The notes beneath the pieces were generated by a model. That model saw only the letters and a program-made list of their open reading frames with translations. It did no database searches and had not been told where the DNA came from. A DNA stretch of 64,000 nt from Pseudomonadota bacterium (lineage in GTDB: Bacteria; Pseudomonadota; Gammaproteobacteria; Steroidobacterales; Steroidobacteraceae), in the NCBI GenBank assembly GCA_021792755.1, contig JAJYUA010000004.1:1-64000 (forward strand), read 5' to 3'. The number at the start of each line of letters is the position of its first letter. Position 1 is the stretch's first letter. The translations under genes and the position numbers were made by a program. Below, piece by piece: positions 1 to 64,000 of the stretch.

Positions 1-681
1 TTCGGCTACGAGCTCGCCGTGATCATCCAGGACGGCATGCGGCGCATGTACGTCGAGCAGGAAAACATCTTCTACTACATCACGGTCATGAACGAGAACT
101 ACCCGCAGCCGGCCCTGCCGAAGGGCGTGGAGGAGGGCATTCTCAAGGGCGCCTACCGTGTGCGTGCCGCCGGCTCGACGGGCAAACTGCGCGCGACGCT
201 GCTCGGCTCAGGCACCATCCTGCGTGAGTGCCTCTCGGCCGCGCAGAGGCTGGAGAGCGAGTACGGCGTGCGCACGGAGGTGTTCTCGGTCACGAGCTTC
301 GGCGAGCTGCGCCGCGAGGCCCTCGAATGCGAGCGCTGGAGCCAGCTTCACCCCACGGAGCGGGCCCGCATCCCGTATGTGCGCAAGTGTCTCGAGGACG
401 CGCGCGGCCCGTTCATCGCCGCGACCGACTACGTGCGGACCGTGCCCGATCAGATCCGCCAGTGGATACCCGGCACGTATGTGAGCCTCGGCACCGACGG
501 CTATGGCCGCTCGGATTCGCGCGCGGCGCTGCGACGGCATTTCGAGGTCGATTGCACTCACCTCGTGGTCGCGACGCTCAAGGCGCTGGCCGATGACGGC
601 AAGATCGAGGCGGCGGCGGTCGGCGCCGCCGTGAAGGCGCTCGGGGTCGATCCCGAGAAGCCGGTTCCCTGGAAAGTCTGA
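1..681 (+). CDS. aceE: Pyruvate dehydrogenase E1 component, homodimeric type (C-terminal part)
   Basis: The frame is open from the first base, so the gene begins upstream; 226 C-terminal residues are visible. They match the end of the large homodimeric (AceE-type) thiamine-diphosphate E1, which decarboxylates pyruvate and acetylates the lipoyl group of E2. Recognisable segments include YYITVMNENYPQP early in the fragment and GYGRSDSRAALRRHFEVD near the end, typical of the C-terminal transketolase-like domain. aceF follows after a few bases and lpd after that, giving the standard aceE-aceF-lpd operon. The thiamine-binding domain lies outside the window. Confidence 0.95.
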   Translation, partial: FGYELAVIIQDGMRRMYVEQENIFYYITVMNENYPQPALPKGVEEGILKGAYRVRAAGSTGKLRATLLGSGTILRECLSAAQRLESEYGVRTEVFSVTSFGELRREALECERWSQLHPTERARIPYVRKCLEDARGPFIAATDYVRTVPDQIRQWIPGTYVSLGTDGYGRSDSRAALRRHFEVDCTHLVVATLKALADDGKIEAAAVGAAVKALGVDPEKPVPWKV

Positions 682-699
682 CATCGGAAGGCGATGCCA

Positions 700-2052
700 A
701 TGAGCGCGGCAGAGAGCCTCGTGCAAGTGCGCGTGCCCGATCTGGGCAATTTCAAAGACGTCGCCGTGATCGACGTGCTCGTCAAGGTCGGCGAGCGCAT
801 CGAGCCGGAGGCTCCCCTGATTACGCTCGAGACGGAAAAGGCCACCATGGATGTCCCCTCGACCGCCGCCGGTGTGATCGAGACGCTGCATGTGGACAAG
901 GGTGGTACGGTCTCCTCCGGCGATCTGGTGGCCACCGTGCGTGCCGCGCCGCCCGCGGGTGCGGCCGCGGACCAGGGGGCTTCTGCTGCGCCGCCGGCTG
1001 CGCGGGCCGAACTTCCGAGGCCGTCGGCGCCTGCGCCTGCGCCGGCCGCCGCGGCCGCGCCCGAGAGTGCGTCCGCGGCCGCTTCGCCATCCGCCCCCGC
1101 GCCGCGCACGGACCTGCCGCCGATCGATGAGCCGGGCTTCTCGCGCGCTCATGCCGGCCCCAGCGTGCGCAAGTTCGCCCGCGAGCTCGGGGTCGATCTC
1201 ACCCGCGTCAAGGGCAGCGGCGTCAAGGACCGCATCACTCACGATGACGTCAAGGCGTTCGTCAAGGGCCTCTTCGCCGCCGCGCCGGACGCACCCGCCG
1301 GAACGGCTGCGCTGCCGGCCGTGCCGCCGGTCGACTTCGCCGCCTTCGGCCCCATCGAGACCCGGCCGCTCTCGAGGATCCAGCGCATCTCCGGCCCCAG
1401 GCTGCACGCCAGCTGGGTCACTATCCCGCACGTCACGCAGTTCGAGGAGTCGGACATCACCGACCTCGAGGCGCTTCGCCTCAAGCTGAAGGAGGCGGCC
1501 ACCGCGCAGGGCATCAAGCTCACGCCGCTCGCCTTCATCGTGCGCGCCTGTGTCAAGGCGCTGCAGGCGTTCCCGACGTTCAACGCCTCGCTCGATGCAT
1601 CCGGCGCCAACCTGGTCCTGAAGAAGTACATCCACGTCGGTTTCGCCGCCGACACGCCGCACGGCCTGATGGTGCCGGTGGTGCGCGAGGCCGACCGCAA
1701 AGACATCTACGAGATCGCGCGCCAGTTGGGCGAGCTCTCCGAGGCGGCCCGCAACGGCAAGCTCTCCGGGGCGCAGATGCAGGGAGGGAGCTTCACCGTC
1801 TCCAGCCTCGGGGGCATCGGCGGCACCGCCTTCACGCCCATCATCAACGCCCCAGAGGTCGCGATCCTCGGTGTCTCGCGCTCGGCGTACAAGCCGGTGT
1901 ATCGGGACGGGGTGTTCGTGCCGCGCCTGATGTTGCCGCTGTCGCTCTCCTATGACCACCGGGTCATCGACGGCGCGGCGGCGGCCCGCTTCACCACCTT
2001 TCTCGCCAGGACGCTCGCCGATCCGCACTCGCTCATCGAGGCCGTGCCGTGA
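700..2052 (+). CDS. aceF: Dihydrolipoyllysine acetyltransferase (pyruvate dehydrogenase E2)
   Basis: E2 core of the pyruvate dehydrogenase complex; it transfers acetyl from lipoyl-lysine to CoA. About 450 residues: one lipoyl domain (residues 5-80, modified Lys47 in ETEKATMD), an Ala/Pro-rich linker, a peripheral-subunit-binding domain around residues 147-186 (PSVRKFARELGVDL), then the catalytic domain ending in DHRVIDG (His420, Asp424). E. coli E2 has three lipoyl domains; this has one, but the following E3 gene carries another. I chose ATG 700 because GGAAGG lies 8 bases before it; ATG 694 is only 2 bases from that site. The stop overlaps the lpd start (GTGA). Confidence 0.95.
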   Translation: MSAAESLVQVRVPDLGNFKDVAVIDVLVKVGERIEPEAPLITLETEKATMDVPSTAAGVIETLHVDKGGTVSSGDLVATVRAAPPAGAAADQGASAAPPAARAELPRPSAPAPAPAAAAAPESASAAASPSAPAPRTDLPPIDEPGFSRAHAGPSVRKFARELGVDLTRVKGSGVKDRITHDDVKAFVKGLFAAAPDAPAGTAALPAVPPVDFAAFGPIETRPLSRIQRISGPRLHASWVTIPHVTQFEESDITDLEALRLKLKEAATAQGIKLTPLAFIVRACVKALQAFPTFNASLDASGANLVLKKYIHVGFAADTPHGLMVPVVREADRKDIYEIARQLGELSEAARNGKLSGAQMQGGSFTVSSLGGIGGTAFTPIINAPEVAILGVSRSAYKPVYRDGVFVPRLMLPLSLSYDHRVIDGAAAARFTTFLARTLADPHSLIEAVP

Positions 2053-3842
2053 GCCGCCTGGAGCTCAGGGTGCCGGACCTCGGCAATTTCAGCGACGTGG
2101 CCGTGGTGGAAGTGCTGGTGCGGCCCGGCGAGCGGATCGATGTCGATGCGCCCCTGGTGACCCTGGAGACCGACAAGGCTTCGATGGACGTGCCGGCGAT
2201 CGCAGCCGGCACGATCGTCGAGGTGTTGGTGAAGCCCGGGGACAAGGTGTCCAAGGGCTCGCTGATCGCACGGCTCGAGGCTCAGGCCGTCCCCGAGACC
2301 GCTCGATCGGCCGCGCCGCATGGCGCGCGAGAGCCGCCCGAGCGGCCTGCGCCGCCGCCGCCCGTTGCCGCCGGCGGGCCGCCTGCGGGCGCCCCGACAT
2401 CCGCACCCGCCTCGAGCACGGCGGCTCAGGCGGGTTTTGACCGCTCCACGCAGTTGCTGGTGCTCGGGGCCGGGCCCGGCGGCTACACGGCGGCGTTCCG
2501 TGCCGCCGATCTCGGTCTGAAAGTGATGCTGGTGGAACGCTGGCCGACCCTGGGCGGCGTCTGTCTCAATGTCGGCTGCATACCCTCCAAGGCCCTGCTG
2601 CACGCCGCCAAGGTGATCGAGGACGCCGAGGAAATGGGCGCGCACGGCATCGCTTTCGGCGCGCCGCGGATCGATCGGGCGAAGCTGCGTGAATGGAAGG
2701 ACTCGGTGGTCGGGAAGCTCACCGGCGGCCTCGGCGTACTCGCCAGGCAGCGCAAGGTGCAGGTGGTGCGGGGCACCGGCCGGTTCATCGGACCGAACGT
2801 GATCGAGGTGGCAGGGGCGGAGGGCGCCGAGCGCATCCACTTCGAGCAGTGCATCATCGCCGCCGGCTCGCAGGCCGTCCGCCAGCCGGCCCTGCCGCAG
2901 GATCCGCGCATCATCGACTCGACCGGCGCGCTCGAGCTGCCGGAGTTCCCCGGGGCAATGCTGGTGATCGGCGGCGGCATCATCGGGCTCGAGATGGCCT
3001 GCGTGTATGCCGCGCTCGGCACCCGGGTGAGCGTCGTCGAGCTGACACCGCAGCTGATCCCCGGCTGCGATCCGGACCTCGTGCGCCCGCTGGAGCGGCG
3101 GATCCGTTCCCGCTACGAGCAGATTCTCCTCGGCACCAAGGTCGCGCGCGTCGAGGCGCTTGCCGAGGGCGTGCGCGTGACGTTCGAAGGCGGGAAGGCT
3201 CCGCCGCCGCAGACCTATGACCGTGTGCTCGTGGCCGTGGGCCGCTCGCCCAACGGCAAGCTCATCGGGGCGCAGGCCGCGGGCGTCACGGTGTCCGATC
3301 GCGGCTTCATTCCGGTGGACAAGCAGATGCGCACCAATGTGCCGCACATCTATGCCGTCGGCGACATCGCCGGTCCGCCCATGCTCGCGCACAAGGCGAC
3401 ACACGAGGCCAAGGTGGCCGCCGAAGTGGCATCCGGCCGCAAGAGCGCCTTCGATGCGCGGGTCATACCGTGCGTCGCCTACACCGATCCGGAGATCGCG
3501 TGGGTCGGCCTGACCGAGACGGAGGCCAGGGCGAAGGGCACCAGGGTGGAGAAAGGCGTCTTCCCCTGGGTGGCGAGCGGCCGCTCGCTTTCGCTCGGCC
3601 GCGAGGAGGGCATGACGAAGCTGCTGTTCGACCCGGGCACTCATCGCGTGCTCGGCGGCGGCATCGTGGGCACGAATGCCGGGGAGCTGATCGGGGAGGT
3701 GGCGCTGGCGATCGAAACCGGCTGCGATGCGGCCGACATCGGCCTCACCATTCACCCGCATCCTACGCTCTCGGAGACGGTCGCGATGGCGGCGGAGGCC
3801 TGTGAAGGCACGCTGACGGATCTGTACATTCCCGGAAAGTAG
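2049..3842 (+). CDS. lpdA: Dihydrolipoyl dehydrogenase (E3) with N-terminal lipoyl domain
   Basis: FAD- and NAD-dependent enzyme that reoxidises dihydrolipoyl groups of the pyruvate dehydrogenase complex. 597 residues, longer than the usual ~475 because an N-terminal lipoyl domain (modified Lys43 in ETDKASMD) and a Pro/Ala linker precede the catalytic part. FAD-binding GAGPGGY is near residue 137 and the redox disulfide is Cys172/Cys177 in GGVCLNVGCIPSK; the NAD-binding GGGIIGLE follows, and HPHPTLSE holds the catalytic His. The start is GTG, overlapping the aceF stop by four bases, so translation is probably coupled. E3 proteins with lipoyl domains are known in several proteobacteria. Confidence 0.95.
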   Translation: MSRLELRVPDLGNFSDVAVVEVLVRPGERIDVDAPLVTLETDKASMDVPAIAAGTIVEVLVKPGDKVSKGSLIARLEAQAVPETARSAAPHGAREPPERPAPPPPVAAGGPPAGAPTSAPASSTAAQAGFDRSTQLLVLGAGPGGYTAAFRAADLGLKVMLVERWPTLGGVCLNVGCIPSKALLHAAKVIEDAEEMGAHGIAFGAPRIDRAKLREWKDSVVGKLTGGLGVLARQRKVQVVRGTGRFIGPNVIEVAGAEGAERIHFEQCIIAAGSQAVRQPALPQDPRIIDSTGALELPEFPGAMLVIGGGIIGLEMACVYAALGTRVSVVELTPQLIPGCDPDLVRPLERRIRSRYEQILLGTKVARVEALAEGVRVTFEGGKAPPPQTYDRVLVAVGRSPNGKLIGAQAAGVTVSDRGFIPVDKQMRTNVPHIYAVGDIAGPPMLAHKATHEAKVAAEVASGRKSAFDARVIPCVAYTDPEIAWVGLTETEARAKGTRVEKGVFPWVASGRSLSLGREEGMTKLLFDPGTHRVLGGGIVGTNAGELIGEVALAIETGCDAADIGLTIHPHPTLSETVAMAAEACEGTLTDLYIPGK

Positions 3843-3862
3843 CCGGGAGCCGGGCGCGGAAC

Positions 3863-4897
3863 GTGCAGGAGCTGCGTGCCCTTCCGCCCGGCCTGGCGCG
3901 CTCGCTCGCGAGCCGCCGGCCCGCACTGCTCGCCGCCTCGCTCGGCTCGTGCAACGCCTTGCGGCGAAGCCCTGCGCGGACAGGGAGCATCGCGGCGCTG
4001 CTGATCGGCGCCTGTGCGGCGGTGCTCGGGTTCCCGGCGATCGGTGCGGTGCTCGCGTGGTTCGCCGCTCATGGGGTGCTCACCGGCACGATCAGCGCAG
4101 GCTTGTTCGCCCTGCCCCTCATGCGGCGCAAGAGCCGCCTCCTCGCCAGCACGTCGGCCTCGTGGCTGGCGGCCCTGCCGGTATCCGCGCCGCTGTCGCC
4201 GCGGGCGCTTGGCGCGCTGCTGCGGCTGTTGCCGCTTCTCGCCCTGGCGGGGCTCGCCTGGGCCGGCGGCCGGATCGAAGCCGCCGCTGCCGCGCATCTC
4301 ATCGGGGCTGCAGCCCTCGGGGCGCTGGCCGGGGTGGCGGTGGGGGCGATCGTCTCGCGCGCCCTGGGTCTCGGCGCTCCGGGCTCCCAATACGCGAGCC
4401 TGCGCCGGGCGCGAGCCCGTTGGGCCGAGGCGCCGTCGCTGCGGCCGCTGTCGTATTGGCCGGTGGCCCGCGGGCGGATCTTCAGCCGGCCGAAGTCGCT
4501 CGCGCGCGTCGCGCTGCTCGTCGCGCTGTGCCTGCCGCTCGGCACCTCGGGTGAGCTGGCTCTGGTGGTCCTCGCGGCCTGCCTGGCGGCATACGGCCTC
4601 GTGTTGCTGTCCCTTGCCGCCGCCCGGGTGGCGTTCGAGGCGGCGCGTTGGCTCGCCCCGACGGGCGTCGATCGCCGCCGTTTCGCGCTCGCGCTCGAGT
4701 GGCGGGCGCTGCTGAAGCAGATGGTCGGCTGCCTGTTGATGGTGCTGCTCGCGCGCCTGATCGGTCTGCCGTGGGCGTTTCGGCTCGGAATACCGGTGTG
4801 CGCGGCGATCCTGCTCGCCTCATGGGCGTCGACCGCGGTGTGTTGTGCGCTGGCGTGCCGGCGGGCGGGGCTCGGCGCCGCGATTCGCGGGCCCTGA
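3863..4897 (+). CDS. Hydrophobic protein, probable ABC transporter permease subunit
   Basis: No family recognised with certainty. The 344-residue product is rich in Ala, Leu and Val, with about eight hydrophobic stretches (for example IAALLIGACAAVLGFPAIG and LVVLAACLAAYGLVLLSLAA) separated by Arg-rich loops, so it should be an inner-membrane protein. The start is GTG 3863, 20 bases after lpd. An ABC ATPase gene begins 7 bases downstream, and the pair most simply forms one transporter with this gene as membrane half. Substrate and direction are unknown. A distinct membrane family with a chance neighbour ATPase cannot be excluded. Confidence 0.7.
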   Translation: MQELRALPPGLARSLASRRPALLAASLGSCNALRRSPARTGSIAALLIGACAAVLGFPAIGAVLAWFAAHGVLTGTISAGLFALPLMRRKSRLLASTSASWLAALPVSAPLSPRALGALLRLLPLLALAGLAWAGGRIEAAAAAHLIGAAALGALAGVAVGAIVSRALGLGAPGSQYASLRRARARWAEAPSLRPLSYWPVARGRIFSRPKSLARVALLVALCLPLGTSGELALVVLAACLAAYGLVLLSLAAARVAFEAARWLAPTGVDRRRFALALEWRALLKQMVGCLLMVLLARLIGLPWAFRLGIPVCAAILLASWASTAVCCALACRRAGLGAAIRGP

Positions 4898-4904
4898 CAG
4901 TGCC

Positions 4905-5669
4905 GTGAGCACCGCCTCACGCGAGGGGATCGGCAAGGACGATGCGCAGGCTCTGTGCGTACGCGGGCTGCGCGCAGGCTACGATAAGCACGTTGTGCTG
5001 GCAGATATCGATCTTGACCTCCAGCGTGGCGAATGGCTCGCGCTCCTCGGACCGAACGGCACCGGCAAGACGACACTGCTGCACTGCATCGGCGGCATTC
5101 TCGTGCCCGCGGCCGGACAGATATGGATCGGCGGCCGCTCGCTGCGCGAGGATCCGCGCGGCGCCAAGCGCGTGTTGGGATTCGGCTGCGCGCCGGAGCG
5201 GCTGCCCGGGCTGTTGACGGGACGGCAGTGCCTGGAGGTCTACGCCGCCGCCAAGGGCCTGGCGGCGATCGGTGCCGAGGTGCTCGAGCTGATGGACGCG
5301 TTCGCCTTTGCACCCATGCTCGATCGCTTCGTCGACTCGTACTCGACCGGCGCACGCCAGAAGCTCGCGGTGCTGCTTTCCCTGCTCGGTGATCCGGCGC
5401 TGGTGGTGCTCGATGAGGCCTTCAACGGACTCGATCCGGCGAGCGCCCTCGTGCTGAAGCAACATCTGCGCAGGCGGGTGTCGGGCGATGCCTGCGCGGT
5501 GCTGCTGGCGACTCATTCGCTCGATCTGGTGGAGCGCTATTCGGACCGGGCGGCGCTGCTTCTCGAGGGCCGCATCGCCCGGCAGTGGGACCAGGAGGCG
5601 CTCGAGGCCCTCAGAGCCTGCCCCGAGGGGCTCGAGGCGGCGCTCGCCGCGGCGTCGGCGGGCTCGTGA
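4905..5669 (+). CDS. ABC transporter ATP-binding protein
   Basis: Nucleotide-binding subunit of an ABC transporter, about 254 residues. Walker A is GPNGTGKTT, the signature is STGARQK (a variant of LSGGQ), Walker B is LVVLDEAFNGLD, and a switch His is in ATHSLD. The open frame extends back to 4845 inside the preceding gene, but GTG 4905, just after its stop, is the natural start. The nearest relatives by motif are ABC-2-type export or gliding/bacteriocin-exporter ATPases. Its membrane partner is probably the adjacent 3863-4897 product. The substrate is unknown. Confidence 0.9.
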   Translation: MSTASREGIGKDDAQALCVRGLRAGYDKHVVLADIDLDLQRGEWLALLGPNGTGKTTLLHCIGGILVPAAGQIWIGGRSLREDPRGAKRVLGFGCAPERLPGLLTGRQCLEVYAAAKGLAAIGAEVLELMDAFAFAPMLDRFVDSYSTGARQKLAVLLSLLGDPALVVLDEAFNGLDPASALVLKQHLRRRVSGDACAVLLATHSLDLVERYSDRAALLLEGRIARQWDQEALEALRACPEGLEAALAAASAGS

Positions 5670-5905
5670 GCGGCGCCCCGCGCCGGGGAACGCCCGCCTG
5701 CGCGGGGAACGTTGACCCTCACGCCCTCGGCGCGCCCGCCGACCCGGATCCTCCCTCTTCATGATGCCGGCTCGGCGAGGCCCGCCGGGGCCTCGGGCGC
5801 GCCCTCGGCCTCACTCGGCCGGGACCGCTCGCCGGTCCTGTCGTCGGTCGGTGTCGCGGCGCGAATCGGCGCCGGGCCGGCGGCTCCGGGCTGTCGATCG
5901 CGGCG

Positions 5906-7219
5906 TCACTTGACCGAGCGCCTGTCGATGAGACGTCTGGCCTTGCCTTTGGAGCGCGCGATCGCGCCGGGCGAATGGACCTCGACGGCCACATGGATGC
6001 CGATGTTCGTCCGCAGGTGACCCGCCAACTCGCGAGCCGTCCTGTGCCGCGCGGCGGCGTTGTCATCGGCTCCCAGGCTCTCCACGTGCACGGTCAGGGA
6101 GTCGAGATATCCTTCGCGGGTGAGCTCGAGCTGGTAGTGCGGCGCCAGCGCCGGGGTGCGCAGGATCTGCTCCTCGATCTGCGACGGGAAGACATTGACA
6201 CCGCGGATGATGAGCATGTCGTCGCTGCGAGCCTGCACTCGCGCCATGCGCCGCATGGAGCGGGCGGTGGGCGGCAGCAGCCGGGTGAGGTCCCGCGTGC
6301 GGTAGCGGATCACCGGCAGCGCCTCGCGCGTCAAGGAGGTCAGCACCAGCTCGCCTTGCTCGCCCTCGGGCAGCGGCCGGCCGGTTTCCGGATCGATCAC
6401 CTCCGGGTAGAAATGATCTTCCCAGATCACCGGTCCGTCGCGGGTCTCGAGGCACTCGCAGGCCACCCCCGGTCCCATCACTTCCGAGAGGCCATAAATG
6501 TCGACCGCGCTCAGTCCCAGACGCGACTCCAGCTCCGCGCGCATCGCCTCGGTCCAGGGTTCCGCGCCGAAGATGCCGATGCGCAGCGAGCTCTCGCGAG
6601 GATCCACGCCCTGGCGGACGAACGCCTCGGCCAGAGTGAGGGCGTACGACGGGGTCGCCATCAGGATGTCGGGGCGCAGATCGCGGATGAGCCTCACCTG
6701 CCAATCCCCGCGTCCGGTCGAGACCGGAACGACGGTGCAGCCCAGGCGCTCGGCGCCATAGTGCGCTCCCAGGCCACCGGTGAACAAGCCATAGCCGTAG
6801 GCGACGTGGACCATATCGCCGGTGCGTGCGCCCGCGGCGCGGATGGAGCGGGCCATCAGTCCCGCCCAAGTGTCGACATCGTTGGCGGTGTAGCCGACGA
6901 TCGAGGGTTTGCCGGTGGTGCCGCTCGAGGCATGCAGGCGCACCACCTTCTCGTGAGGCACTGCGAACAGCCCGAAGGGATAACGGGTGCGGAAGTCGTG
7001 TTTGGTGAGGAAGGGGAATTTCGACAGATCTTCCAGCGAGCGCAGCATGTCGGGATGGACGTCGCCGGCATCGAAGCTGCGCCGATAGTGCTCGACGTTG
7101 CGGTACGCGTGGCGCAAAGACCAACGCAGGCGCTCGAGCTGCAGGTGCCGGATCTCATCGACACTGGCCCGTTCGATCGGCTCTTCGCGTTCAAAAGACT
7201 CGCCGCGGCTGGTTACCAT
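5906..7219 (-). CDS. paaK: Phenylacetate-CoA ligase family protein
   Basis: AMP-forming acyl-CoA synthetase of the PaaK family, which activates phenylacetate or a related aryl acid to its CoA thioester. 437 residues. The AMP-binding motif is [14 protein letters not shown]; later conserved stretches are [11 protein letters not shown] and the C-terminal hinge with [20 protein letters not shown] 7219 is preferred; the frame could extend to 7339, but the added 40 residues are not family-like. No other phenylacetate catabolic gene (paaABCDE and so on) is present here, so the gene is an orphan and its aryl substrate is uncertain. It is divergent from aqpZ. Confidence 0.9.
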
Positions 7220-7391
7220 GTGCGGACCTTTGCGTTGTCCGCATAGTGTATCAGCCGGGCGTGGGTCGCCACAGGCGCCTGCAATGGAAGGGCCCGCGCC
7301 CGTGCTACCATCACTGTCAGGCAGCCGAGAAGCTGCCACCCGAGACGGGTCCGGGGGGTCTTCAAGGGCCTGGTGCCGAGCGGAGACAACG

Positions 7392-8054
7392 ATGAATAAA
7401 CGGTTGGCGGCGGAATTTTTCGGGACGTTCTGGCTGGTGCTCGGGGGCTGTGGCAGCGCCGTGATTTCCGCGGCCTACCCGCACCTCGGGATCGGTTACC
7501 TCGGGGTTGCCCTGGCTTTCGGGCTCACGGTCCTCACCATGGTCTATGCGGTGGGGCACATCTCGGGGGGACACTTCAATCCCGCCGTGACAGTGGGGCT
7601 TTTTGCCGGTGGACGGTTCAGCGCCGGAGATGTCATCCCCTACGTCGTGGTCCAGGTGGTGGCCGCGATTGTGGCGGGCGCGGTGCTGTACGCAATTGCG
7701 AGCGGCAAGCCCGGCTTCAACGTCTCGGCGAGCGGGTTTGCCTCGAACGGCTATGGAGCTCACTCCCCGGGCGGATACTCCATGCAGTCGGTGATGATCA
7801 CGGAGTTCGTGCTGACGGCAATGTTCGTGCTGATCATCCAAGGTGCGACCGACCGCCGGGCCCCGGCGGGCTTCGCTGGGCTTGCCATCGGTCTGACCCT
7901 GACGCTGATTCACCTCATCAGCATCCCGGTGGACAACACGTCGGTGAATCCGGCCCGCAGCACGGGCGTTGCGCTGTTCCAGGGCGGCTGGGCGGTGCAT
8001 CAACTGTGGCTGTTCTGGGTGATGCCGCTGTGGGGGGGGCGGCAGGTGGCCTGA
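7392..8054 (+). CDS. aqpZ: Aquaporin Z, frameshifted near the C-terminus
   Basis: Water channel of the MIP family. Both NPA boxes are present (NPAVT and NPARS), with hydrophobic segments as in AqpZ. As written the frame ends at 8054 after 220 residues in WGGRQVA, short of the last helix. With one extra G in the G8 run at 8032-8039 the frame would read [17 protein letters not shown] and stop at 8125 (244 residues), aligning with the AqpZ ending without a gap. So the gene is frameshifted by one missing base, either a homopolymer sequencing error or a genuine late truncation. ATG 7392 begins [16 protein letters not shown], the expected first helix. Confidence 0.9.
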
Positions 8055-8125
8055 TCTATCGTGTACTGCTCGCGGAGAAGGCCCCGCTGTCGCAACAGAG
8101 GGCACCGAAAGCCGATCTCGCTTGA
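8032..8125 (+). other. aqpZ: Frameshift site and displaced C-terminal tail of aqpZ
   Basis: A run of eight G (8032-8039) lies where the aqpZ frame is lost. From 8039 the other frame encodes [14 protein letters not shown] and runs to a TGA at 8123-8125. GGLIYR is the conserved end of aquaporin Z, so the tail is intact but out of frame by one base. Confidence 0.85.
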
Positions 8126-8165
8126 GAGCGAGGTGAGGCTGGCGCGCCGCGACTCGCCCTGAGCG

Positions 8166-8594
8166 CTACAACGCCCTCAGGCGCTGCAGGTACTGCTGCT
8201 CATCCGGCATGCGCCCGAAGCGCTGGGCTTCCCACAGGGTCTCGGCAAGCCGCTCGATCATCGCGTGCTCGGCGGCATGCGCATCGCCGAGACGCCGGGA
8301 AAGGGTTTCATGGATGCGGGCGATGCCGGCGGGCCGGTCGGTGCAGACTTGCTCGCGGATCGCAAGATGAAGCCCGAGGTGCAGGAAGGGGTTCTCGCGG
8401 CCGTCCTGGGGCGCGAACTCATGCAACAGTGCCTCGGGGGACTCGAGCAGGGGAACGTGCTCGGCGTGCTCGGCGATCACGGCGGCAATCTGGGCTTCGA
8501 GCGGCTCCAGGGGCGCGCGGGCGCGGAATTTGCGCCAGGCATCGCAGTACATCCGACGCAGTTGCTCGCGGTTCTGATCGGCGAAGAAGGGCAT
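8166..8594 (-). CDS. DUF1841 family protein
   Basis: 142-residue soluble protein matching the DUF1841 family; the N-terminal stretch QNREQLRRMYCDAWRKFRA and the later ENPFLHLGLHLAIREQV are typical. The function is not established. It is the last gene of the minus-strand run metG / RnfB-like / nth / DUF1841, lying 27 bases after nth, and is likely co-transcribed with it. No signal peptide, membrane segment or catalytic motif is visible. Confidence 0.85.
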   Translation of the reverse strand: MPFFADQNREQLRRMYCDAWRKFRARAPLEPLEAQIAAVIAEHAEHVPLLESPEALLHEFAPQDGRENPFLHLGLHLAIREQVCTDRPAGIARIHETLSRRLGDAHAAEHAMIERLAETLWEAQRFGRMPDEQQYLQRLRAL

Positions 8595-8621
8595 GGGTTC
8601 AGCCGGTGGCCGACCGACGCT

Positions 8622-9356
8622 TCAGGGGGGGCGCTTGCCCGCCACAGAGCCTGCGCGGGCGGGCGGCCTTTGAGGCCTTGGGAGACTGCCTCGCGGCCGG
8701 CGCTCCTTCCCGGCGTGCGGTTGGGACTTGTGAGGATACTCGCAAAGATCCGCGATGCTGCATTTCGGGCAGGCGGGAGCGCGGGCAGTGCACACGTAGC
8801 GTCCGTGCAGCAGCAGCCAGTGATGGGCGTCGCGCTTGAATTCCTCCGGGGTGTTCGCCACGAGGGCCCGCTCGACGGCGAGCGGTGTCTTGCCGGGGGC
8901 GAGTCCGGTGCGGTTGGCCACGCGGAAGATGTGGGTGTCGACCGCGATCTCGTCTTTCCCGAACACGATATTGAGGATGATGCTGGCGGTCTTGCGCCCC
9001 ACCCCGGGCAGCGCTTCGAGCGCGGCCCGATCCGAGGGCACCTCGCCGCCGTGGCGCTGCAGGAGCTGCCGGCACAGCCCGATCAGGTGCTGCGACTTGG
9101 CGGTGTAGAGCCCGACGGATCTGAGAAACGGCTTCACGCCCTCGACTCCGAGGGCGAGCATGGCCTGCGGTGTGTCGGCGAGGGGAAAGAGCTTGCGGGT
9201 CGCCGCATTGACGCTCCTGTCCGTCGTATGGGCCGAGAGCATGACCGCGACCAGCAGCTCGAAGGGGCTCGAGTACTCGAGCTCGCTGCGCGGGCGGGGG
9301 TTGGCGGCCTGCAGGCGGCGGTAGAGGGCGCGGCGGGTGGCGGGGTGCAGGGGCAT
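8622..9356 (-). CDS. nth: Endonuclease III (DNA glycosylase/AP lyase)
   Basis: Base-excision repair enzyme that removes oxidised pyrimidines and cuts at the abasic site. 244 residues. The helix-hairpin-helix motif LPGVGRKTAS contains the catalytic Lys, and the catalytic Asp is in AVDTHIFRV. The [4Fe-4S] loop C-x6-C-x2-C-x5-C is complete (CTARAPACPKCSIADLC). The C-terminus carries about 30 extra basic, Pro-rich residues beyond the usual ~211-residue enzyme. It starts 15 bases after the RnfB-like gene, a common pairing. Confidence 0.96.
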   Translation of the reverse strand: MPLHPATRRALYRRLQAANPRPRSELEYSSPFELLVAVMLSAHTTDRSVNAATRKLFPLADTPQAMLALGVEGVKPFLRSVGLYTAKSQHLIGLCRQLLQRHGGEVPSDRAALEALPGVGRKTASIILNIVFGKDEIAVDTHIFRVANRTGLAPGKTPLAVERALVANTPEEFKRDAHHWLLLHGRYVCTARAPACPKCSIADLCEYPHKSQPHAGKERRPRGSLPRPQRPPARAGSVAGKRPP

Positions 9357-9371
9357 TCGCGGCTGTTCAGG

Positions 9372-9917
9372 TCATGACTGAGGTGAGACCTGGCGTTTGC
9401 GGGAGGCCAGCAGCCTCGCGCGCTCCTCGGCACGGCGCGCGAGGCGCGCGTTGTGGGCGGCGAAACGCCGGCGGTTCGCGCGGGGCTCGGGGGCCGGCGC
9501 AGTGGCCGGTGTCGCCGGGCGGGGAGCCATGACGATGCAGTCCACGGGGCAGGGGGCGAGGCACAGCTCGCAGCCGGTGCAAAGCGCCATGACGACCGTG
9601 TGCAGATGTTTGCGCGCGCCGATGATGGCATCGACGGGGCAGGGCGGCAGGCACTTGGCGCAGCCGATGCAGGCGTCCTCGTCGATCAGGGCGACGAGCG
9701 TCGGTGCTTGCGCGCCGTTGGCGGGATTGAGCGGCAGTGGCTCGCGGCGCAGCAGCTTTGCCAGCGCGGCAATGGTTGCGGTGCCGCCCGGCGGGCATTG
9801 ATTGATTTCGGCCTCGCCGCGGGCAATCGCCTCGGCGTAGGGCCGGCAGCCCGGATGGCCGCAGCGGGCGCACTGGGTCTGCGGCAGCAGCGCGTCGATG
9901 TCGTCGGCGCCGGGCAT
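9372..9917 (-). CDS. RnfB/RsxB-like ferredoxin lacking the membrane anchor
   Basis: 181-residue iron-sulfur protein similar to RnfB/RsxB from its Cys-rich linker onward. [18 protein letters not shown] plus a later NQCPPGG gives the first 4Fe-4S site. Two ferredoxin motifs follow: [12 protein letters not shown] and [12 protein letters not shown]. The N-terminal transmembrane helix of true RnfB is absent, so it should be cytosolic. The C-terminus is a charged tail rich in Arg and Ala. No other rnf gene is in the window; the gene sits between metG (7 bases) and nth (15 bases). Its role could be electron supply or redox maturation, for example to Nth; this is unknown. Confidence 0.88.
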
Positions 9918-9924
9918 GAGCTTT

Positions 9925-12054
9925 TCAGCTGATCCGCATCCCTGGTGTCGCGCCGGAGTCGGGCGAGAGCAGGTAGGGGCCGCCGGCCTCGCCGCTCGCG
10001 GCGAGCACCATGCCTTCGGACAGGCCGAACTTCATCTTGCGCGGCGCGAGGTTGGCCACCATCACCGTGAGGCGACCCACCAGCGTCGCAGGCTCGTAGG
10101 CGGACTTGATCCCGGCGAATACGGTGCGGGTCTCGGTACCGAGATCGAGCGTCAGTTTCAGCAGCTTGTCGGCTCCGGCGACCTGCTCCGCGGCCGCGAT
10201 GCGCGCCACGCGCAGGTCCACCTTCTTGAACTCATCGATGGAGAGGGCGGGCGGAGCTTGCGCCTGTGGCGGCACAGCCTTGGCTGGCGCCTGCACGCCG
10301 CCCTGGGCGGCGCTCGCCGCGGCCTGCCCGATGGCCGGCCCTTTCTGCGCCGGCGCGCTTTCCGCGGCGGCCTCGGCAGGAGGCTCGAGCAGCGCATCGA
10401 GCTGCTTGGGCTCGACGCGGGTCATGAGGTGTCGATACGGATTGACCCGCCGTGGCGGCTCGAGCGCATCCTGCCAGCGCAGCGGCAGCTCGAGCCCGAA
10501 CAGCTCCCGGGCGACACGTTCGGCGACATCGGGCAGCACGGGCGCGAGCAGCACGGTCAACACCTTGAATCCATAGAGTGCACGGGCACAGCTGTCCTGC
10601 AACTGCCCGCGCCGCGCCGGGTCCTTGGCGAGCACCCAGGGCTTGCGCGCGTCGAATTCCTGGTTCAGCCGGTCGGCAAAGGCCATCGTCTCGCGCATCG
10701 CCCGGCCGAACTCGCGCCCCTGGTAGCTGGCGCGGACTTGTTCGCTCACCTGCTGCGCCTGCCGCGCGAGCGCATCCAGGTCGGGGCCGTACTCGATCGC
10801 GCCCTGGAAGTGGCGGGTGATGAAACTGGCCGCGCGGCTGGCGATGTTGACGTACTTGCCGATGAGATCGCTGTTGACCCGCGCCACGAAGTCATCGGGA
10901 TTGAAGTCCAGGTCCTCGACGTTGGCATTGAGCTTGGCGGCGATGTAGTAGCGCAGCCACTCCGGATTCATGCCGAGCTCGAGGTAGCGCAGCGGGCTGA
11001 TCCCGGTGCCGCGCGACTTGGACATCTTCTCCCCGGAGACGGTGATGAAGCCGTGAACGTGGACGTTGTCGGGAACCTTGTAGGGGGGGCCGGCGAACTT
11101 CAGCATCGCCGGCCAGAACAGCGTGTGGAAGTAGATGATGTCCTTGCCGATGAAGTGGATCTGGCGGGTGTCCGGATCGGTGAGGAAGGCCTCGAAGGCG
11201 CGCGGCTCCCCGCCCGCCCGCGCCTTGCCGCTGTCGAAGTAGCTCTTGAGCGAGGCGAGGTAGCCGATGGGCGCATCGAGCCACACGTAGAAGTACTTCC
11301 CGGGCGCATCCGGGATCGGAATGCCGAAGTAGGGGGCGTCGCGCGAGATGTCCCAGTCCGAGAGTGCCTGATCCCCGTTGCCGGAGAGCCATTCGCGCGC
11401 CTTGTTGGCGACCTGGGGCTGCACGTGGCCGGGCTGTCCCAGCCACTCGTGCAGGAATTCGACGCAGCGCGGATCGGAGAGCCGGAAGAAGAAATGGTCC
11501 GAGGTCCTGAGCACGGGCCTTGCGCCGGTGAGGACCGAGTACGGCTCGATGAGCTGCGTCGGGGAATAGACGCTGCTGCAGACCTCGCACGCGTCCCCGT
11601 ACTGGTCCTTGGCGCGGCACTTGGGGCATTCGCCCTTGATGTACCGGTCGGCGAGAAACATGCCCTTGACCGGGTCGTAGAACTGCTCGATCGGCTTCGA
11701 GTAGATGAGCCCCGCGCCCTTCAGGCGCCGGTAGACATCCTGGGAGAGCGCGACGTTCTCGGGCGAGTCGGTCGAGTGCCAGTGATCGAAGCCGATGCGA
11801 AAGCCCTCGAGGTAGCGGGGCCGGCCGGCGGCGATGCGCGCAACCAGCTCCCGCGGGCTCACGCCTTCGGCCTCGGCCTTGAGCATGATGGGCGCGCCGT
11901 GGGCGTCGTCCGCCCCCACGAAGTGCACCCGATGACCCTGCATGCGCTGGAAGCGCACCCAGATATCGGCCTGGATGTACTCCATGATGTGTCCGATGTG
12001 AAACGGGCCGTTCGCGTACGGCAGGGCGGCGGTGACGAAGAAAGTCTCGCTCAT
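9925..12054 (-). CDS. metG: Methionyl-tRNA synthetase
   Basis: Class I synthetase charging tRNA-Met; 709 residues. The HIGH-type motif is HIGH in [12 protein letters not shown], the zinc knuckle has CPKC and CEVC, and the signature KMSKSRGT is present. The C-terminal ~110 residues form the tRNA-binding dimerisation domain ([18 protein letters not shown]), joined by an Ala/Pro-rich linker. ATG 12054 gives the expected start [20 protein letters not shown]. It lies 84 bases after the pilU-like gene and overlaps nothing. Confidence 0.97.
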
Positions 12055-12138
12055 CGGCGGATCTTACCGGTTGCGCGCGGCTCTAGACAGCCCGCTTGCG
12101 CGCGGGACGGCGGCCGCAGGGCGGATTTTCCGCGCGCT

Positions 12139-13200
12139 CTAGGCCCCGCCCCGGAGCGCCTCGAAGCGCGCCTTGTTGATGGCCTTCTGGTAGGCCTCCT
12201 CCGCGGTGACGAGGCGCTGCTCGAGCAGCTGTTGAATGGCGCTGTCCATGGTGCGCATGCCGAACTGGGCGCCGGACTGCATGGTGTTCTCGAGTTGGTC
12301 GAGCTTGCCCTGGCGGATGAGGCTCGCCGCCGCGGGGGTATTGATGAGGATCTCGAGCGCCGCCACCCGGCCGCGCCCGTCGGCCCGCCGCAGCAGCTGC
12401 TGCGAGACCACGCCGCGCAGCGACGTCGACAGCATGCCGCGCACGTGCGATTGCTTGTCGGCGGGGAAAACGTTGACCATGCGGTCCACCGTCTGCGCCG
12501 CCCCGTTGGTATGCAGCGTGCCCATGACGAGGATCCCGGTCTCGGCGGCGGTCACCGCGATGCTCATCGTCTCCAGATCGCGAAGCTCCCCGACCAGGAT
12601 GACGTCCGGATCCTCGCGCAGTGCCGAGTGCAGCGCGGCGGCGAAACTCGCGCTGTGTACGCCGATCTCGCGCTGGCTCATGAGGCAGTTCTTTCTCTGG
12701 TGCACGAACTCGATCGGGTCCTCGATGGTGAGGATGTGGCCCTTCTCCCGGGTGTTGATGTCGTCGATCATCGCAGCGAGCGTGGTCGACTTGCCCGAGC
12801 CGGTCTTGCCGGTGACCAGCACCAGACCGTTGGTGGCCAGGCAGAGCCTGCGCACCGCATCGGGCATGTCGAGCTCATCGAGTGTGAGCGCCTTGGAGGG
12901 TATGGCGCGCAGCACCGCCCCCATGCCGTTCAGCTGGCGCATCACGTTGACGCGGAAGCGCCCGACCTCCGGGATGGTGTAGGCGAAGTCGGCCCCGTCC
13001 TTCGACTCGAAGCGCTCGGCGGCCATCTTCGGCATGATCTCGCGCAGGGCCTGCTTGACGAATTCCTGGCCGAGCGTCTGGTCCGTGAGCGGCATGAGCT
13101 CCCCGTACAGGCGGATTCGCGGCGGCTCCCCGGCGATGAAATGCAGGTCCGAGCCGTGCCGCTTGAGCACTTCGAGCAGGAGGGCGTCGATCCTCGCCAT
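12139..13200 (-). CDS. pilU: PilT/PilU-family type IV pilus retraction ATPase (second copy)
   Basis: Hexameric secretion-type ATPase that powers pilus retraction. 353 residues. Walker A is GKTGSGKSTT, the Asp box has ILTIEDPIEFVH, Walker B is DVILVGELRD and the His box is GTLHTNGAAQT. The frame opens with TTG 13206, but ATG 13200 has GAGG 7 bases upstream and gives MARIDALLLEV, parallel to its neighbour. It starts 10 bases after the other pilT-like gene, in the usual pilT-pilU tandem. The C-terminal AxxxLIRxGK region is present. Assignment as PilU rather than PilT is by position only. Confidence 0.88.
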   Translation of the reverse strand: MARIDALLLEVLKRHGSDLHFIAGEPPRIRLYGELMPLTDQTLGQEFVKQALREIMPKMAAERFESKDGADFAYTIPEVGRFRVNVMRQLNGMGAVLRAIPSKALTLDELDMPDAVRRLCLATNGLVLVTGKTGSGKSTTLAAMIDDINTREKGHILTIEDPIEFVHQRKNCLMSQREIGVHSASFAAALHSALREDPDVILVGELRDLETMSIAVTAAETGILVMGTLHTNGAAQTVDRMVNVFPADKQSHVRGMLSTSLRGVVSQQLLRRADGRGRVAALEILINTPAAASLIRQGKLDQLENTMQSGAQFGMRTMDSAIQQLLEQRLVTAEEAYQKAINKARFEALRGGA

Positions 13201-13209
13201 TGGCAAGCC

Positions 13210-14313
13210 TCACGTGCCCGGAGCCGCCGCGGCCTCGGCCTTCGGCAGCAGGGAGGCGTCGGTGACGTATTTCTGGAAGGGCCGCTTGTCGGTGGCGTAG
13301 CTGTAGGCGTGCTCCGGATCGATCTCGCGGGCGGCGATCGCCGCGAGCAGCGACTGGTCGAGCAGTTGCATGCCGAGGTCGCGGTTGGTCTGCACCAGGC
13401 TCGGGATCTGGAAGGTCTGCTCCATCTGGATCAGCTTGGCGATCGCCCGGGTCATGATCATCACCTCGCACACGGCCCGGCGCCCGTGGCCGTCGGGGGT
13501 TTTCACCAGCACCTGGGTCACCACGGCGAGCAGGCTCTGCGCGAGGAAGCTCTTGGTCTGCTCGCGCTGCTCGATCGGCAGCGCATCGATGATGCGATCG
13601 ACGGTCTTCACGGCGCTGGTGGTGTGCAGCGTGCCGAGCACGAGGTGGCCGGTCTCGGCGGCGGTCATGGCCATGGAGATCGTCTCGGCGTCGCGCATCT
13701 CGCCGACCAGGATCACATCCGGATCCTCGCGCATGGCCGCGCGCACGCCTTCCGCGAAGCTCGGGATGTGGGTGCCGAGCTCCCGCTGGATGACCTGGCT
13801 CGTCTTGCTCGGATGCACGACCTCGATGGGATCCTCCAGGGTGATGATGTTGAGCTTGCGGGTCTGGTTCAGGTGGTCGATCATCGCCGCGAGCGTGGTC
13901 GACTTGCCCGCGCCGGTCGCCCCCGTCACCAGGATCATCCCCTGGTGATGGTCGCAGAGCTTCTCGATCACCGGCGGCAGGCCCATCTGGGCGAGCGTCG
14001 GCACCTGCGAGGGAATGGTGCGGAAGGTGGCCCCGATGCCGGTGTCCTTGCGAAAGACATTGGCGCGAAAGCGGGCCCCGTCGGCCGAGACATAGGAAAA
14101 ATCCAGATCATTGCCGGCGGCGAAGCGCTGCGACTGCGAGGGCGTGAGGATCTCCAGCACGTACCCTTCCAGCTCCGCGGCGCGCAGGTCCCGGAACTTG
14201 ATCGGCAGCAGATCCCCGTGCATGCGCAGCATCGGGGGCACCCCGACGGCGAGATGCAAGTCCGAGCAGCCTTGCTGCACGCCGAGCTTCAAGAACGCAT
14301 CGATACGGGCCAA
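13210..14313 (-). CDS. pilT: PilT-family twitching motility ATPase (first copy)
   Basis: Retraction ATPase of type IV pili, 367 residues. Walker A is GATGAGKSTT, then ITLEDPIEVVHPSKTSQ, Walker B DVILVGEMRDAET and GTLHTTSAVKT. The start codon is TTG at 14313, supported by a perfect AGGAGG seven bases upstream and by the start MARIDAFLK, which matches the following paralogue. The C-terminal tail beyond the ATPase core (FQKYVTDASLLPKAEAA) is specific to this copy. The two ATPases share the overall fold but differ enough to have separate roles. An upstream gene on the same strand encodes a HEAT-repeat kinase. Confidence 0.88.
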   Translation of the reverse strand: MARIDAFLKLGVQQGCSDLHLAVGVPPMLRMHGDLLPIKFRDLRAAELEGYVLEILTPSQSQRFAAGNDLDFSYVSADGARFRANVFRKDTGIGATFRTIPSQVPTLAQMGLPPVIEKLCDHHQGMILVTGATGAGKSTTLAAMIDHLNQTRKLNIITLEDPIEVVHPSKTSQVIQRELGTHIPSFAEGVRAAMREDPDVILVGEMRDAETISMAMTAAETGHLVLGTLHTTSAVKTVDRIIDALPIEQREQTKSFLAQSLLAVVTQVLVKTPDGHGRRAVCEVMIMTRAIAKLIQMEQTFQIPSLVQTNRDLGMQLLDQSLLAAIAAREIDPEHAYSYATDKRPFQKYVTDASLLPKAEAAAAPGT

Positions 14314-14433
14314 AAGGCGTCCTCCTGCCTGGTCGAGGCCGTACTTTGGCGCGAGGGCCGGCGGGAAATCAACCGTGTGGGCGTGGAAATTTGAGCCGGC
14401 ACACGCCGGCCGGCCCGGGGACGGCCGGTATGC

Positions 14434-16809
14434 TCAGGCGGTGCGCTGGTATTTCTCGAGCGCCACGCGCACATCGTCCATGCTCTGGAAGCGCTTGGCC
14501 TTGTCGACGGCCATGGCGCGCATGACCAGCTCCGAGAGTCCGCGCGGCAGGGAGGCGTTGAGCTCTTGCGGGGGGCGGGCCTTGCCCTGCACGTGCTGGT
14601 ACATCACCGACATGTGATCGCCGCGCGAATAGGGCGGAGTGCCGGTGAGCATTTCGTAGAGGATCACGCCCAGGGCGTAGATGTCGGCGCGCTCGTCGAC
14701 CCGCTTGCCGAGGATCTGCTCGGGCGCCATGTACTTCGGCGAGCCGATGACGTAGCCGGTGCGGGTCAGCTGGGTCTCGCTCTCGCGCTGCGCGGCGGCC
14801 ACACCGAAGTCGACGATCTTCAGCAGTCCTTCCTCGTTGATCAGCACGTTCGCGGGCTTCAGATCCCGATGCACGATGCCCACGCGGTGCGCGACCGTCA
14901 TGCCGGTGCAGATGTCGGCGCCGAACTGCAGAGCGCGCCTGAGCTCGAGCGGCTTCTCCCCGGTGATCTCGCTGCCCAGGGTGTGCGAGGGGAAATACTC
15001 CATCGAGATCGCATAGTTTCCCTGGATGTAGAGGAAGTCGTAGATGCGGATGACGTTTTGGTGCGTGATCTTGCGCGAGTAGCGCAGCTCGTGCACGAAG
15101 CGCTTCATGACCTCCTCGTCCGTCGCCACATTGGGATTGAGGAACTTCAGGATCAGCCGCTCATCGACCACCGTGTCCTCCATCAGCAGCACGGTGCCGA
15201 AGGCGCCCTTGCCGATGCGCTCGAGGTACTTGTAGCGGCCTTCGAGGATGTCGCCGGTCCTGAGCGTCTGGATATCGAGCCGGGCGGCTTCCTTCGCCTG
15301 CGCCCGGCTCGGCGCGGGGGCCGGCGGGGCGGGCAGGGGGGACTCGGGCAGGACGATCTCCGCGGTCGCCGGCGCGGCGGCGAGGCGCCGCTCGAGATCG
15401 GCGAGCGCCGCTTCGGCGGCGCGGGCGATCGTCTCGTCGGGCGCGGCGGCCTGCGCCTTGAGCTGGCTGCGCACCGGCTCGGCGCCGCCGGCGTCGGCGA
15501 GAGCGGCGAGCGCCTGCATGGCCTCGATCCGCACCTCCCGCTCGGGCCTGCCGAGCAGCGGCATCAAGGTGTCGGCGAGCTGCGCATCGCCGAGCCTGCC
15601 GAGGGCGCGCACGACGATGGGCAGCGCCTTGGTCTTGCCCTCCCTCAGCATCTCGAGCAGCCGGGGCACGGCCCGCTTGCTGCCGATCTCGGCGAGTGCA
15701 TCGACCGCGCGCTCACTCACCCACCAGTCCGGGTCGCGGGTCGCCTGGATGAGCGAGTCGACGGCGCGCTCGTCCTTGGTCTGGTTGAGGATCTCGATGG
15801 CGGCGCGGCGGATGTCCTGGTCCTGGTCGCGCACCAGCTGCAGCACCGCATCGATGACTCGCGGGCCGCCGATCTTGCCGAGCGCATCCGCCGCCCGTGA
15901 GCGCACCCACCAGTCGCTGTCCTTCAGCGCCGCGAGCAGGTGTTTCACCGATTTGGCGTCGCCCACCTCGTTCAGCACCTCGACCGCGGCGCGCCGGGCG
16001 CTCTCGCTCTCGTCCTTGAGCACCGCGATCAGGTAGCGGATGGTATCCGGATCATTGGCTTTGATGACGACATCGACAGCCTTGTTCTGCACGTCGATCT
16101 CGGGATCCTTCAGCAGCTCGCAGACTTTCTCGACGTCGATCGCCCCATCCATGCGCTGCAGTGCCGACAGCGTCGCTCCGCGGATCAGCTTGTTGGGGTC
16201 GTTGAGCAGGCCCTGCAGCGCGGTGTGCACCTCGGGTGTGTTGAAGCGCGCGAGGACATTGACGATGTGCACGCGCGCGATGGGATCCTTGCCGTGCAGG
16301 CGCTGGATGAGCTCCGGCAGCGTGCCGGGGCCGGTGAGCTCCCCGATGATGCGAAAGAGCGCAGCCTTCTCGTTCGGCTCCTGGGTATAGGCGGCGTTCA
16401 GCAGCTCGCGCACCGTGAAGCGGGACTTGTGCGCGGCGATGACCTCCAGGAGCTTCGCCTTGGCGATCCCCGGGGTCGACAGCGCATCGAGCAGCAGGTT
16501 CGGCGGGAAGTTGCGGCTGCTGGTGAGCGCCCAGGCGATCCCCGCGATCACCCGCGGACTGCCCTCGACCAGCCCCTGCATGAATTGGGGGAGGGTTTTG
16601 GGACTCACCAGGTGCGCCAGGACCTCGACCAGGGCGAGCGTGGCGTTCTTGTCGGCCTCGGACAGTGCCGCGAGGATCGGGCCGATCGCGCCCGGCCCGA
16701 GCTCCTTGAGGCGCGCAATGGATTTTTGGGTTTCCGCGCTCGCCGGGTCCGCCGAGGAGCGGATGCCGGTGATCAGCCGGTCGGCGCGCACATTGGTTAA
16801 AAAGCTCAT
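14434..16809 (-). CDS. HEAT-repeat protein fused to a Hanks-type Ser/Thr kinase
   Basis: 791 residues. Residues ~25-490 are a chain of HEAT-like helical repeats (repeated units such as DSDWWVRSRAADALGKIG and DPDWWVSERAVDALAEIG). A Pro/Ala linker follows, then a kinase domain at 522-791: glycine loop GKGAFG, invariant Lys555 (LILKFL), HRDLKPAN (Asp648), DFG (667-669) and APE in YMAPEQ. All catalytic residues are present, so it should be active. No transmembrane or PASTA segment is visible. ATG 16809 gives MSFLTNVRADRLITG; the frame stays open to 17082 but that region is poor. It is 120 bases upstream of the pilT-like gene on the same strand. The substrate is unknown; control of pilus retraction is an inference from position. 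Confidence 0.9.
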   Translation of the reverse strand: MSFLTNVRADRLITGIRSSADPASAETQKSIARLKELGPGAIGPILAALSEADKNATLALVEVLAHLVSPKTLPQFMQGLVEGSPRVIAGIAWALTSSRNFPPNLLLDALSTPGIAKAKLLEVIAAHKSRFTVRELLNAAYTQEPNEKAALFRIIGELTGPGTLPELIQRLHGKDPIARVHIVNVLARFNTPEVHTALQGLLNDPNKLIRGATLSALQRMDGAIDVEKVCELLKDPEIDVQNKAVDVVIKANDPDTIRYLIAVLKDESESARRAAVEVLNEVGDAKSVKHLLAALKDSDWWVRSRAADALGKIGGPRVIDAVLQLVRDQDQDIRRAAIEILNQTKDERAVDSLIQATRDPDWWVSERAVDALAEIGSKRAVPRLLEMLREGKTKALPIVVRALGRLGDAQLADTLMPLLGRPEREVRIEAMQALAALADAGGAEPVRSQLKAQAAAPDETIARAAEAALADLERRLAAAPATAEIVLPESPLPAPPAPAPSRAQAKEAARLDIQTLRTGDILEGRYKYLERIGKGAFGTVLLMEDTVVDERLILKFLNPNVATDEEVMKRFVHELRYSRKITHQNVIRIYDFLYIQGNYAISMEYFPSHTLGSEITGEKPLELRRALQFGADICTGMTVAHRVGIVHRDLKPANVLINEEGLLKIVDFGVAAAQRESETQLTRTGYVIGSPKYMAPEQILGKRVDERADIYALGVILYEMLTGTPPYSRGDHMSVMYQHVQGKARPPQELNASLPRGLSELVMRAMAVDKAKRFQSMDDVRVALEKYQRTA

Positions 16810-17065
16810 CAGCCGGTCTGCCGAGGCACTCCAGTGCTCCCCCTGCCCGCCCCGTTTCGTTGCGTCCCGGCACCGCTGGAACGACGCGGATCGCTTCCAG
16901 CTCGCCAGGCGCCGGGTTCTTGGGACTTCGCGGGGGGCGCTCGATGGCAGTATGCCACAGGCCGGCCGCCGCCCGCGCTCTTGCATGGCGCACAATCCAT
17001 GCGCGCGCTCCCGCGAGCCTCTAGAATACCCTTCCCTGATTTTCCCCCTGCGTCCCGACTGCCCT

Positions 17066-18163
17066 ATGAGCGACGATTCCACCCTGGATGCCCTGCGCGC
17101 GGCGATCGAGTCTTACGTCGATCCGTATCTGCATCAGACGCTGCGCGAGGCGGCCGCGCTCAAGGAGCTGTCCTTCTCGGAGGGCGGCTATCGCGTGCGC
17201 ATCGGGGTGGGGTACCCCGTGGGAGGCTATCAGGAGCAGCTCGCCTCGGCGCTGAAGGCGCACGTGGCGGCGGCGGGGCTGAGCAGCCCCTTCGAGGTGC
17301 AGGTGCAGTCGCTGATCCGCGCTCACGCCGTGCAACGGCCGCTGCAGCCGATCGGGCAGATCAGGAACATCGTGGCGGTGGCCTCGGGCAAGGGCGGGGT
17401 GGGCAAGTCCACCGTGGCGGCGAATCTCGCCCTCGCCTGGGCCCAACAAGGGGCTCGGGTGGGGGTGCTGGATGCGGATATCTACGGGCCGAGCCAGCCC
17501 CTGATGCTCGGCCTCTCGGGCGAGAAGCCCTTCTCCCCCGACGGCAAGCACATCGAGCCGCTGAAGAGGCACGGGGTGGAGGCGATGTCCATCGGCTTTC
17601 TGGCCGATTCCGATCAGCCGATGGTGTGGCGAGGCCCCATGGTCACCCAGGCGCTGAGTCAGCTGCTGTCCCAGACCCGCTGGGGCGAGCTCGATTACCT
17701 CGTCATCGACATGCCGCCCGGCACCGGGGACATTCAGCTGACGCTCGCTCAGCGCGTGCCCGTGGCAGGTGCCGTGATCGTCACGACGCCCCAGGATATC
17801 GCGCTGACCGATGCCAGCAAGGGCCTCAAGATGTTCGAGAAGGTCTCGGTGCCCGTCCTCGGCATCGTGGAGAACATGAGCGTGCACGTGTGCTCGCAGT
17901 GCGGACACATCGAGCACATCTTCGGCGAAGGCGGCGGAGCGCGCATGGCCGCCCAGCACGGCGTGAGGCTTCTCGGCGAGCTGCCCCTCGATGTGCACAT
18001 CCGCGAGGAGGCCGACGGCGGGCAGCCCACGGTGATCGCGGCTCCCGGCTCGCCCCGCGCCAAGGCGTATATCGAGATGGCGCGCCACACGGCCGGGGCG
18101 CTGGCGGTGCGGCCGCTCGACCACAGCAGCGCGTTTCCCAGGATCGTCGTTGAGAAAAAGTGA
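17066..18163 (+). CDS. mrp: Mrp/ApbC iron-sulfur cluster carrier ATPase
   Basis: P-loop ATPase that binds and transfers Fe-S clusters to apoproteins. 365 residues: an N-terminal MIP18-like domain (~1-90), then the deviant Walker A GKGGVGKST, VLDADIYGPSQP, DMPPGTGD and the cluster-binding CxxC in HVCSQCGH. ATG 17066 gives MSDDSTLDALRAAIES; the frame upstream is open but overlaps the divergent kinase start region. In pseudomonads the homologue lies between metG and dcd, as here with insertions. It is likely needed for Nth, the RnfB-like protein and the formate dehydrogenase in this window. Confidence 0.95.
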   Translation: MSDDSTLDALRAAIESYVDPYLHQTLREAAALKELSFSEGGYRVRIGVGYPVGGYQEQLASALKAHVAAAGLSSPFEVQVQSLIRAHAVQRPLQPIGQIRNIVAVASGKGGVGKSTVAANLALAWAQQGARVGVLDADIYGPSQPLMLGLSGEKPFSPDGKHIEPLKRHGVEAMSIGFLADSDQPMVWRGPMVTQALSQLLSQTRWGELDYLVIDMPPGTGDIQLTLAQRVPVAGAVIVTTPQDIALTDASKGLKMFEKVSVPVLGIVENMSVHVCSQCGHIEHIFGEGGGARMAAQHGVRLLGELPLDVHIREEADGGQPTVIAAPGSPRAKAYIEMARHTAGALAVRPLDHSSAFPRIVVEKK

Positions 18164-18300
18164 CCTGCCCGTGTCCGCGGTGCTCGCCGCGGCGCATCTG
18201 ACGGGCACTGCCGCGTATTGCGGCGGCGGCGTTCGCAAGCGATCTGCACGGGGGAAGGACTGATCGTGGATGTTTTATCTTGCGAGAGCGTGGCCGCCCG

Positions 18301-19464
18301 ATGAGCATCAAATCCGACCACTGGATCCGCCGCATGGCGCGCGAGCAGCGCATGATCGAGCCGTTCGAGGCCGAACAGGTTCGTTACGTCGACGGCCGCA
18401 AGATCGTCTCCTACGGGACCTCGAGCTACGGCTACGACGTGCGCTGCGCGGACGAGTTCAAGATCTTCACCAACATCAATTCCACCATCGTCGACCCGAA
18501 GGGCTTCGACGAGAAGAGCTTCGTGGACCTGAAGTCCGCCGTGTGCGTGATTCCGCCGAACTCTTTTGCGCTGGCGCGCACGGTGGAATATTTTCGGATT
18601 CCGCGCAGCGTGCTCACCGTCACCTTGGGCAAGTCCACGTACGCAAGGTGTTTCCGGGGGGATACTCGCGTGGCACTGGCGGACGGCACCGCGCCGACTC
18701 TCGAGGACATGGCGCGCCGCCATGATTCCGGTGAGCGTTTCCGCGGCTACAGCATCGGGCCCGCCGGCCGGCTGATCGTGTCGCTGCTCGATGCGCCCCG
18801 GTTCATCGGGCGCGACTCGCTGCTCGAGATCGAGCTGGATGGCGGGCAGCGCATCCGCGCCACGGCGGATCATCAGTTCATGCGGCGCGATGGCCGAATG
18901 GCGCAAGCGCAGACACTGCGTCCGGGCGACGCTCTCATGCCGCTGTACCGTGATCCGGCCGCAGGCTGCGAGGCCGTGTATGAGCCGATCGATGGATACC
19001 TGTACGCCACGCACCGGCTCGTGGAGCAGTGCAATCGCAGGCACGGAATCCATGCGGCCGCGCCGGGCACCCTTCGCCACCACGCGCAGCTCAATCGCCG
19101 CGCCGAGCCGATTGGCGGCGCTCCGGTGTATCGGAATCACAAGGTCATGGCGATCCGGGAGTTGCCCGGCGACCACGATGTCTATTGCTTGACGGTCCCG
19201 GAGGCCGGCAACTTCGCTCTGCACGCGGGGGTGTTCGTCCGCAATTGCGGCATCATCGTGAACGTGACGCCCCTGGAGCCGGAGTGGGAAGGGCACGTCA
19301 CGCTGGAGTTCTCCAACACCACGCCGCTGCCGGCGAAGATCTATGCCAACGAGGGTGTGGCGCAGATGCTGTTCTTCGAGTCGGACGAGGTGTGCGCGAC
19401 CTCCTACAAGGATCGCGGCGGCAAGTACCAGGGGCAGCGGGGCGTGACGCTGCCGAAGATCTGA
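18301..19464 (+). CDS. dcd: dCTP deaminase precursor interrupted by an intein
   Basis: dCTP deaminase makes dUTP for thymidylate synthesis. The frame encodes 387 residues: N-extein 1-116, intein 117-315, C-extein 316-387. Joined exteins give 188 residues, the usual length of the pseudomonad-type enzyme, with no gap at the junction: the conserved GKSTYAR is followed after splicing by [18 protein letters not shown]. This motif builds the triphosphate-binding active site, so the unspliced precursor should be inactive. ATG 18301 ([13 protein letters not shown]) matches family starts. mrp is 137 bases upstream; the DUF3108 gene converges downstream. Confidence 0.95.
18649..19245 (+). other. Mini-intein within dcd
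   Basis: 199-residue in-frame insertion. Block A starts with Cys117 ([13 protein letters not shown]). Block B has Thr188-x-x-His191 ([11 protein letters not shown]). Block F is [17 protein letters not shown] and block G ends VFVRN, followed by the C-extein Cys (+1). Cys1, the block-B His, the terminal Asn315 and Cys+1 are present; the usual penultimate His is Arg314. The central section is too short for a LAGLIDADG endonuclease but contains [12 protein letters not shown] and [12 protein letters not shown], resembling a decayed HNH domain. Splicing is predicted, not shown. Confidence 0.9.
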
Positions 19465-19482
19465 CCGAAGCGCCGCTGCGTG

Positions 19483-19514
19483 CGGCAGGCGCTGCGCGCG
19501 GCAGGCGCTGCGCG
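19483..19514. repeat. Tandem duplication of a 16-bp unit
   Basis: Two perfect adjacent copies of cggcaggcgctgcgcg (19483-19498 and 19499-19514) lie between the convergent dcd and DUF3108 genes. Most likely a replication slippage product; it may contribute to a hairpin. Confidence 0.9.
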
Positions 19515-19530
19515 AGTCCGCGATCGGCCG

Positions 19531-20259
19531 CTACGTCCTCTTGAAGGACAGGATGCTGAGCGAGAACAGCGTGCTGTCGCCGCGGCGCTGCTCGAGCCGC
19601 GCCGGCAGATAATCGAGCGAGGGGGCGAGCCACATGTAGGTGGTGCGCCGCGCCTTGGCGTGATGACTGGTGTAGATCAGGGTGTGCAGCCGGCCGAGAG
19701 GGGTATGGAGCGTCGCCTCGCCCCGGCGCACGAACCGAAACCGATTGATCAGGTCGGTGTTGAGCATCCAGAAGCTCGACGGCGGTTTGCCGGCGAGAAA
19801 CGCCATCATCAGCGCGATCTGCACCGAGCCCGGATCCTGAGTGCCGGGCTGCAACTTCAGATCCAGGGGCCTGCCCTTGGCGGTGCCGGTGACGCGCCCG
19901 CGCGCCCAGTGGAAGGTCACGCGCTCGGGCGGCCCGTGGCCTTCGGCCTCGAAGCTCAGGGGCCTGACCTCTTCGCCCGAGACCGTGAAGCGGCTCTCCT
20001 GCCGGATGGCCTGGTGGAAGAACAGCCGGAACAGTCCCGTCGCATGATCGCTCGAGCTGTACCGGTAGTTGCCCGGCGAGGTCTGGGTCAGCGTCAGCGT
20101 CGAGGTGCCGGCGGTGATGCCGTGCCAGGCGATGGAGTAGGTCGCCACGAAGGTCGGCGGCGAGACAGGGGCGGGGGTTGCACGGCAAAACGTGGCCGCA
20201 GCCAGCAACACCGCGAGGCCGAGGGCCGCGCGCGGCAAAGAATCAATTCCGATCCGCAC
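19531..20259 (-). CDS. DUF3108 family exported protein
   Basis: 242 residues. The start has a signal peptide (AALGLAVLLAAATFCRA), so the protein is probably periplasmic. The rest matches DUF3108: YSIAWHGITAGTSTLTL, later PLGRLHTLIYTSHH and a C-terminal YLPARLEQRRGDSTLFSL. GTG 20259 is chosen because GGAGG stands six bases before it, although the frame extends to ATG 20298. It overlaps the end of purN by 17 bases. The purM-purN-DUF3108 order is common in gammaproteobacteria; function unknown, possibly envelope-related. Confidence 0.85.
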   Translation of the reverse strand: MRIGIDSLPRAALGLAVLLAAATFCRATPAPVSPPTFVATYSIAWHGITAGTSTLTLTQTSPGNYRYSSSDHATGLFRLFFHQAIRQESRFTVSGEEVRPLSFEAEGHGPPERVTFHWARGRVTGTAKGRPLDLKLQPGTQDPGSVQIALMMAFLAGKPPSSFWMLNTDLINRFRFVRRGEATLHTPLGRLHTLIYTSHHAKARRTTYMWLAPSLDYLPARLEQRRGDSTLFSLSILSFKRT

Positions 20260-20908
20260 TGAAATCCTCCACCAGCGGCTCATCGAGCGGGCGGCCATCG
20301 AGCCACGGACGGTCCTGCCGCCAAGCGAGCCGACCGTCCGAGAGCCAGCCGATGACGCGAGGATAAATCATGTGCTCGGTCGCCTGAACGCGCGCCGCCA
20401 GGCTCTCCTCGGTATCCCCGGCAGTCACCGCGAGCCTGGACTGCAAGATGAGCGGGCCGCCGTCGAGCTGCTCGGTCACGAAGTGCACGCTCGCGCCATG
20501 CTCGCGATCGCCGGCCTCGAGCACCCTGCGGTGGGTATGGAGCCCGGTGTATTTCGGCAGCAGCGAGGGATGGATGTTGAGGATGCGCCCGGCGCGGGCG
20601 GCGACGAATTGCGGCGAGAGAATGCGCATGAAGCCCGCGAGCACGATGAGGTCGGGCGTTGCGGCGGCGAGGACAGCCTCGAGCGCGTGCTCGAAGGCCG
20701 TCCGCCGCGCCGGCCCCTGCCAGGGGATGAGGTGGGTCTCGATGCCCAGCGCGCGCGCGGCGTCGAGGCCCGCCGCGCCGGCCCGGTCCGAAATCACCGC
20801 CACCACGCGGGCGTTGAGACGGCCCTCGCGGCACTGGCGCGCGATCGCGGCCATATTGGAGCCTCGGCCCGAGATCAGGATCGCGAGGCGCAGCAGCGGG
20901 CGGCTCAC
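20243..20908 (-). CDS. purN: Phosphoribosylglycinamide formyltransferase
   Basis: Third step of purine synthesis: transfers formyl from 10-formyltetrahydrofolate to glycinamide ribonucleotide. 221 residues. It begins [14 protein letters not shown] (phosphate loop); catalytic Asn and His are in [12 protein letters not shown], and the conserved Asp is in [13 protein letters not shown] 20908 overlaps the purM stop by four bases, indicating coupled translation. Length and motifs are standard. Confidence 0.96.
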
Positions 20909-21942
20909 TCGATCACGACGCCGTGCTCGCCGCGGCGGATCTCGCCGATGATGCGGGCGCTCTCACCGCAAGCGGCGAGCAGCTCGACCGCCTGCTCGGC
21001 GTGCTGCTGCGGCACGAGCGCCACCATGCCGATGCCGCAGTTGAAGGTACGGTACATCTCCGCCGGGTCGATTTGACCGGCCCGGCGGATCCATTCGAAC
21101 ACCGGGTCGTCAGGCCAGCGGCGGCGCTCGAGCACGGCCGCCAGCCCCTCGGGCAGCACGCGCGGGATGTTCTCCGTCAGTCCGCCGCCCGTGATGTGCG
21201 CCAGCGCGTGCACCGGCAGTGCGCGCGCGAGCGCCAGCAAGGGCTTGACATAAATCCGGGTGGGCGCGAGCAGGCGCTCGAAGAGCGGCTTGCCCTCGAG
21301 GACGGTGCGCTCATCGGCGCCGCTCGAGGCGAGGAGCCGGCGGATGAGGGAGTAGCCGTTTGAGTGGGGACCGGAGGAGGCGAGGCCGATCACCGCATCG
21401 CCGTGGCAGGTGGCGCTGCCGTCAATGATGGCGTCCCGTTCCACCACGCCCACGCAGAATCCGGCGAGGTCGTAATCCTCACCTTGATACATTCCGGGCA
21501 TTTCGGCGGTCTCGCCGCCGACCAGCGCGGCGCCGGCCTGTACGCAGCCTGCCGCGATGCCGCCGATCACCGCCTCGGCCACATCGATCCGCAGCTTGCC
21601 CGTGGCGTAGTAGTCGAGGAAGAAGAGCGGCTCGGCGCCCTGCACCACGACGTCATTGACGCACATGGCCACCAGATCGATTCCGATGGTGTCGTGCCGG
21701 CCTGTATCGATGGCCAGGCGCAGCTTGGTGCCGACGCCGTCGGTGCCTGAGACGAGCACCGGCCGCCGGTAGCCTGGGGGCACCTCCACCAGCGCCCCGA
21801 AGCCGCCGATGCCCGCCAGCACCTCGGGCCGGCGGGTGCGGGCGACGTGCGGTTTGATGCGCTCGACCAGCGCGTCGCCGGCGTCGATATCGACCCCCGC
21901 GTCGCGGTAGGTCATGCCGCGACCCGTTTTCCCGTCTGTCAT
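20905..21942 (-). CDS. purM: Phosphoribosylformylglycinamidine cyclo-ligase
   Basis: AIR synthetase, fifth step of purine synthesis, closing the imidazole ring with ATP. 345 residues. It shows [43 protein letters not shown] and [19 protein letters not shown] 21942 gives [20 protein letters not shown], the family start; the open frame further upstream is an antisense artefact. purN follows with a four-base overlap. Divergent from the DUF2066 gene, with 216 bases between. Confidence 0.97.
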
Positions 21943-22158
21943 GAAGTCGCCTTGTTGGCAGCCTGATGTCCGAAAGCAAGCCCGGCCGACGCGGCCGCCG
22001 CGCCTGGCCCGCTGCACGAAAAAAGCCGATGGACTGGCCGCGCCAAGCGCCGCAGCGCCTTCGGGCCGCTCACCCCGGGGCGGCCGCCGTGCGGCACGTG
22101 CGCGTATGGTATTGTACATTCCGTACCGCGCCGTGGCGCGCTGCAGACAATCATTCGG

Positions 22159-23256
22159 ATGGCAGCCTGCAAGACCACCCTTCTTCCCGTGCGCCGAGCA
22201 CTGCTGGTCCTCGTGTGCGTGATGGCGCCGCTCACGAGCTGGGCGACCCGCCGCGTTCCGGTGTTCCTGGTCGATGTCGCCGGTCAGTCCGTGCCGGCGC
22301 TGCAACAGGCCATGCGCGCCGCCTTGGTGCGCGCAACCGGCCGGCCCGAGTCGGCGACCGACCCGGCGTTCGCCTCCCTGGTGGCCCAGGCGCCGCAGTA
22401 CGTGGTGAACTACCAGCGGGGTCCGCAGGGGGAGCTGCAGGTGGCGTTCGACGGCGCCGAGGTCGATCGAGTCATCACCCGCCTGGGACACAGTGTCTGG
22501 AGTGCAGATCGGCCCTTCACGCTCGTCGTGCTCAACCCCATGCCGGATCAGGCCGACTACCGAGCCGATCACGCCGCCATCGGGCAGGCTGCCGAGGCTC
22601 TCGGCCTGCCGATCAGCATCATGCCGCTGCCGGTGGTGGATTCGAGCGGCCGGCTGCTGCCGCGGCAGGACTTGCTTGAGCTGGTGCATCGCTTCGGGGC
22701 CGAGCAGCTGCTGGTCGGCCAACCGCCGGCGGCTCCTGCCCCCGGGACGCCTGCCGCTGCGGCATCCGCTGCCGTGCCGGCGGGCGGCGGCGCTGCGTTG
22801 GCGGGCGCTGCGTCCGAGTGGCAGTGGACCTTGATCACCCCGTTCATGCGCCGTAGCTTCACAGGGTCGGTGACCGCCGGGATCGACGGGACGGTGCGGC
22901 TGCTGGCGCCGCCGCCCGATTCGGCCGCCGATCGCTCCGGCGAGGCGCGGATATGGATCGAGCACGTGTCGAGCCTGGCCGATTACGCGCACATCGAGGT
23001 GATGCTTGCGGCCATTCCGGGCGTGAGCCAGGCCAACGTCAGCGAGGTCCAGGGCAGTACGGCGGTGTTCGAACTGCAGGCCCGCGGCGGCGGCGCCACC
23101 GTTGCCCGCATGCTGTCCGGCTCGCCGCATTTCGCGCGTGTGCGCTCTGCGAGCGGCTCTCTCATTTACCGCTACCGGCCGGCTTCAGCGCCGCGCGGGG
23201 GCTTTCCTGCGACAACGCCGCCCACGAGCCAGGCATCGGCATCGGCAACGCGCTGA
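22159..23256 (+). CDS. DUF2066 domain-containing exported protein
   Basis: 365 residues with an N-terminal signal sequence ([16 protein letters not shown]), so probably periplasmic or anchored. The N-terminal half ([30 protein letters not shown]) matches DUF2066. The middle has an Ala/Pro/Gly-rich linker and the C-terminal part ends in a Pro-rich tail. The family has no assigned function; it is regularly encoded divergent from purM and upstream of a CDP-alcohol transferase and hda, exactly as here. Confidence 0.82.
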
Positions 23257-23259
23257 GTC

Positions 23260-23817
23260 GTGCGCCACATCCCCAACCTCATCTGTCTGGGCCGCGTGGC
23301 GCTGATCTGGCCGGTCGTGAGGCTGCTGCACGGCGGCCGCTACGAGCCGGCTCTCGCCTTGTTCGTGATCGCCGCCCTCTCGGACGGCCTCGATGGCTTT
23401 CTCGCCAAGCGCTACCACTGGGTTTCCGAGCTCGGCAAGGTGCTCGACCCGGCGGCGGACAAGCTGTTGCTGGTGATCGTGTTCGTGGAGTCGGCCTGGC
23501 TGCAGCTCGTGCCCTGGTGGGTGACCGCCGCCGCGGTGGCGCGTGATGTGATGATCGGGCTCGGAGCGCTCATCTATCGGCTCTGGTTCGGGCCGCTCAA
23601 CGGGCGCCCGACCGTGATCAGCAAGCTCAACACGGCGGCCCAGCTGCTGTATCTGGCGCTGGTGATGTTTGCGGCCGCTTTCCTGTTCCCGCCCCCCGGG
23701 GTGCTGCGGGCGCTGGCGTACATCGTGGTGGTGACCACCGCCCTGTCGGGGCTGAAGTACCTCTCGACCTTCACCCGCCGCGCCTGGTCGGCGCCGGCGC
23801 GGGTGCGGGCGGCCTGA
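23260..23817 (+). CDS. CDP-alcohol phosphatidyltransferase family protein
   Basis: Integral membrane enzyme that transfers a phosphatidyl group from CDP-diacylglycerol to an alcohol; 185 residues with several hydrophobic helices. The catalytic motif is DGLDGFLAKR followed by G-x3-D-x3-D in ELGKVLDPAADK, with AK at the usual AR position. The size suits a phosphatidylglycerophosphate synthase (PgsA) paralogue, but the acceptor is not proven. The start is GTG 23260, three bases after the DUF2066 stop; hda follows after 8 bases. Confidence 0.88.
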   Translation: MRHIPNLICLGRVALIWPVVRLLHGGRYEPALALFVIAALSDGLDGFLAKRYHWVSELGKVLDPAADKLLLVIVFVESAWLQLVPWWVTAAAVARDVMIGLGALIYRLWFGPLNGRPTVISKLNTAAQLLYLALVMFAAAFLFPPPGVLRALAYIVVVTTALSGLKYLSTFTRRAWSAPARVRAA

Positions 23818-23825
23818 GCAGGCGC

Positions 23826-24521
23826 ATGCAGCAGCTGCCGCTCGGGGTCCGCCTCGCGGACCGGGCCGTGTTCGAGAGCTTCCTGCCCGCGGGCAACGCC
23901 GAGGCGCTGGCGCACGCCCGGCGGATCGCCGCGGGCGAGGCGGGTCTTACCTGGCTCTGCGGGCCGGCCAGTGCCGGCAAGACCCATCTGCTGCAGGCCA
24001 TTTGCGCGGCGGCCGGGCGTTCGGCGCCCGCCGGCTTCATGCCGCTCGGCGATCTCGCCGCTCTCGGCGTGGGCGTGCTCGAGGGCCTGCCACGGCTCGC
24101 TTGTCTGTGCATCGATGATCTGCAGGCGGTTGTCGGCCGGCCGGAGTGGGAGAGGGCGCTGTTCAGCGTCCTTCGGGAAGTCGGCGAGGGCGGCCGGACA
24201 CTGGTGATGGCGGCGCGCGCGCCGCCGGCGCTGCTCAAATGGGCGCTCGCGGATCTGGGCTCGCGCTGCGCGGCCGCAGCGGTGCTGCCGTTGCGCGTGC
24301 TCGATGAGAGCGAGCAGCAACAGGCGCTGCAGCTGCGGGCGAGGCTGCGCGGGCTCGAGCTGCCGCAGGAGACATCCCGCTGGCTGCAGCGACGCTTTCC
24401 GCGGGACATGCGCCGGCTCTACGGCTTGCTCGATGCGCTCGATGAGGCGGCGTTGGCCGCCCAGAGGCGCCTGACGGTGCCTTTCATCCGCGAGGTGTTG
24501 GCGCGGGACCGGCGGTCCTGA
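23826..24521 (+). CDS. hda: DnaA regulatory inactivator Hda
   Basis: AAA+ protein that works with the DNA-loaded sliding clamp to stimulate ATP hydrolysis by DnaA and so prevent re-initiation. 231 residues. The clamp-binding motif is at the extreme N-terminus (MQQLPLGVRL). Walker A is GPASAGKTHLL, Walker B LCIDDLQ; the C-terminal lid shows RFPRDMRRLYGLLDALDEAAL. Its position after DUF2066 and a CDP-alcohol transferase is the gammaproteobacterial arrangement. Confidence 0.93.
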   Translation: MQQLPLGVRLADRAVFESFLPAGNAEALAHARRIAAGEAGLTWLCGPASAGKTHLLQAICAAAGRSAPAGFMPLGDLAALGVGVLEGLPRLACLCIDDLQAVVGRPEWERALFSVLREVGEGGRTLVMAARAPPALLKWALADLGSRCAAAAVLPLRVLDESEQQQALQLRARLRGLELPQETSRWLQRRFPRDMRRLYGLLDALDEAALAAQRRLTVPFIREVLARDRRS

Positions 24522-24602
24522 GCGCGCACCGGGTGTGGGAATTCTGAAACCCGCCGGCCGGATCACTCCGCCGGCGAGCTGCGCTCTCGCTCTTTACGCT
24601 CT

Positions 24603-25298
<696 letters not shown>

Positions 25299-25300
25299 TC

Positions 25301-25576
25301 ATGGTCTGCAAGAAGTGCACGGTGGCCGGCCGGGTCCAGGGGGTGTTTTATCGCGCGACGTGCGCGCATCGCGCAGCCGAGCTCGGCGTGCACGGCTATG
25401 CCAGAAACCTGCCGGACGGGCGCGTGGAGGTGCTCGCCTGCGGGGACGAGGCGGCCGTGAGCGTGTTTGTCGAATGGCTGTGGACGGGCTCGAGCGCCTC
25501 CAAGGTCGTTGCGGTGGAGGTTGCCGATGTCCCGCAGCACATGGAGCGGCCGCCGAGCGGTTTCCGCACCGCCTAG
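25301..25576 (+). CDS. acyP: Acylphosphatase
   Basis: 91-residue enzyme hydrolysing acyl phosphates. The catalytic Arg is in VAGRVQGVFYRATC and the catalytic Asn in HGYARNLPDGRVEV; length and spacing fit the family. ATG 25301 lacks a strong ribosome-binding site. The last codons overlap by four bases the stop of the convergent lytic transglycosylase gene (25573). Confidence 0.94.
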   Translation: MVCKKCTVAGRVQGVFYRATCAHRAAELGVHGYARNLPDGRVEVLACGDEAAVSVFVEWLWTGSSASKVVAVEVADVPQHMERPPSGFRTA

Positions 25577-26259
25577 GAGCCCGGGCTTGGCGAGCGCGCG
25601 GCGTCGGAGAAGCCCAGGTCATCCGCGCCGCTCCAGTGCTCCCAGGCGAGCAGAACGCGGTCGGGGTAGCCATGATGGCCCACGCTGCCGTTGTACTCCT
25701 CCAGCGCGAGCCTCACGTCATCGTGTGTGATGCGCAGGTAATACCTCAAGATCGCGCAGCCCATGCGGATGTTGGGCGCGACGCGCACCAGCTCATAGCC
25801 CTTCAGGCCGAGGCGCTCGGGCCAGTACGGCATGATCTGCATCAGTCCCACCGCGCCGCTCGCTGAGACCGCCCAGCGGTTGAAGCCGCTTTCCACCTGC
25901 ATGACCGCGAGCACCAGTCCGGGCGGCAGCCGGGATGCGCCGCGCTGATGGGTGACGCAATACACCTGTTTCAGGATGTTGAGCCGCTCGGCGGGCTTGG
26001 GCACGTAGCGCTCGAGCCGCGGCTCCATGAGCGTGTACCACACCGCGGCGTCGAAACGATCGATGAAGCACCGCGCATGCGAGATCGCCCGCTGGACGAT
26101 GGGCGCCAGCGCCGGATCGCGCTGGCCGGCGGCGCGCGCGCTCGCGCTCCACCCGGCGCAGAGCGACGTCAGGGCGAGGAGGATCAGGATCGCGCGGGCG
26201 GATCCGGAATCAGAGGCTCGCCGAGCCCAGTCGGCCTTTGATGAACGTGAGCATCTCAT
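25573..26259 (-). CDS. Lytic murein transglycosylase, SLT family
   Basis: Periplasmic peptidoglycan-cleaving enzyme of the soluble lytic transglycosylase type. With ATG 26259 it has 228 residues: a hydrophobic signal ([20 protein letters not shown]), a helical section, then the catalytic domain with Glu in [15 protein letters not shown] and the conserved [12 protein letters not shown], plus a C-terminal [10 protein letters not shown]. The start is uncertain: an in-frame ATG at 26373 would add residues inside proS, and 26259 still overlaps proS by 50 bases. Probably expressed from the proS transcript. Confidence 0.85.
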
Positions 26260-27931
26260 CGACCGGAAATTCCACACTCTCGGTGTCTTTGCGATGCCGG
26301 TACTCGAGCCTGCCTGCGGCCAGGCCGCGCTCGGCGACCACCAGCCGGTGCGGGATGCCGAGCAGCTCCGCATCGGCGAACTTCACTCCGGGGCGCGCAT
26401 CGCGGTCGTCGTAGAGCACCTCGATGCCCGCTGCGGTCAGCTCGGCATAGAGGCGATCGGCCCTCTCGCGCACCTCGGCGCACTTCTGCTGGCCGAGGGA
26501 CACCAGCACGACCTGGAAGGGTGCGAGCGGCTCCGGCCAGAGGATGCCGCGCTCATCATGATTCTGCTCGATGGCCGCCGCCACGACGCGCGTCACACCG
26601 ATGCCATAGCAGCCCATGTGAACGGTGACCTCCTTGCCCGATTCATCGAGCACCACCGCTTTCATCGCCTGGCTGTACTTGCGCCCGAGCTGGAAGATGT
26701 GGCCGACCTCGATGCCGCGGGCGAGCTTGAGGATGCCCTTGCCGCTCGGACTCGGATCGCCCGCGCAGGCCGTGCGGATGTCCGCCGCTTCGTAGCGCTG
26801 CACATCGCGGTCCCAGTTGACCCCGGTGAGGTGCATGTCCTTCTCGTTGGCGCCGCAGATGAAGTCGGCGACCGCGAGCGCGGCGTGATCGGCATAGAGG
26901 CGGCAGCGCAGGCCCACCGGTCCGATGTAGCCGGCTTCCGTTCCCGTGGCGAGCCGGATGCGCTCGGCGCCGGCCATGCGCAGCGGGCTCGCCACCCCCG
27001 GCAGCCTCTGCGCCTTGGCGGCGTTCAACTCGTGATCGCCGCGGATCACCAGCGCGATGACCTCGTTCTGCCCCTGGCCCTCGACGAGCAGCGTCTTCAG
27101 GCACCGGGACGGCTCGACCTTCAAGAGCCGCGCCAGGGCCTCGATCGTCCTCGCGCCGGGAGTGGGCACCCGGGTGAGTGGCTCGCCGGGCGCCGGGCGA
27201 GGCCCGGGCGGCGGCGCGGCGGCGGCCGCCTCGATGTTGGCGGCGTAGTCGTCGCTGTCCGAGAACACGATGGCGTCCTCGCCGGAGTCGGCGAGCACGT
27301 GGAATTCCTGCGAGACATCGCCGCCGATCGGACCGGAGTCGGCCTTCACCGCGCGGAACGTGAGGCCCATGCGGGTGAAGATGCGGGTGTAGGCCTCGTG
27401 CATGATGCGGTAGCCCTGCTCGAGCGAGGCCGCATCGACATGAAAGGAATAGGCGTCCTTCATGATGAACTCGCGCGCGCGCATCACCCCGAAGCGCGGC
27501 CGGATCTCGTCGCGGAACTTGGTCTGGATCTGGTAGAAGTTCACCGGCAGCTGCCGGTAGCTCTTGAGCTCGCGCCGGGCGATGTCGGTGATCACTTCCT
27601 CGTGGGTGGGTCCGGCGACGAACTCGCGCTCGTGGCGGTCCCTGAGGCGCAGCAGCTCCGGGCCGTATTCGCGCCAGCGGCCCGATTCCTGCCACAGCTC
27701 CGCGGGCTGCACCACGGGCATCAGCAGCTCGAGGGCTCCGGCCCGGTTCATCTCCTCACGGATGATGGTCTCGGCCTTGTGCAGCGTGCGCAGTCCCATC
27801 GGCAGCCAGCTGTACAGGCCCGAGGCGAGGCGGCGGATGAGCCCGGCGCGCAGCATGAGCCGGTGACTGACGATTTCCGCCTCGGCCGGGGTTTCCTTGG
27901 TGGTCTGGATGGGGTATTGCGAAAGCCTCAT
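26210..27931 (-). CDS. proS: Prolyl-tRNA synthetase
   Basis: Class II synthetase of the bacterial type; 573 residues. Motif 2 region has [17 protein letters not shown], and motif 3 [14 protein letters not shown]. The inserted editing domain (INS, about residues 225-400) is present, including the conserved Lys region in [19 protein letters not shown]. The anticodon-binding domain ends with [19 protein letters not shown] 27931 gives [19 protein letters not shown], standard. The downstream lytic transglycosylase overlaps it. Confidence 0.97.
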
Positions 27932-28327
27932 GGCGCGGGTCTTGAGCCGTTCTCGGGGATAAGGAAGCCGCCATCATAACAGGACGGCCCGAGCCGTTAA
28001 GACGCGCCGGATCCGGGCATCGTGCCCGGCCCCGCCCGGCGCGGCGGCGCGAAAAATAAAGCGGGGTGGCGCTTGCCGCTCGCCGTGCGCCGCGCCGGCC
28101 GTGCTTCCCGCCGCCCTTGGGGGGGCACCGCTGGGCGCCCGCGCGGCCGGGCGAGGCAATGCTTCGCTCTTGAAGACATCGCCTCGATCCGCGGCGGCGG
28201 GTACGTCCCGGCGCCCGATGAGGCAATCGGGGCGCTTCGCGTGGCGGGCCCGCCATCTTGGCGATCGACAACTGTTAAGATGCGCCGTCCCTGCGCCTGA
28301 AATCCGGCAGGCCCGAGCGAGTCGCAC
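27932..28327. other. Intergenic region between divergent proS and pssA
   Basis: 396 bases, with no reading frame that looks coding. It must hold the promoters for both genes. An A-rich patch (gaaaaataaa) lies near 28050, and the sequence gacaactgttaagatg lies around 28266-28281. No riboswitch or tRNA was recognised. Confidence 0.6.
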
Positions 28328-29137
28328 ATGTCCGCAAGCCCGATACACGAGTCCCTGCCCGAGGCTGCCGGGGAGAGCGCCCCGAAGCCCCCGCGCAGGG
28401 GCATCTACCTGCTGCCGAACCTGCTGACCACCGCCAGCCTCTTCTCGGGCTTCTATGCCATCGTCGCCGCCATCGACAAGCACTTCGCGCCGGCGGGCAT
28501 GGCGGTGTTCATCGCGATGATCTTCGATTCGCTCGACGGCCGGATCGCACGTCTCACCCACACCGAGAGCGCCTTCGGAAAGGAGTACGACAGCCTCTCT
28601 GACATGGTCTCCTTCGGCCTCGCGCCGGCCATCGTCGCCTACCAGTGGGGCGTGGTGCGGATCGCCGAGTACGGTCGGGCCTGGGGCCGCTTCGGGTGGC
28701 TCGCGTGCTTCTTCTATGCCGCCGCCGCGGCCCTGCGGCTCGCACGCTTCAATATCCGCTCCGCCGCCGATAAGCGCTACTTCGAGGGGCTGCCGAGCCC
28801 CTCCGCCGCGGCGACCGTGGCGGGGTTCGTATGGCTGTCGAGCCAGTGGCGCGAGCCGGGGCTCACCGGGCTCATCATCGTCTTCACCGTGACGGCGCTG
28901 GCAGGGGCGTTGATGGTCAGCCGCTTCAGCTATTTCAGCTTCAAGAAGATCAATCTCGAGGGACCGATCCGGTTCATTTCCCTGCTGCTGGTGCTGCTTG
29001 CCTTCGTGTTGATCGCCAGCGATCCGCCGTTGATCTTGCTCGCGATATTCGGAAGCTACGCGGTATCCGGGCCGATCGTGTGGCTTTGGCGGCGCGTCCG
29101 CCGCCACCGGCGACCCGCCCGCGAGGGGCATGCCTGA
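28328..29137 (+). CDS. pssA: CDP-diacylglycerol-serine O-phosphatidyltransferase
   Basis: Membrane enzyme making phosphatidylserine, the precursor of phosphatidylethanolamine. 269 residues. The family begins with [20 protein letters not shown]; the CDP-alcohol catalytic motif is [20 protein letters not shown] with D-x3-D in YDSLSD, and RLARFN follows. Several hydrophobic helices occupy the rest, with a basic cytosolic C-terminus. The stop overlaps the next start (TGATG). Confidence 0.93.
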
Positions 29138-29883
29138 TGTCACCCGCACGGCGCGCGCAATATCTGCAGGCCATCGGAATCGACCGGTGGATCCCTCGAA
29201 TCGCGCTCGGAGAAGCTGCTTCGCCTGCGCCCGAGCCGTCTGCGCCGGCGGGTGAGAGCTGCGCCCGCCCGGGGCCGGACGCCCTCACGCAGACCGCGCC
29301 CGAGGCTCGGTGGCAGGCGCTGCGAGCCGAGATCCTGCAGTGCAAGAAATGCCCGCTGCACGAGGGCCGCACGCAGGGGGTCGTCGGGGTCGGCAATCGG
29401 GAGGCGGACTGGATGGTCATCGGCGAGGCCCCCGGGGCCGAGGAGGACCGGCGGGGGGAGCCGTTCGTGGGCCGGGCCGGACAGCTGCTCGATGCCATGC
29501 TGCGCTCGATCGGCCTGAGCCGCGACTCCAACGTCTACATCGCCAATATCCTGAAGAGCCGCCCCCCGGGCAACCGGGATCCGCGGCCCGAGGAGGTCGC
29601 CGCCTGCCTGCCGTACCTGATGCGCCAGATCGAGCTGGTGCGGCCGAAGCTGCTGCTCGCGGTCGGCCGCATCGCCGCCCAGAACCTGCTGGGGACCGAT
29701 GCGCCGCTCGCGCGGCTGCGCGGCCGGGTGCATCATTTCGGAGAGCGCAATACGCCCCTCGTCGTGACGTATCATCCCGCCTACCTCCTGCGCTCGCCGG
29801 CGGACAAGCGCGTGGCGTGGGAGGATCTGAAGTTCGCGCGCAGCGTGATGGCAGGCAGACCGACCGATGGCGAGCGCTCCTGA
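29137..29883 (+). CDS. Uracil-DNA glycosylase, family 4-like, with an altered Fe-S ligand
   Basis: Base-excision enzyme removing uracil from DNA, of the iron-sulfur (UDGa-type) class. 248 residues: an N-terminal variable region (~60), then CKKC (Cys69, Cys72), motif [21 protein letters not shown] and motif [13 protein letters not shown] (YHPAYLLR). The expected third cluster cysteine in [11 protein letters not shown] is Ser141 (AGC codon); the fourth, Cys157, is present. So the cluster may be altered or absent. It overlaps pssA by one base and rimI by 17; this UDG-rimI pairing is frequent. Confidence 0.88.
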
Positions 29884-30367
29884 GCTGCTGCGGCCCCTGC
29901 CGCCCGTGCAGATCCGCCCGATGACGAATGCGGATCTGGCGCAGGTGTTCGCCATCGAGCGGGCCTCCTACGCCTTCCCGTGGAGCGAGGGGATCTTCCG
30001 CGACTGTCTGCGGGTGGGGTATGTGTGCCGGGTGCTCGCGCTCGAGGGCCGGATCGCCGGCTACGGCGTGATGAGCATGGGGGCCGGCGAGATGCATGTG
30101 CTCAACCTGTGTATCGCCGAGGCGCATCGCCGGCGCGGCCTCGGCCGGCACATGCTCGATCACCTGCTCGAGCGCGGCTCGGCCGCCGGGGTGTCGGACG
30201 CGTTCCTCGAAGTTCGGCCCTCCAACGCCGTGGCGCTGCGCCTGTACCGCTCGTTCGGCTTTCAGCAGATCGGCACGCGCCGCGGCTACTACCAGGCGCT
30301 CGGTGGCCGCGAGGACGCGAGCGTGTTGAAATTGAGCCTGCGCGCCCGCCGCGCTTCCGATACCTGA
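29867..30367 (+). CDS. rimI: Ribosomal protein S18 alanine N-acetyltransferase
   Basis: GNAT-fold acetyltransferase acting on the N-terminal Ala of S18. 166 residues. It has the RimI start region [20 protein letters not shown] with [12 protein letters not shown], acetyl-CoA loop [15 protein letters not shown], and [19 protein letters not shown], followed by RRGYY. ATG 29867 lies inside the preceding gene, giving a 17-base overlap. prfC follows after 14 bases. Confidence 0.94.
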
Positions 30368-30381
30368 CGCTTCCAATCCGA

Positions 30382-31962
30382 ATGACCGATCTCACTGCCG
30401 AAATCCGCCGCCGGCGGACCTTCGCCATCATCTCGCACCCCGATGCGGGCAAGACCACGCTCACGGAGAAGCTGCTGCTGTTCGGCGGGGCCATCCAGCT
30501 GGCCGGCACCGTCAAGGGCCGCAAGGCCGCGCGCCACGCCACCTCGGACTGGATGCGCCTCGAGCAGCAGCGCGGCATCTCCGTCACCTCCTCGGTCATG
30601 CAGTTTCCCTACCGGGACTGCATCGTGAACCTGCTCGACACCCCTGGGCACGAGGATTTCTCGGAGGACACCTACCGCACGCTCACCGCGGTGGACTCGG
30701 CGCTGATGGTCATTGACTGCGCCAAGGGCGTGGAGGAGCGCACCATCAAGCTGATGGAGGTGTGCCGCCTGCGCGACACGCCCATCATGACTTTCATCAA
30801 CAAGCTCGATCGCGAGGGGCGCGCCCCGATCGAGCTGCTCGATGAGATCGAGCGGGTGCTCGGCATCCGCACCGCGCCGCTCACCTGGCCGATCGGCATG
30901 GGCCGGGCGCTGCGCGGCATCTATCACCTGCTGGAGGACCGCATCTATGTGTACACGGCCGCGGAGCGCGGCCGGGCGGGCGAGAATCGGGTGATCGAGG
31001 GACTTGCGGGCGAGGCGGCCGGGCGCTTCCTCGCGGGCGATGCGGCCGCGATCCGCGAGGAGATCGAGCTCGTTCGCGGCGCCACGGAAGTCTTCGACCC
31101 CGCTGCCTACCTGGCCGGACGGCAGACGCCGGTGTTCTTCGGCTCGGCCATCAGCAACTTCGGGGTGCAGGAGCTGCTCGCCTCCTTCACGCGGCATGCG
31201 CCCGGCCCGCTGGCGCGCAGCGCCCGCGAGCGGCGGGTCGAGCCGCTCGAGGAGCGCCTCACGGGCTTCGTGTTCAAGATCCAGGCCAACATGGATCCGG
31301 GCCACCGCGACCGCATCGCGTTCCTGCGCCTGTGCTCGGGCCGGTATGCGCGCGGCATGCGGCTCTTTCACTGTCGGCTCGGCAAGGAGGTGCGGGTGGC
31401 GGATGCGCTCACCTTCATGGCCAGCGAGCGCGAGCACGCGCAGGAGGCGTACGCGGGCGATATCATCGGCCTGCACAATCACGGCACGATCAACATCGGG
31501 GACACGTTCACCGAGGGCGAGCGGCTCGCCTTCACCGGCATCCCCAATTTCGCGCCCGAGATCTTCCGCCGTGCGGTGCTGAAGGACCCGCTGAAGATGA
31601 AGGCGCTGCACAAGGGGCTCTCGCAGCTGTGCGAGGAGGGGGCGACGCAGCTGTTCAAGCCGCTGCGCAACAACGACCTGATCCTCGGGGCGGTCGGGCC
31701 GCTGCAGTTCGAGGTGGTCGCTTTCCGGCTGCAGGACGAGTACGGGGTGGCCTGTGTGTTCGAGCCGGTGAGCGTGCAGAGCGCCCGCTGGGTCGATGCG
31801 AGCGAGCCGCGCAAGCTCGAGGAGTTCCGCGCCCGCGCCTACGAGCACCTGGCGGTGGATCACAGCGGCGCCTCGGTGTATCTGGCTCCCTCGCGCATCA
31901 ACCTGGAGCTCACCCGCGAGCGCTGGCCCGACATCACCTTCCGCGAGACGCGCGAGCATTGA
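30382..31962 (+). CDS. prfC: Peptide chain release factor 3
   Basis: Translational GTPase that recycles RF1/RF2 from the ribosome. 526 residues, close to E. coli RF3 (529). G1 is [13 protein letters not shown]2 region [13 protein letters not shown]3 [17 protein letters not shown]4 NKLDRE. ATG 30382 gives [20 protein letters not shown], the expected start. The longer open frame back into rimI is not used. It converges with valS. Confidence 0.97.
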
Positions 31963-31969
31963 TCCGCAG

Positions 31970-31981
31970 CGGTTGCAACCG
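31970..31981. other. Short palindrome between convergent prfC and valS
   Basis: Perfect 12-base palindrome cggttgcaaccg just after the prfC stop. Possibly a protein-binding site or part of a termination structure; no T-run follows. The rest of the 120-base gap is GC-rich and without recognisable features. Confidence 0.35.
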
Positions 31982-32082
31982 TTGCCGGCGGCTGCAGCGG
32001 CCCGCCGATCGGCGTTGCCTTGCAGCCGGCCACGCAGGATGCGCGTGCGGGCCGGGCGCGCCGCCGGCGGACGCGGGGGGGG

Positions 32083-34860
32083 TCAGCTGTCCGGCAATTG
32101 CCCGAGGCGCTTGAGCTGGGCGGCGAGGTCCGCGGCGGCGCGCTCGAGCTCGCCCCGGCGAGCTCTGTCGGCCTCGACCACGTGCGCCGGGGCGTTGGCG
32201 AGGAAGCTGTGGTTCTGCAGACGGCCGCACACCTTGGCGAGCTCGGCCTCGGCGCGGTTGAGCAGCTTCTGCAGGCGCTCGGTCTCTGCGCTCGCATCGA
32301 TGAGGCCGGCCATGGGCACGTGCAGCGTCATGGTGCCGACCAGGGCGGTCGCCGACCGGGGTGCCGGCTCCGCGCCCGGGAGAAGGACCGGCGCATCGAT
32401 GCCCGCCAGGCGCTGCAGGCTGGCGCCGTGCTCTTTGAGACAGGCGAGGTCCTGCGAGCAAGCGCCGCTCAGGAACAAGGGAATGCGCTTCGACGGGTTG
32501 ATGTTCATCTCGCCGCGGATCTGGCGCACGGCGAGGATGAATGCCTGGATCCAGGCGACCTCGCGCTCGCTCGCCTCATCGGGCGGGTATTCCTGCGCCT
32601 GGGGATAGGCGCACAGCATCACCGTCGGGCCGGCGCGGCCCGCGAGCGGCGCGGCGCGCTGCCAGATCTCCTCGGTGATGAAGGGCATGATGGGGTGCAG
32701 GGCGCGCTGCAGGGCCTCCAGGGTCTGCGCGAGGGTGCGGCGCGTGCCGCGCCGGGCGGCCTGAGGCGCCGACTGCGACTGCAGCACGGGCTTGGTGAGC
32801 TCCAGGTACCAGTCGCAGAACTCATGCCACGTGAACTCATACAGCGCGTTGGCGGCATAGTCGAAGCGGTACTCCGCCAGCGCTTTGTGCACCGCGCCGA
32901 GCATCCGTCCGAAGCGCGAACGGATCCAGCGGTCGGCGACGGACAGCTGCGCCGGTGCGTCCGGGTCCTCGGCGCCGCCCTCATGCTCGCACACCAGGGT
33001 GACGAAGCGGGCGGCGTTCCACAGCTTGTTGCAGAAATTGCGATACCCGGCCACGCGCGCCAGATCGAAGCGGATGTCGCGGCTCGGGGAGGCGAGCGCC
33101 GCGAAAGTGAAGCGCAGCGCGTCCGTGCCGTGCGCGGGGATGCCGTCGGGGAACTGCTTGCGGGTTGCCTTCTCGATCTTCGGTCGCATGTGCGGCTGCA
33201 TCAGGCCGCGGGTGCGCTTGGCGAGCAGGGACTCGAGGTCGATGCCGTCGACGATGTCGAGCGGGTCGATGACGTTGCCCTTGGACTTCGACATCTTCTC
33301 GCCGTGCTCGTCGCGGATGAGTCCATGGATGTAGATGTCGCGGAACGGCACCTCGCCCATGAACCGCAGCCCCATCATCATCATCCGCGCCACCCAGAAG
33401 AAGATGATGTCGAAGCCGGTGAGCAGCACCGTGGTGGGGTAATACCGGCCGAGCTCCGGGGTTTGCGCGGGCCAGCCGAGAGTCGAGAACGGCCACAGAG
33501 CGGAGGAGAACCACGTATCGAGAACGTCCTCATCCTGACGCAGCGGCACCTCGGGACCGAGGTGGTGTTTGGTGCGTGCCTCGCTCTCATCACGCCCCAC
33601 GTAGACGTTGCCCTGCTCGTCGTACCAGGCGGGGATGCGGTGTCCCCACCACAGCTGGCGGCTGATGCACCAGTCCTTGATGTTGCGCATCCATTCGAAG
33701 TAGGTCTTGGCCCAGTTTTCGGGCACGAAGCGGGCTCGTCCGCTCTGGATCGCGGCGATCGCCGGCTCGGCGAGCGGCGCGATCCGCACGTACCACTGAT
33801 CGGTGAGATAGGGCTCGATCACCGCGCCCGAGCGATCCCCGCGCGGCACCATCAGCTTGTGTTTCTCGGTCCGCGCCAGGAGCCCCGCGGCGTCGAGCTC
33901 GTCGAGCACGCGTTGCCTCGCCTCGAAGCGATCGAGGCCGCGGAAGCGCTCCGGCACGTTGTCGTTGAGCGTGGCCCGGGGCGTGAAGATGTTGATCTGC
34001 GCCAGCTCGTGCCGCCGGCCGACCTCGTTATCGTTGAAGTCGTGCGCGGGAGTGATCTTCACGCAGCCGGAGCCGAAGTCCGGATCGACGTACGCGTCGG
34101 CAATGACAGGGATGCGGCGCTCGGTGAGCGGCAGGCGCAGCCGCTTGCCGATCAGGTGCTTGTAGCGCTCGTCCTCGGGGTTGACGGCCACGGCGGTGTC
34201 GCCGAGCATGGTCTCGGGACGCGTGGTGGCCACCACGACGTGACCGGACCCGTCCTCGAGCGGGTAGCGCAGGTGCCACAGGTGGCCTTCTTCCTCCTCG
34301 CTCTGCACCTCGAGGTCGGACAAAGCCGTCAGCAGCACGGGGTCCCAATTGACCAGGCGCTTGCCGCGATAGATGAGCCCTTGCTCGTGCAGGCGCACGA
34401 ATACCTCGATCACCGCCCCGGACGGGCCCGCATCCATGGTGAAGCGCTCGCGCGTCCAGTCCACCGAGTCGCCGAGGCGGCGCATCTGGCCGGTCATGGT
34501 GCCGCCGGAGAGCGCTTTCCACTGCCATACCCGCTGCAGGAAGGATTCGCGCCCGAGCTGCACGCGCCCGAGCCCCTCGGCTTCGAGCTGCCGCTCGACC
34601 ACCATCTGGGTGGCGATGCCCGCATGGTCGGTCCCGGGCTGCCACAGCGTGTCCTCGCCCCGCATGCGGTGATAGCGGGTCAAGGTGTCCATGAGCGTAT
34701 GGTTGAACGCATGGCCCATGTGCAGAGTGCCGGTCACGTTCGGCGGCGGGATCATGATGCAGAACGGCGCGCCGCGGCCGCTGGGGGTGAACCAGCCGTT
34801 CGTCTCCCACCGTTCGTAGATCCGCCGCTCGATCTGGTGCGGCGAGTACACTTTGTCCAT
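32083..34860 (-). CDS. valS: Valyl-tRNA synthetase
   Basis: Class I synthetase, 925 residues. The HIGH-type motif is [10 protein letters not shown], the editing domain contains [10 protein letters not shown] nearby and later the CP1 region, and KMSKSKGN is complete ([16 protein letters not shown]). The C-terminal coiled coil that binds tRNA is present ([19 protein letters not shown]). ATG 34860 gives [19 protein letters not shown]. holC ends two bases upstream of it, the conserved pepA-holC-valS order. Confidence 0.97.
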
Positions 34861-34861
34861 C

Positions 34862-35302
34862 TCAGCAAGCCTGCAAGGTGTGTGTGTCGGGCGAGAGCCC
34901 TCTTTGGCGGTAGGCCTTGAAGCGTGCGCGGCCGGCGTCGCGGCGCGAGGGCTCCCCGTCGATGATTTCGGCGACGCGGGCGATCCGGGCGAGAAAGGGC
35001 GGCGGCTCAGCCGAGTGATCGAGGTTGATCAGCACATCCATCGGGGCGCCCGCAGGCGTCGTGGCGAGCAGGACGGGCGCTTCGGCGCCCAGCGGCCCGC
35101 CGGCCCCGAGCCACTCGTGCGGCACGAAGCTGGTGTCGGCGAAGGTCCACAGCAGCTGATCCATCGTCTCGAGCTCGCCGCGGTCGCTGTGCCACACGAG
35201 CACGCTCTGCGAGGCCAGGTAGGCTTTCTCGGCGATCCGGCACGCGACTTTGAGGCGCGCTGCGGCCGACGCCTCCGCGAGCACGTAGAAATCCACCCGC
35301 AC
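34862..35302 (-). CDS. holC: DNA polymerase III subunit chi
   Basis: Chi subunit of the clamp loader, which contacts single-strand binding protein during replication. 146 residues. Family features: [40 protein letters not shown] and the conserved FVPHEW. The start is GTG 35302, with GGAGAG a few bases before it. It lies between pepA and valS as in E. coli, and its last bases adjoin valS. Confidence 0.92.
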
Positions 35303-35311
35303 GCGGCTCTC

Positions 35312-36805
35312 CTACAGTCCGGCCCGGCGGATCAGGAAATCCGCCAGCAGCGGCGTCGGCCGCCCCGTGCTGCCCTTGTGCGCTCCGCCCTGCCAGGCGG
35401 TGCCGGCGATGTCGAGGTGCGCCCACGGCATTCCCTGGGTGAACTTGCCGAGGAAGGCCGCGGCGGTGATGGTGCCGCCATCGCGCCCGCCGATGTTGGC
35501 GAAGTCGGCGAAATTGCTCTTGAGCTGCTCGGCGTACTCCTCGGTGAGGGGCAGCTGCCAGGCGCGGTCGTCGGCGCGCACGCCGGCCTCGATGAGCTCG
35601 CGGATCAGCGCCTCGTCGTTGCCGAGCACCCCGCTGTGGTGATGTCCGAGCGCGATGACACAGGCGCCGGTGAGCGTGGCCAGGTCCACCAGCGCGGCCG
35701 GCTTGAAGCGGCGCGCATAGTGCAGCGCGTCGCACAGGATGAGCCGCCCTTCCGCGTCGGTGTTGAGAATCTCCACGCTCTGGCCGGAGGCGCTCGTCAC
35801 GATGTCACCGGGCTTGACGGCCTTGCCGTCGGGCATGTTCTCGACCGCCGCGACGATGCCGATGACGTTGAGCGGCGCGCGCAGCTGCGCCACGAGCGAC
35901 AGGGCGGCGATGACCGCGGCCGCACCGCTCATGTCGTACTTCATCTCGTCCATCTCCGCGGAGGGTTTGATCGAGATGCCGCCGGAGTCGAAGGTCACGC
36001 CCTTGCCGACCAGCACGACCGGCGGGGCGCCCGCCTTGGCGCCCTTGTGCTGCAGCACCACCAGGCGCGGCGGTTCGCTACTGCCCTGGGCGACCGCGAG
36101 CAGACAGCCCATCTTCTCGCGCTTGATTGCCTGCTCGTCCAAGACCCGCACGCTGAGGGAACGGTGACCCCTCGCGAGCGCGCGCGCCTGCTCGGCCAGG
36201 TGGCGGGGGGTGCAGACATTGCCCGGCAGATTCGCCAGATCCCGCTGCACCTTGGCGGCCTCGGCGATGGCCGCACCGTGAGCGAGGCCCCGCTCGAGCG
36301 CCTGGGTCGAGCCCTTGGCGGCCGGGCCGGCCAGCACCCGCCTCAGGGCGGCGGGCCTGGGCTTCTTGCCGGTCTTCAGGTCGTTGACGCGGTACAGGCC
36401 CGTGCTCGCGATCTCGGCCACGGCCCGGCCGTAGTAGTAATCATCGAGCGCTTCGGTGTCGGGCCGCTCGAGGGCGGCGGCGGCACTGGCGATGCCGGTC
36501 TTGGCGAGCGCGCCCACGGCCGCAGCCCAAGCCTTGCGCCAGGGTTTGCGGCCAAAGGCCTTTCTCGTGCCGAGCCCGGTGAGCAGCACGCGCGAGGCGG
36601 CGAGCCCGGGCAAGTCGCCCACGAGCAGTGTCTCGGCCGCGCGGCCGGAGAAATCCCCCCGGGAAAGCAGCTTCTTCAGCCGCCCGCCGGCGGCCTCATC
36701 GACGCTGCGCGCGTGCGCGGTGAGCTCGCCCTCTTCGAAAACCCCCACGACGAGGCAGTCCACCTCGAGCGTGGCAACCCCCTTGCTCCAGATCTCGAAC
36801 CGCAT
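35312..36805 (-). CDS. pepA: Leucyl aminopeptidase (PepA, M17)
   Basis: Hexameric two-zinc aminopeptidase; in enteric bacteria it also acts as a DNA-binding protein. 497 residues from ATG 36805 (MRFEIWSKGVATLEVDCLVV), preceded by GGGAG; a longer frame to 36946 exists but is not family-like. Metal-binding and active-site motifs are VLVGKGVTFDSGGISIKPS, MKYDMSGAAAV and the hallmark NTDAEGRLILCDAL. The N-terminal domain and catalytic domain are complete. Confidence 0.96.
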   Translation of the reverse strand: MRFEIWSKGVATLEVDCLVVGVFEEGELTAHARSVDEAAGGRLKKLLSRGDFSGRAAETLLVGDLPGLAASRVLLTGLGTRKAFGRKPWRKAWAAAVGALAKTGIASAAAALERPDTEALDDYYYGRAVAEIASTGLYRVNDLKTGKKPRPAALRRVLAGPAAKGSTQALERGLAHGAAIAEAAKVQRDLANLPGNVCTPRHLAEQARALARGHRSLSVRVLDEQAIKREKMGCLLAVAQGSSEPPRLVVLQHKGAKAGAPPVVLVGKGVTFDSGGISIKPSAEMDEMKYDMSGAAAVIAALSLVAQLRAPLNVIGIVAAVENMPDGKAVKPGDIVTSASGQSVEILNTDAEGRLILCDALHYARRFKPAALVDLATLTGACVIALGHHHSGVLGNDEALIRELIEAGVRADDRAWQLPLTEEYAEQLKSNFADFANIGGRDGGTITAAAFLGKFTQGMPWAHLDIAGTAWQGGAHKGSTGRPTPLLADFLIRRAGL

Positions 36806-37051
36806 TCCACATTTCTCCCGTGTGCCGGCAGGTGGCGGCAGCACCATCGATCGCCCGAGCGGGCGCGAGCCATTGAGATGCGCCAGCCGCTGCCTTATCT
36901 TGACGAGCGCCTCGCGCCGCCGCGTGTTGACTGCCCAAGCGGTCATCCTCGCTCAGAGGGCTCTGCGCGCGGCGGCGGAGGTGTGCCGGCAGTGTAACTC
37001 AAGCCGGCGAAGCGGCGGTGGCTGTGAGCGGACCAGGCGGATTAAATTAGG

Positions 37052-38143
37052 GTGCGAAAGATTCTCGGACGCTATGTGCTGCGCGAGGTCATCTCGGCCT
37101 GGCTGCTGATGATGAGCGTGCTGCTCGTGATTCTGCTGGTCTTCGAGGTGTCCGCCGTGCTCGAGCGGGCCGCGGCGAGCCAGTTCCCCTCCGGGGTGAT
37201 CCTGCGGCTCATCTATCTCGGGGTGCTGCAGTATGTGAGCCTCGTCGCTCCGATGGGTCTGCTGCTCGGCATCGTGTGGGCCTTCGGCAGGCTCTACCAT
37301 GACACCGAGATGGCCGCGGCGCTCGCCTGCGGAGTGCGGCCCGCCACTCTGTTCGTGCCGGTGGCCGTCCTCGGCCTGGTTGTGGCGGCCGCGCTCGCGG
37401 CGGTGACCCTGGTGCTCGCCCCCTCGGCCACCTATCAGGCGCTGACCTTGCGCAACGAGGCGGTCCGGGCCGGGCAGTTCGCGCCCCTGCAGGCCGGGCA
37501 ATTCCGTGCTTTCGGCGGCGGCAAATCGGTGGTTTACGCCGAGAAGGTGCAGCCGGACGGCACGCTGGAGGATGTCTTCGTCGAGCGCACGCAGGGTCCG
37601 GTGGTCGAGGTGGCGCTGGCGAACAAGGCCCGGCATACCGTCTCGCCGGATGGGGCGGTGCAGACGATCAAGCTGTATGACGGGGAGCGCTTCGAGGGCG
37701 TGCCCGGCAGCCCCGAGTTTCGCATCATGCGCTTTGCCGAGCACACGGTGCCCATCCGCATGCCGCCCGTGCGCAGCGTCGTGACCGATCCCGACGCGCA
37801 GCCGACCGCGGCGCTGCTCGCCTCCTCCGACCCGCGTCTGCTGGCGGTGCTGCAGTGGCGCATCGCCTTGCCCCTCATGTGCTTCGTACTGGCGGTGGTG
37901 GCTTTGCCGCTCTCGAAGCTCGCGCCGCGGCAGGGCCGGTACGCGCGCATATGGCTGGCGGTGGTGGTGTACGTGGTCTACGTGAACCTGCTCGTGGCGG
38001 GCAAGATGTGGATCAAGCTCGGGACGATTCCGGTGGATCTCGGCCTGTGGTGGGTGCATGCGGGCGTGGCGTTGTTTGCGCTGGCGCTGGCGCTGGGACC
38101 GTCGGCGGCGCGGCGCCTGCGCTACCGGCCGGTGCGCGCATGA
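37052..38143 (+). CDS. lptF: LPS export ABC permease LptF
   Basis: Inner-membrane permease of the LptB2FG complex, which extracts lipopolysaccharide and passes it to the LptC/A bridge. 363 residues: N-terminal membrane helices (ISAWLLMMSVLLVILLVFEV), a large periplasmic beta-jellyroll domain, and C-terminal helices after QWRIALPLMCFVLAVVALPL. The start is GTG 37052. It is divergent from pepA, as in E. coli, and overlaps lptG by four bases (ATGA). Confidence 0.94.
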   Translation: MRKILGRYVLREVISAWLLMMSVLLVILLVFEVSAVLERAAASQFPSGVILRLIYLGVLQYVSLVAPMGLLLGIVWAFGRLYHDTEMAAALACGVRPATLFVPVAVLGLVVAAALAAVTLVLAPSATYQALTLRNEAVRAGQFAPLQAGQFRAFGGGKSVVYAEKVQPDGTLEDVFVERTQGPVVEVALANKARHTVSPDGAVQTIKLYDGERFEGVPGSPEFRIMRFAEHTVPIRMPPVRSVVTDPDAQPTAALLASSDPRLLAVLQWRIALPLMCFVLAVVALPLSKLAPRQGRYARIWLAVVVYVVYVNLLVAGKMWIKLGTIPVDLGLWWVHAGVALFALALALGPSAARRLRYRPVRA

Positions 38144-39207
38144 GCATTCTCGATCGGTACGTCGTGCGTGCCATCCTGGGCGCGGTGCTGCTGGTGATGG
38201 CGGTGCTGCTCGTGCTGAGCGGCCTGGTGGTGTTCATCAGCCAACAGGGGGCCATCGGGGTGGGCCACTACACTCTGGCGGACGCCTTGTGGTTCACGGT
38301 GCTCAATCTGCCGCAGCAGACCTACGATCTGCTGCCCATTGCGGCGCTCATGGGCTCGCTCATCGGTCTGGGAACCCTGGCAAGCGGCAGCGAGATCACG
38401 GTGATCCGCGCCACCGGCGTGTCGGTGGCGCGCTTTGCGGGGGCGGCGCTCATCGCCGCCGGGCTGCTCATGGGGTTCGAGGGGCTGCTCGGGGAGTTCG
38501 TGGCGCCGCAGCTGCAGCAAGTGGCCAACGAGCAGCGGGTCTTCAGTCAGTACGACACCATCAACTTCGGCGGCGGCGCCGGCGCGTGGGTGCGCGACGG
38601 GGACCTGATCCTGAACGTGGCGCGACAATCGGGCACGCGGCAGTTCGCAGGCATGCAGGTGTTCGAGCTTTCCCCGCAGCACCGGTTGCTCGCCGTCGGC
38701 CGGGCGGCGCGGGCGACGGCCGCCGGCCATCGCAGGTGGCTGCTCGACGATTACGCCGCCTCGCGCTTCGAGGGCGATCGGGTGATCGCCCGCCCGTCCG
38801 GCAACAAGATCCTCACTTCGAATCTGACGGCGGGCTTTCTCGGCTTCGTGGTTCAGGACCCGCAGCAGATGACGCTGCGCTCCCTGTGGGATCTGATCGG
38901 CTACCTGCATGCCAACTCGACGGACGCCGGCCAGTATGTGTTTGCGTTCTGGTCGCGCATCGCCCGCACGGTGGCGATCGCGTTCGCGGTGCTGTTGGCC
39001 GTGCCGTTCGTGCTCGGCTCGATGCGCGCGGCCGGGGCGGGCACGAGGACGTTGCTCGGGCTCGCGATCGGGATCGGGTTTTTTCTGCTACAGCGCCTGA
39101 TCGAAAGCGGCACCATCGTGTTTCACCTCAATCCGGTCATCCTGGCGTGGCTGCCGACGATGCTGCTGGCGACGGTGACGATGCTGTTGCTGGCCAGGGC
39201 GAGATGA
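38140..39207 (+). CDS. lptG: LPS export ABC permease LptG
   Basis: Partner permease of LptF. 355 residues: first helix after ILDRYVVRAILGAVLLVMAVL, coupling region ASGSEITVIRATGVSVARFA, periplasmic domain, then C-terminal helices ending in LATVTMLLLARAR. ATG 38140 overlaps the lptF stop by four bases. The cytosolic ATPase LptB is not in the window, as is usual because it sits at another locus. Confidence 0.95.
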   Translation: MSILDRYVVRAILGAVLLVMAVLLVLSGLVVFISQQGAIGVGHYTLADALWFTVLNLPQQTYDLLPIAALMGSLIGLGTLASGSEITVIRATGVSVARFAGAALIAAGLLMGFEGLLGEFVAPQLQQVANEQRVFSQYDTINFGGGAGAWVRDGDLILNVARQSGTRQFAGMQVFELSPQHRLLAVGRAARATAAGHRRWLLDDYAASRFEGDRVIARPSGNKILTSNLTAGFLGFVVQDPQQMTLRSLWDLIGYLHANSTDAGQYVFAFWSRIARTVAIAFAVLLAVPFVLGSMRAAGAGTRTLLGLAIGIGFFLLQRLIESGTIVFHLNPVILAWLPTMLLATVTMLLLARAR

Positions 39208-39345
39208 GGGCGGCCTGCGCGCGCGTTTCGCCGGCGGCATGAGCGCAGCGCGCCCTCGAGCGGGATTCCCCGCCGGCCCGTTGCGCCTCGCGCTTCGCGG
39301 TCGCCTTTCGCCCTGACAGAGCCGGCGCCGGCCGACCGTTCGGGG

Positions 39346-40362
39346 TCAGTGCTTCGGATGCGGCAGGGGAGCGAGCAGGCCGGAGAGGGGCTGGAAGATC
39401 TGCCGGTAGCGATAGCCGGGGATCTGGTACTGCCACCCCCGCACGCGCGCATCGATCCGTGCGGCCTGGGCAGCGGCTTTCTTGCCGCTGCCGTGCGCGA
39501 GCACGTCGATGTAGTGCTTGCCGCCCTTGCCGGCCTGGTACCCGGTGACGTCGACCTCGAGGCCGTCGAAGGTCGCGAAGAGCGCGTGCGAGAGCAGAGC
39601 GCCCTTCGGCGGGGGGCCGGCCTTGCGCACGTCCTCGAGCGTCAAGTCGGATAGCGCGCTCGCCATCTCGTCGGCCGCGCCCGCGCTGTCGAGCTTGCGT
39701 CCGGGCGGAACGCCCTGGACCGTGAAATTCCCCTGGCTCGCCTTGGCGCGCGCGATGCTGAAGCGCCAGCCCCTGGCGGGCCGTTCCGCGATGCTGCGGA
39801 TGCGCTTTTGACCCAGATCGAGGATGACCGGATCGACCCACCGGGCAGGCTTCGCGGCGACCATCACCAGGGGCGAGGCGAGCAGGCTTTGCTTGTGATC
39901 GACGACACGCACATAGCAGTCGTTGTCGTTGGCGCTGTCCCCGACGATCAGCGACCACGTCTTGTGAGGCGTGATCACATCGATGCGCTTCCCGTCCGCC
40001 TTGGCAGAGGTCACGTTCTGCACCCCGAGTATCGGGTAGTTCCGCGCCAGGCGGGTCTTGCGCTCGACGATCTTCAGGTCGCCGAGCTCGATGAGCAGCT
40101 GGCGAAGCTTGCCCGAGTCGGCCGGGTAGCCGCGCTCGCGCACCAGCCAGTGCCGGGCGCCCTTGTCGATGATCGTGTGCACGCCGCCGGCGCCCGTGAT
40201 GCGCACCTCGGTCACGGAGTTGAGCGCATTCTCCAGGCCGGGCAGGACCGCTTTGCCGGCGGCGGACGTGCCGGCGCCGGGTTGACGGTTCACGACCCAG
40301 ACGGCGAGCACGAGCGCCGCGAGGCTCGCGGCGAGCAGCAATCCCAGGCGACGTGGGGTCAT
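39346..40362 (-). CDS. DUF4340 domain-containing protein of a Gld-type ABC system
   Basis: 338 residues. One N-terminal hydrophobic segment (LGLLLAASLAALVLAVWVV) anchors it; the remainder is predicted periplasmic and shows DUF4340-type stretches such as LLIELGDLKIVERKT and YPILGVQNVT. ATG 40362 overlaps the stop of the GldG-like gene by four bases. DUF4340 genes regularly end such ABC-GldG operons; the function is unknown. It converges with lptG. Confidence 0.82.
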   Translation of the reverse strand: MTPRRLGLLLAASLAALVLAVWVVNRQPGAGTSAAGKAVLPGLENALNSVTEVRITGAGGVHTIIDKGARHWLVRERGYPADSGKLRQLLIELGDLKIVERKTRLARNYPILGVQNVTSAKADGKRIDVITPHKTWSLIVGDSANDNDCYVRVVDHKQSLLASPLVMVAAKPARWVDPVILDLGQKRIRSIAERPARGWRFSIARAKASQGNFTVQGVPPGRKLDSAGAADEMASALSDLTLEDVRKAGPPPKGALLSHALFATFDGLEVDVTGYQAGKGGKHYIDVLAHGSGKKAAAQAARIDARVRGWQYQIPGYRYRQIFQPLSGLLAPLPHPKH

Positions 40363-42245
40363 GTCTGATCTCCCGGCAGGGCGCGGGCCGAGTGGCGCCG
40401 CCTGCGCCAGGCGGCGGCGAGCAGCGCCGCGAGCGCGAACACGCCCGGCATGAGGATGATGTTGATCGCCTTGAGCTCGGTGCCGAGCCGGTTGATGCTG
40501 CGGACCAGGCCGGCCTGCACGGCGCGCAGGCGCTTGCGGATGGCGAGCCGCTCGGTCTCGAAGTGACGGATCTCCCGCTGCTGCGCCGGGGTGAGGATCA
40601 GGGTCGATTTGTTGTTGCGCTTCGATTGCAGCAGCGTCAGCTGCCGCTCGGTCTGGCGCAGCTGCTGCTGCAACTGCAGCTGTTGGGCGCGGTAGCGGGC
40701 TTGCGCCACGCGGCGCAGCGCCTGCACCCGTGTGAACGGCCGCGTGAAGCCCGCCTTGCCGCGGATGCTGATCAGGTCATTGCTGCCGGAGAGGTTGTCG
40801 AGCGCGTTCAGCACCAGATCGCCGTTGCTCGCCCAGGCCTGCGCGAGCGGCTGGCCGAACAGGTTCAGCTGCCGCACCCACATGTAGTCGGCCAGCATGT
40901 TGGAGTCGGCGAACACCACGAGATTCAGCGGCTTGACGGATGCCTTGAGGTCGGGCTGTCCGGCGGGCAGGGTCACGCCCTTGGGCGGGCCGCCGGGGAA
41001 GGCCGTTTTCACCATGCCGGTGACGCGTGCGGCCAGGGTGTAGCGCTTGCCGGTGGGCGCGAAGCCCTCGAGCAGGCTCACCGGCTGCGTCATCGAGGCG
41101 CGCTCGGCCGGCATCGGCTCGGCGTCGGTGCTGGTCCACATGAGCGGCTCGAACTTGGTCTTCGAGCCCTTGACCGGGCTCAGGTAGCCCGTGTTGGCGA
41201 CATTGACGTTGGAAAGGCCCGCGGTGATGACGTCGTGCTGCGACATGTCGCGGCGGCCGAGGCCGATGAAGGCGGGATTCTCGGTCGGCGCCCCGTCTGG
41301 CCCGGAGACGGACAGCGCCAGGCTGCGGTCGGCCACGATCTCGTTGGGGTTGAAGCGCACCCCCCAGGCCGTGAGCAGCTTCGGCAGGTGCGACCCGGGG
41401 CCCATCGAGGGGCCGCCGGGCCCGGCGCTCGCGCTCGCGGGGTTGAGGAAGGCGAGGATGTGCCCGCCGCGCAGCGCGTACTGGTCGATGGCGAAGCGGG
41501 TGGCCTCGGAGAGGCCGCGCGGATCGACCAGCACCAGCACTCGCGTATCCTGCGGAATGGTCTTGGCCGTGGGGCTCAGCGTGCGCAGGTCGTAGAGCTG
41601 CGCGGCCTGCCGGTAGACCAGCCAGGGCTGGCGGAACTGTCCGGTTTGGGCGTTGTAGCCGCCCGTCATGGGCAGGCTCGAATACCACTCCACCACGGGC
41701 TTTGTCGGATGAGCGAGCCGGTAGATGAGCTTGGCGATGTCGTATTCGAGAAAGCGCTGCTTGCTGGGGTCGAAGAAGGGGATGGCCTGCTGGCCGTTGG
41801 TGGAATTGGTGCCCGCGAGGCCGAAGTAGAACTTGCTGCCGGCCGCGTTGAGGGGCATGCCGGTCACCCCGAGCGCCGCGGCGCGGTCCTCGGCGACCGA
41901 GTACGGCTGTGGATCGATGATGTGCAGTCGGATCTTGCCGTCGGAGTCGTCGGCAATCTCCTTGAGGAAGTTCCTCACGTGGTCGGCGTAGGCGCGCAGC
42001 TGCGGCAGGCTCTGCGCGGCCCTGCTCGAGTAGAAAAAGTCGAGATCGATCGGCTCGCGGATGCCGGCGAGAATGCGCCGCGTGCCGGGTGAGAGGGTGT
42101 ACAGATGGTTCTCGGTCAGGTCGATCTGCCAGCCCTCGAGCGAGTAGTCGAAAATGACGATGAGGCTGATCAGCACCACGGCGAGCGCCGCCACGGCGCC
42201 CCACCCCAGCGTCGAGCGGCTGAGCTTCGAGCGTTGCGTCGTCAT
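40359..42245 (-). CDS. GldG-family ABC transporter accessory protein
   Basis: 628 residues, matching the GldG/ABC-type uncharacterised family. An N-terminal helix (VAALAVVLISLIVIF) precedes a large extracytoplasmic part with the family signature LTENHLYTLSPGTRRIL; the C-terminus has a Gln-rich coiled coil (about residues 500-570) and a final helix (INIILMPGVFALAALLAAAW). In Bacteroidetes GldAFG supports gliding; in proteobacteria the homologous system has no settled role. It starts seven bases after the permease gene. Confidence 0.87.
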   Translation of the reverse strand: MTTQRSKLSRSTLGWGAVAALAVVLISLIVIFDYSLEGWQIDLTENHLYTLSPGTRRILAGIREPIDLDFFYSSRAAQSLPQLRAYADHVRNFLKEIADDSDGKIRLHIIDPQPYSVAEDRAAALGVTGMPLNAAGSKFYFGLAGTNSTNGQQAIPFFDPSKQRFLEYDIAKLIYRLAHPTKPVVEWYSSLPMTGGYNAQTGQFRQPWLVYRQAAQLYDLRTLSPTAKTIPQDTRVLVLVDPRGLSEATRFAIDQYALRGGHILAFLNPASASAGPGGPSMGPGSHLPKLLTAWGVRFNPNEIVADRSLALSVSGPDGAPTENPAFIGLGRRDMSQHDVITAGLSNVNVANTGYLSPVKGSKTKFEPLMWTSTDAEPMPAERASMTQPVSLLEGFAPTGKRYTLAARVTGMVKTAFPGGPPKGVTLPAGQPDLKASVKPLNLVVFADSNMLADYMWVRQLNLFGQPLAQAWASNGDLVLNALDNLSGSNDLISIRGKAGFTRPFTRVQALRRVAQARYRAQQLQLQQQLRQTERQLTLLQSKRNNKSTLILTPAQQREIRHFETERLAIRKRLRAVQAGLVRSINRLGTELKAINIILMPGVFALAALLAAAWRRRRHSARALPGDQT

Positions 42246-42251
42246 GGTGGG

Positions 42252-42986
42252 CTACTCCGCCTTGCGCAGGTCGAGCGCGACCGTGGTGGTGAACAGGAAA
42301 AAGGCGATCAGCATCGCGAAGTACAGCACGTCGCGCGCCTCGAGCACCCCGCGCGTGATCGACTGGAAATGAGTGAGGAATGAGAGCGAGGCGATCGCTT
42401 TCACGAGCACCTGCGGCGCCCATCCCTGGAAGGCGTCGATCACCAGAGGATAGCCGGCGAGCAGCAGCACGAAGCAGGCGACCACCCCCAGGATGAAGGC
42501 GACCACCTGGCTGCGCGTGAGCGCGGACATGCACGAGCCGACGGCGAGAAAGCCGCCGGCGAGCAGCAGGCTGCCCAGGTAGGAGGCGAGGATGACTCCG
42601 TTGTCGGGGTTGCCGAGGTAGTTGACGGTGATCCAGATCGGGAAGGTGAGGGCGAGCGCCAAGCCGGTGAACAGCCACGCCGCCAGGTACTTGCCGAGCA
42701 CCGCCTCCCAGGTCTTCACCGGCAGCGTCATCAGCAGCTCGATGGTGCCGGATTTGCGCTCCTCGGCCCACAGCCTCATCGAGAGGGCGGGGATGAGAAA
42801 CAGGTACAGCCACGGATGGAAGGCGAAGAAGGGCTTGAGATCCGCCTGGCCGCGCTGGTAGAAGTCGCCCAGGTAGAAGGTGAAGGCGTTGGCCAGAACG
42901 AGGAAGATGAAGATGAAGATGTAAGCCAGCGGCGTCGCGAAATAGCTCGCTAGCTCGCGGCGCAGGATGAGTCCCACGTTGCGCAT
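42252..42986 (-). CDS. ABC-2-type transporter permease, GldF-like
   Basis: 244-residue membrane protein with six hydrophobic stretches. It begins NVGLILRRELASYFATPLAYIF, the standard start of the GldF/ABC-2 family, followed by FHPWLYLFLIPALSMRLWAEE and the coupling segment KSGTIELLMTLPVKTWEAVLGK. Membrane half of the transporter with the upstream ATPase (21 bases away) and the downstream GldG-like protein. Confidence 0.88.
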   Translation of the reverse strand: MRNVGLILRRELASYFATPLAYIFIFIFLVLANAFTFYLGDFYQRGQADLKPFFAFHPWLYLFLIPALSMRLWAEERKSGTIELLMTLPVKTWEAVLGKYLAAWLFTGLALALTFPIWITVNYLGNPDNGVILASYLGSLLLAGGFLAVGSCMSALTRSQVVAFILGVVACFVLLLAGYPLVIDAFQGWAPQVLVKAIASLSFLTHFQSITRGVLEARDVLYFAMLIAFFLFTTTVALDLRKAE

Positions 42987-43006
42987 GCCGGTCCCCCTTG
43001 TGATGC

Positions 43007-43930
43007 TTAGGCGGTGATCGTCCGGAACACCTCATCGAGGCGTCCGGACTCCAGATGCAACTCTTTGAGCTTCAGTCCGCGGCTCCTCGAAAGATCCGAG
43101 ATCGCCTGCAGAATGCTCGCCCCGGCGCGCGGCAGCGCGGTAAGGCGCGCATCGCGCTCGCTCACCTCCACCTGCGCCACCGAGGGCAGCGCCTCGACGG
43201 CCGCGCGGGCCTCGGCCAGCTGCTCGGCCGTTTCGAGCTGCAGCGACACGGCGTTGTAGTACCGGGAGCGGGCCGCGAGCTGCAGCGGCGTGTCATCGGC
43301 GACGATGCGCCCGCGCGCGATGATGATGGCGCGGGTGCAGACCGCATCGACCTCCTCCAGGATGTGAGTGGAGATCACGATGATCTTCTCGCGCGCCATC
43401 TCGTTGATGAGGGTGCGCACTTCGTGCTTCTGGTTCGGGTCGAGGCCGTCGGTGGGCTCATCGAGAATGAGCGCCGGCGGATCGTGGATCATGGCCTGCG
43501 CCAGGCCGACGCGGCGGCGAAAGCCCTTCGAGAGCGCCTCGATCGGCCGATCGAGCACCGAGGCGAGCTGCAGCCGCTCGATCACGTGGTGCAGGCGGGC
43601 GCGCTTGCGGGCCCCCTCGAGTCCCCGAAGGTCCGCAATGAAGGCGAGGAAGGCGTGGACGCGCATCTCCCCGTAGCTCGGGGCGCCCTCGGGCAGGTAG
43701 CCGAGGCTCTGCCGGGCGGCGAGCGGCTCGCTCTGCACGTCATGGCCGAAGATGCTGGCGCGGCCCGAGGTCGGCGTGACGAAGCCGGCGAGCATGCGCA
43801 TGGTTGTCGTCTTGCCCGCGCCATTGGGCCCGAGAAAGCCGAGCACTTCTCCAGGCCTGACCTGGAAAGTGATGTCCTCCACGGCAATCACCGACTGATA
43901 GCGCTTGCACAGGTGATCGGTCTTGATCAT
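43007..43930 (-). CDS. ABC transporter ATP-binding protein, GldA-like
   Basis: 307 residues. Walker A is GPNGAGKTTTMRML, signature LSKGFRRRVGLAQ, Walker B ALILDEPTDGLDP, switch His in STHILEE. A C-terminal extension (residues ~215-307) is typical of ABC-2 exporter ATPases. ATG 43930 has GGAGG five bases before it; the GTG at 43942 would place that site inside the gene. First of four genes (ATPase, permease, GldG-like, DUF4340) on one strand. Confidence 0.9.
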   Translation of the reverse strand: MIKTDHLCKRYQSVIAVEDITFQVRPGEVLGFLGPNGAGKTTTMRMLAGFVTPTSGRASIFGHDVQSEPLAARQSLGYLPEGAPSYGEMRVHAFLAFIADLRGLEGARKRARLHHVIERLQLASVLDRPIEALSKGFRRRVGLAQAMIHDPPALILDEPTDGLDPNQKHEVRTLINEMAREKIIVISTHILEEVDAVCTRAIIIARGRIVADDTPLQLAARSRYYNAVSLQLETAEQLAEARAAVEALPSVAQVEVSERDARLTALPRAGASILQAISDLSRSRGLKLKELHLESGRLDEVFRTITA

Positions 43931-44009
43931 GGTGCCCTCCACAGGCAGCCATAGATGCAGGCAAATGAGAAAAGTTCCCGAGGCGAGCCCGAGGGGGCGA
44001 CAGGCCCCC

Positions 44010-44609
44010 CTAGCCCGGACGCCAGCGTACCCGCCCGCTCAACTGCCAGTAGAGCATCATCAGCGCCCCGCCGATCATGCCGCCGAGATGGGCGAAATGG
44101 GCGATGTCGGAGAAGGTGCCGGTGACACCGAAGAGCAGCTCGAGCGCGCCGTAGAGGCTGACGAACAGCCACGCGGGCATGGGTATGGGCGGCAGCAACA
44201 GCAGCAGCTGCGTTCGGGGAAACAGCACCGCGAAGGCGAGCAGCAGGCCGAAGATGCCCCCGGAGGCGCCGATGGTCGGCTCGGGGTTGCCGGTGAGGTG
44301 CTGGACGGCGAGCTGGGTGAGGGCGGCGGCCACGGTGCACACCAAGTAGTACGTCAGGAATCGCCGCGCGCCCCAGAATCGCTCGAGCGCCGGGGCGAAC
44401 ACGAACACCGCGAACATGTTGAAGAAGATGTACAGCCAGCCATCGTGGATGAAGGCGAAGGTCAGCAGCTGCCACCAGTGAAAATACGGGCCGAGCGGCC
44501 AGAGCGCGAACAGGCGCACGATGGGAACGAACGCCACCTGCTCGAGCAGGAACACGGCGAAGTTCGCGGCGATCAAGGCCGTTGCGGCCGGTGTGAGCGA
44601 GCGGAACAT
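44010..44609 (-). CDS. Rhomboid family intramembrane serine protease
   Basis: 199 residues with six hydrophobic helices. The catalytic Ser is in TIGASGGIFGLL and the catalytic His in DIAHFAHLGGMIGG; the oxyanion-related HxxxN is in FIHDGWLYIFFNM. So it should be an active inner-membrane protease cleaving within or next to transmembrane segments. Substrate unknown. It lies 80 bases upstream of the GldA-like gene on the same strand and may be co-transcribed. Confidence 0.9.
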   Translation of the reverse strand: MFRSLTPAATALIAANFAVFLLEQVAFVPIVRLFALWPLGPYFHWWQLLTFAFIHDGWLYIFFNMFAVFVFAPALERFWGARRFLTYYLVCTVAAALTQLAVQHLTGNPEPTIGASGGIFGLLLAFAVLFPRTQLLLLLPPIPMPAWLFVSLYGALELLFGVTGTFSDIAHFAHLGGMIGGALMMLYWQLSGRVRWRPG

Positions 44610-45128
44610 CCGCGAAGTCTACGCGGCGCGGCGCCGCCGCTGAAGTGCCGTGAGCCGGCGAGCGCAGGGTTGACATCGATCGAGCGGGGTGTGCGGGAGG
44701 ATCTGGCGCGCGGCGCGGCTGTGTTTTCGTATCCCGTTCGAGGGATGCTGCGCTGTCCTGGACGGCGGACGGGCGGCATTCGGGCTCGCCGCGGCGGGCA
44801 TCGGGCTGCTACTCTTCGGGCCGTCCCAGGCGATGCGCCGGCGCGATGCTGCTCGCCCCGGGTGCCGATCGGGCCGTTTTCGCCCCTCTCGGGCCTGACG
44901 AGGCCGATCGGCGATGTGCCGCGGCGCTTCGGTGCTCACGCGGGTCAATCCGTTGCGCTACGCTATGGACGCCGCGCGGCAGGCGTACCCGCGGGGCGCG
45001 GGGCTGCTGCTGCCCGATCCGTGGCCCTTGGCGCTCAGCGCCGCGATCGGACCGAGCGGCGCCGCGGGGATGTTTCACCACCGTCTGCAACGACCCTCGA
45101 GGGCTGTCGAATGAAAAGGGAGACCCGT
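44610..45128 (+). pseudogene. Intergenic region with a possible ABC-2 permease remnant
   Basis: About 520 bases between the divergent rhomboid and efflux genes. Frame 44914-45114 encodes LTRVNPLRYAMDAARQAYP then a hydrophobic stretch (PWPLALSAAIG), which recalls the C-terminal NPLTYAVDALR region of ABC-2 permeases. Its stop overlaps ATG 45111 upstream of the lipoprotein start. An earlier fragment in the same frame (44689-44898) ends in a stop. No full gene can be assembled. This may be a decayed exporter gene, or chance. Confidence 0.3.
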
Positions 45129-46655
45129 ATGCCGCGGACCGCTTCGAGCCGCCCGGCAAGGGCGTTGGCGGCCGCCGCGCTCGCGCTGTCGCTTGGCGGC
45201 TGCACCGTCGGCCCGAACTTCGTCAAGCCGAAGCCGCACGTGCCGGCGCATTGGTCGGCCACCGCCCTGCGCAACGGCCGGGAAGGCCGCTCGCGCATCA
45301 GCGCGCGCGAGCCGTCCACGGTTGCATGGTGGTCGAGCTTCCATGACCCGATGCTGACCTCGCTGGTGCGCCGGTCGGCGGCGCAGAACCTCGACGTGCG
45401 CGAGGCGGTGCTGCGGGTCCGAGAGGCCGCTGCGCAGACCGAGGTGCTCGCCGGCGCGCTCTGGCCCAGCCTGTCGGCCAACGTCTCCTGGAGCCGCCAG
45501 CGTGTGAGCACCAACACGCCGAACGGCGCCATATTCGGCTTGAGTCACGTATTTCCGGGCCTGCCGCCGACCATCGTCAATCCGTACAACCAGTACCAGG
45601 TCGGGCTCGCCGCCTCATGGGGGCTCGATCTGTTCGGCGGCACGCGCCGGGCGATCGAGGCGGCCGATGCCCAGACCCGGGCCGCCGTGTACAACGCCCG
45701 CGGCGTGTTGCTGACGATGGTGGGCGATGTGGCGCAGACGTACATCGAGCTGCGCGGAGCGCAGCTGCGCAAGGCCATTCTTCTGCGCACGCTCGCCACC
45801 CAGCGCGGCCTGCTGCAGCTGACCGGCGACCGTTACAAGGCCGGGCTGACATCCGATCTCGATGTGCAGAATGCCGCCACCGAGCTCAGCACCACGCGCG
45901 CGCAGCTGCCGCTCGTCGATCAGCAGATCACCGTCGATGTGAACCAGCTGAGCGCGCTCATGGCGCGCCCGCCGGAGGCGCTGCGCGCCGAGCTCGTGCG
46001 CGCGCGGCCGGTGCCGCCGGTGCCGCCCGTGGTGCCGATCGGGCTGCCCTCGGACCTGCTGCGCCGCCGGCCGGACATCCTCGCCGCCGAAGCCAGGCTG
46101 CACGCTGCGACCGCGCAGATCGGCGTGGCGGTGTCGGAGTTCTTCCCGCGAGTGATGCTCACGGCCGGGGGCGGCTACCAGTCCGAGGGCCTGGGCCAGC
46201 TGATCACGGCGGCCAGCCACTTCGCCTCGATCGGGCCGGCGATCGAGCTGCCGATCTTCGAAGGCGGGCGGATCCGCGCCACCGTGAAGCTGCGGCGCCT
46301 GCAGGCGAAGCAGGCGGGCATCGTCTACGCGCGCACCGTGCTCACCGCCCTCGATCAGGTCGAAGATGCGCTCGCGGCCTACGGCGCCGATCAGCGCCAG
46401 CGCGTCTCGCTGCAGGCGGCCGTGCGCTCCAGCCGCAGCGCGCTCGATCTGGCTCGCCAGCGCTACAGGAGCGGTATCGCCAGTTTCATCGACGTGCTCG
46501 ATGCCGAGCGCAGCGAGGAGCAGTCCCAGCTCGCCCTGGCGAGCGCCACTACCGCGGTGTCGCTCGATTTGGTGCGCCTGTATCAGGCGCTCGGCGGCGG
46601 CTGGCGGGCGGTCGCCCCGGCGGCTCACCTGTCGGCAAAACGGGAAGGCAGCTGA
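45129..46655 (+). CDS. Outer-membrane efflux lipoprotein (OprM/NodT family)
   Basis: TolC-like channel of a tripartite efflux system. 508 residues. The signal peptide ends in a lipobox LGGC (LALSLGGCTVGPNF), so the mature protein is a lipoprotein. Two repeats of the OEP family are present: QNLDVREAVLRVREAA and later LPSDLLRRRPDILAAEARLHAA, with GIASFIDVLDAERS. ATG 45129 has GGGAG seven bases upstream and is preferred to ATG 45111. No RND pump or membrane-fusion gene is adjacent; it is orphaned here. Confidence 0.92.
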   Translation: MPRTASSRPARALAAAALALSLGGCTVGPNFVKPKPHVPAHWSATALRNGREGRSRISAREPSTVAWWSSFHDPMLTSLVRRSAAQNLDVREAVLRVREAAAQTEVLAGALWPSLSANVSWSRQRVSTNTPNGAIFGLSHVFPGLPPTIVNPYNQYQVGLAASWGLDLFGGTRRAIEAADAQTRAAVYNARGVLLTMVGDVAQTYIELRGAQLRKAILLRTLATQRGLLQLTGDRYKAGLTSDLDVQNAATELSTTRAQLPLVDQQITVDVNQLSALMARPPEALRAELVRARPVPPVPPVVPIGLPSDLLRRRPDILAAEARLHAATAQIGVAVSEFFPRVMLTAGGGYQSEGLGQLITAASHFASIGPAIELPIFEGGRIRATVKLRRLQAKQAGIVYARTVLTALDQVEDALAAYGADQRQRVSLQAAVRSSRSALDLARQRYRSGIASFIDVLDAERSEEQSQLALASATTAVSLDLVRLYQALGGGWRAVAPAAHLSAKREGS

Positions 46656-46760
46656 GCGCGCGGTCCTGCGCTCGAGCAGGGCTGTGCCGCCTCCGGCGCA
46701 CAATCGTGCCGCACCCCGCCGCTCGCCTCACGGCACGATGACTGCCGTTCGGGGGCGGGG

Positions 46761-46766
46761 TATAAG
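46761..46766 (+). promoter_or_regulatory. Possible -10 box upstream of fghA
   Basis: TATAAG lies 36 bases before the fghA start. No good -35 element is visible at the right distance, so this is weak. Confidence 0.3.
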
Positions 46767-46801
46767 TCGCACCGTCTCGCGTCACGCACAGAGGATGCAT
46801 C

Positions 46802-47662
46802 ATGGCCGCCCAGCCCTTCGAGGTCATCAGCCAGCACCGCTGCTTCGGCGGCACGGTGGGCTTTTACCGGCACGAGGCCGAGAGCACCGCCTGCGCCATG
46901 CGGTTTGCGGTGTTCACCCCGCCACGCGTCTCGAGCGCTCGGGTGCCCGTGCTGTATTGCCTGGCCGGTCTGACCTGCACCGAGGAGACTTTCACGATCA
47001 AGGCCGGCGCGCAGCGCGTGGCGGCAGAGCTCGGCTTGATGCTCGTCATGCCCGACACCAGTCCCCGCGGGCTGAACCTGCCCGGAGAGAGCGACTCGTG
47101 GGATTTCGGCGTGGCCGCCGGCTTCTACGTCGATGCCACGGAGCAGCCCTGGTCGCGCCACTACCACATGTATACCTATGTCACGCAGGAGTTGCGCGCG
47201 CTCATCGAGACGCATTTCCCGGCGGATGCGGATCGTACGGGCATTCTCGGGCACTCCATGGGCGGTCATGGCGCTCTGGTGATCGCGCTGCGCAACCCCG
47301 ACAGGTATCGCTCGGTGTCGGCGTTCGCGCCGATCTGCGCGCCGCGCCAGTGTCCCTGGGGTCACAAGGCCTTCGGCGGCTATCTCGGACCCGACCGGAG
47401 CCGGTGGGCGGCCTACGACGCCACCGAGCTCGCCGCTGCGGTGACGGATGCCGCCAGCCGCCCGCCGATTCTGGTCGATCAGGGACTTGCCGACCAGTTC
47501 CTCCAGGAGCAGTTGCATCCGCATCTGTTGGAGGAAGCGTGCCGCAAATCGGGGCTGCGGCTCACGCTGCGCCGCCACGAGGGATATGATCATGGCTACT
47601 ACTGCATCTCGAGCTTCATCGAGGAGCATCTGCGTCATCACGCGGGGCTGCTGAAGGGCTGA
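46802..47662 (+). CDS. fghA: S-formylglutathione hydrolase
   Basis: Serine esterase hydrolysing S-formylglutathione to formate and glutathione. 286 residues. The nucleophile is in GHSMGGHGALV, and the catalytic His in YDHGYYCISSF; Asp is in ILVDQGLADQFL. The start region FEVISQHRCFGGTVGFYRHE is typical. The formate dehydrogenase operon lies downstream, so its product formate can be oxidised to CO2. The glutathione-dependent formaldehyde dehydrogenase is not in the window. Confidence 0.95.
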   Translation: MAAQPFEVISQHRCFGGTVGFYRHEAESTACAMRFAVFTPPRVSSARVPVLYCLAGLTCTEETFTIKAGAQRVAAELGLMLVMPDTSPRGLNLPGESDSWDFGVAAGFYVDATEQPWSRHYHMYTYVTQELRALIETHFPADADRTGILGHSMGGHGALVIALRNPDRYRSVSAFAPICAPRQCPWGHKAFGGYLGPDRSRWAAYDATELAAAVTDAASRPPILVDQGLADQFLQEQLHPHLLEEACRKSGLRLTLRRHEGYDHGYYCISSFIEEHLRHHAGLLKG

Positions 47663-47826
47663 TCGAAAGCGGCGGCCGCGAGGCGAGCGGCGGGCGGCCC
47701 GTGCCCGGCTTCAGGCGCCGCTGCGCCGCACGCACGTGCCAAAAATCGAACAGAATCGTTGATTTTCCGACTTTCGGCCGCCGATCGTACAAGCCCGCAG
47801 CCGGCAGGACGTATACTTTCCCAGCT

Positions 47827-48312
47827 ATGCAGATGCTCTCGTCGGCTCAAAGTGAGACCGTCCGTCGGATCCTGACGGACCACAAAGATCGTCCAGGACC
47901 GCTGCTCGAGGTGCTGCACGCGATCCAGAAAGCGCTGGGCCACGTGCCGGCCGAAGCGCTCGCCTTGGTGGCCGAGGAGCTCAATCTCTCCCGCGCCGAG
48001 GTCCATGGCGTCGTCACCTTCTACCATCACTTCCGCAGCTCGCCTCCGGGCAAACACGTGGTGCAGGTGTGCCGCGCGGAGTCCTGCCAGGCCGCCGGGG
48101 GCGAGGCGCTCGCGGCGCACGCGCGCGCGCGGCTGGGGGTCGATTTCCACCAGCGCACTTCCGATGGGAAGTTCTCGCTCGATCCGGTGTACTGCCTGGG
48201 CAACTGCGCCTGCTCCCCGGCGGTGATGATCGACGGCCGGCTGCACGGCCGGGTCACGCCGGAGCGCTTCGATGCGCTGCTCGCCGAGGCGGATAGCGAG
48301 GCATGCCCATGA
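47827..48312 (+). CDS. fdsG: NAD-dependent formate dehydrogenase gamma subunit (NuoE-like)
   Basis: 161-residue subunit holding one [2Fe-2S] cluster, ligands in CRAESC and CLGNC (C-x4-C and C-x3-C). It resembles NuoE of complex I. ATG 47827 starts MQMLSSAQSETVRRIL; ATG 47833 is an alternative. A TATACT -10-like box lies at 47812-47817. It is the first gene of the operon fdsG-fdsB-fdsA-fdhD-fdsD, and its stop overlaps fdsB by four bases. Confidence 0.93.
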   Translation: MQMLSSAQSETVRRILTDHKDRPGPLLEVLHAIQKALGHVPAEALALVAEELNLSRAEVHGVVTFYHHFRSSPPGKHVVQVCRAESCQAAGGEALAAHARARLGVDFHQRTSDGKFSLDPVYCLGNCACSPAVMIDGRLHGRVTPERFDALLAEADSEACP

Positions 48313-49886
48313 AGTCCCCCGCGACGGCTCGGCCCGCAGTCCCCGGCACGACGGTGTTTGTTCCCGCAGACGCAGGGTCGCTCTCGCTCGGAGCCGAGGC
48401 CGTCTGCCGCGCGATCTCGGCACAGGCTTGCGCCAGAGGGCTCGAGGTGCGCCTGGTGCGCAACGGCTCTCGCGGTGCCTATTGGCTCGAGCCGCTGGTG
48501 GAAGTGGTGAGCGCGCAGGGGCGCATCGGCTATGGCCCGGTGAGCGCGGCGGATGTGCCGGGGCTGTTCGATGCCGGCTGGCTCGGGGGCGGCGCCCATG
48601 CGCTGCGTGTGGGCGATGTCGAGGCGCTGCCCTGGTTTGCCAGTCAGCAGCGGCTGACCTTCGAGCGGGTCGGGCGTGTCGATCCGCTGAGCGTGTCGGA
48701 TTACGTGGATCACGGGGGTTACCAGGGTTTGCGGCGGGCCCTTGCGATGAGCCCGCAGTCCGTCGTCGAGGCGGTGACCGGCTCGGGCCTGCGCGGGCGC
48801 GGCGGGGCGGCCTTCCCGACGGGCATCAAGTGGAAGACCGTGCTCGATCAGCAGGCCGGCCAGAAATATGTCACCTGCAACGCCGACGAGGGCGATTCCG
48901 GCACGTTCTCCGACCGCATGCTGATGGAAGGCGACCCGTTCAGCCTGATCGAGGGCATGACCATCGCGGCGATCGCCACGGGCGCAACCCAGGGCTACAT
49001 CTACCTGCGCGCCGAGTACCCCCATGCCCATCGGATACTGGCCGGGGCCATCGCGGGCGCGTACGAGGCACGCTACCTGGGCGCGGACGTCATGGGCAGC
49101 GGTAAGCGCTTCGACCTCGAGGTGCGTGTGGGTGCCGGAGCCTACATTTGCGGGGAAGAGACTTCGATGCTCGAGAGCCTGGAGGGCCGGCGGGGCGAGG
49201 TGCGCGTGCGGCCGCCCCTGCCTGCCGTCAAGGGGCTGTTCGGGCGCCCGACGATCGTCAACAACGTCATCACGCTGTCCACCGTGCCGGCCATCCTGCG
49301 CCATGGGGCGGACTTCTATGCCGGCTACGGCACGGGCAAGTCGCGTGGCACGCTGCCGATCCAGCTCGCCGGCAACATCAAGCGCGGCGGGCTGGTGGAG
49401 CGGGCGTTCGGCCTGACGCTGCGCGAGCTCCTGTATGAGTACGGTGGCGGCTCCGCCTCGGGCCGCCCCCTGCGCGCGGTGCAGATCGGCGGGCCGCTCG
49501 GGGCCTACGTGCCGGCCTCGCAGTTCGACACACTGGTCGATTACGAGGCGCTCGCCGGCATCGGGGCGATGCTGGGCCACGGCGGTATCGTGGCGTTCGA
49601 TGACAGCGTGGACATGGCGCGGATGGCCCGCTATGCCATGGAGTTCTGCGCGATCGAGTCCTGCGGCAAGTGCACGCCCTGCCGGATCGGCTCGACGCGC
49701 GGGGTGGAGATCGTCGATCGCATCCTCGAGGGCGAGGATCCGCAGCGCCAGGTGCTGAAGCTCGAGGAGCTGTGCGAGGTGATGGTGCAGGGGTCGCTGT
49801 GCGGTCTCGGCGGCATGGCCCCATTCCCCGTGCAGAGCGCGCTGCGGCATTTCCGCGAAGACTTCCTCGCAAGGGTATCGCGTTGA
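48309..49886 (+). CDS. fdsB: NAD-dependent formate dehydrogenase beta subunit (NuoF-like)
   Basis: 525 residues. The N-terminal ~120 residues form a thioredoxin-like domain without cluster cysteines. The NuoF-like part follows: NADH/FMN-binding GLRGRGGAAFPTGIKWK, NADEGDSGTFSDR and GAGAYICGEETSMLESLEG, and a [4Fe-4S] site in ESCGKCTPCRIG plus SLCGLGG. It passes electrons from formate to NAD+. ATG 48309 is chosen because GAGG lies seven bases upstream and it overlaps the fdsG stop as ATGA; ATG 48303 is possible. Confidence 0.94.
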   Translation: MKSPATARPAVPGTTVFVPADAGSLSLGAEAVCRAISAQACARGLEVRLVRNGSRGAYWLEPLVEVVSAQGRIGYGPVSAADVPGLFDAGWLGGGAHALRVGDVEALPWFASQQRLTFERVGRVDPLSVSDYVDHGGYQGLRRALAMSPQSVVEAVTGSGLRGRGGAAFPTGIKWKTVLDQQAGQKYVTCNADEGDSGTFSDRMLMEGDPFSLIEGMTIAAIATGATQGYIYLRAEYPHAHRILAGAIAGAYEARYLGADVMGSGKRFDLEVRVGAGAYICGEETSMLESLEGRRGEVRVRPPLPAVKGLFGRPTIVNNVITLSTVPAILRHGADFYAGYGTGKSRGTLPIQLAGNIKRGGLVERAFGLTLRELLYEYGGGSASGRPLRAVQIGGPLGAYVPASQFDTLVDYEALAGIGAMLGHGGIVAFDDSVDMARMARYAMEFCAIESCGKCTPCRIGSTRGVEIVDRILEGEDPQRQVLKLEELCEVMVQGSLCGLGGMAPFPVQSALRHFREDFLARVSR

Positions 49887-49990
49887 CAACGGGTGATCTT
49901 TCCGGCGCGTAGCGCCGCCGCATTCCGTACGGGGCTCGCTCCGGCGCACCCCGTTGGTCCCGCGCGGCGCATGACAAGAGGCGATGAGAT

Positions 49991-52849
49991 ATGTTTGCCA
50001 TTGATTATCATGATTGCGGTACTCCGGCGCCCCGCGATGGGGGCGCGCCCGTCACCGTCGAGATCGACGGCAAGAGCGTGACGGTGCCCGAGGGCACGTC
50101 CATCATGCGGGCCGCGGCTCTCGGCGGGACTCAGATACCGAAGCTCTGCGCAACCGATACGTTGAAGGCCTTCGGCTCGTGCCGGATGTGTCTGGTGCAG
50201 ATCGAGGGGCGCAAGGGCTACCCCGCGTCGTGCACCACGCTCGTCGCTTCGGGCATGAAGATCCGCACCCGATCGGAGAAGCTCGAGGCGCTGCGCCGCG
50301 GCGTTCTCGATCTTTATCTCTCCGACCAGCCGCCCGAGTGGGCCGATTCCCCGGCGAACGGGCACAGCGAGCTCGAGAGCGTCGCCAGGGCGGTGGGCCT
50401 TGCCCGCACGACCTATGAGCCGGGCCGGCAGCGCCCCTCGCCGCTCGATGACAGCAATCCCTACTTTGTGTTTGATCCGCAGTACTGCATCGTCTGCTCG
50501 CGCTGCGTGCGCGCCTGCGAGGAGGTTCAGGGCACCTTCGCCCTCACCGTGCAGGGCCGCGGCTTCGACTCGAAGATCTCGGCGAGCCAGGACCAGCCGT
50601 TCCTCGAGTCCGAGTGCGTCTCGTGCGGAGCGTGCGTGGAGGCCTGTCCGACCGCGGCGCTCACCGAGAAATCGCTCATCCGGCTCGGCCAGCCGCAGCG
50701 CACCCTCACCACCACCTGCGCCTACTGCGGCGTCGGCTGCAGCTTCGAGGCGGAGATTCGCGGCAGCGGCGCCGAGACCGAGGTGGTGCGGATGGTGCCG
50801 AGCCGCGATGGCGAGGCCAATCATGGCCATGCCTGCGTCAAGGGGCGTTTCGCCTACGGTTACGCCACCCATCCGGACCGGCAGCTGAAGCCGCTGCTGC
50901 GCAAGAGCATCCGCGACGACTGGCACGAGGTGTCCTGGGAGGAGGCGATCGCGTATGCGGCCGGCGAGATCCGCCGCATCCAGGGCAAGTACGGCCGCGA
51001 CTCGGTGGGCGGCATCACCTCGTCTCGCTGCTCGAACGAGGAGACCTTCCTCGTGCAGAAGCTGGTGCGCGCGGCCCTCGGCACCAACAACGTCGATACC
51101 TGTGCGCGCGTATGCCATTCCCCCACGGGCTACGGTCTGAAGAGCACCCTTGGCGAGTCAGCCGGCACTCAGGCGTTCAGCTCGGTGACCCGCGCCGACG
51201 TGATCCTGGTGATCGGCGCGAATCCCACGGACGGCCATCCGGTGTTCGCCTCGCAGATCAAGCAGCGGCTGCGCGAGGGCGCGAAGCTCATCGTCATCGA
51301 CCCGCGCGTCATCGGCCTCGTGCGCAGCCCCCACATTGCAGCCGACGTTCACCTGCAACTGAAGCCCGGCACCAACGTCGCCATGCTCAATGCACTGGCG
51401 CACGTGGTGGTGACCGAGGGGCTGACCAAGGATGACTACGTCGCCGAGCGGTGCGAAGCCCCCTCGTATCAGCGATGGAAGGCTTTCGTGGCCGAGCAGC
51501 GCAATTCCCCCGAGGCGATGACCGCGGTCACCGGAGTGCCGGCCGATCTGGTGCGCCGCGCGGCTCGCCTGTACGCCACGGGCGGCAACGGTGCGATCTA
51601 TTACGGGCTCGGGGTGACCGAGCACAGCCAGGGCTCGACGGCCGTGATGGGGCTCGCGAATCTGGCGATGGCCACCGGCAACCTCGGGCGCGAGGGCGTC
51701 GGCGTCAACCCGCTGCGCGGCCAGAACAACGTACAGGGCTCCTGCGACATGGGCTCGTTCCCGCACGAGTTCACCGGGTACCGGCACGTGTCGGATCCCG
51801 CGGTGCGCTCGCTGTTCGAGCGGGACTGGGGTGTGAAGCTTGCGGCGGAGCCGGGTCTGCGCATACCGAACATGTTCGAGGCGTCGCTCGACGGCACGTT
51901 CCGCGCCCTGTACGTGCAGGGCGAGGACATCGTCCAGTCCGATCCGAATACCCATCATGTCACCAGCGCGCTGGCGGCGATGGAGTGTGTGATCGTGCAG
52001 GACCTGTTCCTCAACGAGACCGCGCAGTTCGCCCACGTGTTCCTGCCCGGCTCCTCGTTCCTGGAAAAGGATGGCACCTTCACCAACGCCGAGCGACGCA
52101 TTTCGCGCGTGCGCAAGGTGATGCCGCCGCGCGCCGGCTACGAGGACTGGCAGGTCACCCTGCTGCTCTCGAACGCGCTCGGCTATCCGATGCACTACGC
52201 GCATCCGTCCGAGATCATGGACGAGATCGCCCGCCTGACCCCGACCTTCGCGGGCGTCTCGTACGAGAAGCTCGACCGGCTGGGCAGCATCCAGTGGCCG
52301 TGCAACGATGCCGCGCCGCAGGGCACGCCGACCATGCACGTGCATGAATTCGTGCGCGGCAAGGGCCGCTTCTTTGTCACCGAGTACGTGCCGACCAGCG
52401 AGCGGGTGAACAGCCGCTTTCCGCTGATCCTCACCACCGGGCGGATCCTTTCGCAATACAACGTCGGGGCGCAGACGCGCCGCACCCAGAACGTGCTCTG
52501 GCACGCGGAGGACTTGCTGGAAATCCACCCGCACGATGCCGAGGTCCGCGGCATCGCCGACGGCGATTGGGTGGGGATGAGCAGCCGCGCGGGGGAGACC
52601 GTGCTGCGCGCCAGGGTCAGCGATCGAATCGCGCCCGGGGTGGTGTACACCACGTTTCACTTCCCTCAGACCCAGGCCAATATCGTCACCACGGAAAACT
52701 CCGATTGGGCAACGAACTGCCCGGAATACAAGGTGACGGCGGTGCAGGTGGTGCGGGTGAGCCAGGCGGACGCCTGGCGGGAACGGGCGGCCCTGGAGCG
52801 CTCGCTGCACGAGAGCCCGGCCCGCGCGCGCGATCCGGCGCATGCCTGA
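49991..52849 (+). CDS. fdsA: NAD-dependent formate dehydrogenase alpha (catalytic) subunit
   Basis: 952 residues; oxidises formate to CO2 at a molybdenum (bis-MGD) centre with active-site Cys375 in CARVCHSPTG. The [2Fe-2S] domain is N-terminal (GSCRMCLVQI). Two 4Fe-4S sites are intact (CIVCSRCVRACEE and CVSCGACVEACP), as is the Mo-proximal site CAYCGVGC. The HisCys3 cluster expected between them is not: Gln113, Trp117, Ser120 and Ser126 stand at the four ligand positions. ATG 49991 follows fdsB after 104 bases. fdhD overlaps the stop by eight bases. Confidence 0.95.
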   Translation: MFAIDYHDCGTPAPRDGGAPVTVEIDGKSVTVPEGTSIMRAAALGGTQIPKLCATDTLKAFGSCRMCLVQIEGRKGYPASCTTLVASGMKIRTRSEKLEALRRGVLDLYLSDQPPEWADSPANGHSELESVARAVGLARTTYEPGRQRPSPLDDSNPYFVFDPQYCIVCSRCVRACEEVQGTFALTVQGRGFDSKISASQDQPFLESECVSCGACVEACPTAALTEKSLIRLGQPQRTLTTTCAYCGVGCSFEAEIRGSGAETEVVRMVPSRDGEANHGHACVKGRFAYGYATHPDRQLKPLLRKSIRDDWHEVSWEEAIAYAAGEIRRIQGKYGRDSVGGITSSRCSNEETFLVQKLVRAALGTNNVDTCARVCHSPTGYGLKSTLGESAGTQAFSSVTRADVILVIGANPTDGHPVFASQIKQRLREGAKLIVIDPRVIGLVRSPHIAADVHLQLKPGTNVAMLNALAHVVVTEGLTKDDYVAERCEAPSYQRWKAFVAEQRNSPEAMTAVTGVPADLVRRAARLYATGGNGAIYYGLGVTEHSQGSTAVMGLANLAMATGNLGREGVGVNPLRGQNNVQGSCDMGSFPHEFTGYRHVSDPAVRSLFERDWGVKLAAEPGLRIPNMFEASLDGTFRALYVQGEDIVQSDPNTHHVTSALAAMECVIVQDLFLNETAQFAHVFLPGSSFLEKDGTFTNAERRISRVRKVMPPRAGYEDWQVTLLLSNALGYPMHYAHPSEIMDEIARLTPTFAGVSYEKLDRLGSIQWPCNDAAPQGTPTMHVHEFVRGKGRFFVTEYVPTSERVNSRFPLILTTGRILSQYNVGAQTRRTQNVLWHAEDLLEIHPHDAEVRGIADGDWVGMSSRAGETVLRARVSDRIAPGVVYTTFHFPQTQANIVTTENSDWATNCPEYKVTAVQVVRVSQADAWRERAALERSLHESPARARDPAHA

Positions 52850-53714
52850 ATCGAACGGCGCGCCGCAGCCGGAGCGCGCCCGAGTGGCGCTGCAAACCGT
52901 TGAAAGCGGCGCGCCACCGCAGGTGCTCGCCGAGCTTGCCGTCGAGCGCTGGCGAGAGGGGCTGCTCAGCCGCGAGCGCGACCTGGTGGTCGAGGAGTTG
53001 CCGGTAGGGCTCTTCTACCATGGCGTGCCCCACGGGGTGATGCTCGCCACTCCGGCGGACCTCGAGGACTTCGGTGTCGGTTTCACGTTGAGCGAGGGAC
53101 TGGTCGAGGAGGCGCGGGAGATCCACGACGTGCAGGTCGTCTATGGCGCCGAGACCGCCGAGGTGCGCATCGGCGTTGCCTGGGAGCGCTTCACGGCGCT
53201 GCTCGAGCAGCGGCGGCGGCTGACCGGCCGCACCGGCTGCGGCCTCTGCGGCGTGGAAAGCGCCGAGCAGGCCATCCGTGCGGTGAAACCCGTGGGGGCG
53301 GGACCGGCCGTGACGGTCGCCGGGCTGCACTCGGCCATCGCCGAGCTCGCGCACCGCCAGCCGCTCAATGCGCGCACGGGCAGCGTGCACGCGGCGGCGT
53401 GGGTGGGCCCGGACCGTGGGATCGAGGTCGTGCGCGAGGATGTAGGCAGGCACAACGCACTCGACAAGCTGATCGGCGCGCGGGTGCGCTCGGGGGCGGA
53501 TTTCTCCGGCGGTTTCCTGCTGCTGACCAGCCGGGCGAGCTACGAGATGATCCAGAAGAGCGCCGCGGTGGGGATCGCCTTTCTTGCGGCCCTCTCGGCT
53601 CCGACCGCGCTCGCGGTACGCCTCGCGGAGCGCGCCGGCATGACGCTGGTGGCATTCGCGCGGGAGCGTCAGCACGTGGTGTATACCCACCCGCGGCGGT
53701 TGCGCAGCGTCTGA
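52842..53714 (+). CDS. fdhD: Formate dehydrogenase accessory sulfurtransferase FdhD
   Basis: Transfers sulfur from a cysteine desulfurase to the molybdenum cofactor of formate dehydrogenase, needed for activity. 290 residues. The catalytic CxxC loop is TGCGLCGVES; conserved ARTGSVHAAAW, VREDVGRHNALDKLIG and LLLTSRASYEMIQKSA follow. It starts inside the end of fdsA. This position corresponds to fdsC in other fdsGBACD operons. Confidence 0.95.
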   Translation: MPESNGAPQPERARVALQTVESGAPPQVLAELAVERWREGLLSRERDLVVEELPVGLFYHGVPHGVMLATPADLEDFGVGFTLSEGLVEEAREIHDVQVVYGAETAEVRIGVAWERFTALLEQRRRLTGRTGCGLCGVESAEQAIRAVKPVGAGPAVTVAGLHSAIAELAHRQPLNARTGSVHAAAWVGPDRGIEVVREDVGRHNALDKLIGARVRSGADFSGGFLLLTSRASYEMIQKSAAVGIAFLAALSAPTALAVRLAERAGMTLVAFARERQHVVYTHPRRLRSV

Positions 53715-53744
53715 ACAACTGCATGTCATGATCAGATAACCGAA

Positions 53745-53984
53745 ATGAACACCGAACTGCTCGTCAAGATGGCCAACGAGATCAGCATGTTCTTCGCGTC
53801 CGACTCGGCGCCGACCCAGGCTGCGAATGACGTTGCCACGCATCTGAGGCGCTTCTGGGAGCCGCGCATGCGGCGCCAGATCGTGGCCCACTACGAGGAA
53901 CATCACGGCGAAGGCCTCACCGATCTCGCCCGGCAGGCGGTGGCGCTGCTCGCGGCGCAATCCAAATCATCCAATCCCGCATGA
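53745..53984 (+). CDS. fdsD: Formate dehydrogenase delta subunit
   Basis: 79-residue small subunit of FdsABG complexes, typical in MNTELLVKMANEISMFFAS and the C-terminal half HLRRFWEPRMRRQIVAHYEE. It binds no cofactor; in related systems it is needed for assembly or insertion of the cofactor. It closes the fds operon, 30 bases after fdhD. Confidence 0.92.
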   Translation: MNTELLVKMANEISMFFASDSAPTQAANDVATHLRRFWEPRMRRQIVAHYEEHHGEGLTDLARQAVALLAAQSKSSNPA

Positions 53985-54086
53985 GCCGGTGCCGCCTGAG
54001 GGGCGGTTGCGGCTCGGCAACGACAGCCTGGAGTTTGCAGACCAGATGCGCTATCATTTTGGATTCCATCTTGCAAATGACATGGC

Positions 54087-55135
54087 ATGACACAGAACTT
54101 CCCGACCGGGGCGGTGTCACGCACGAGCGACACTTCCGGTAAAGTCCTGATCTGCGGCTCGGTGGCGTTCGACGCCATCATGAGGTTCGAAGGCCGCTTC
54201 CGCGATCATATTCTGCCCGACCAGATCCACATCCTGAACGTGTCCTTTCTGGTGCCGCAGCTGCGCCGGGAGTTCGGCGGCTGCGCGGGCAACATCGCCT
54301 ACAACATGCGGCTCCTCGGAGAAGCCGGTTGCCCGATGGCCACCGTGGGGCGGGACTTCGGTCCCTACCGCGAGTGGCTGACCGAGGCCGGTGTGCCGCT
54401 CGAGCACCTGCGGGTGGTGGACAGCGAGTTCACCGCCCAGGCCTTCATCACCACCGACCTCGACGACAACCAGATCACCGCTTTTCATCCCGGGGCCATG
54501 CAGCACTCGCATCTGAACCGGGTGAGCGAGGCCGGGGCGGTTGCGGTCGGGGTCGTGGCGCCGGACGGGCGCCAGGGGATGCTCGAGCATGCCGCGCAGT
54601 TCGCCGCCGCCGGCATCCCCTTTCTCTTCGACCCGGGCCAGGGACTGCCGATGTTCGAGGCACAGGACCTCAAGGGCTTCGTGGAGCAGGCGACTTGGGT
54701 CGCCGTGAACGACTACGAGTGGCGGATCATCGAGCAGAAAACCGGATGGAGCGAGCGGCAGGTGTGCGAGCGCGTAGCGGCGCTGGTCGTCACCCGCGGC
54801 GCCCAGGGCTCGATCATCCACACCCGCGACGGCCGGTTCGAGATTCCCTGCGCCAAAGCGAACGCCGTGGTGGATCCGACCGGCTGCGGCGACGCCTATC
54901 GCGCCGGGCTGCTGCATGGGCTGCTGCGCGGCCTCGACTGGGAAACCACCGGCCGGGTCGCCGCCGTCATGGGCGCCATCAAGATAGAGTCGCGCGGCAC
55001 GCAGAATCATCGCGTGACGCGCGAGCAGATCGCGCGGCGGCTCGCCGAGAATTTCGGCCAGTCCGCGGCCCGGGCCGCGTTCGGCGCAGCGCACTCCCGG
55101 GAACCCTCTCCTGCTCAAGCTACGGGAACCGACCG

Positions 55136-55139
<4 letters not shown>
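54087..55139 (+). CDS. PfkB-family carbohydrate kinase, probable adenosine kinase
   Basis: 350-residue ribokinase-fold enzyme. It has [15 protein letters not shown] (substrate region), an ATP/anion-hole motif with the catalytic Asp in [16 protein letters not shown], and [11 protein letters not shown]. The gene overlaps metK by four bases (ATGA) and ahcY follows, so the most likely substrate is adenosine, released when AhcY cleaves SAH. Family membership is certain; the substrate is inferred from context. ATG 54087 begins [11 protein letters not shown]. Confidence 0.85.
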
Positions 55140-56308
<1,169 letters not shown>

Positions 56309-56347
56309 CCGGCGAGGCGGCCGCAATGAGGGCCGCCTGAAGTTGCC

Positions 56348-56389
56348 CCGGCGCGGGCGCAGCGGATCCGCCCGCTGCGCCCGCGCCGG
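56348..56389. terminator. Perfect 18-bp stem hairpin after metK
   Basis: Left arm 56348-56365 and right arm 56372-56389 are exact complements with a six-base loop (atccgc). It is very stable and lies between metK and the SAH riboswitch. No T-run follows, so it is not a standard intrinsic terminator; it could stall transcription or protect the metK mRNA end. Confidence 0.6.
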
Positions 56390-56429
56390 ACACGGCCATT
56401 CACCGCAGTGGTGCGGTGGAGCCGCGTCC

Positions 56430-56518
56430 TCCGAGGAGCGTTGCGACAGGCGGACCGGCCCGCAAGCCCGCCGCCTGCCAGGCTCGGATGGCGCGCGCGT
56501 ATCCCTCATACGGCGCTC
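56430..56518 (+). promoter_or_regulatory. SAH riboswitch upstream of ahcY
   Basis: Matches the S-adenosylhomocysteine riboswitch: P1 tccgag (56430-56435) pairs with ctcgga (56483-56488); the conserved core is gaggagcgttgcgacagg; P2 caggcgg (56447-56453) pairs with ccgcctg (56471-56477), followed by ccaggctcgg. The pseudoknot gagcg (56436-56440) pairs with cgctc (56514-56518). It ends 26 bases before ahcY. Known members turn the gene on when SAH is high; that is expected here. Confidence 0.92.
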
Positions 56519-56544
56519 AATGAACCCATCGGAGTATTCACGCC

Positions 56545-57966
56545 ATGAACGCCACACCGAAGCCGGCCGCCGTCAATGCCGACTGCAAGGTCGCCGATCC
56601 GACGCTCGCGGACTGGGGTCGCAAGGAGATCCTGATCGCGGAGACGGAAATGCCGGGATTGATGGCGATCCGCGACGAGTACGCGTCCCGGCAGCCGCTC
56701 GCCGGGGCGCGCATCAGCGGCTCTCTGCACATGACCATCCAGACCGCGGTGCTGATCGAGACGCTGCAGGCGCTCGGGGCGCAGGTGCGCTGGGCGTCCT
56801 GCAACATCTTCTCCACCCAGGACCACGCGGCCGCCGCGATCGCCGCCCGCGGCACGCCGGTGTTCGCCTGGAAGGGCGAGTCGCTCGCCGATTACTGGGA
56901 CTACACGCACCGGATCTTCGAGTGGCCGGACGGCCGGCACACCAATATGATCCTCGATGACGGCGGGGACGCGACGCTGCTGATGCACCTCGGCGCGCGG
57001 GCCGAGAGCGACACGAGCGCCATCGCCAAGCCCGCGAGCGAGGAGGAAGAGGCGCTGTTTGCGGCCATCCGCGCGCGCCTGCAGGCTGACCGGCACTGGT
57101 ATTCCGAGCGCCTGCGGCACATCCGCGGCGTGACCGAGGAGACCACCACGGGGGTCAAGCGCCTGTACCAGATGGCCAAGGACGGGCGGCTCGCCTTCCC
57201 CGCCATCAACGTCAACGATTCGGTCACCAAGAGCAAGTTCGACAACCTGTACGGCTGTCGCGAATCCCTGGTCGATGGCATCAAGCGTGCCACCGACGTG
57301 ATGGTGGCCGGCAAGATTGCCGTGGTCTGCGGCTATGGGGACGTGGGCAAGGGATGCGCGAGCGCGCTGCGGGCGCTGTGCGCCCAGGTCTGGGTGACCG
57401 AGATCGACCCGATCTGCGCGCTGCAGGCGGCCATGGAGGGCTATCGGGTGGTGACCATGGAGTACGCGGCCGACAAGGCCGACATGTTCGTGACCGCCAC
57501 CGGGAACCTGCACGTGATCACCCACGAGCATATGCGGCGCATGAAGCACAACGCCATCGTGTGCAATATCGGACACTTCGACAACGAGATCGACGTGGCG
57601 TCCCTCAAACGCTACTCCTGGGAGAACATCAAGCCTCAGGTCGATCACGTGATCTTCCCCGGCGGCAGGCGGCTGATCCTGCTCGCCGAGGGGCGCCTGG
57701 TGAACCTCGGCTGCGCCACGGGCCATCCGAGCTATGTGATGAGCTCGAGCTTCGCCAACCAGACGCTCGCCCAGATCGAGCTCTACACCAACCCCGGCAA
57801 GTACCCCGTGGGGGTGTATGTGCTGCCGAAGCATCTGGACGAGAAGGTCGCGAGGCTGCAGTTGACCAAGTTCAACGCCGAGCTGACCGAGCTCACCGCG
57901 GAGCAGGCGCACTACATCGGAGTGGATCGCGCCGGTCCCTACAAGTCCGATCAATACAGGTACTGA
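56545..57966 (+). CDS. ahcY: Adenosylhomocysteinase
   Basis: Hydrolyses SAH to homocysteine and adenosine, with tightly bound NAD. 473 residues. The NAD loop is [16 protein letters not shown]; the substrate region has [16 protein letters not shown], and the C-terminus ends in KSDQYRY, as in the family. The bacterial ~40-residue insert is present. Expression should be controlled by the SAH riboswitch just upstream. ATG 56545 begins [20 protein letters not shown]. Confidence 0.97.
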
Positions 57967-57981
57967 CACGACCGGTCCGGC

Positions 57982-58006
57982 CGGCCCTGCGCCGCGGGCA
58001 GGGCCG
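57982..58006 (+). terminator. Possible terminator hairpin after ahcY
   Basis: A nine-base stem (57982-57990 with 57998-58006) and a seven-base loop lies 16 bases past the ahcY stop. No T-run follows, so termination is uncertain. Confidence 0.4.
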
Positions 58007-58090
58007 TCGCCGGATCGTCTGTCAGATGCCTGACGGTCAACATCCGCGATGCCCCTCGCGGAACACTCACTACAACATATCAATTACAAG

Positions 58091-58119
58091 TTGGACTGGC
58101 GCGAAAATACGTGTATGAT
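58091..58119 (+). promoter_or_regulatory. Sigma-70-type promoter for the small HTH-like gene
   Basis: TTGGAC (58091-58096), a 17-base spacer and TATGAT (58114-58119), followed by a leader of about 40 bases with a T-rich stretch before ATG 58164. This local AT-rich patch contrasts with the GC-rich surroundings. Confidence 0.75.
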
Positions 58120-58163
58120 CCGGCTCCGAACCCTGTAGTTGGGTGTTTTTGGGAGTATTTTTA

Positions 58164-58376
58164 ATGGCGAAACGTCCACCGAACGACGGCGCGTCCTGGA
58201 GCGCCACTGAGCTGAAGACCCTGAAGGCGCTCGCGAAGGCGGGTACCCCGACCACCGAGGTCGCCAAGAAGCTCGGGCGCACTCCTGCGGCGGTTCAGCA
58301 GAAGGCGATGCGCGCCGGGATTTCCTTCCGGGCCGCCAAGCGGGCCGGTGCACGCAAGAGCGCCAAGAAGAAATAA
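58164..58376 (+). CDS. Small Myb/GcrA-like helix-turn-helix protein with Lys-rich tail
   Basis: 70 residues. The central part SWSATELKTLKALAKAGTPT followed by EVAKKLGRTPAAVQQKAMRA resembles a Myb/SANT or GcrA-like HTH: a Trp start, then a recognition helix in PAAVQQKAM. The C-terminus is basic (AKRAGARKSAKKK), like a histone-type tail. It has a strong promoter and an intrinsic terminator of its own, so it is probably expressed well as a single gene. A nucleoid or regulatory DNA-binding role is inferred; no exact family is named. Confidence 0.8.
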   Translation: MAKRPPNDGASWSATELKTLKALAKAGTPTTEVAKKLGRTPAAVQQKAMRAGISFRAAKRAGARKSAKKK

Positions 58377-58396
58377 GCGCCACGCGCGGTCTCGAG

Positions 58397-58440
58397 GCCG
58401 GGTGTCCCCGCCGATTGCGCGGGGCCCCCGGCTTTTGTTT
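58397..58440 (+). terminator. Intrinsic terminator after the small HTH-like gene
   Basis: Outer stem gccggg (58397-58402) pairs with cccggc (58427-58432), enclosing an inner ccccgc/gcgggg-type pairing, followed by ttttgttt. A standard rho-independent terminator. Confidence 0.85.
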
Positions 58441-58477
58441 GCCCCGGTGGCCGGTTGAGGGTTGTCGGGGCAGGGGC

Positions 58478-58505
58478 TTGTCAGCAACCGCGCAAGTTGT
58501 AGAAT
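58478..58505 (+). promoter_or_regulatory. Promoter for the lipoprotein gene
   Basis: TTGTCA (58478-58483), a 16-base spacer, TAGAAT (58500-58505), then about 50 bases of leader to ATG 58555, with aaaagggg shortly before the start as ribosome-binding site. Confidence 0.65.
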
Positions 58506-58554
58506 TCACGATTCCATTCACACGTTCACGGTTGCGTCTCAAAAGGGGCACGTC

Positions 58555-59259
58555 ATGCGGAAATCCTTCCGGTTAACCTGTGGGGTCGCAGCGCTGGTCC
58601 TGGCCGGCTGCAGCGTGCAGGTGCAGAACAAAACTCCGGATAAATTCCAGGCCAATCCCGATATCGGCATGTATCCGATCAAGGCGACCGTAACGGCCGG
58701 CGCCATGGTGAGCCAGCCGATTTATCTGTACGACGTGGGCAGCGGACAGAAGATCCCGCTGAAATCGGACCCGACGGGGACGCACTGGTCGGCGATGCTG
58801 CCGGTGCACTGCCAGAGCAGCTTCAAGCTGCAGTACCTGGCGATCTGGAGGCTGCAGGGCCTGGCGACCAAGCAGAAGCTGTTCCCGCCCCAGCCGATCG
58901 TGGTCAAGCTCACCCCGCCGCCGCTCATCCAGGAGGCGACCATCGACACCTCGGGGGCGCCGAAGAAGGGCGTGTGGGAGGGCGGCGTCGACTACAAGTT
59001 CGGCACCGCCCGCAATACGCAGATCACCGGCGCGAGCATCGAGCCGCTCGGCAAGACTCCGGCGGATGTGCGCGCGGCCAAGCAGATCCGCATCGTCAGC
59101 ACCTTCCCCATCAATGCCGAATGCGACAAGTCGACGGCGATCACCCTCGCCTCGAGTGTCCGCCAGGCGCAGGCGAAGCTGGTCATCCACACCAGCCTGC
59201 CCGGCAAGATGGCGAAGTGGTCGACCAAAGTGACCTTTCAGCCCAAGCCGTCGGCGTGA
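58555..59259 (+). CDS. Uncharacterised lipoprotein
   Basis: 234 residues. The N-terminal signal ends in a lipobox LAGC (GVAALVLAGCSVQV), so Cys18 should be lipidated. I do not recognise the family. The body has Thr/Lys-rich beta-like segments (PIKATVTAGAMVSQPIYLY, WEGGVDYKFG, KMAKWSTKVTFQPKP) and two further cysteines (in PVHCQSSF and NAECDKS), which could form a disulfide. It has its own promoter and is followed by a stable hairpin, suggesting a single-gene unit. Confidence 0.8.
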   Translation: MRKSFRLTCGVAALVLAGCSVQVQNKTPDKFQANPDIGMYPIKATVTAGAMVSQPIYLYDVGSGQKIPLKSDPTGTHWSAMLPVHCQSSFKLQYLAIWRLQGLATKQKLFPPQPIVVKLTPPPLIQEATIDTSGAPKKGVWEGGVDYKFGTARNTQITGASIEPLGKTPADVRAAKQIRIVSTFPINAECDKSTAITLASSVRQAQAKLVIHTSLPGKMAKWSTKVTFQPKPSA

Positions 59260-59683
59260 TCGAGCCTGGGGTTGATCGAGGGGGCGCCGGGCAGACCGTC
59301 TGCCCGGCGCCACGCGAGGGTGCCCGAGGCGGGGAGTGTCTTGTCGGGCCGCAGGCCCGTGCCGGCCGGATGCATCGGCTGTTGGCGCCCCGTTACGCTG
59401 CGCTTTCCCTGCCGTAGGCCCGGGGCCGCTGCGGCCTCCGGCCTCCGAAGTCCTGGGCGCGGCGATCTGCCGGGTGAGGGGCTGGCGGACGTGCGTACGT
59501 CGGCGCATGAGAACAAAACACCGGCTGAGGCGACCCAAATCCTGGACAAATCCAAAAATAGGCGCACGGGGGAATTTGCGCCGTCCGGGGGCCGCGCTCA
59601 ACCGGTGCGAGGGTAGTGTGGCTCCACGGCGCTGAACCTACTCTGAACCGGGCGAACAAAAGCGCCACTGGTTCGCAGTTCTC
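59260..59683. other. Intergenic region between the lipoprotein and phosphatase genes
   Basis: 424 bases between convergent genes. A perfect 13-bp hairpin occupies 59283-59311. The stretch around 59510-59570 is locally less GC-rich (gaacaaaacacc, aaatccaaaaatagg). No coding frame, tRNA or riboswitch was recognised. Confidence 0.55.
59283..59311. terminator. Stable hairpin after the lipoprotein gene
   Basis: Arms 59283-59295 and 59299-59311 are exact complements (13 bp) with a three-base loop. No T-run follows. Likely a transcript-end structure for the convergent genes. Confidence 0.5.
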
Positions 59684-60406
59684 TCACCCCGCGCGCAGGC
59701 GGCCGCGCAGGCGGGCGATCTGCGCTTCGCTGAGGCCGATCCGGCGCAGATAGGCGCGTACCCCTCCGAGGGGCTCGAGCCAGGCGAGCATGTTGTACAC
59801 CCCTTCCTCGGGGCAGCGGACGGCCTCGATGATCGCCGCCCGATCGGCGTCGGGGTAGCGGACAAGGTAAGCGTCCCGGAGGCGATCGGCGCTGGCCGCG
59901 TAGTCCGCGGCAACGGCCCTCGGCACCGCGTCGGCCAAGGTCAGCAGCAGCGCGGCGAGGAGTCCGGTGCGGTCCTTGCCCGCCACGCAATGAAACAGCA
60001 GCGCTCCCGCGGGCGCCGCGGCGATGACCTCGAGGGCCTGGCGCAGCTGCGGCTGCAAGTGCTCGAGCACGGCGCAAATCCACTGCTCCTTCGGGCAGCC
60101 GCCGGCGAGCTCGCGCCAGCGGGCGGCGCTGTCGGTCAACAGAGAGACCGATTGGTAGCGCAGCCCCGCAACCTGCGATACCGGGCTCGGCTGCAGGGCG
60201 ATCTCCTCCGGCCAGCGCAGGTCGAGAACCGTCTCGACCCCGTAATCGATCAATGCCCGCAGGCCTGCCGCCGTCAGCTGCGCCAGGTCATCGGAGCGCA
60301 ACAGCGAGCCGGGGCGGGTGCGTGCCCCGTCCACGGTGGGATGGCCGCCGAGGTCGCGGGCGTTGAGCAGCGCGGGAAACTCGAGCGAGCGGATCCGGTC
60401 ATCCAT
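59684..60406 (-). CDS. Tyrosine-protein phosphatase, dual-specificity-like
   Basis: 240 residues of the bacterial Y_phosphatase3 type. The P-loop HCVAGKDRTGLLAA contains the catalytic Cys and Arg; the N-terminal NARDLGGHPTVDG and LRSDDLAQLTAAGL are family-typical. No signal peptide, so probably cytosolic. Such enzymes can act on phosphotyrosine or phosphoinositides; substrate unknown. Divergent from the methyltransferase gene. Confidence 0.9.
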   Translation of the reverse strand: MDDRIRSLEFPALLNARDLGGHPTVDGARTRPGSLLRSDDLAQLTAAGLRALIDYGVETVLDLRWPEEIALQPSPVSQVAGLRYQSVSLLTDSAARWRELAGGCPKEQWICAVLEHLQPQLRQALEVIAAAPAGALLFHCVAGKDRTGLLAALLLTLADAVPRAVAADYAASADRLRDAYLVRYPDADRAAIIEAVRCPEEGVYNMLAWLEPLGGVRAYLRRIGLSEAQIARLRGRLRAG

Positions 60407-60476
60407 CGGTGCGAGTGTAGCAGCGGGTGCGCGGTGCCGGGCGCCGCCGGCGGACGCGCGGGGGTATAGTCAGCCG

Positions 60477-61235
60477 ATGGCTCTCGATTCGATCCGGCGG
60501 TTCTCGAGCCGCGTCGACAATTACCTCAAGTACCGGCCGAGCTATCCGTCGGAGGCGATCGGGCTGCTGCGCGAGCAGTGCGGCCTCGGACCCGGCGCGA
60601 AGGTCGCCGATCTCGGCTCGGGCACGGGCATCCTGACGGCCTTGCTGCTCGATGCCGGCGCGCAGGTGTTCGCGGTCGAGCCCAATCCCAGGATGCGCCG
60701 CGCCGCCGAGGAGCTTCTGGGCGGCCGCGCTGGCTTCGTGAGCGTGGCGGGCACGGCCGAAGCGAGCACTCTCGAGGCGCACAGTGTCGCGCTGGTGGTC
60801 GCCGGGCAGGCTTTCCACTGGTTCGATCCGGGCCGCGCGCGCCGTGAGGCCGTGCGCATGCTGGCGGCCCGGGGTTCGGCTGCGCTCCTCTGGAACGAGC
60901 CGCCCGAGGAGCCGACGCCGTTTCTCGCCGACTATGAGGCGCTGCTGCGCCGCCATGCGCCGCAGTACGAGCGGGTAATGAGCCTTCACGCGCAGCAGCA
61001 GGGCATCGGCGAATTCTTCGGCGGCGCGCCTCGGCACGCGGTTTTCGCCAACCGCCAGGTTCTCGATCTGCAGGGCCTCGAGGGCCGGCTCATGTCGTCC
61101 TCCTATGCGCCGCAGCCCGGCGAGCCGCAGCACGAGCCGCTGATCGCCGGCTTGCGCCGGCTGTTCGAGAGGCATCAAGACGGCGGCAAGGTCGTCTTTG
61201 CGTACCGCACGCTGGTGTTTTACGGGCAACCGTAG
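60477..61235 (+). CDS. Class I SAM-dependent methyltransferase
   Basis: 252 residues. SAM-binding motif I is VADLGSGTGILTALLLDAGA, followed by the acidic AVEPNPRM; AGQAFHWFDP is typical of the subfamily. The N-terminal FSSRVDNYLKYRPSYP resembles other small-molecule methyltransferases. The acceptor is unknown. ATG 60477 follows a GC-rich stretch. Confidence 0.88.
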   Translation: MALDSIRRFSSRVDNYLKYRPSYPSEAIGLLREQCGLGPGAKVADLGSGTGILTALLLDAGAQVFAVEPNPRMRRAAEELLGGRAGFVSVAGTAEASTLEAHSVALVVAGQAFHWFDPGRARREAVRMLAARGSAALLWNEPPEEPTPFLADYEALLRRHAPQYERVMSLHAQQQGIGEFFGGAPRHAVFANRQVLDLQGLEGRLMSSSYAPQPGEPQHEPLIAGLRRLFERHQDGGKVVFAYRTLVFYGQP

Positions 61236-61339
61236 CGCCGGTCACGGAGGAGCGCGGCCCGCCGCAGAGCGGATGTTTTGCCGGCGCTGCGAGGCGCGAG
61301 CCTGCAGGGGCGCACCGGCGGCGTCGCGGAAAAGTCCAC

Positions 61340-61996
61340 TCAAGGGAGTGATCCCACCATGGCGGCAAGCTGTGCGAAATCATCGAGTGCGGCGAGGCAG
61401 CGGATGTGCTCGGCGGGTCCGCGCCGGTAGCCGTGTGTCATGAGTACCAGCGGCACTGCGGCGGCGTGCGCCGCCTGGGCATCGACCTCGCTGTCCCCGA
61501 CCATCACGGCCGCCTCCGGCGCCACGTCGAATGTCTGCAGTATCGCCCGCAGTATCCTCGGGTCCGGCTTGCGGAAGGGCAACGAATCGCCGCCCCAGAT
61601 GCGGCTGAAGTATTGCGCGAGCTGCAGCTTCTCGAGGATCACCGCGGCGAGCTGCGCCGGCTTGTTGGTGCACACCGCGAGCACGGCGTGTGCGCGCAGC
61701 AGCTCGAGCGCCGGGCGCACGCCCGGATAGGCGACGGTGGCGCGTACCGGCTCCGACTCGTAGTGGCGCAGGAACGAGCGCTGCGCGGCGGCGGGGTCCG
61801 CCTGCTCGCAGCGCCGGGCGGCGAGCGCACGCGCCACCAGCTTTGCCATGCCGTCGCCTATCATGGCGCGCACCTCGCTTTCCGGCAGCGGCTCGCCGCC
61901 GAGCTCGCCGAGCATCGCGTTGACCGCATGCGCGATGTCCGCGGCGCTGTCGATGAGGGTGCCGTCGAGGTCGAAGATCATGAGTGCGGGTCGCAT
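61340..61996 (-). CDS. gph: Phosphoglycolate phosphatase
   Basis: HAD-superfamily phosphatase that removes 2-phosphoglycolate formed during DNA repair. 218 residues. The nucleophile motif is IFDLDGTLIDSAADI, motif II VCTNKPAQ, and the metal-binding motif III VMVGDSEVDAQAA. Other HAD phosphatases with similar motifs exist, so the substrate is probable. Divergent from the large regulator, 20 bases apart. Confidence 0.88.
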   Translation of the reverse strand: MRPALMIFDLDGTLIDSAADIAHAVNAMLGELGGEPLPESEVRAMIGDGMAKLVARALAARRCEQADPAAAQRSFLRHYESEPVRATVAYPGVRPALELLRAHAVLAVCTNKPAQLAAVILEKLQLAQYFSRIWGGDSLPFRKPDPRILRAILQTFDVAPEAAVMVGDSEVDAQAAHAAAVPLVLMTHGYRRGPAEHIRCLAALDDFAQLAAMVGSLP

Positions 61997-62002
61997 GGGC
62001 GC

Positions 62003-62008
62003 TATACT
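62003..62008 (+). promoter_or_regulatory. -10 box immediately before the regulator gene
   Basis: TATACT ends nine bases before ATG 62017, so transcription should start close to the initiation codon and the message may be leaderless. A -35 box (atgagt region) is poor. Confidence 0.4.
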
Positions 62009-62016
62009 CGCAAATC

Positions 62017-64000
62017 ATGCACCGTATTGCGCGAGGCGCAGCTTGTCTGGAATTCGGACGCTTTCGACTCCTCATCCGGCAGCGGGAGCTGCGCCTCGAT
62101 GAGGCGCCCGTTGCGCTGGGCTCCCGCGCTTTCGACGTTCTGCTGGTCCTGATCGAGGCCGGCGGCGAGCTCGTCAGCAAGGAGGAGCTTCTCGCCCGCG
62201 CCTGGCCCGGCATCGTCGTCGAGGAAAGCAATATCCAGGTGCAGATCTCGGCGCTGCGCAAGGCGCTTGGCGAGGACCGCAATCTCATTCTCACCGTGCC
62301 GCTGCGCGGCTATCGCTTCACCGGCGAGGTGCGGGTCGTCGACGAGCACGGCGGGCTGCCCGAGGCCGGCGCTCTCGTGCGGGCGCCGCCCACCAATCTG
62401 CCGGCGGCCGTGTCGGACTTCATCGGACGGGAAACCGACCTTGCCACGGTGCGCGAGCTGTTGCGGCACAACCGGCTGCTCACCCTGGCCGGCACCGGCG
62501 GCATCGGCAAGACGCGGCTCGCCCTGGAGGCGGCGCGCGATGCGCTGCAGGAGTTCCCCGACGGGGTGTGGCTCGCGGAGCTGGCGCCGCTCACCGACGC
62601 GGAGCTGGTCGGGAGCGCCGTGCATGCGGCGCTCGGCCTGCAAAGCGGCGCGGGCCGCTGGACGGCCGAGCGGCTTGCCGCGGCGCTGCGCGGCCGGCAG
62701 TTGCTGCTGGTGCTGGATAACTGCGAGCACCTGATCCAGGCCGCCGCCCGCGAGGCCGAGACGCTGCTGCACGCGGCTCCGCAGGTGCGCATTCTCGCCA
62801 CCAGCCAGGAGCCGCTCGGCATCGAGGGGGAGTGCGTCTTGCGGCTGCGGCCGCTGGAGTTTCCCGCCGAGGACGCGACCGGACTCGCCGCGGCCGAGCG
62901 CCACGATGCGGTGCGGCTGTTCGTCGCCCGGGCCCGCGCGGCCGATCCGCAGTTCACCCTGGACGAGCGCAACGCGGCCATCGTGGTAACGATCTGCCGG
63001 CGTCTCGATGGGATTCCGCTCGCAATCGAGCTCGCGGCCGCGCGCTCGGCCGCGCTCGGGATCGAAGGCCTGGCGCAGCGGCTCGATTTGCGTTTTCACG
63101 TGCTCACGGGCGGGCGCCGTACCGCGCTGCCGCGCCATCAGACGCTGCGCGCAACGCTCGATTGGAGCCATCGGCTGCTGGCCGAGCCCGATCGGATGGT
63201 GTTGCGGCGGCTGGCGGTATTCGCGGGCAGCTTCAGCCTGGAAGCCGCCGGCAGCGTGGTGGCCGATTCCGGCCTGCCGGAATGGGAAGTGGTCGGGCGG
63301 ATCGCCGAACTGGTCGACAAGTCGCTGGTGGTGGCCGATGCCGCAGGCGATGCGCGCCGCTACCGGCTGCTCGAGACGACCCATGCCTATGCGATGGAGA
63401 AGCTCGCCGACAGCGGCGAATTCGGCCCGCTCGCCCGCCTGCATGCGCAGTACTTTCACGGCCACCTGTGCGAGGGGCTCACGCTCTGGGAGCGCACGCC
63501 ATCGGTCCGCTGGCTCGAGGGGCAGGCGCCGGAGATCGGCAACATCCGGGTGGCGCTTGACTGGGCATTCGGTCCGGATGGCGATTCGGGGTTGGGAGTC
63601 GAGCTGGCGTCGGCCTCGTACCTGCTGTGGTACCTGATGTCGCTGGCGCAGGAGGGCCGGGCGCGCCTCGAGCGGGCCACGAAGGCGCTCGGGCCGAGCA
63701 CCCCGCAGGCGCTCGAGGCAAGGCTCTGGTACGGCTACGGATTTCTCTCGACCGGCGAGCCGCGCGGACGTGCCGTGCCGGCGCTGCGGCGCGCGGTGAC
63801 GCTCTTGCGGGAAGGGGGCGAGCCTCTCGATCTGGGGCGCGCGCTCAGCTGCTACGGACTCAATCTGGTGCGCACCGGAGTGTTCGCCGATGGGCTCGAG
63901 GCGCTGCGGGAGGCGTGCGCCTCGCTGTCGGCGATCGCCCAGCCGAAGAGCTTCTCGCAGTGTCTCACCAACCTCGCGATCGGCCGCACCGTGGCGGGGG
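62017..64000 (+). CDS. Winged-helix transcriptional regulator with NB-ARC-like ATPase (N-terminal part)
   Basis: Open to the window end; 661 residues visible, no stop. Residues ~8-105 form an OmpR/PhoB-type winged helix (FDVLLVLIEAGGELVSKEEL, LRKALGEDR, LRGYRFTGEV). An ATPase domain follows: Walker A GTGGIGKT (159-166), Walker B LLLVLDNCEH (229-238), then LDGIPLAIELAAARS. From about residue 480 the sequence is helical and TPR-like. This matches predicted ATPases of the COG3903 type with a DNA-binding head, which sense ligands or proteins through the repeats. The target genes are unknown. Confidence 0.92.
   Translation, partial: MHRIARGAACLEFGRFRLLIRQRELRLDEAPVALGSRAFDVLLVLIEAGGELVSKEELLARAWPGIVVEESNIQVQISALRKALGEDRNLILTVPLRGYRFTGEVRVVDEHGGLPEAGALVRAPPTNLPAAVSDFIGRETDLATVRELLRHNRLLTLAGTGGIGKTRLALEAARDALQEFPDGVWLAELAPLTDAELVGSAVHAALGLQSGAGRWTAERLAAALRGRQLLLVLDNCEHLIQAAAREAETLLHAAPQVRILATSQEPLGIEGECVLRLRPLEFPAEDATGLAAAERHDAVRLFVARARAADPQFTLDERNAAIVVTICRRLDGIPLAIELAAARSAALGIEGLAQRLDLRFHVLTGGRRTALPRHQTLRATLDWSHRLLAEPDRMVLRRLAVFAGSFSLEAAGSVVADSGLPEWEVVGRIAELVDKSLVVADAAGDARRYRLLETTHAYAMEKLADSGEFGPLARLHAQYFHGHLCEGLTLWERTPSVRWLEGQAPEIGNIRVALDWAFGPDGDSGLGVELASASYLLWYLMSLAQEGRARLERATKALGPSTPQALEARLWYGYGFLSTGEPRGRAVPALRRAVTLLREGGEPLDLGRALSCYGLNLVRTGVFADGLEALREACASLSAIAQPKSFSQCLTNLAIGRTVAG

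Follow-up and report, generated by a model that had tools for sequence, protein, structure and literature searches.

A predicted class 1 mini-intein in the active-site motif of a chromosomal dCTP deaminase, and its alleles in related bacteria

The interrupted dcd gene and its intein

The DNA analyzed here is a stretch of 64,000 nucleotides, referred to below as the window, from a draft genome (3.76 Mb, 57 contigs) of a bacterium of the Steroidobacteraceae. It carries a gene for dCTP deaminase (Dcd) in which residues 117-315 of the 387-residue precursor form an in-frame insertion, located directly behind the active-site motif GKSTYAR (Table 1). This position, immediately after the R, is called site b; site a, which is used in relatives, lies between the K and the S of the same motif. 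The equivalog profile TIGR02274 matched the flanking parts of the precursor (residues 1-116 and 316-387) with 140.2 bits (cut-off 92.8), and PF22769 matched with 97.6 bits (cut-off 27). The two exteins, of 116 and 72 residues, add up to 188 residues, as the preliminary description of this DNA had stated, and equal the uninterrupted Dcd of relatives. In the first tree, every one of the 43 rows (38 from the genus and 5 from the order) has exteins of 564 bases.

Table 1. Features of the interrupted dcd gene in the window and related loci mentioned in the text
Feature	Position	Strand	Description	Support
dcd open reading frame, intein-bearing	18301-19464	+	387 aa, ATG start
N-extein	18301-18648	+	Dcd residues 1-116, ending in GKSTYAR	TIGR02274 and PF22769 above cut-off
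Active-site motif	18628-18648	+	GKSTYAR	shared with 4dhk and 3km3, two solved structures of Dcd
Predicted mini-intein, class 1	18649-19245	+	199 aa; Cys1 ... Asn199, Cys+1	profiles, fold model, alignment of 19 homologues
First intein block	18649-18687	+	contains Cys1	sequence, TIGR01445
Block B	18841-18882	+	TADH, with Thr72 and His75	both invariant in 19/19 aligned
Putative HNH endonuclease motif remnant	19075-19101	+	RHHAQLNRR	alignment with the 376-aa inteins of G020 and G066 and with CL131
Block F	19168-19221	+	Cys180, presumed F:4	alignment; invariant in 19/19 aligned
Block G	19222-19245	+	HAGVFVRN; terminal Asn, Arg in place of penultimate His	sequence, TIGR01443
C-extein	19246-19464	+	72 Dcd residues from Cys+1 (CGIIVNVTP...), including stop	TIGR02274, PF22769
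Double-intein Dcds of relatives	L028:2005-4374; L059:1420-3804; L096, L097		same arrangement in L096 and L097
Two-domain Dcd loci of nine genus genomes	L276-L284

The motif comparison with 4dhk and 3km3 was made by alignment against an intein-free relative (G022). In the comparison of Dcd structures, residues 77-186 of 1xs1 aligned by phmmer to residues 77-183 of the query; the active-site residues of the Escherichia coli enzyme are presumably those numbered S111 and R115. Because the insertion parts the R from the C beside the active-site loop, Dcd would be inactive before splicing.

The insertion itself was matched above cut-off by three intein profiles: PF14890 (Intein_splicing, 47.8 bits, cut-off 35.8) and, for the N- and C-terminal splicing regions, TIGR01445 (31.5 bits against a cut-off of 24.5) and TIGR01443 (19.3 bits against 15.6). 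An AlphaFold2 model of the intein, built with an alignment of 20 sequences, has a mean pLDDT of 87.0 and a pTM of 0.81; pLDDT stays below 50 over three or more residues only at 142-149, a segment overlapping the HNH remnant. A model of the whole precursor from 14 aligned rows reached a pLDDT of 49.7 with unfolded exteins and was not used. With the intein model, Foldseek retrieved 63 solved chains at E <= 0.001, and among the 50 matches listed, all are inteins or related Hint domains (hedgehog, BIL). The best match is the Synechocystis DnaE intein (E 4.2e-10), and DnaE, DnaB, and RecA inteins make up the top matches. The classical splicing domains of the Mtu RecA, Ssp DnaB, Ssp DnaE, and Npu DnaE inteins share the Hint fold and the catalytic residues with the window intein (E 4e-10 to 2e-7, about 16-20% identity); their host genes and sites are different. 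The coordinates and the lengths of 199 and 188 residues given in the preliminary description are exact, and a mini-intein at the active-site motif of Dcd is supported alike by the profile matches, by the confidently modelled fold, and by near relatives.

The catalytic set of class 1 is complete in the precursor (C117, T188, H191, N315, C316), and C1, T72, H75, C180, and N199 of the intein are invariant in all 19 aligned homologues. Cys1, the block-B His, the terminal Asn, and Cys+1 had been recognized earlier; the Arg before that Asn (Arg314) is a further detail. It replaces the penultimate His, a usual though not universal feature of class 1. The Cys of block F stands at what we take to be position F:4, which is Asp in many inteins. 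Class 3 was considered for this Cys; inteins of that class have no nucleophile at residue 1, and they carry Trp after the block-B His, Cys at F:4, and Thr at +1. The assignment was ruled out by Cys1, the Gln after His75, and Cys+1. A BIL or hedgehog-type domain was likewise ruled out, by Cys+1 and the exact extein join. Sequence and fold model thus identify the insertion as a class 1 mini-intein at site b of Dcd. No Pfam HNH match was obtained in it up to E 1, and the short remnant takes its fuller form in the relative G020: RHHIDFDPRNNRP.

The genes around dcd look chromosomal, and a prophage origin was dismissed. An Mrp-type P-loop NTPase gene (PF10609) lies upstream; downstream lie genes for DUF3108, a formyl transferase (PurN-like), and an AIR synthase (PurM-like) on the other strand. 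The window also contains, at 14434-17082 on the minus strand, an 882-residue frame that combines HEAT repeats with a Ser/Thr kinase domain at its C-terminal end. In the whole draft, which is 96% complete, the dcd intein is the single match of PF14890, and no second Dcd, the two-domain type included, was found. Nor was a dCMP deaminase found by PF00383, whose matches are RibD and a protein named by eye as TadA-like. The earlier statement that dUTP production by way of Dcd obliges the cell to splice this protein is therefore a fair inference; ribonucleotide reductase is another possible source of dUTP.

A closely comparable intein is known from a phage. PMC6293099 reports that Aphanizomenon phage vB_AphaS-CL131 has an intein in its dCTP deaminase and that this intein excises itself in E. 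coli, as judged by SDS-PAGE. That intein (ORF069, MG209611) sits at the same codon as that of the window (GKSTYAR/C...FVKN/CGII). Both have a homologous splicing domain (34% identity), a 72-residue C-extein, a block-F Cys, and a penultimate residue other than His (Lys in CL131, Arg in the window). The CL131 intein has 352 residues, HNH_3 above cut-off, and a C-terminal stretch in common with the long inteins of the genus, whereas that of the window has 199 residues and a putative HNH remnant. Splicing was demonstrated for the phage intein (PMC6293099) and is predicted for the chromosomal one. Among 100 phage records matching the window protein, only CL131 covers at least 80% of it, and none of 19 matching plasmid records does. 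No description of a Dcd intein in a bacterial chromosome was found in the open-licence literature searched. The passages checked in PMC5371798, PMC7019647, PMC3608112, and PMC7412058 contained no Dcd intein, and word searches of PMC2814812, PMC3359363, and PMC7765530 gave no bacterial one. The remark that the site may be little described was nearly right: a chromosomal case was not found, but the phage case is published. The insertion site is already known, and the chromosomal setting is new.

Alleles, selection, and descent within the genus

Among 58 genomes of the genus, 18 hold an intein at site b, one (G070) holds one at site a only, 21 have an empty site, 3 are cut by contig ends, and 15 have no canonical dcd. 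The 21 empty sites comprise 20 whole 188-residue Dcds and G015, where the joined site lies on a cut contig. The site-b inteins form a graded series: two of 376 aa (G020 and G066), then single ones of 307, 280, 253, 252, 241, 227, and 224 aa, and nine mini-inteins of 190-199 aa. In alignment, both 376-aa inteins have the HNH pattern and the C-terminal stretch common to CL131. When HNH_3 was tried on five b-type inteins, it was above cut-off in CL131 only and below cut-off in two. In G020 and G066, no Pfam HNH domain was obtained at E <= 0.1, and the assignment of an endonuclease to them therefore rests on motif and alignment. Three genomes, namely that of the window (G000), G003, and G018, carry 199-aa inteins with a common deletion. 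Near relatives may differ in allele: the empty G022 and the 376-aa holder G066 are identical at 524 of 564 extein bases, and the empty G024 and the other 376-aa holder, G020, at 526.

Recurrence in independent genomes shows that the insertion is neither a chance finding nor an assembly artefact: 17 further members of the genus have it at the identical codon, as do all 80 of the loci obtained from named genomes (see below).

A different fate of the gene can be observed in nine of the 58 genomes (G065, G032, G035, G005, G025, G010, G016, G021, and G036), which encode a two-domain Dcd (NF005734/PRK07559). The two types are mutually exclusive, since none of these nine has a canonical dcd and none of the 43 genomes with a canonical dcd has the two-domain type. 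In eight of the nine, Mrp motifs adjoin the two-domain gene as they do dcd (seven on the same strand and one on the other); one lacks them. The sequence NPKSSTGRLD replaces the STYAR/C site in all nine. Gene content and position thus suggest that, in these nine genomes, dcd was replaced in place by a Dcd that lacks the homing site. The six genomes with neither Dcd type are drafts of 75-83% completeness.

Inteins also occur in other genes of the genus. DnaB replicative helicase inteins are present at L268, L269, and L270 (G001, G003, and G021), all three of which were read, and profile matches indicate one in an error-prone DnaE-type polymerase (L272, G079). A 1419-residue aconitase AcnA frame in G025 (L271, contig C104) contains a long insertion with a weak match to the intein query and may possibly hold an intein as well.

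Selection was estimated by the pairwise NG86 method for 17 pairs of the genus, which are non-independent and in several of which dS exceeds 1. Extein omega is 0.02-0.13, and 0.11-0.13 in the window's clade. In the splicing domain (154 codons), omega is 0.04-0.28 in all 17 pairs and 0.19-0.28 in that clade. The middle region, where the endonuclease or its remnant lies, behaves in a less uniform manner. The three pairs of the window's clade gave 1.88, 0.76, and 0.57 over 45 codons, the other five pairs of mini-inteins 0.56-1.42, and comparisons among G020, G023, and G026 0.92-1.27; the two 376-aa inteins gave 0.12 over 222 codons. Values of 0.21 (G066-G000) and 0.31 (G066-G018) were also obtained, as were 0.06, 0.62, and 0.11 when G074, G017, and G034 were compared with one another. 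Relaxed selection on the middle region is thus not general, because four pairs (G066-G000, G066-G018, G074-G017, and G017-G034) give 0.06-0.31. Purifying selection acts on the splicing domains; in the window's clade, none is apparent in what is left of the endonuclease. This fits a pattern in which splicing is selected everywhere and the endonuclease is kept while whole and released once broken.

These values bear on the idea that the insertion is dead, with poor splicing, a decaying gene, and Dcd supplied in some other way. The Arg in place of the penultimate His and the degraded endonuclease might be read in that sense. The low omega of exteins and splicing domain in the window's clade, together with a genome in which neither a second or two-domain Dcd nor a dCMP deaminase by PF00383 was found, make it extremely improbable. 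The Arg before Asn does not in itself predict failure, because CL131 splices with Lys in that position. Splicing of the window precursor is predicted from the open frame, the catalytic residues, the modelled fold, the conservation, the selection, and the CL131 homologue.

The history of the alleles is more complex. On an extein tree of 44 rows, from which G015, G007, G029, and G031 were omitted owing to cut contigs, presence of the b intein requires 9 changes. Clade tests reject the monophyly of all holders (p-AU 5e-11) and also that of the nine minis (p 0.0016); the extein tree had been seen ahead of these tests, and the groups were defined from the sequences rather than from the tree. The rejection of one clade of minis implies that they arose repeatedly or were shuffled. 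In quick trees of 87 rows, with many weak forks, 20 changes were counted for all groups on the intein tree versus 15 on the extein tree. These trees exclude 18 duplicate loci (copies of genus genomes or of one another), include 10 exteins shortened to 114 residues, and retain L151 with its third insertion (537 residues).

Such patchiness in the genus, the two rejected clades, and the greater mixing of groups on the quick intein tree may all be taken to favor the view that the mini-intein entered this lineage recently by horizontal transfer, perhaps through homing in trans with the endonuclease of a relative. Changes counted on the extein tree, however, do not separate gain from loss. Moreover, the ratio of splicing-domain to extein dS in the three pairs of the window's clade is 0.28/0.26, 0.68/0.25, and 0.53/0.33; splicing-domain dS is not lower than extein dS, as expected under vertical descent, and the deletion is common to the three members. 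A recent arrival is therefore considered very unlikely. The extein tree groups G000 with G003 (support 98/93) and both with G018 (84/86), and the quick intein tree recovers the G000-G003 pair (97), with G018 in an unresolved position. Vertical descent of the window's clade since the endonuclease was lost is the best reading of these sequences.

Occurrence beyond the genus and a second insertion site

Named genomes were scanned with an intein alignment. The scan gave 155 confirmed stretches, and the best 80 of these were fetched. In all 80, the intein is located at site b of Dcd (S[ST][YF]AR/C). Both junctions were parsed in 78 loci; L084 was read by eye at both junctions and L117, at a contig end, at the first only, and the tallies of 78 leave these two out. 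By record title, 49 of the 80 loci belong to Pseudomonadota, 15 to Chloroflexota, and 10 to Cyanobacteriota, 2 have no assignment, and Elusimicrobiota, Planctomycetota, Actinomycetota, and Deinococcota are represented by one locus each. Four of these seven phyla thus rest on one metagenome bin apiece, and single bins are possibly misnamed.

Within the 78 parsed loci, intein length ranges from 152 to 383 aa; the HNH pattern is present in all 29 inteins longer than 300 aa versus 2 of the 27 with at most 215 aa. Cys+1 is present in all 78, and the block-F motif V[YF]CL[TS] in 77. The penultimate residue is His in 42, Ser in 12, Arg in 11, Lys in 10, Gly in 2, and Leu in 1, so that residues other than His occur in 36 of 78, and in 7 of the 18 holders in the genus. 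His is the usual residue in inteins (PMC7765530).

The intein model matched 27 of 396 genomes in a sample of the order and 4 of 369 in a sample of the class, the window's own included in both; outside the genus these are matches to the model, mostly not read as Dcd. With 3 of 368 other genomes, the idea of a feature of the whole class was rejected.

Eight viral contigs contain an intein at site b (L135 and L149 are one contig, as are L136 and L150). Two of them hold short ones, of 166 aa (L148:3001-4065) and 137 aa (L150:3001-3990), and that of L148 is very divergent, with a branch length of 8.8 in a quick tree, which may point to an independent intein family at this codon.

At site a, relatives carry inteins of about 400 aa between Lys and Ser (GK/STYAR), with LAGLIDADG_3 above cut-off in both of the two tested. 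In the sample of the order, the site-a model matched 35 of 396 genomes. All 12 strong matches that were read, which do not include a split one in G324, are Dcd, 9 with site a alone and 3 with both sites; those weaker matches that were inspected fall in different host proteins, for instance DnaB. Both inteins are present in four distinct Dcds: G001 (= L106), L059 (= G307), L096 (= G294), and Chromatium okenii DSM 169 (L097). In all four, the middle extein consists of STYAR and nothing more. Only site b is occupied in C. okenii LaCa (L090). The b inteins of the two strains are 97.3% identical (683/702), compared with 91.4% for the N-exteins, 94.0% for the C-exteins, and 77.8% and 68.0% for the flanks; site a thus differs between related but non-identical loci. 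Viral contigs scanned with the site-a inteins gave 26 loci, none with a Dcd motif. In one viral contig, L151 (IMGVR_UViG_3300049489_000838), Dcd carries the site-b intein and, a few residues downstream, before the W of WKGHLTLEFSN, a third insertion, CLHPDTEV...GN/S, which looks like another intein.

A published parallel is haloarchaeal MCM, in which two mobile inteins occupy separate sites and double and single alleles occur in related lineages, as described in PMC10643990. Both MCM inteins are of the LAGLIDADG type in that account, whereas the double Dcds combine one HNH and one LAGLIDADG type at sites 5 codons apart, with the active-site peptide as middle extein. The resemblance concerns the double-intein Dcds of relatives; the window has site b only. 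Neighboring inteins with a middle extein as short as STYAR were not found in the literature searched, and no priority is claimed. A broader proposal would make Dcd a general hotspot with two to three intein sites round one active-site loop, in which the double form is retained because its two unrelated inteins, on either side of the five-residue active-site peptide, lock dUTP supply in two steps and are more than coincident parasites, and from which some lineages escape through the in-place two-domain Dcd that has no site. We regard this proposal as very doubtful.

Proposed mechanism and significance

Following the chemistry of the family, Cys1 would attack the Arg116-Cys117 bond and the N-extein would pass to Cys+1; cyclization of Asn199 would then release the intein and give an active dCTP deaminase of 188 residues. 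The ancestor would have been a homing intein with an HNH endonuclease, such as in CL131 and, by motif only, in the two 376-residue inteins of the genus. The endonuclease was probably deleted in the common ancestor of G000, G003, and G018, where a short HNH remnant stays. A mini-intein of this kind could not home by itself and would persist through vertical descent, since a cell that lost splicing would lose Dcd with it, and precise removal of the insertion is a rare event. A regulatory role would be unnecessary for this explanation.

Such a role was suggested in the preliminary description, in that splicing could act as a switch, and nothing in favor of the suggestion was found. In its fuller form, the intein would be retained as a post-translational switch on Dcd, and hence on dUTP and dTTP supply, that responds to oxidation, metals, or cold. 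The retention of the mini-intein across at least three lineages and its position beside the active-site Arg would agree with this; three conserved cysteines (Cys1, Cys180, and Cys+1) could sense redox state, and conditional splicing is reported for other inteins (PMC6195587 and PMC7360933). Yet selection for splicing alone explains the retention, 21 members of the genus do without an intein at the site, the penultimate residue drifts freely, and extein position -3 has no cysteine. Conditional splicing is thus very unlikely here. The account given above as a whole, a self-splicing mini-intein in a chromosomal dcd gene, derived from an HNH-bearing ancestor and persisting vertically with no regulatory role, is held to be highly probable.

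The main interest of these observations lies in the allele series across one genus and in the double inteins of relatives. The range of the Dcd intein widens from one cyanophage, the described host, to the chromosomes of bacteria in several phyla (seven by record title), and the insertion is always at one codon among the loci examined. Within one genus, empty, long, shortened, and mini alleles form a natural series in which ideas on the intein life cycle can be tested. The free drift of the penultimate residue among His, Ser, Arg, Lys, Gly, and Leu in one family will aid studies of the last splicing step. The double inteins pose a chemical question, namely how both splice through an extein of five residues, and the Dcds that carry them may yield tools for protein ligation.
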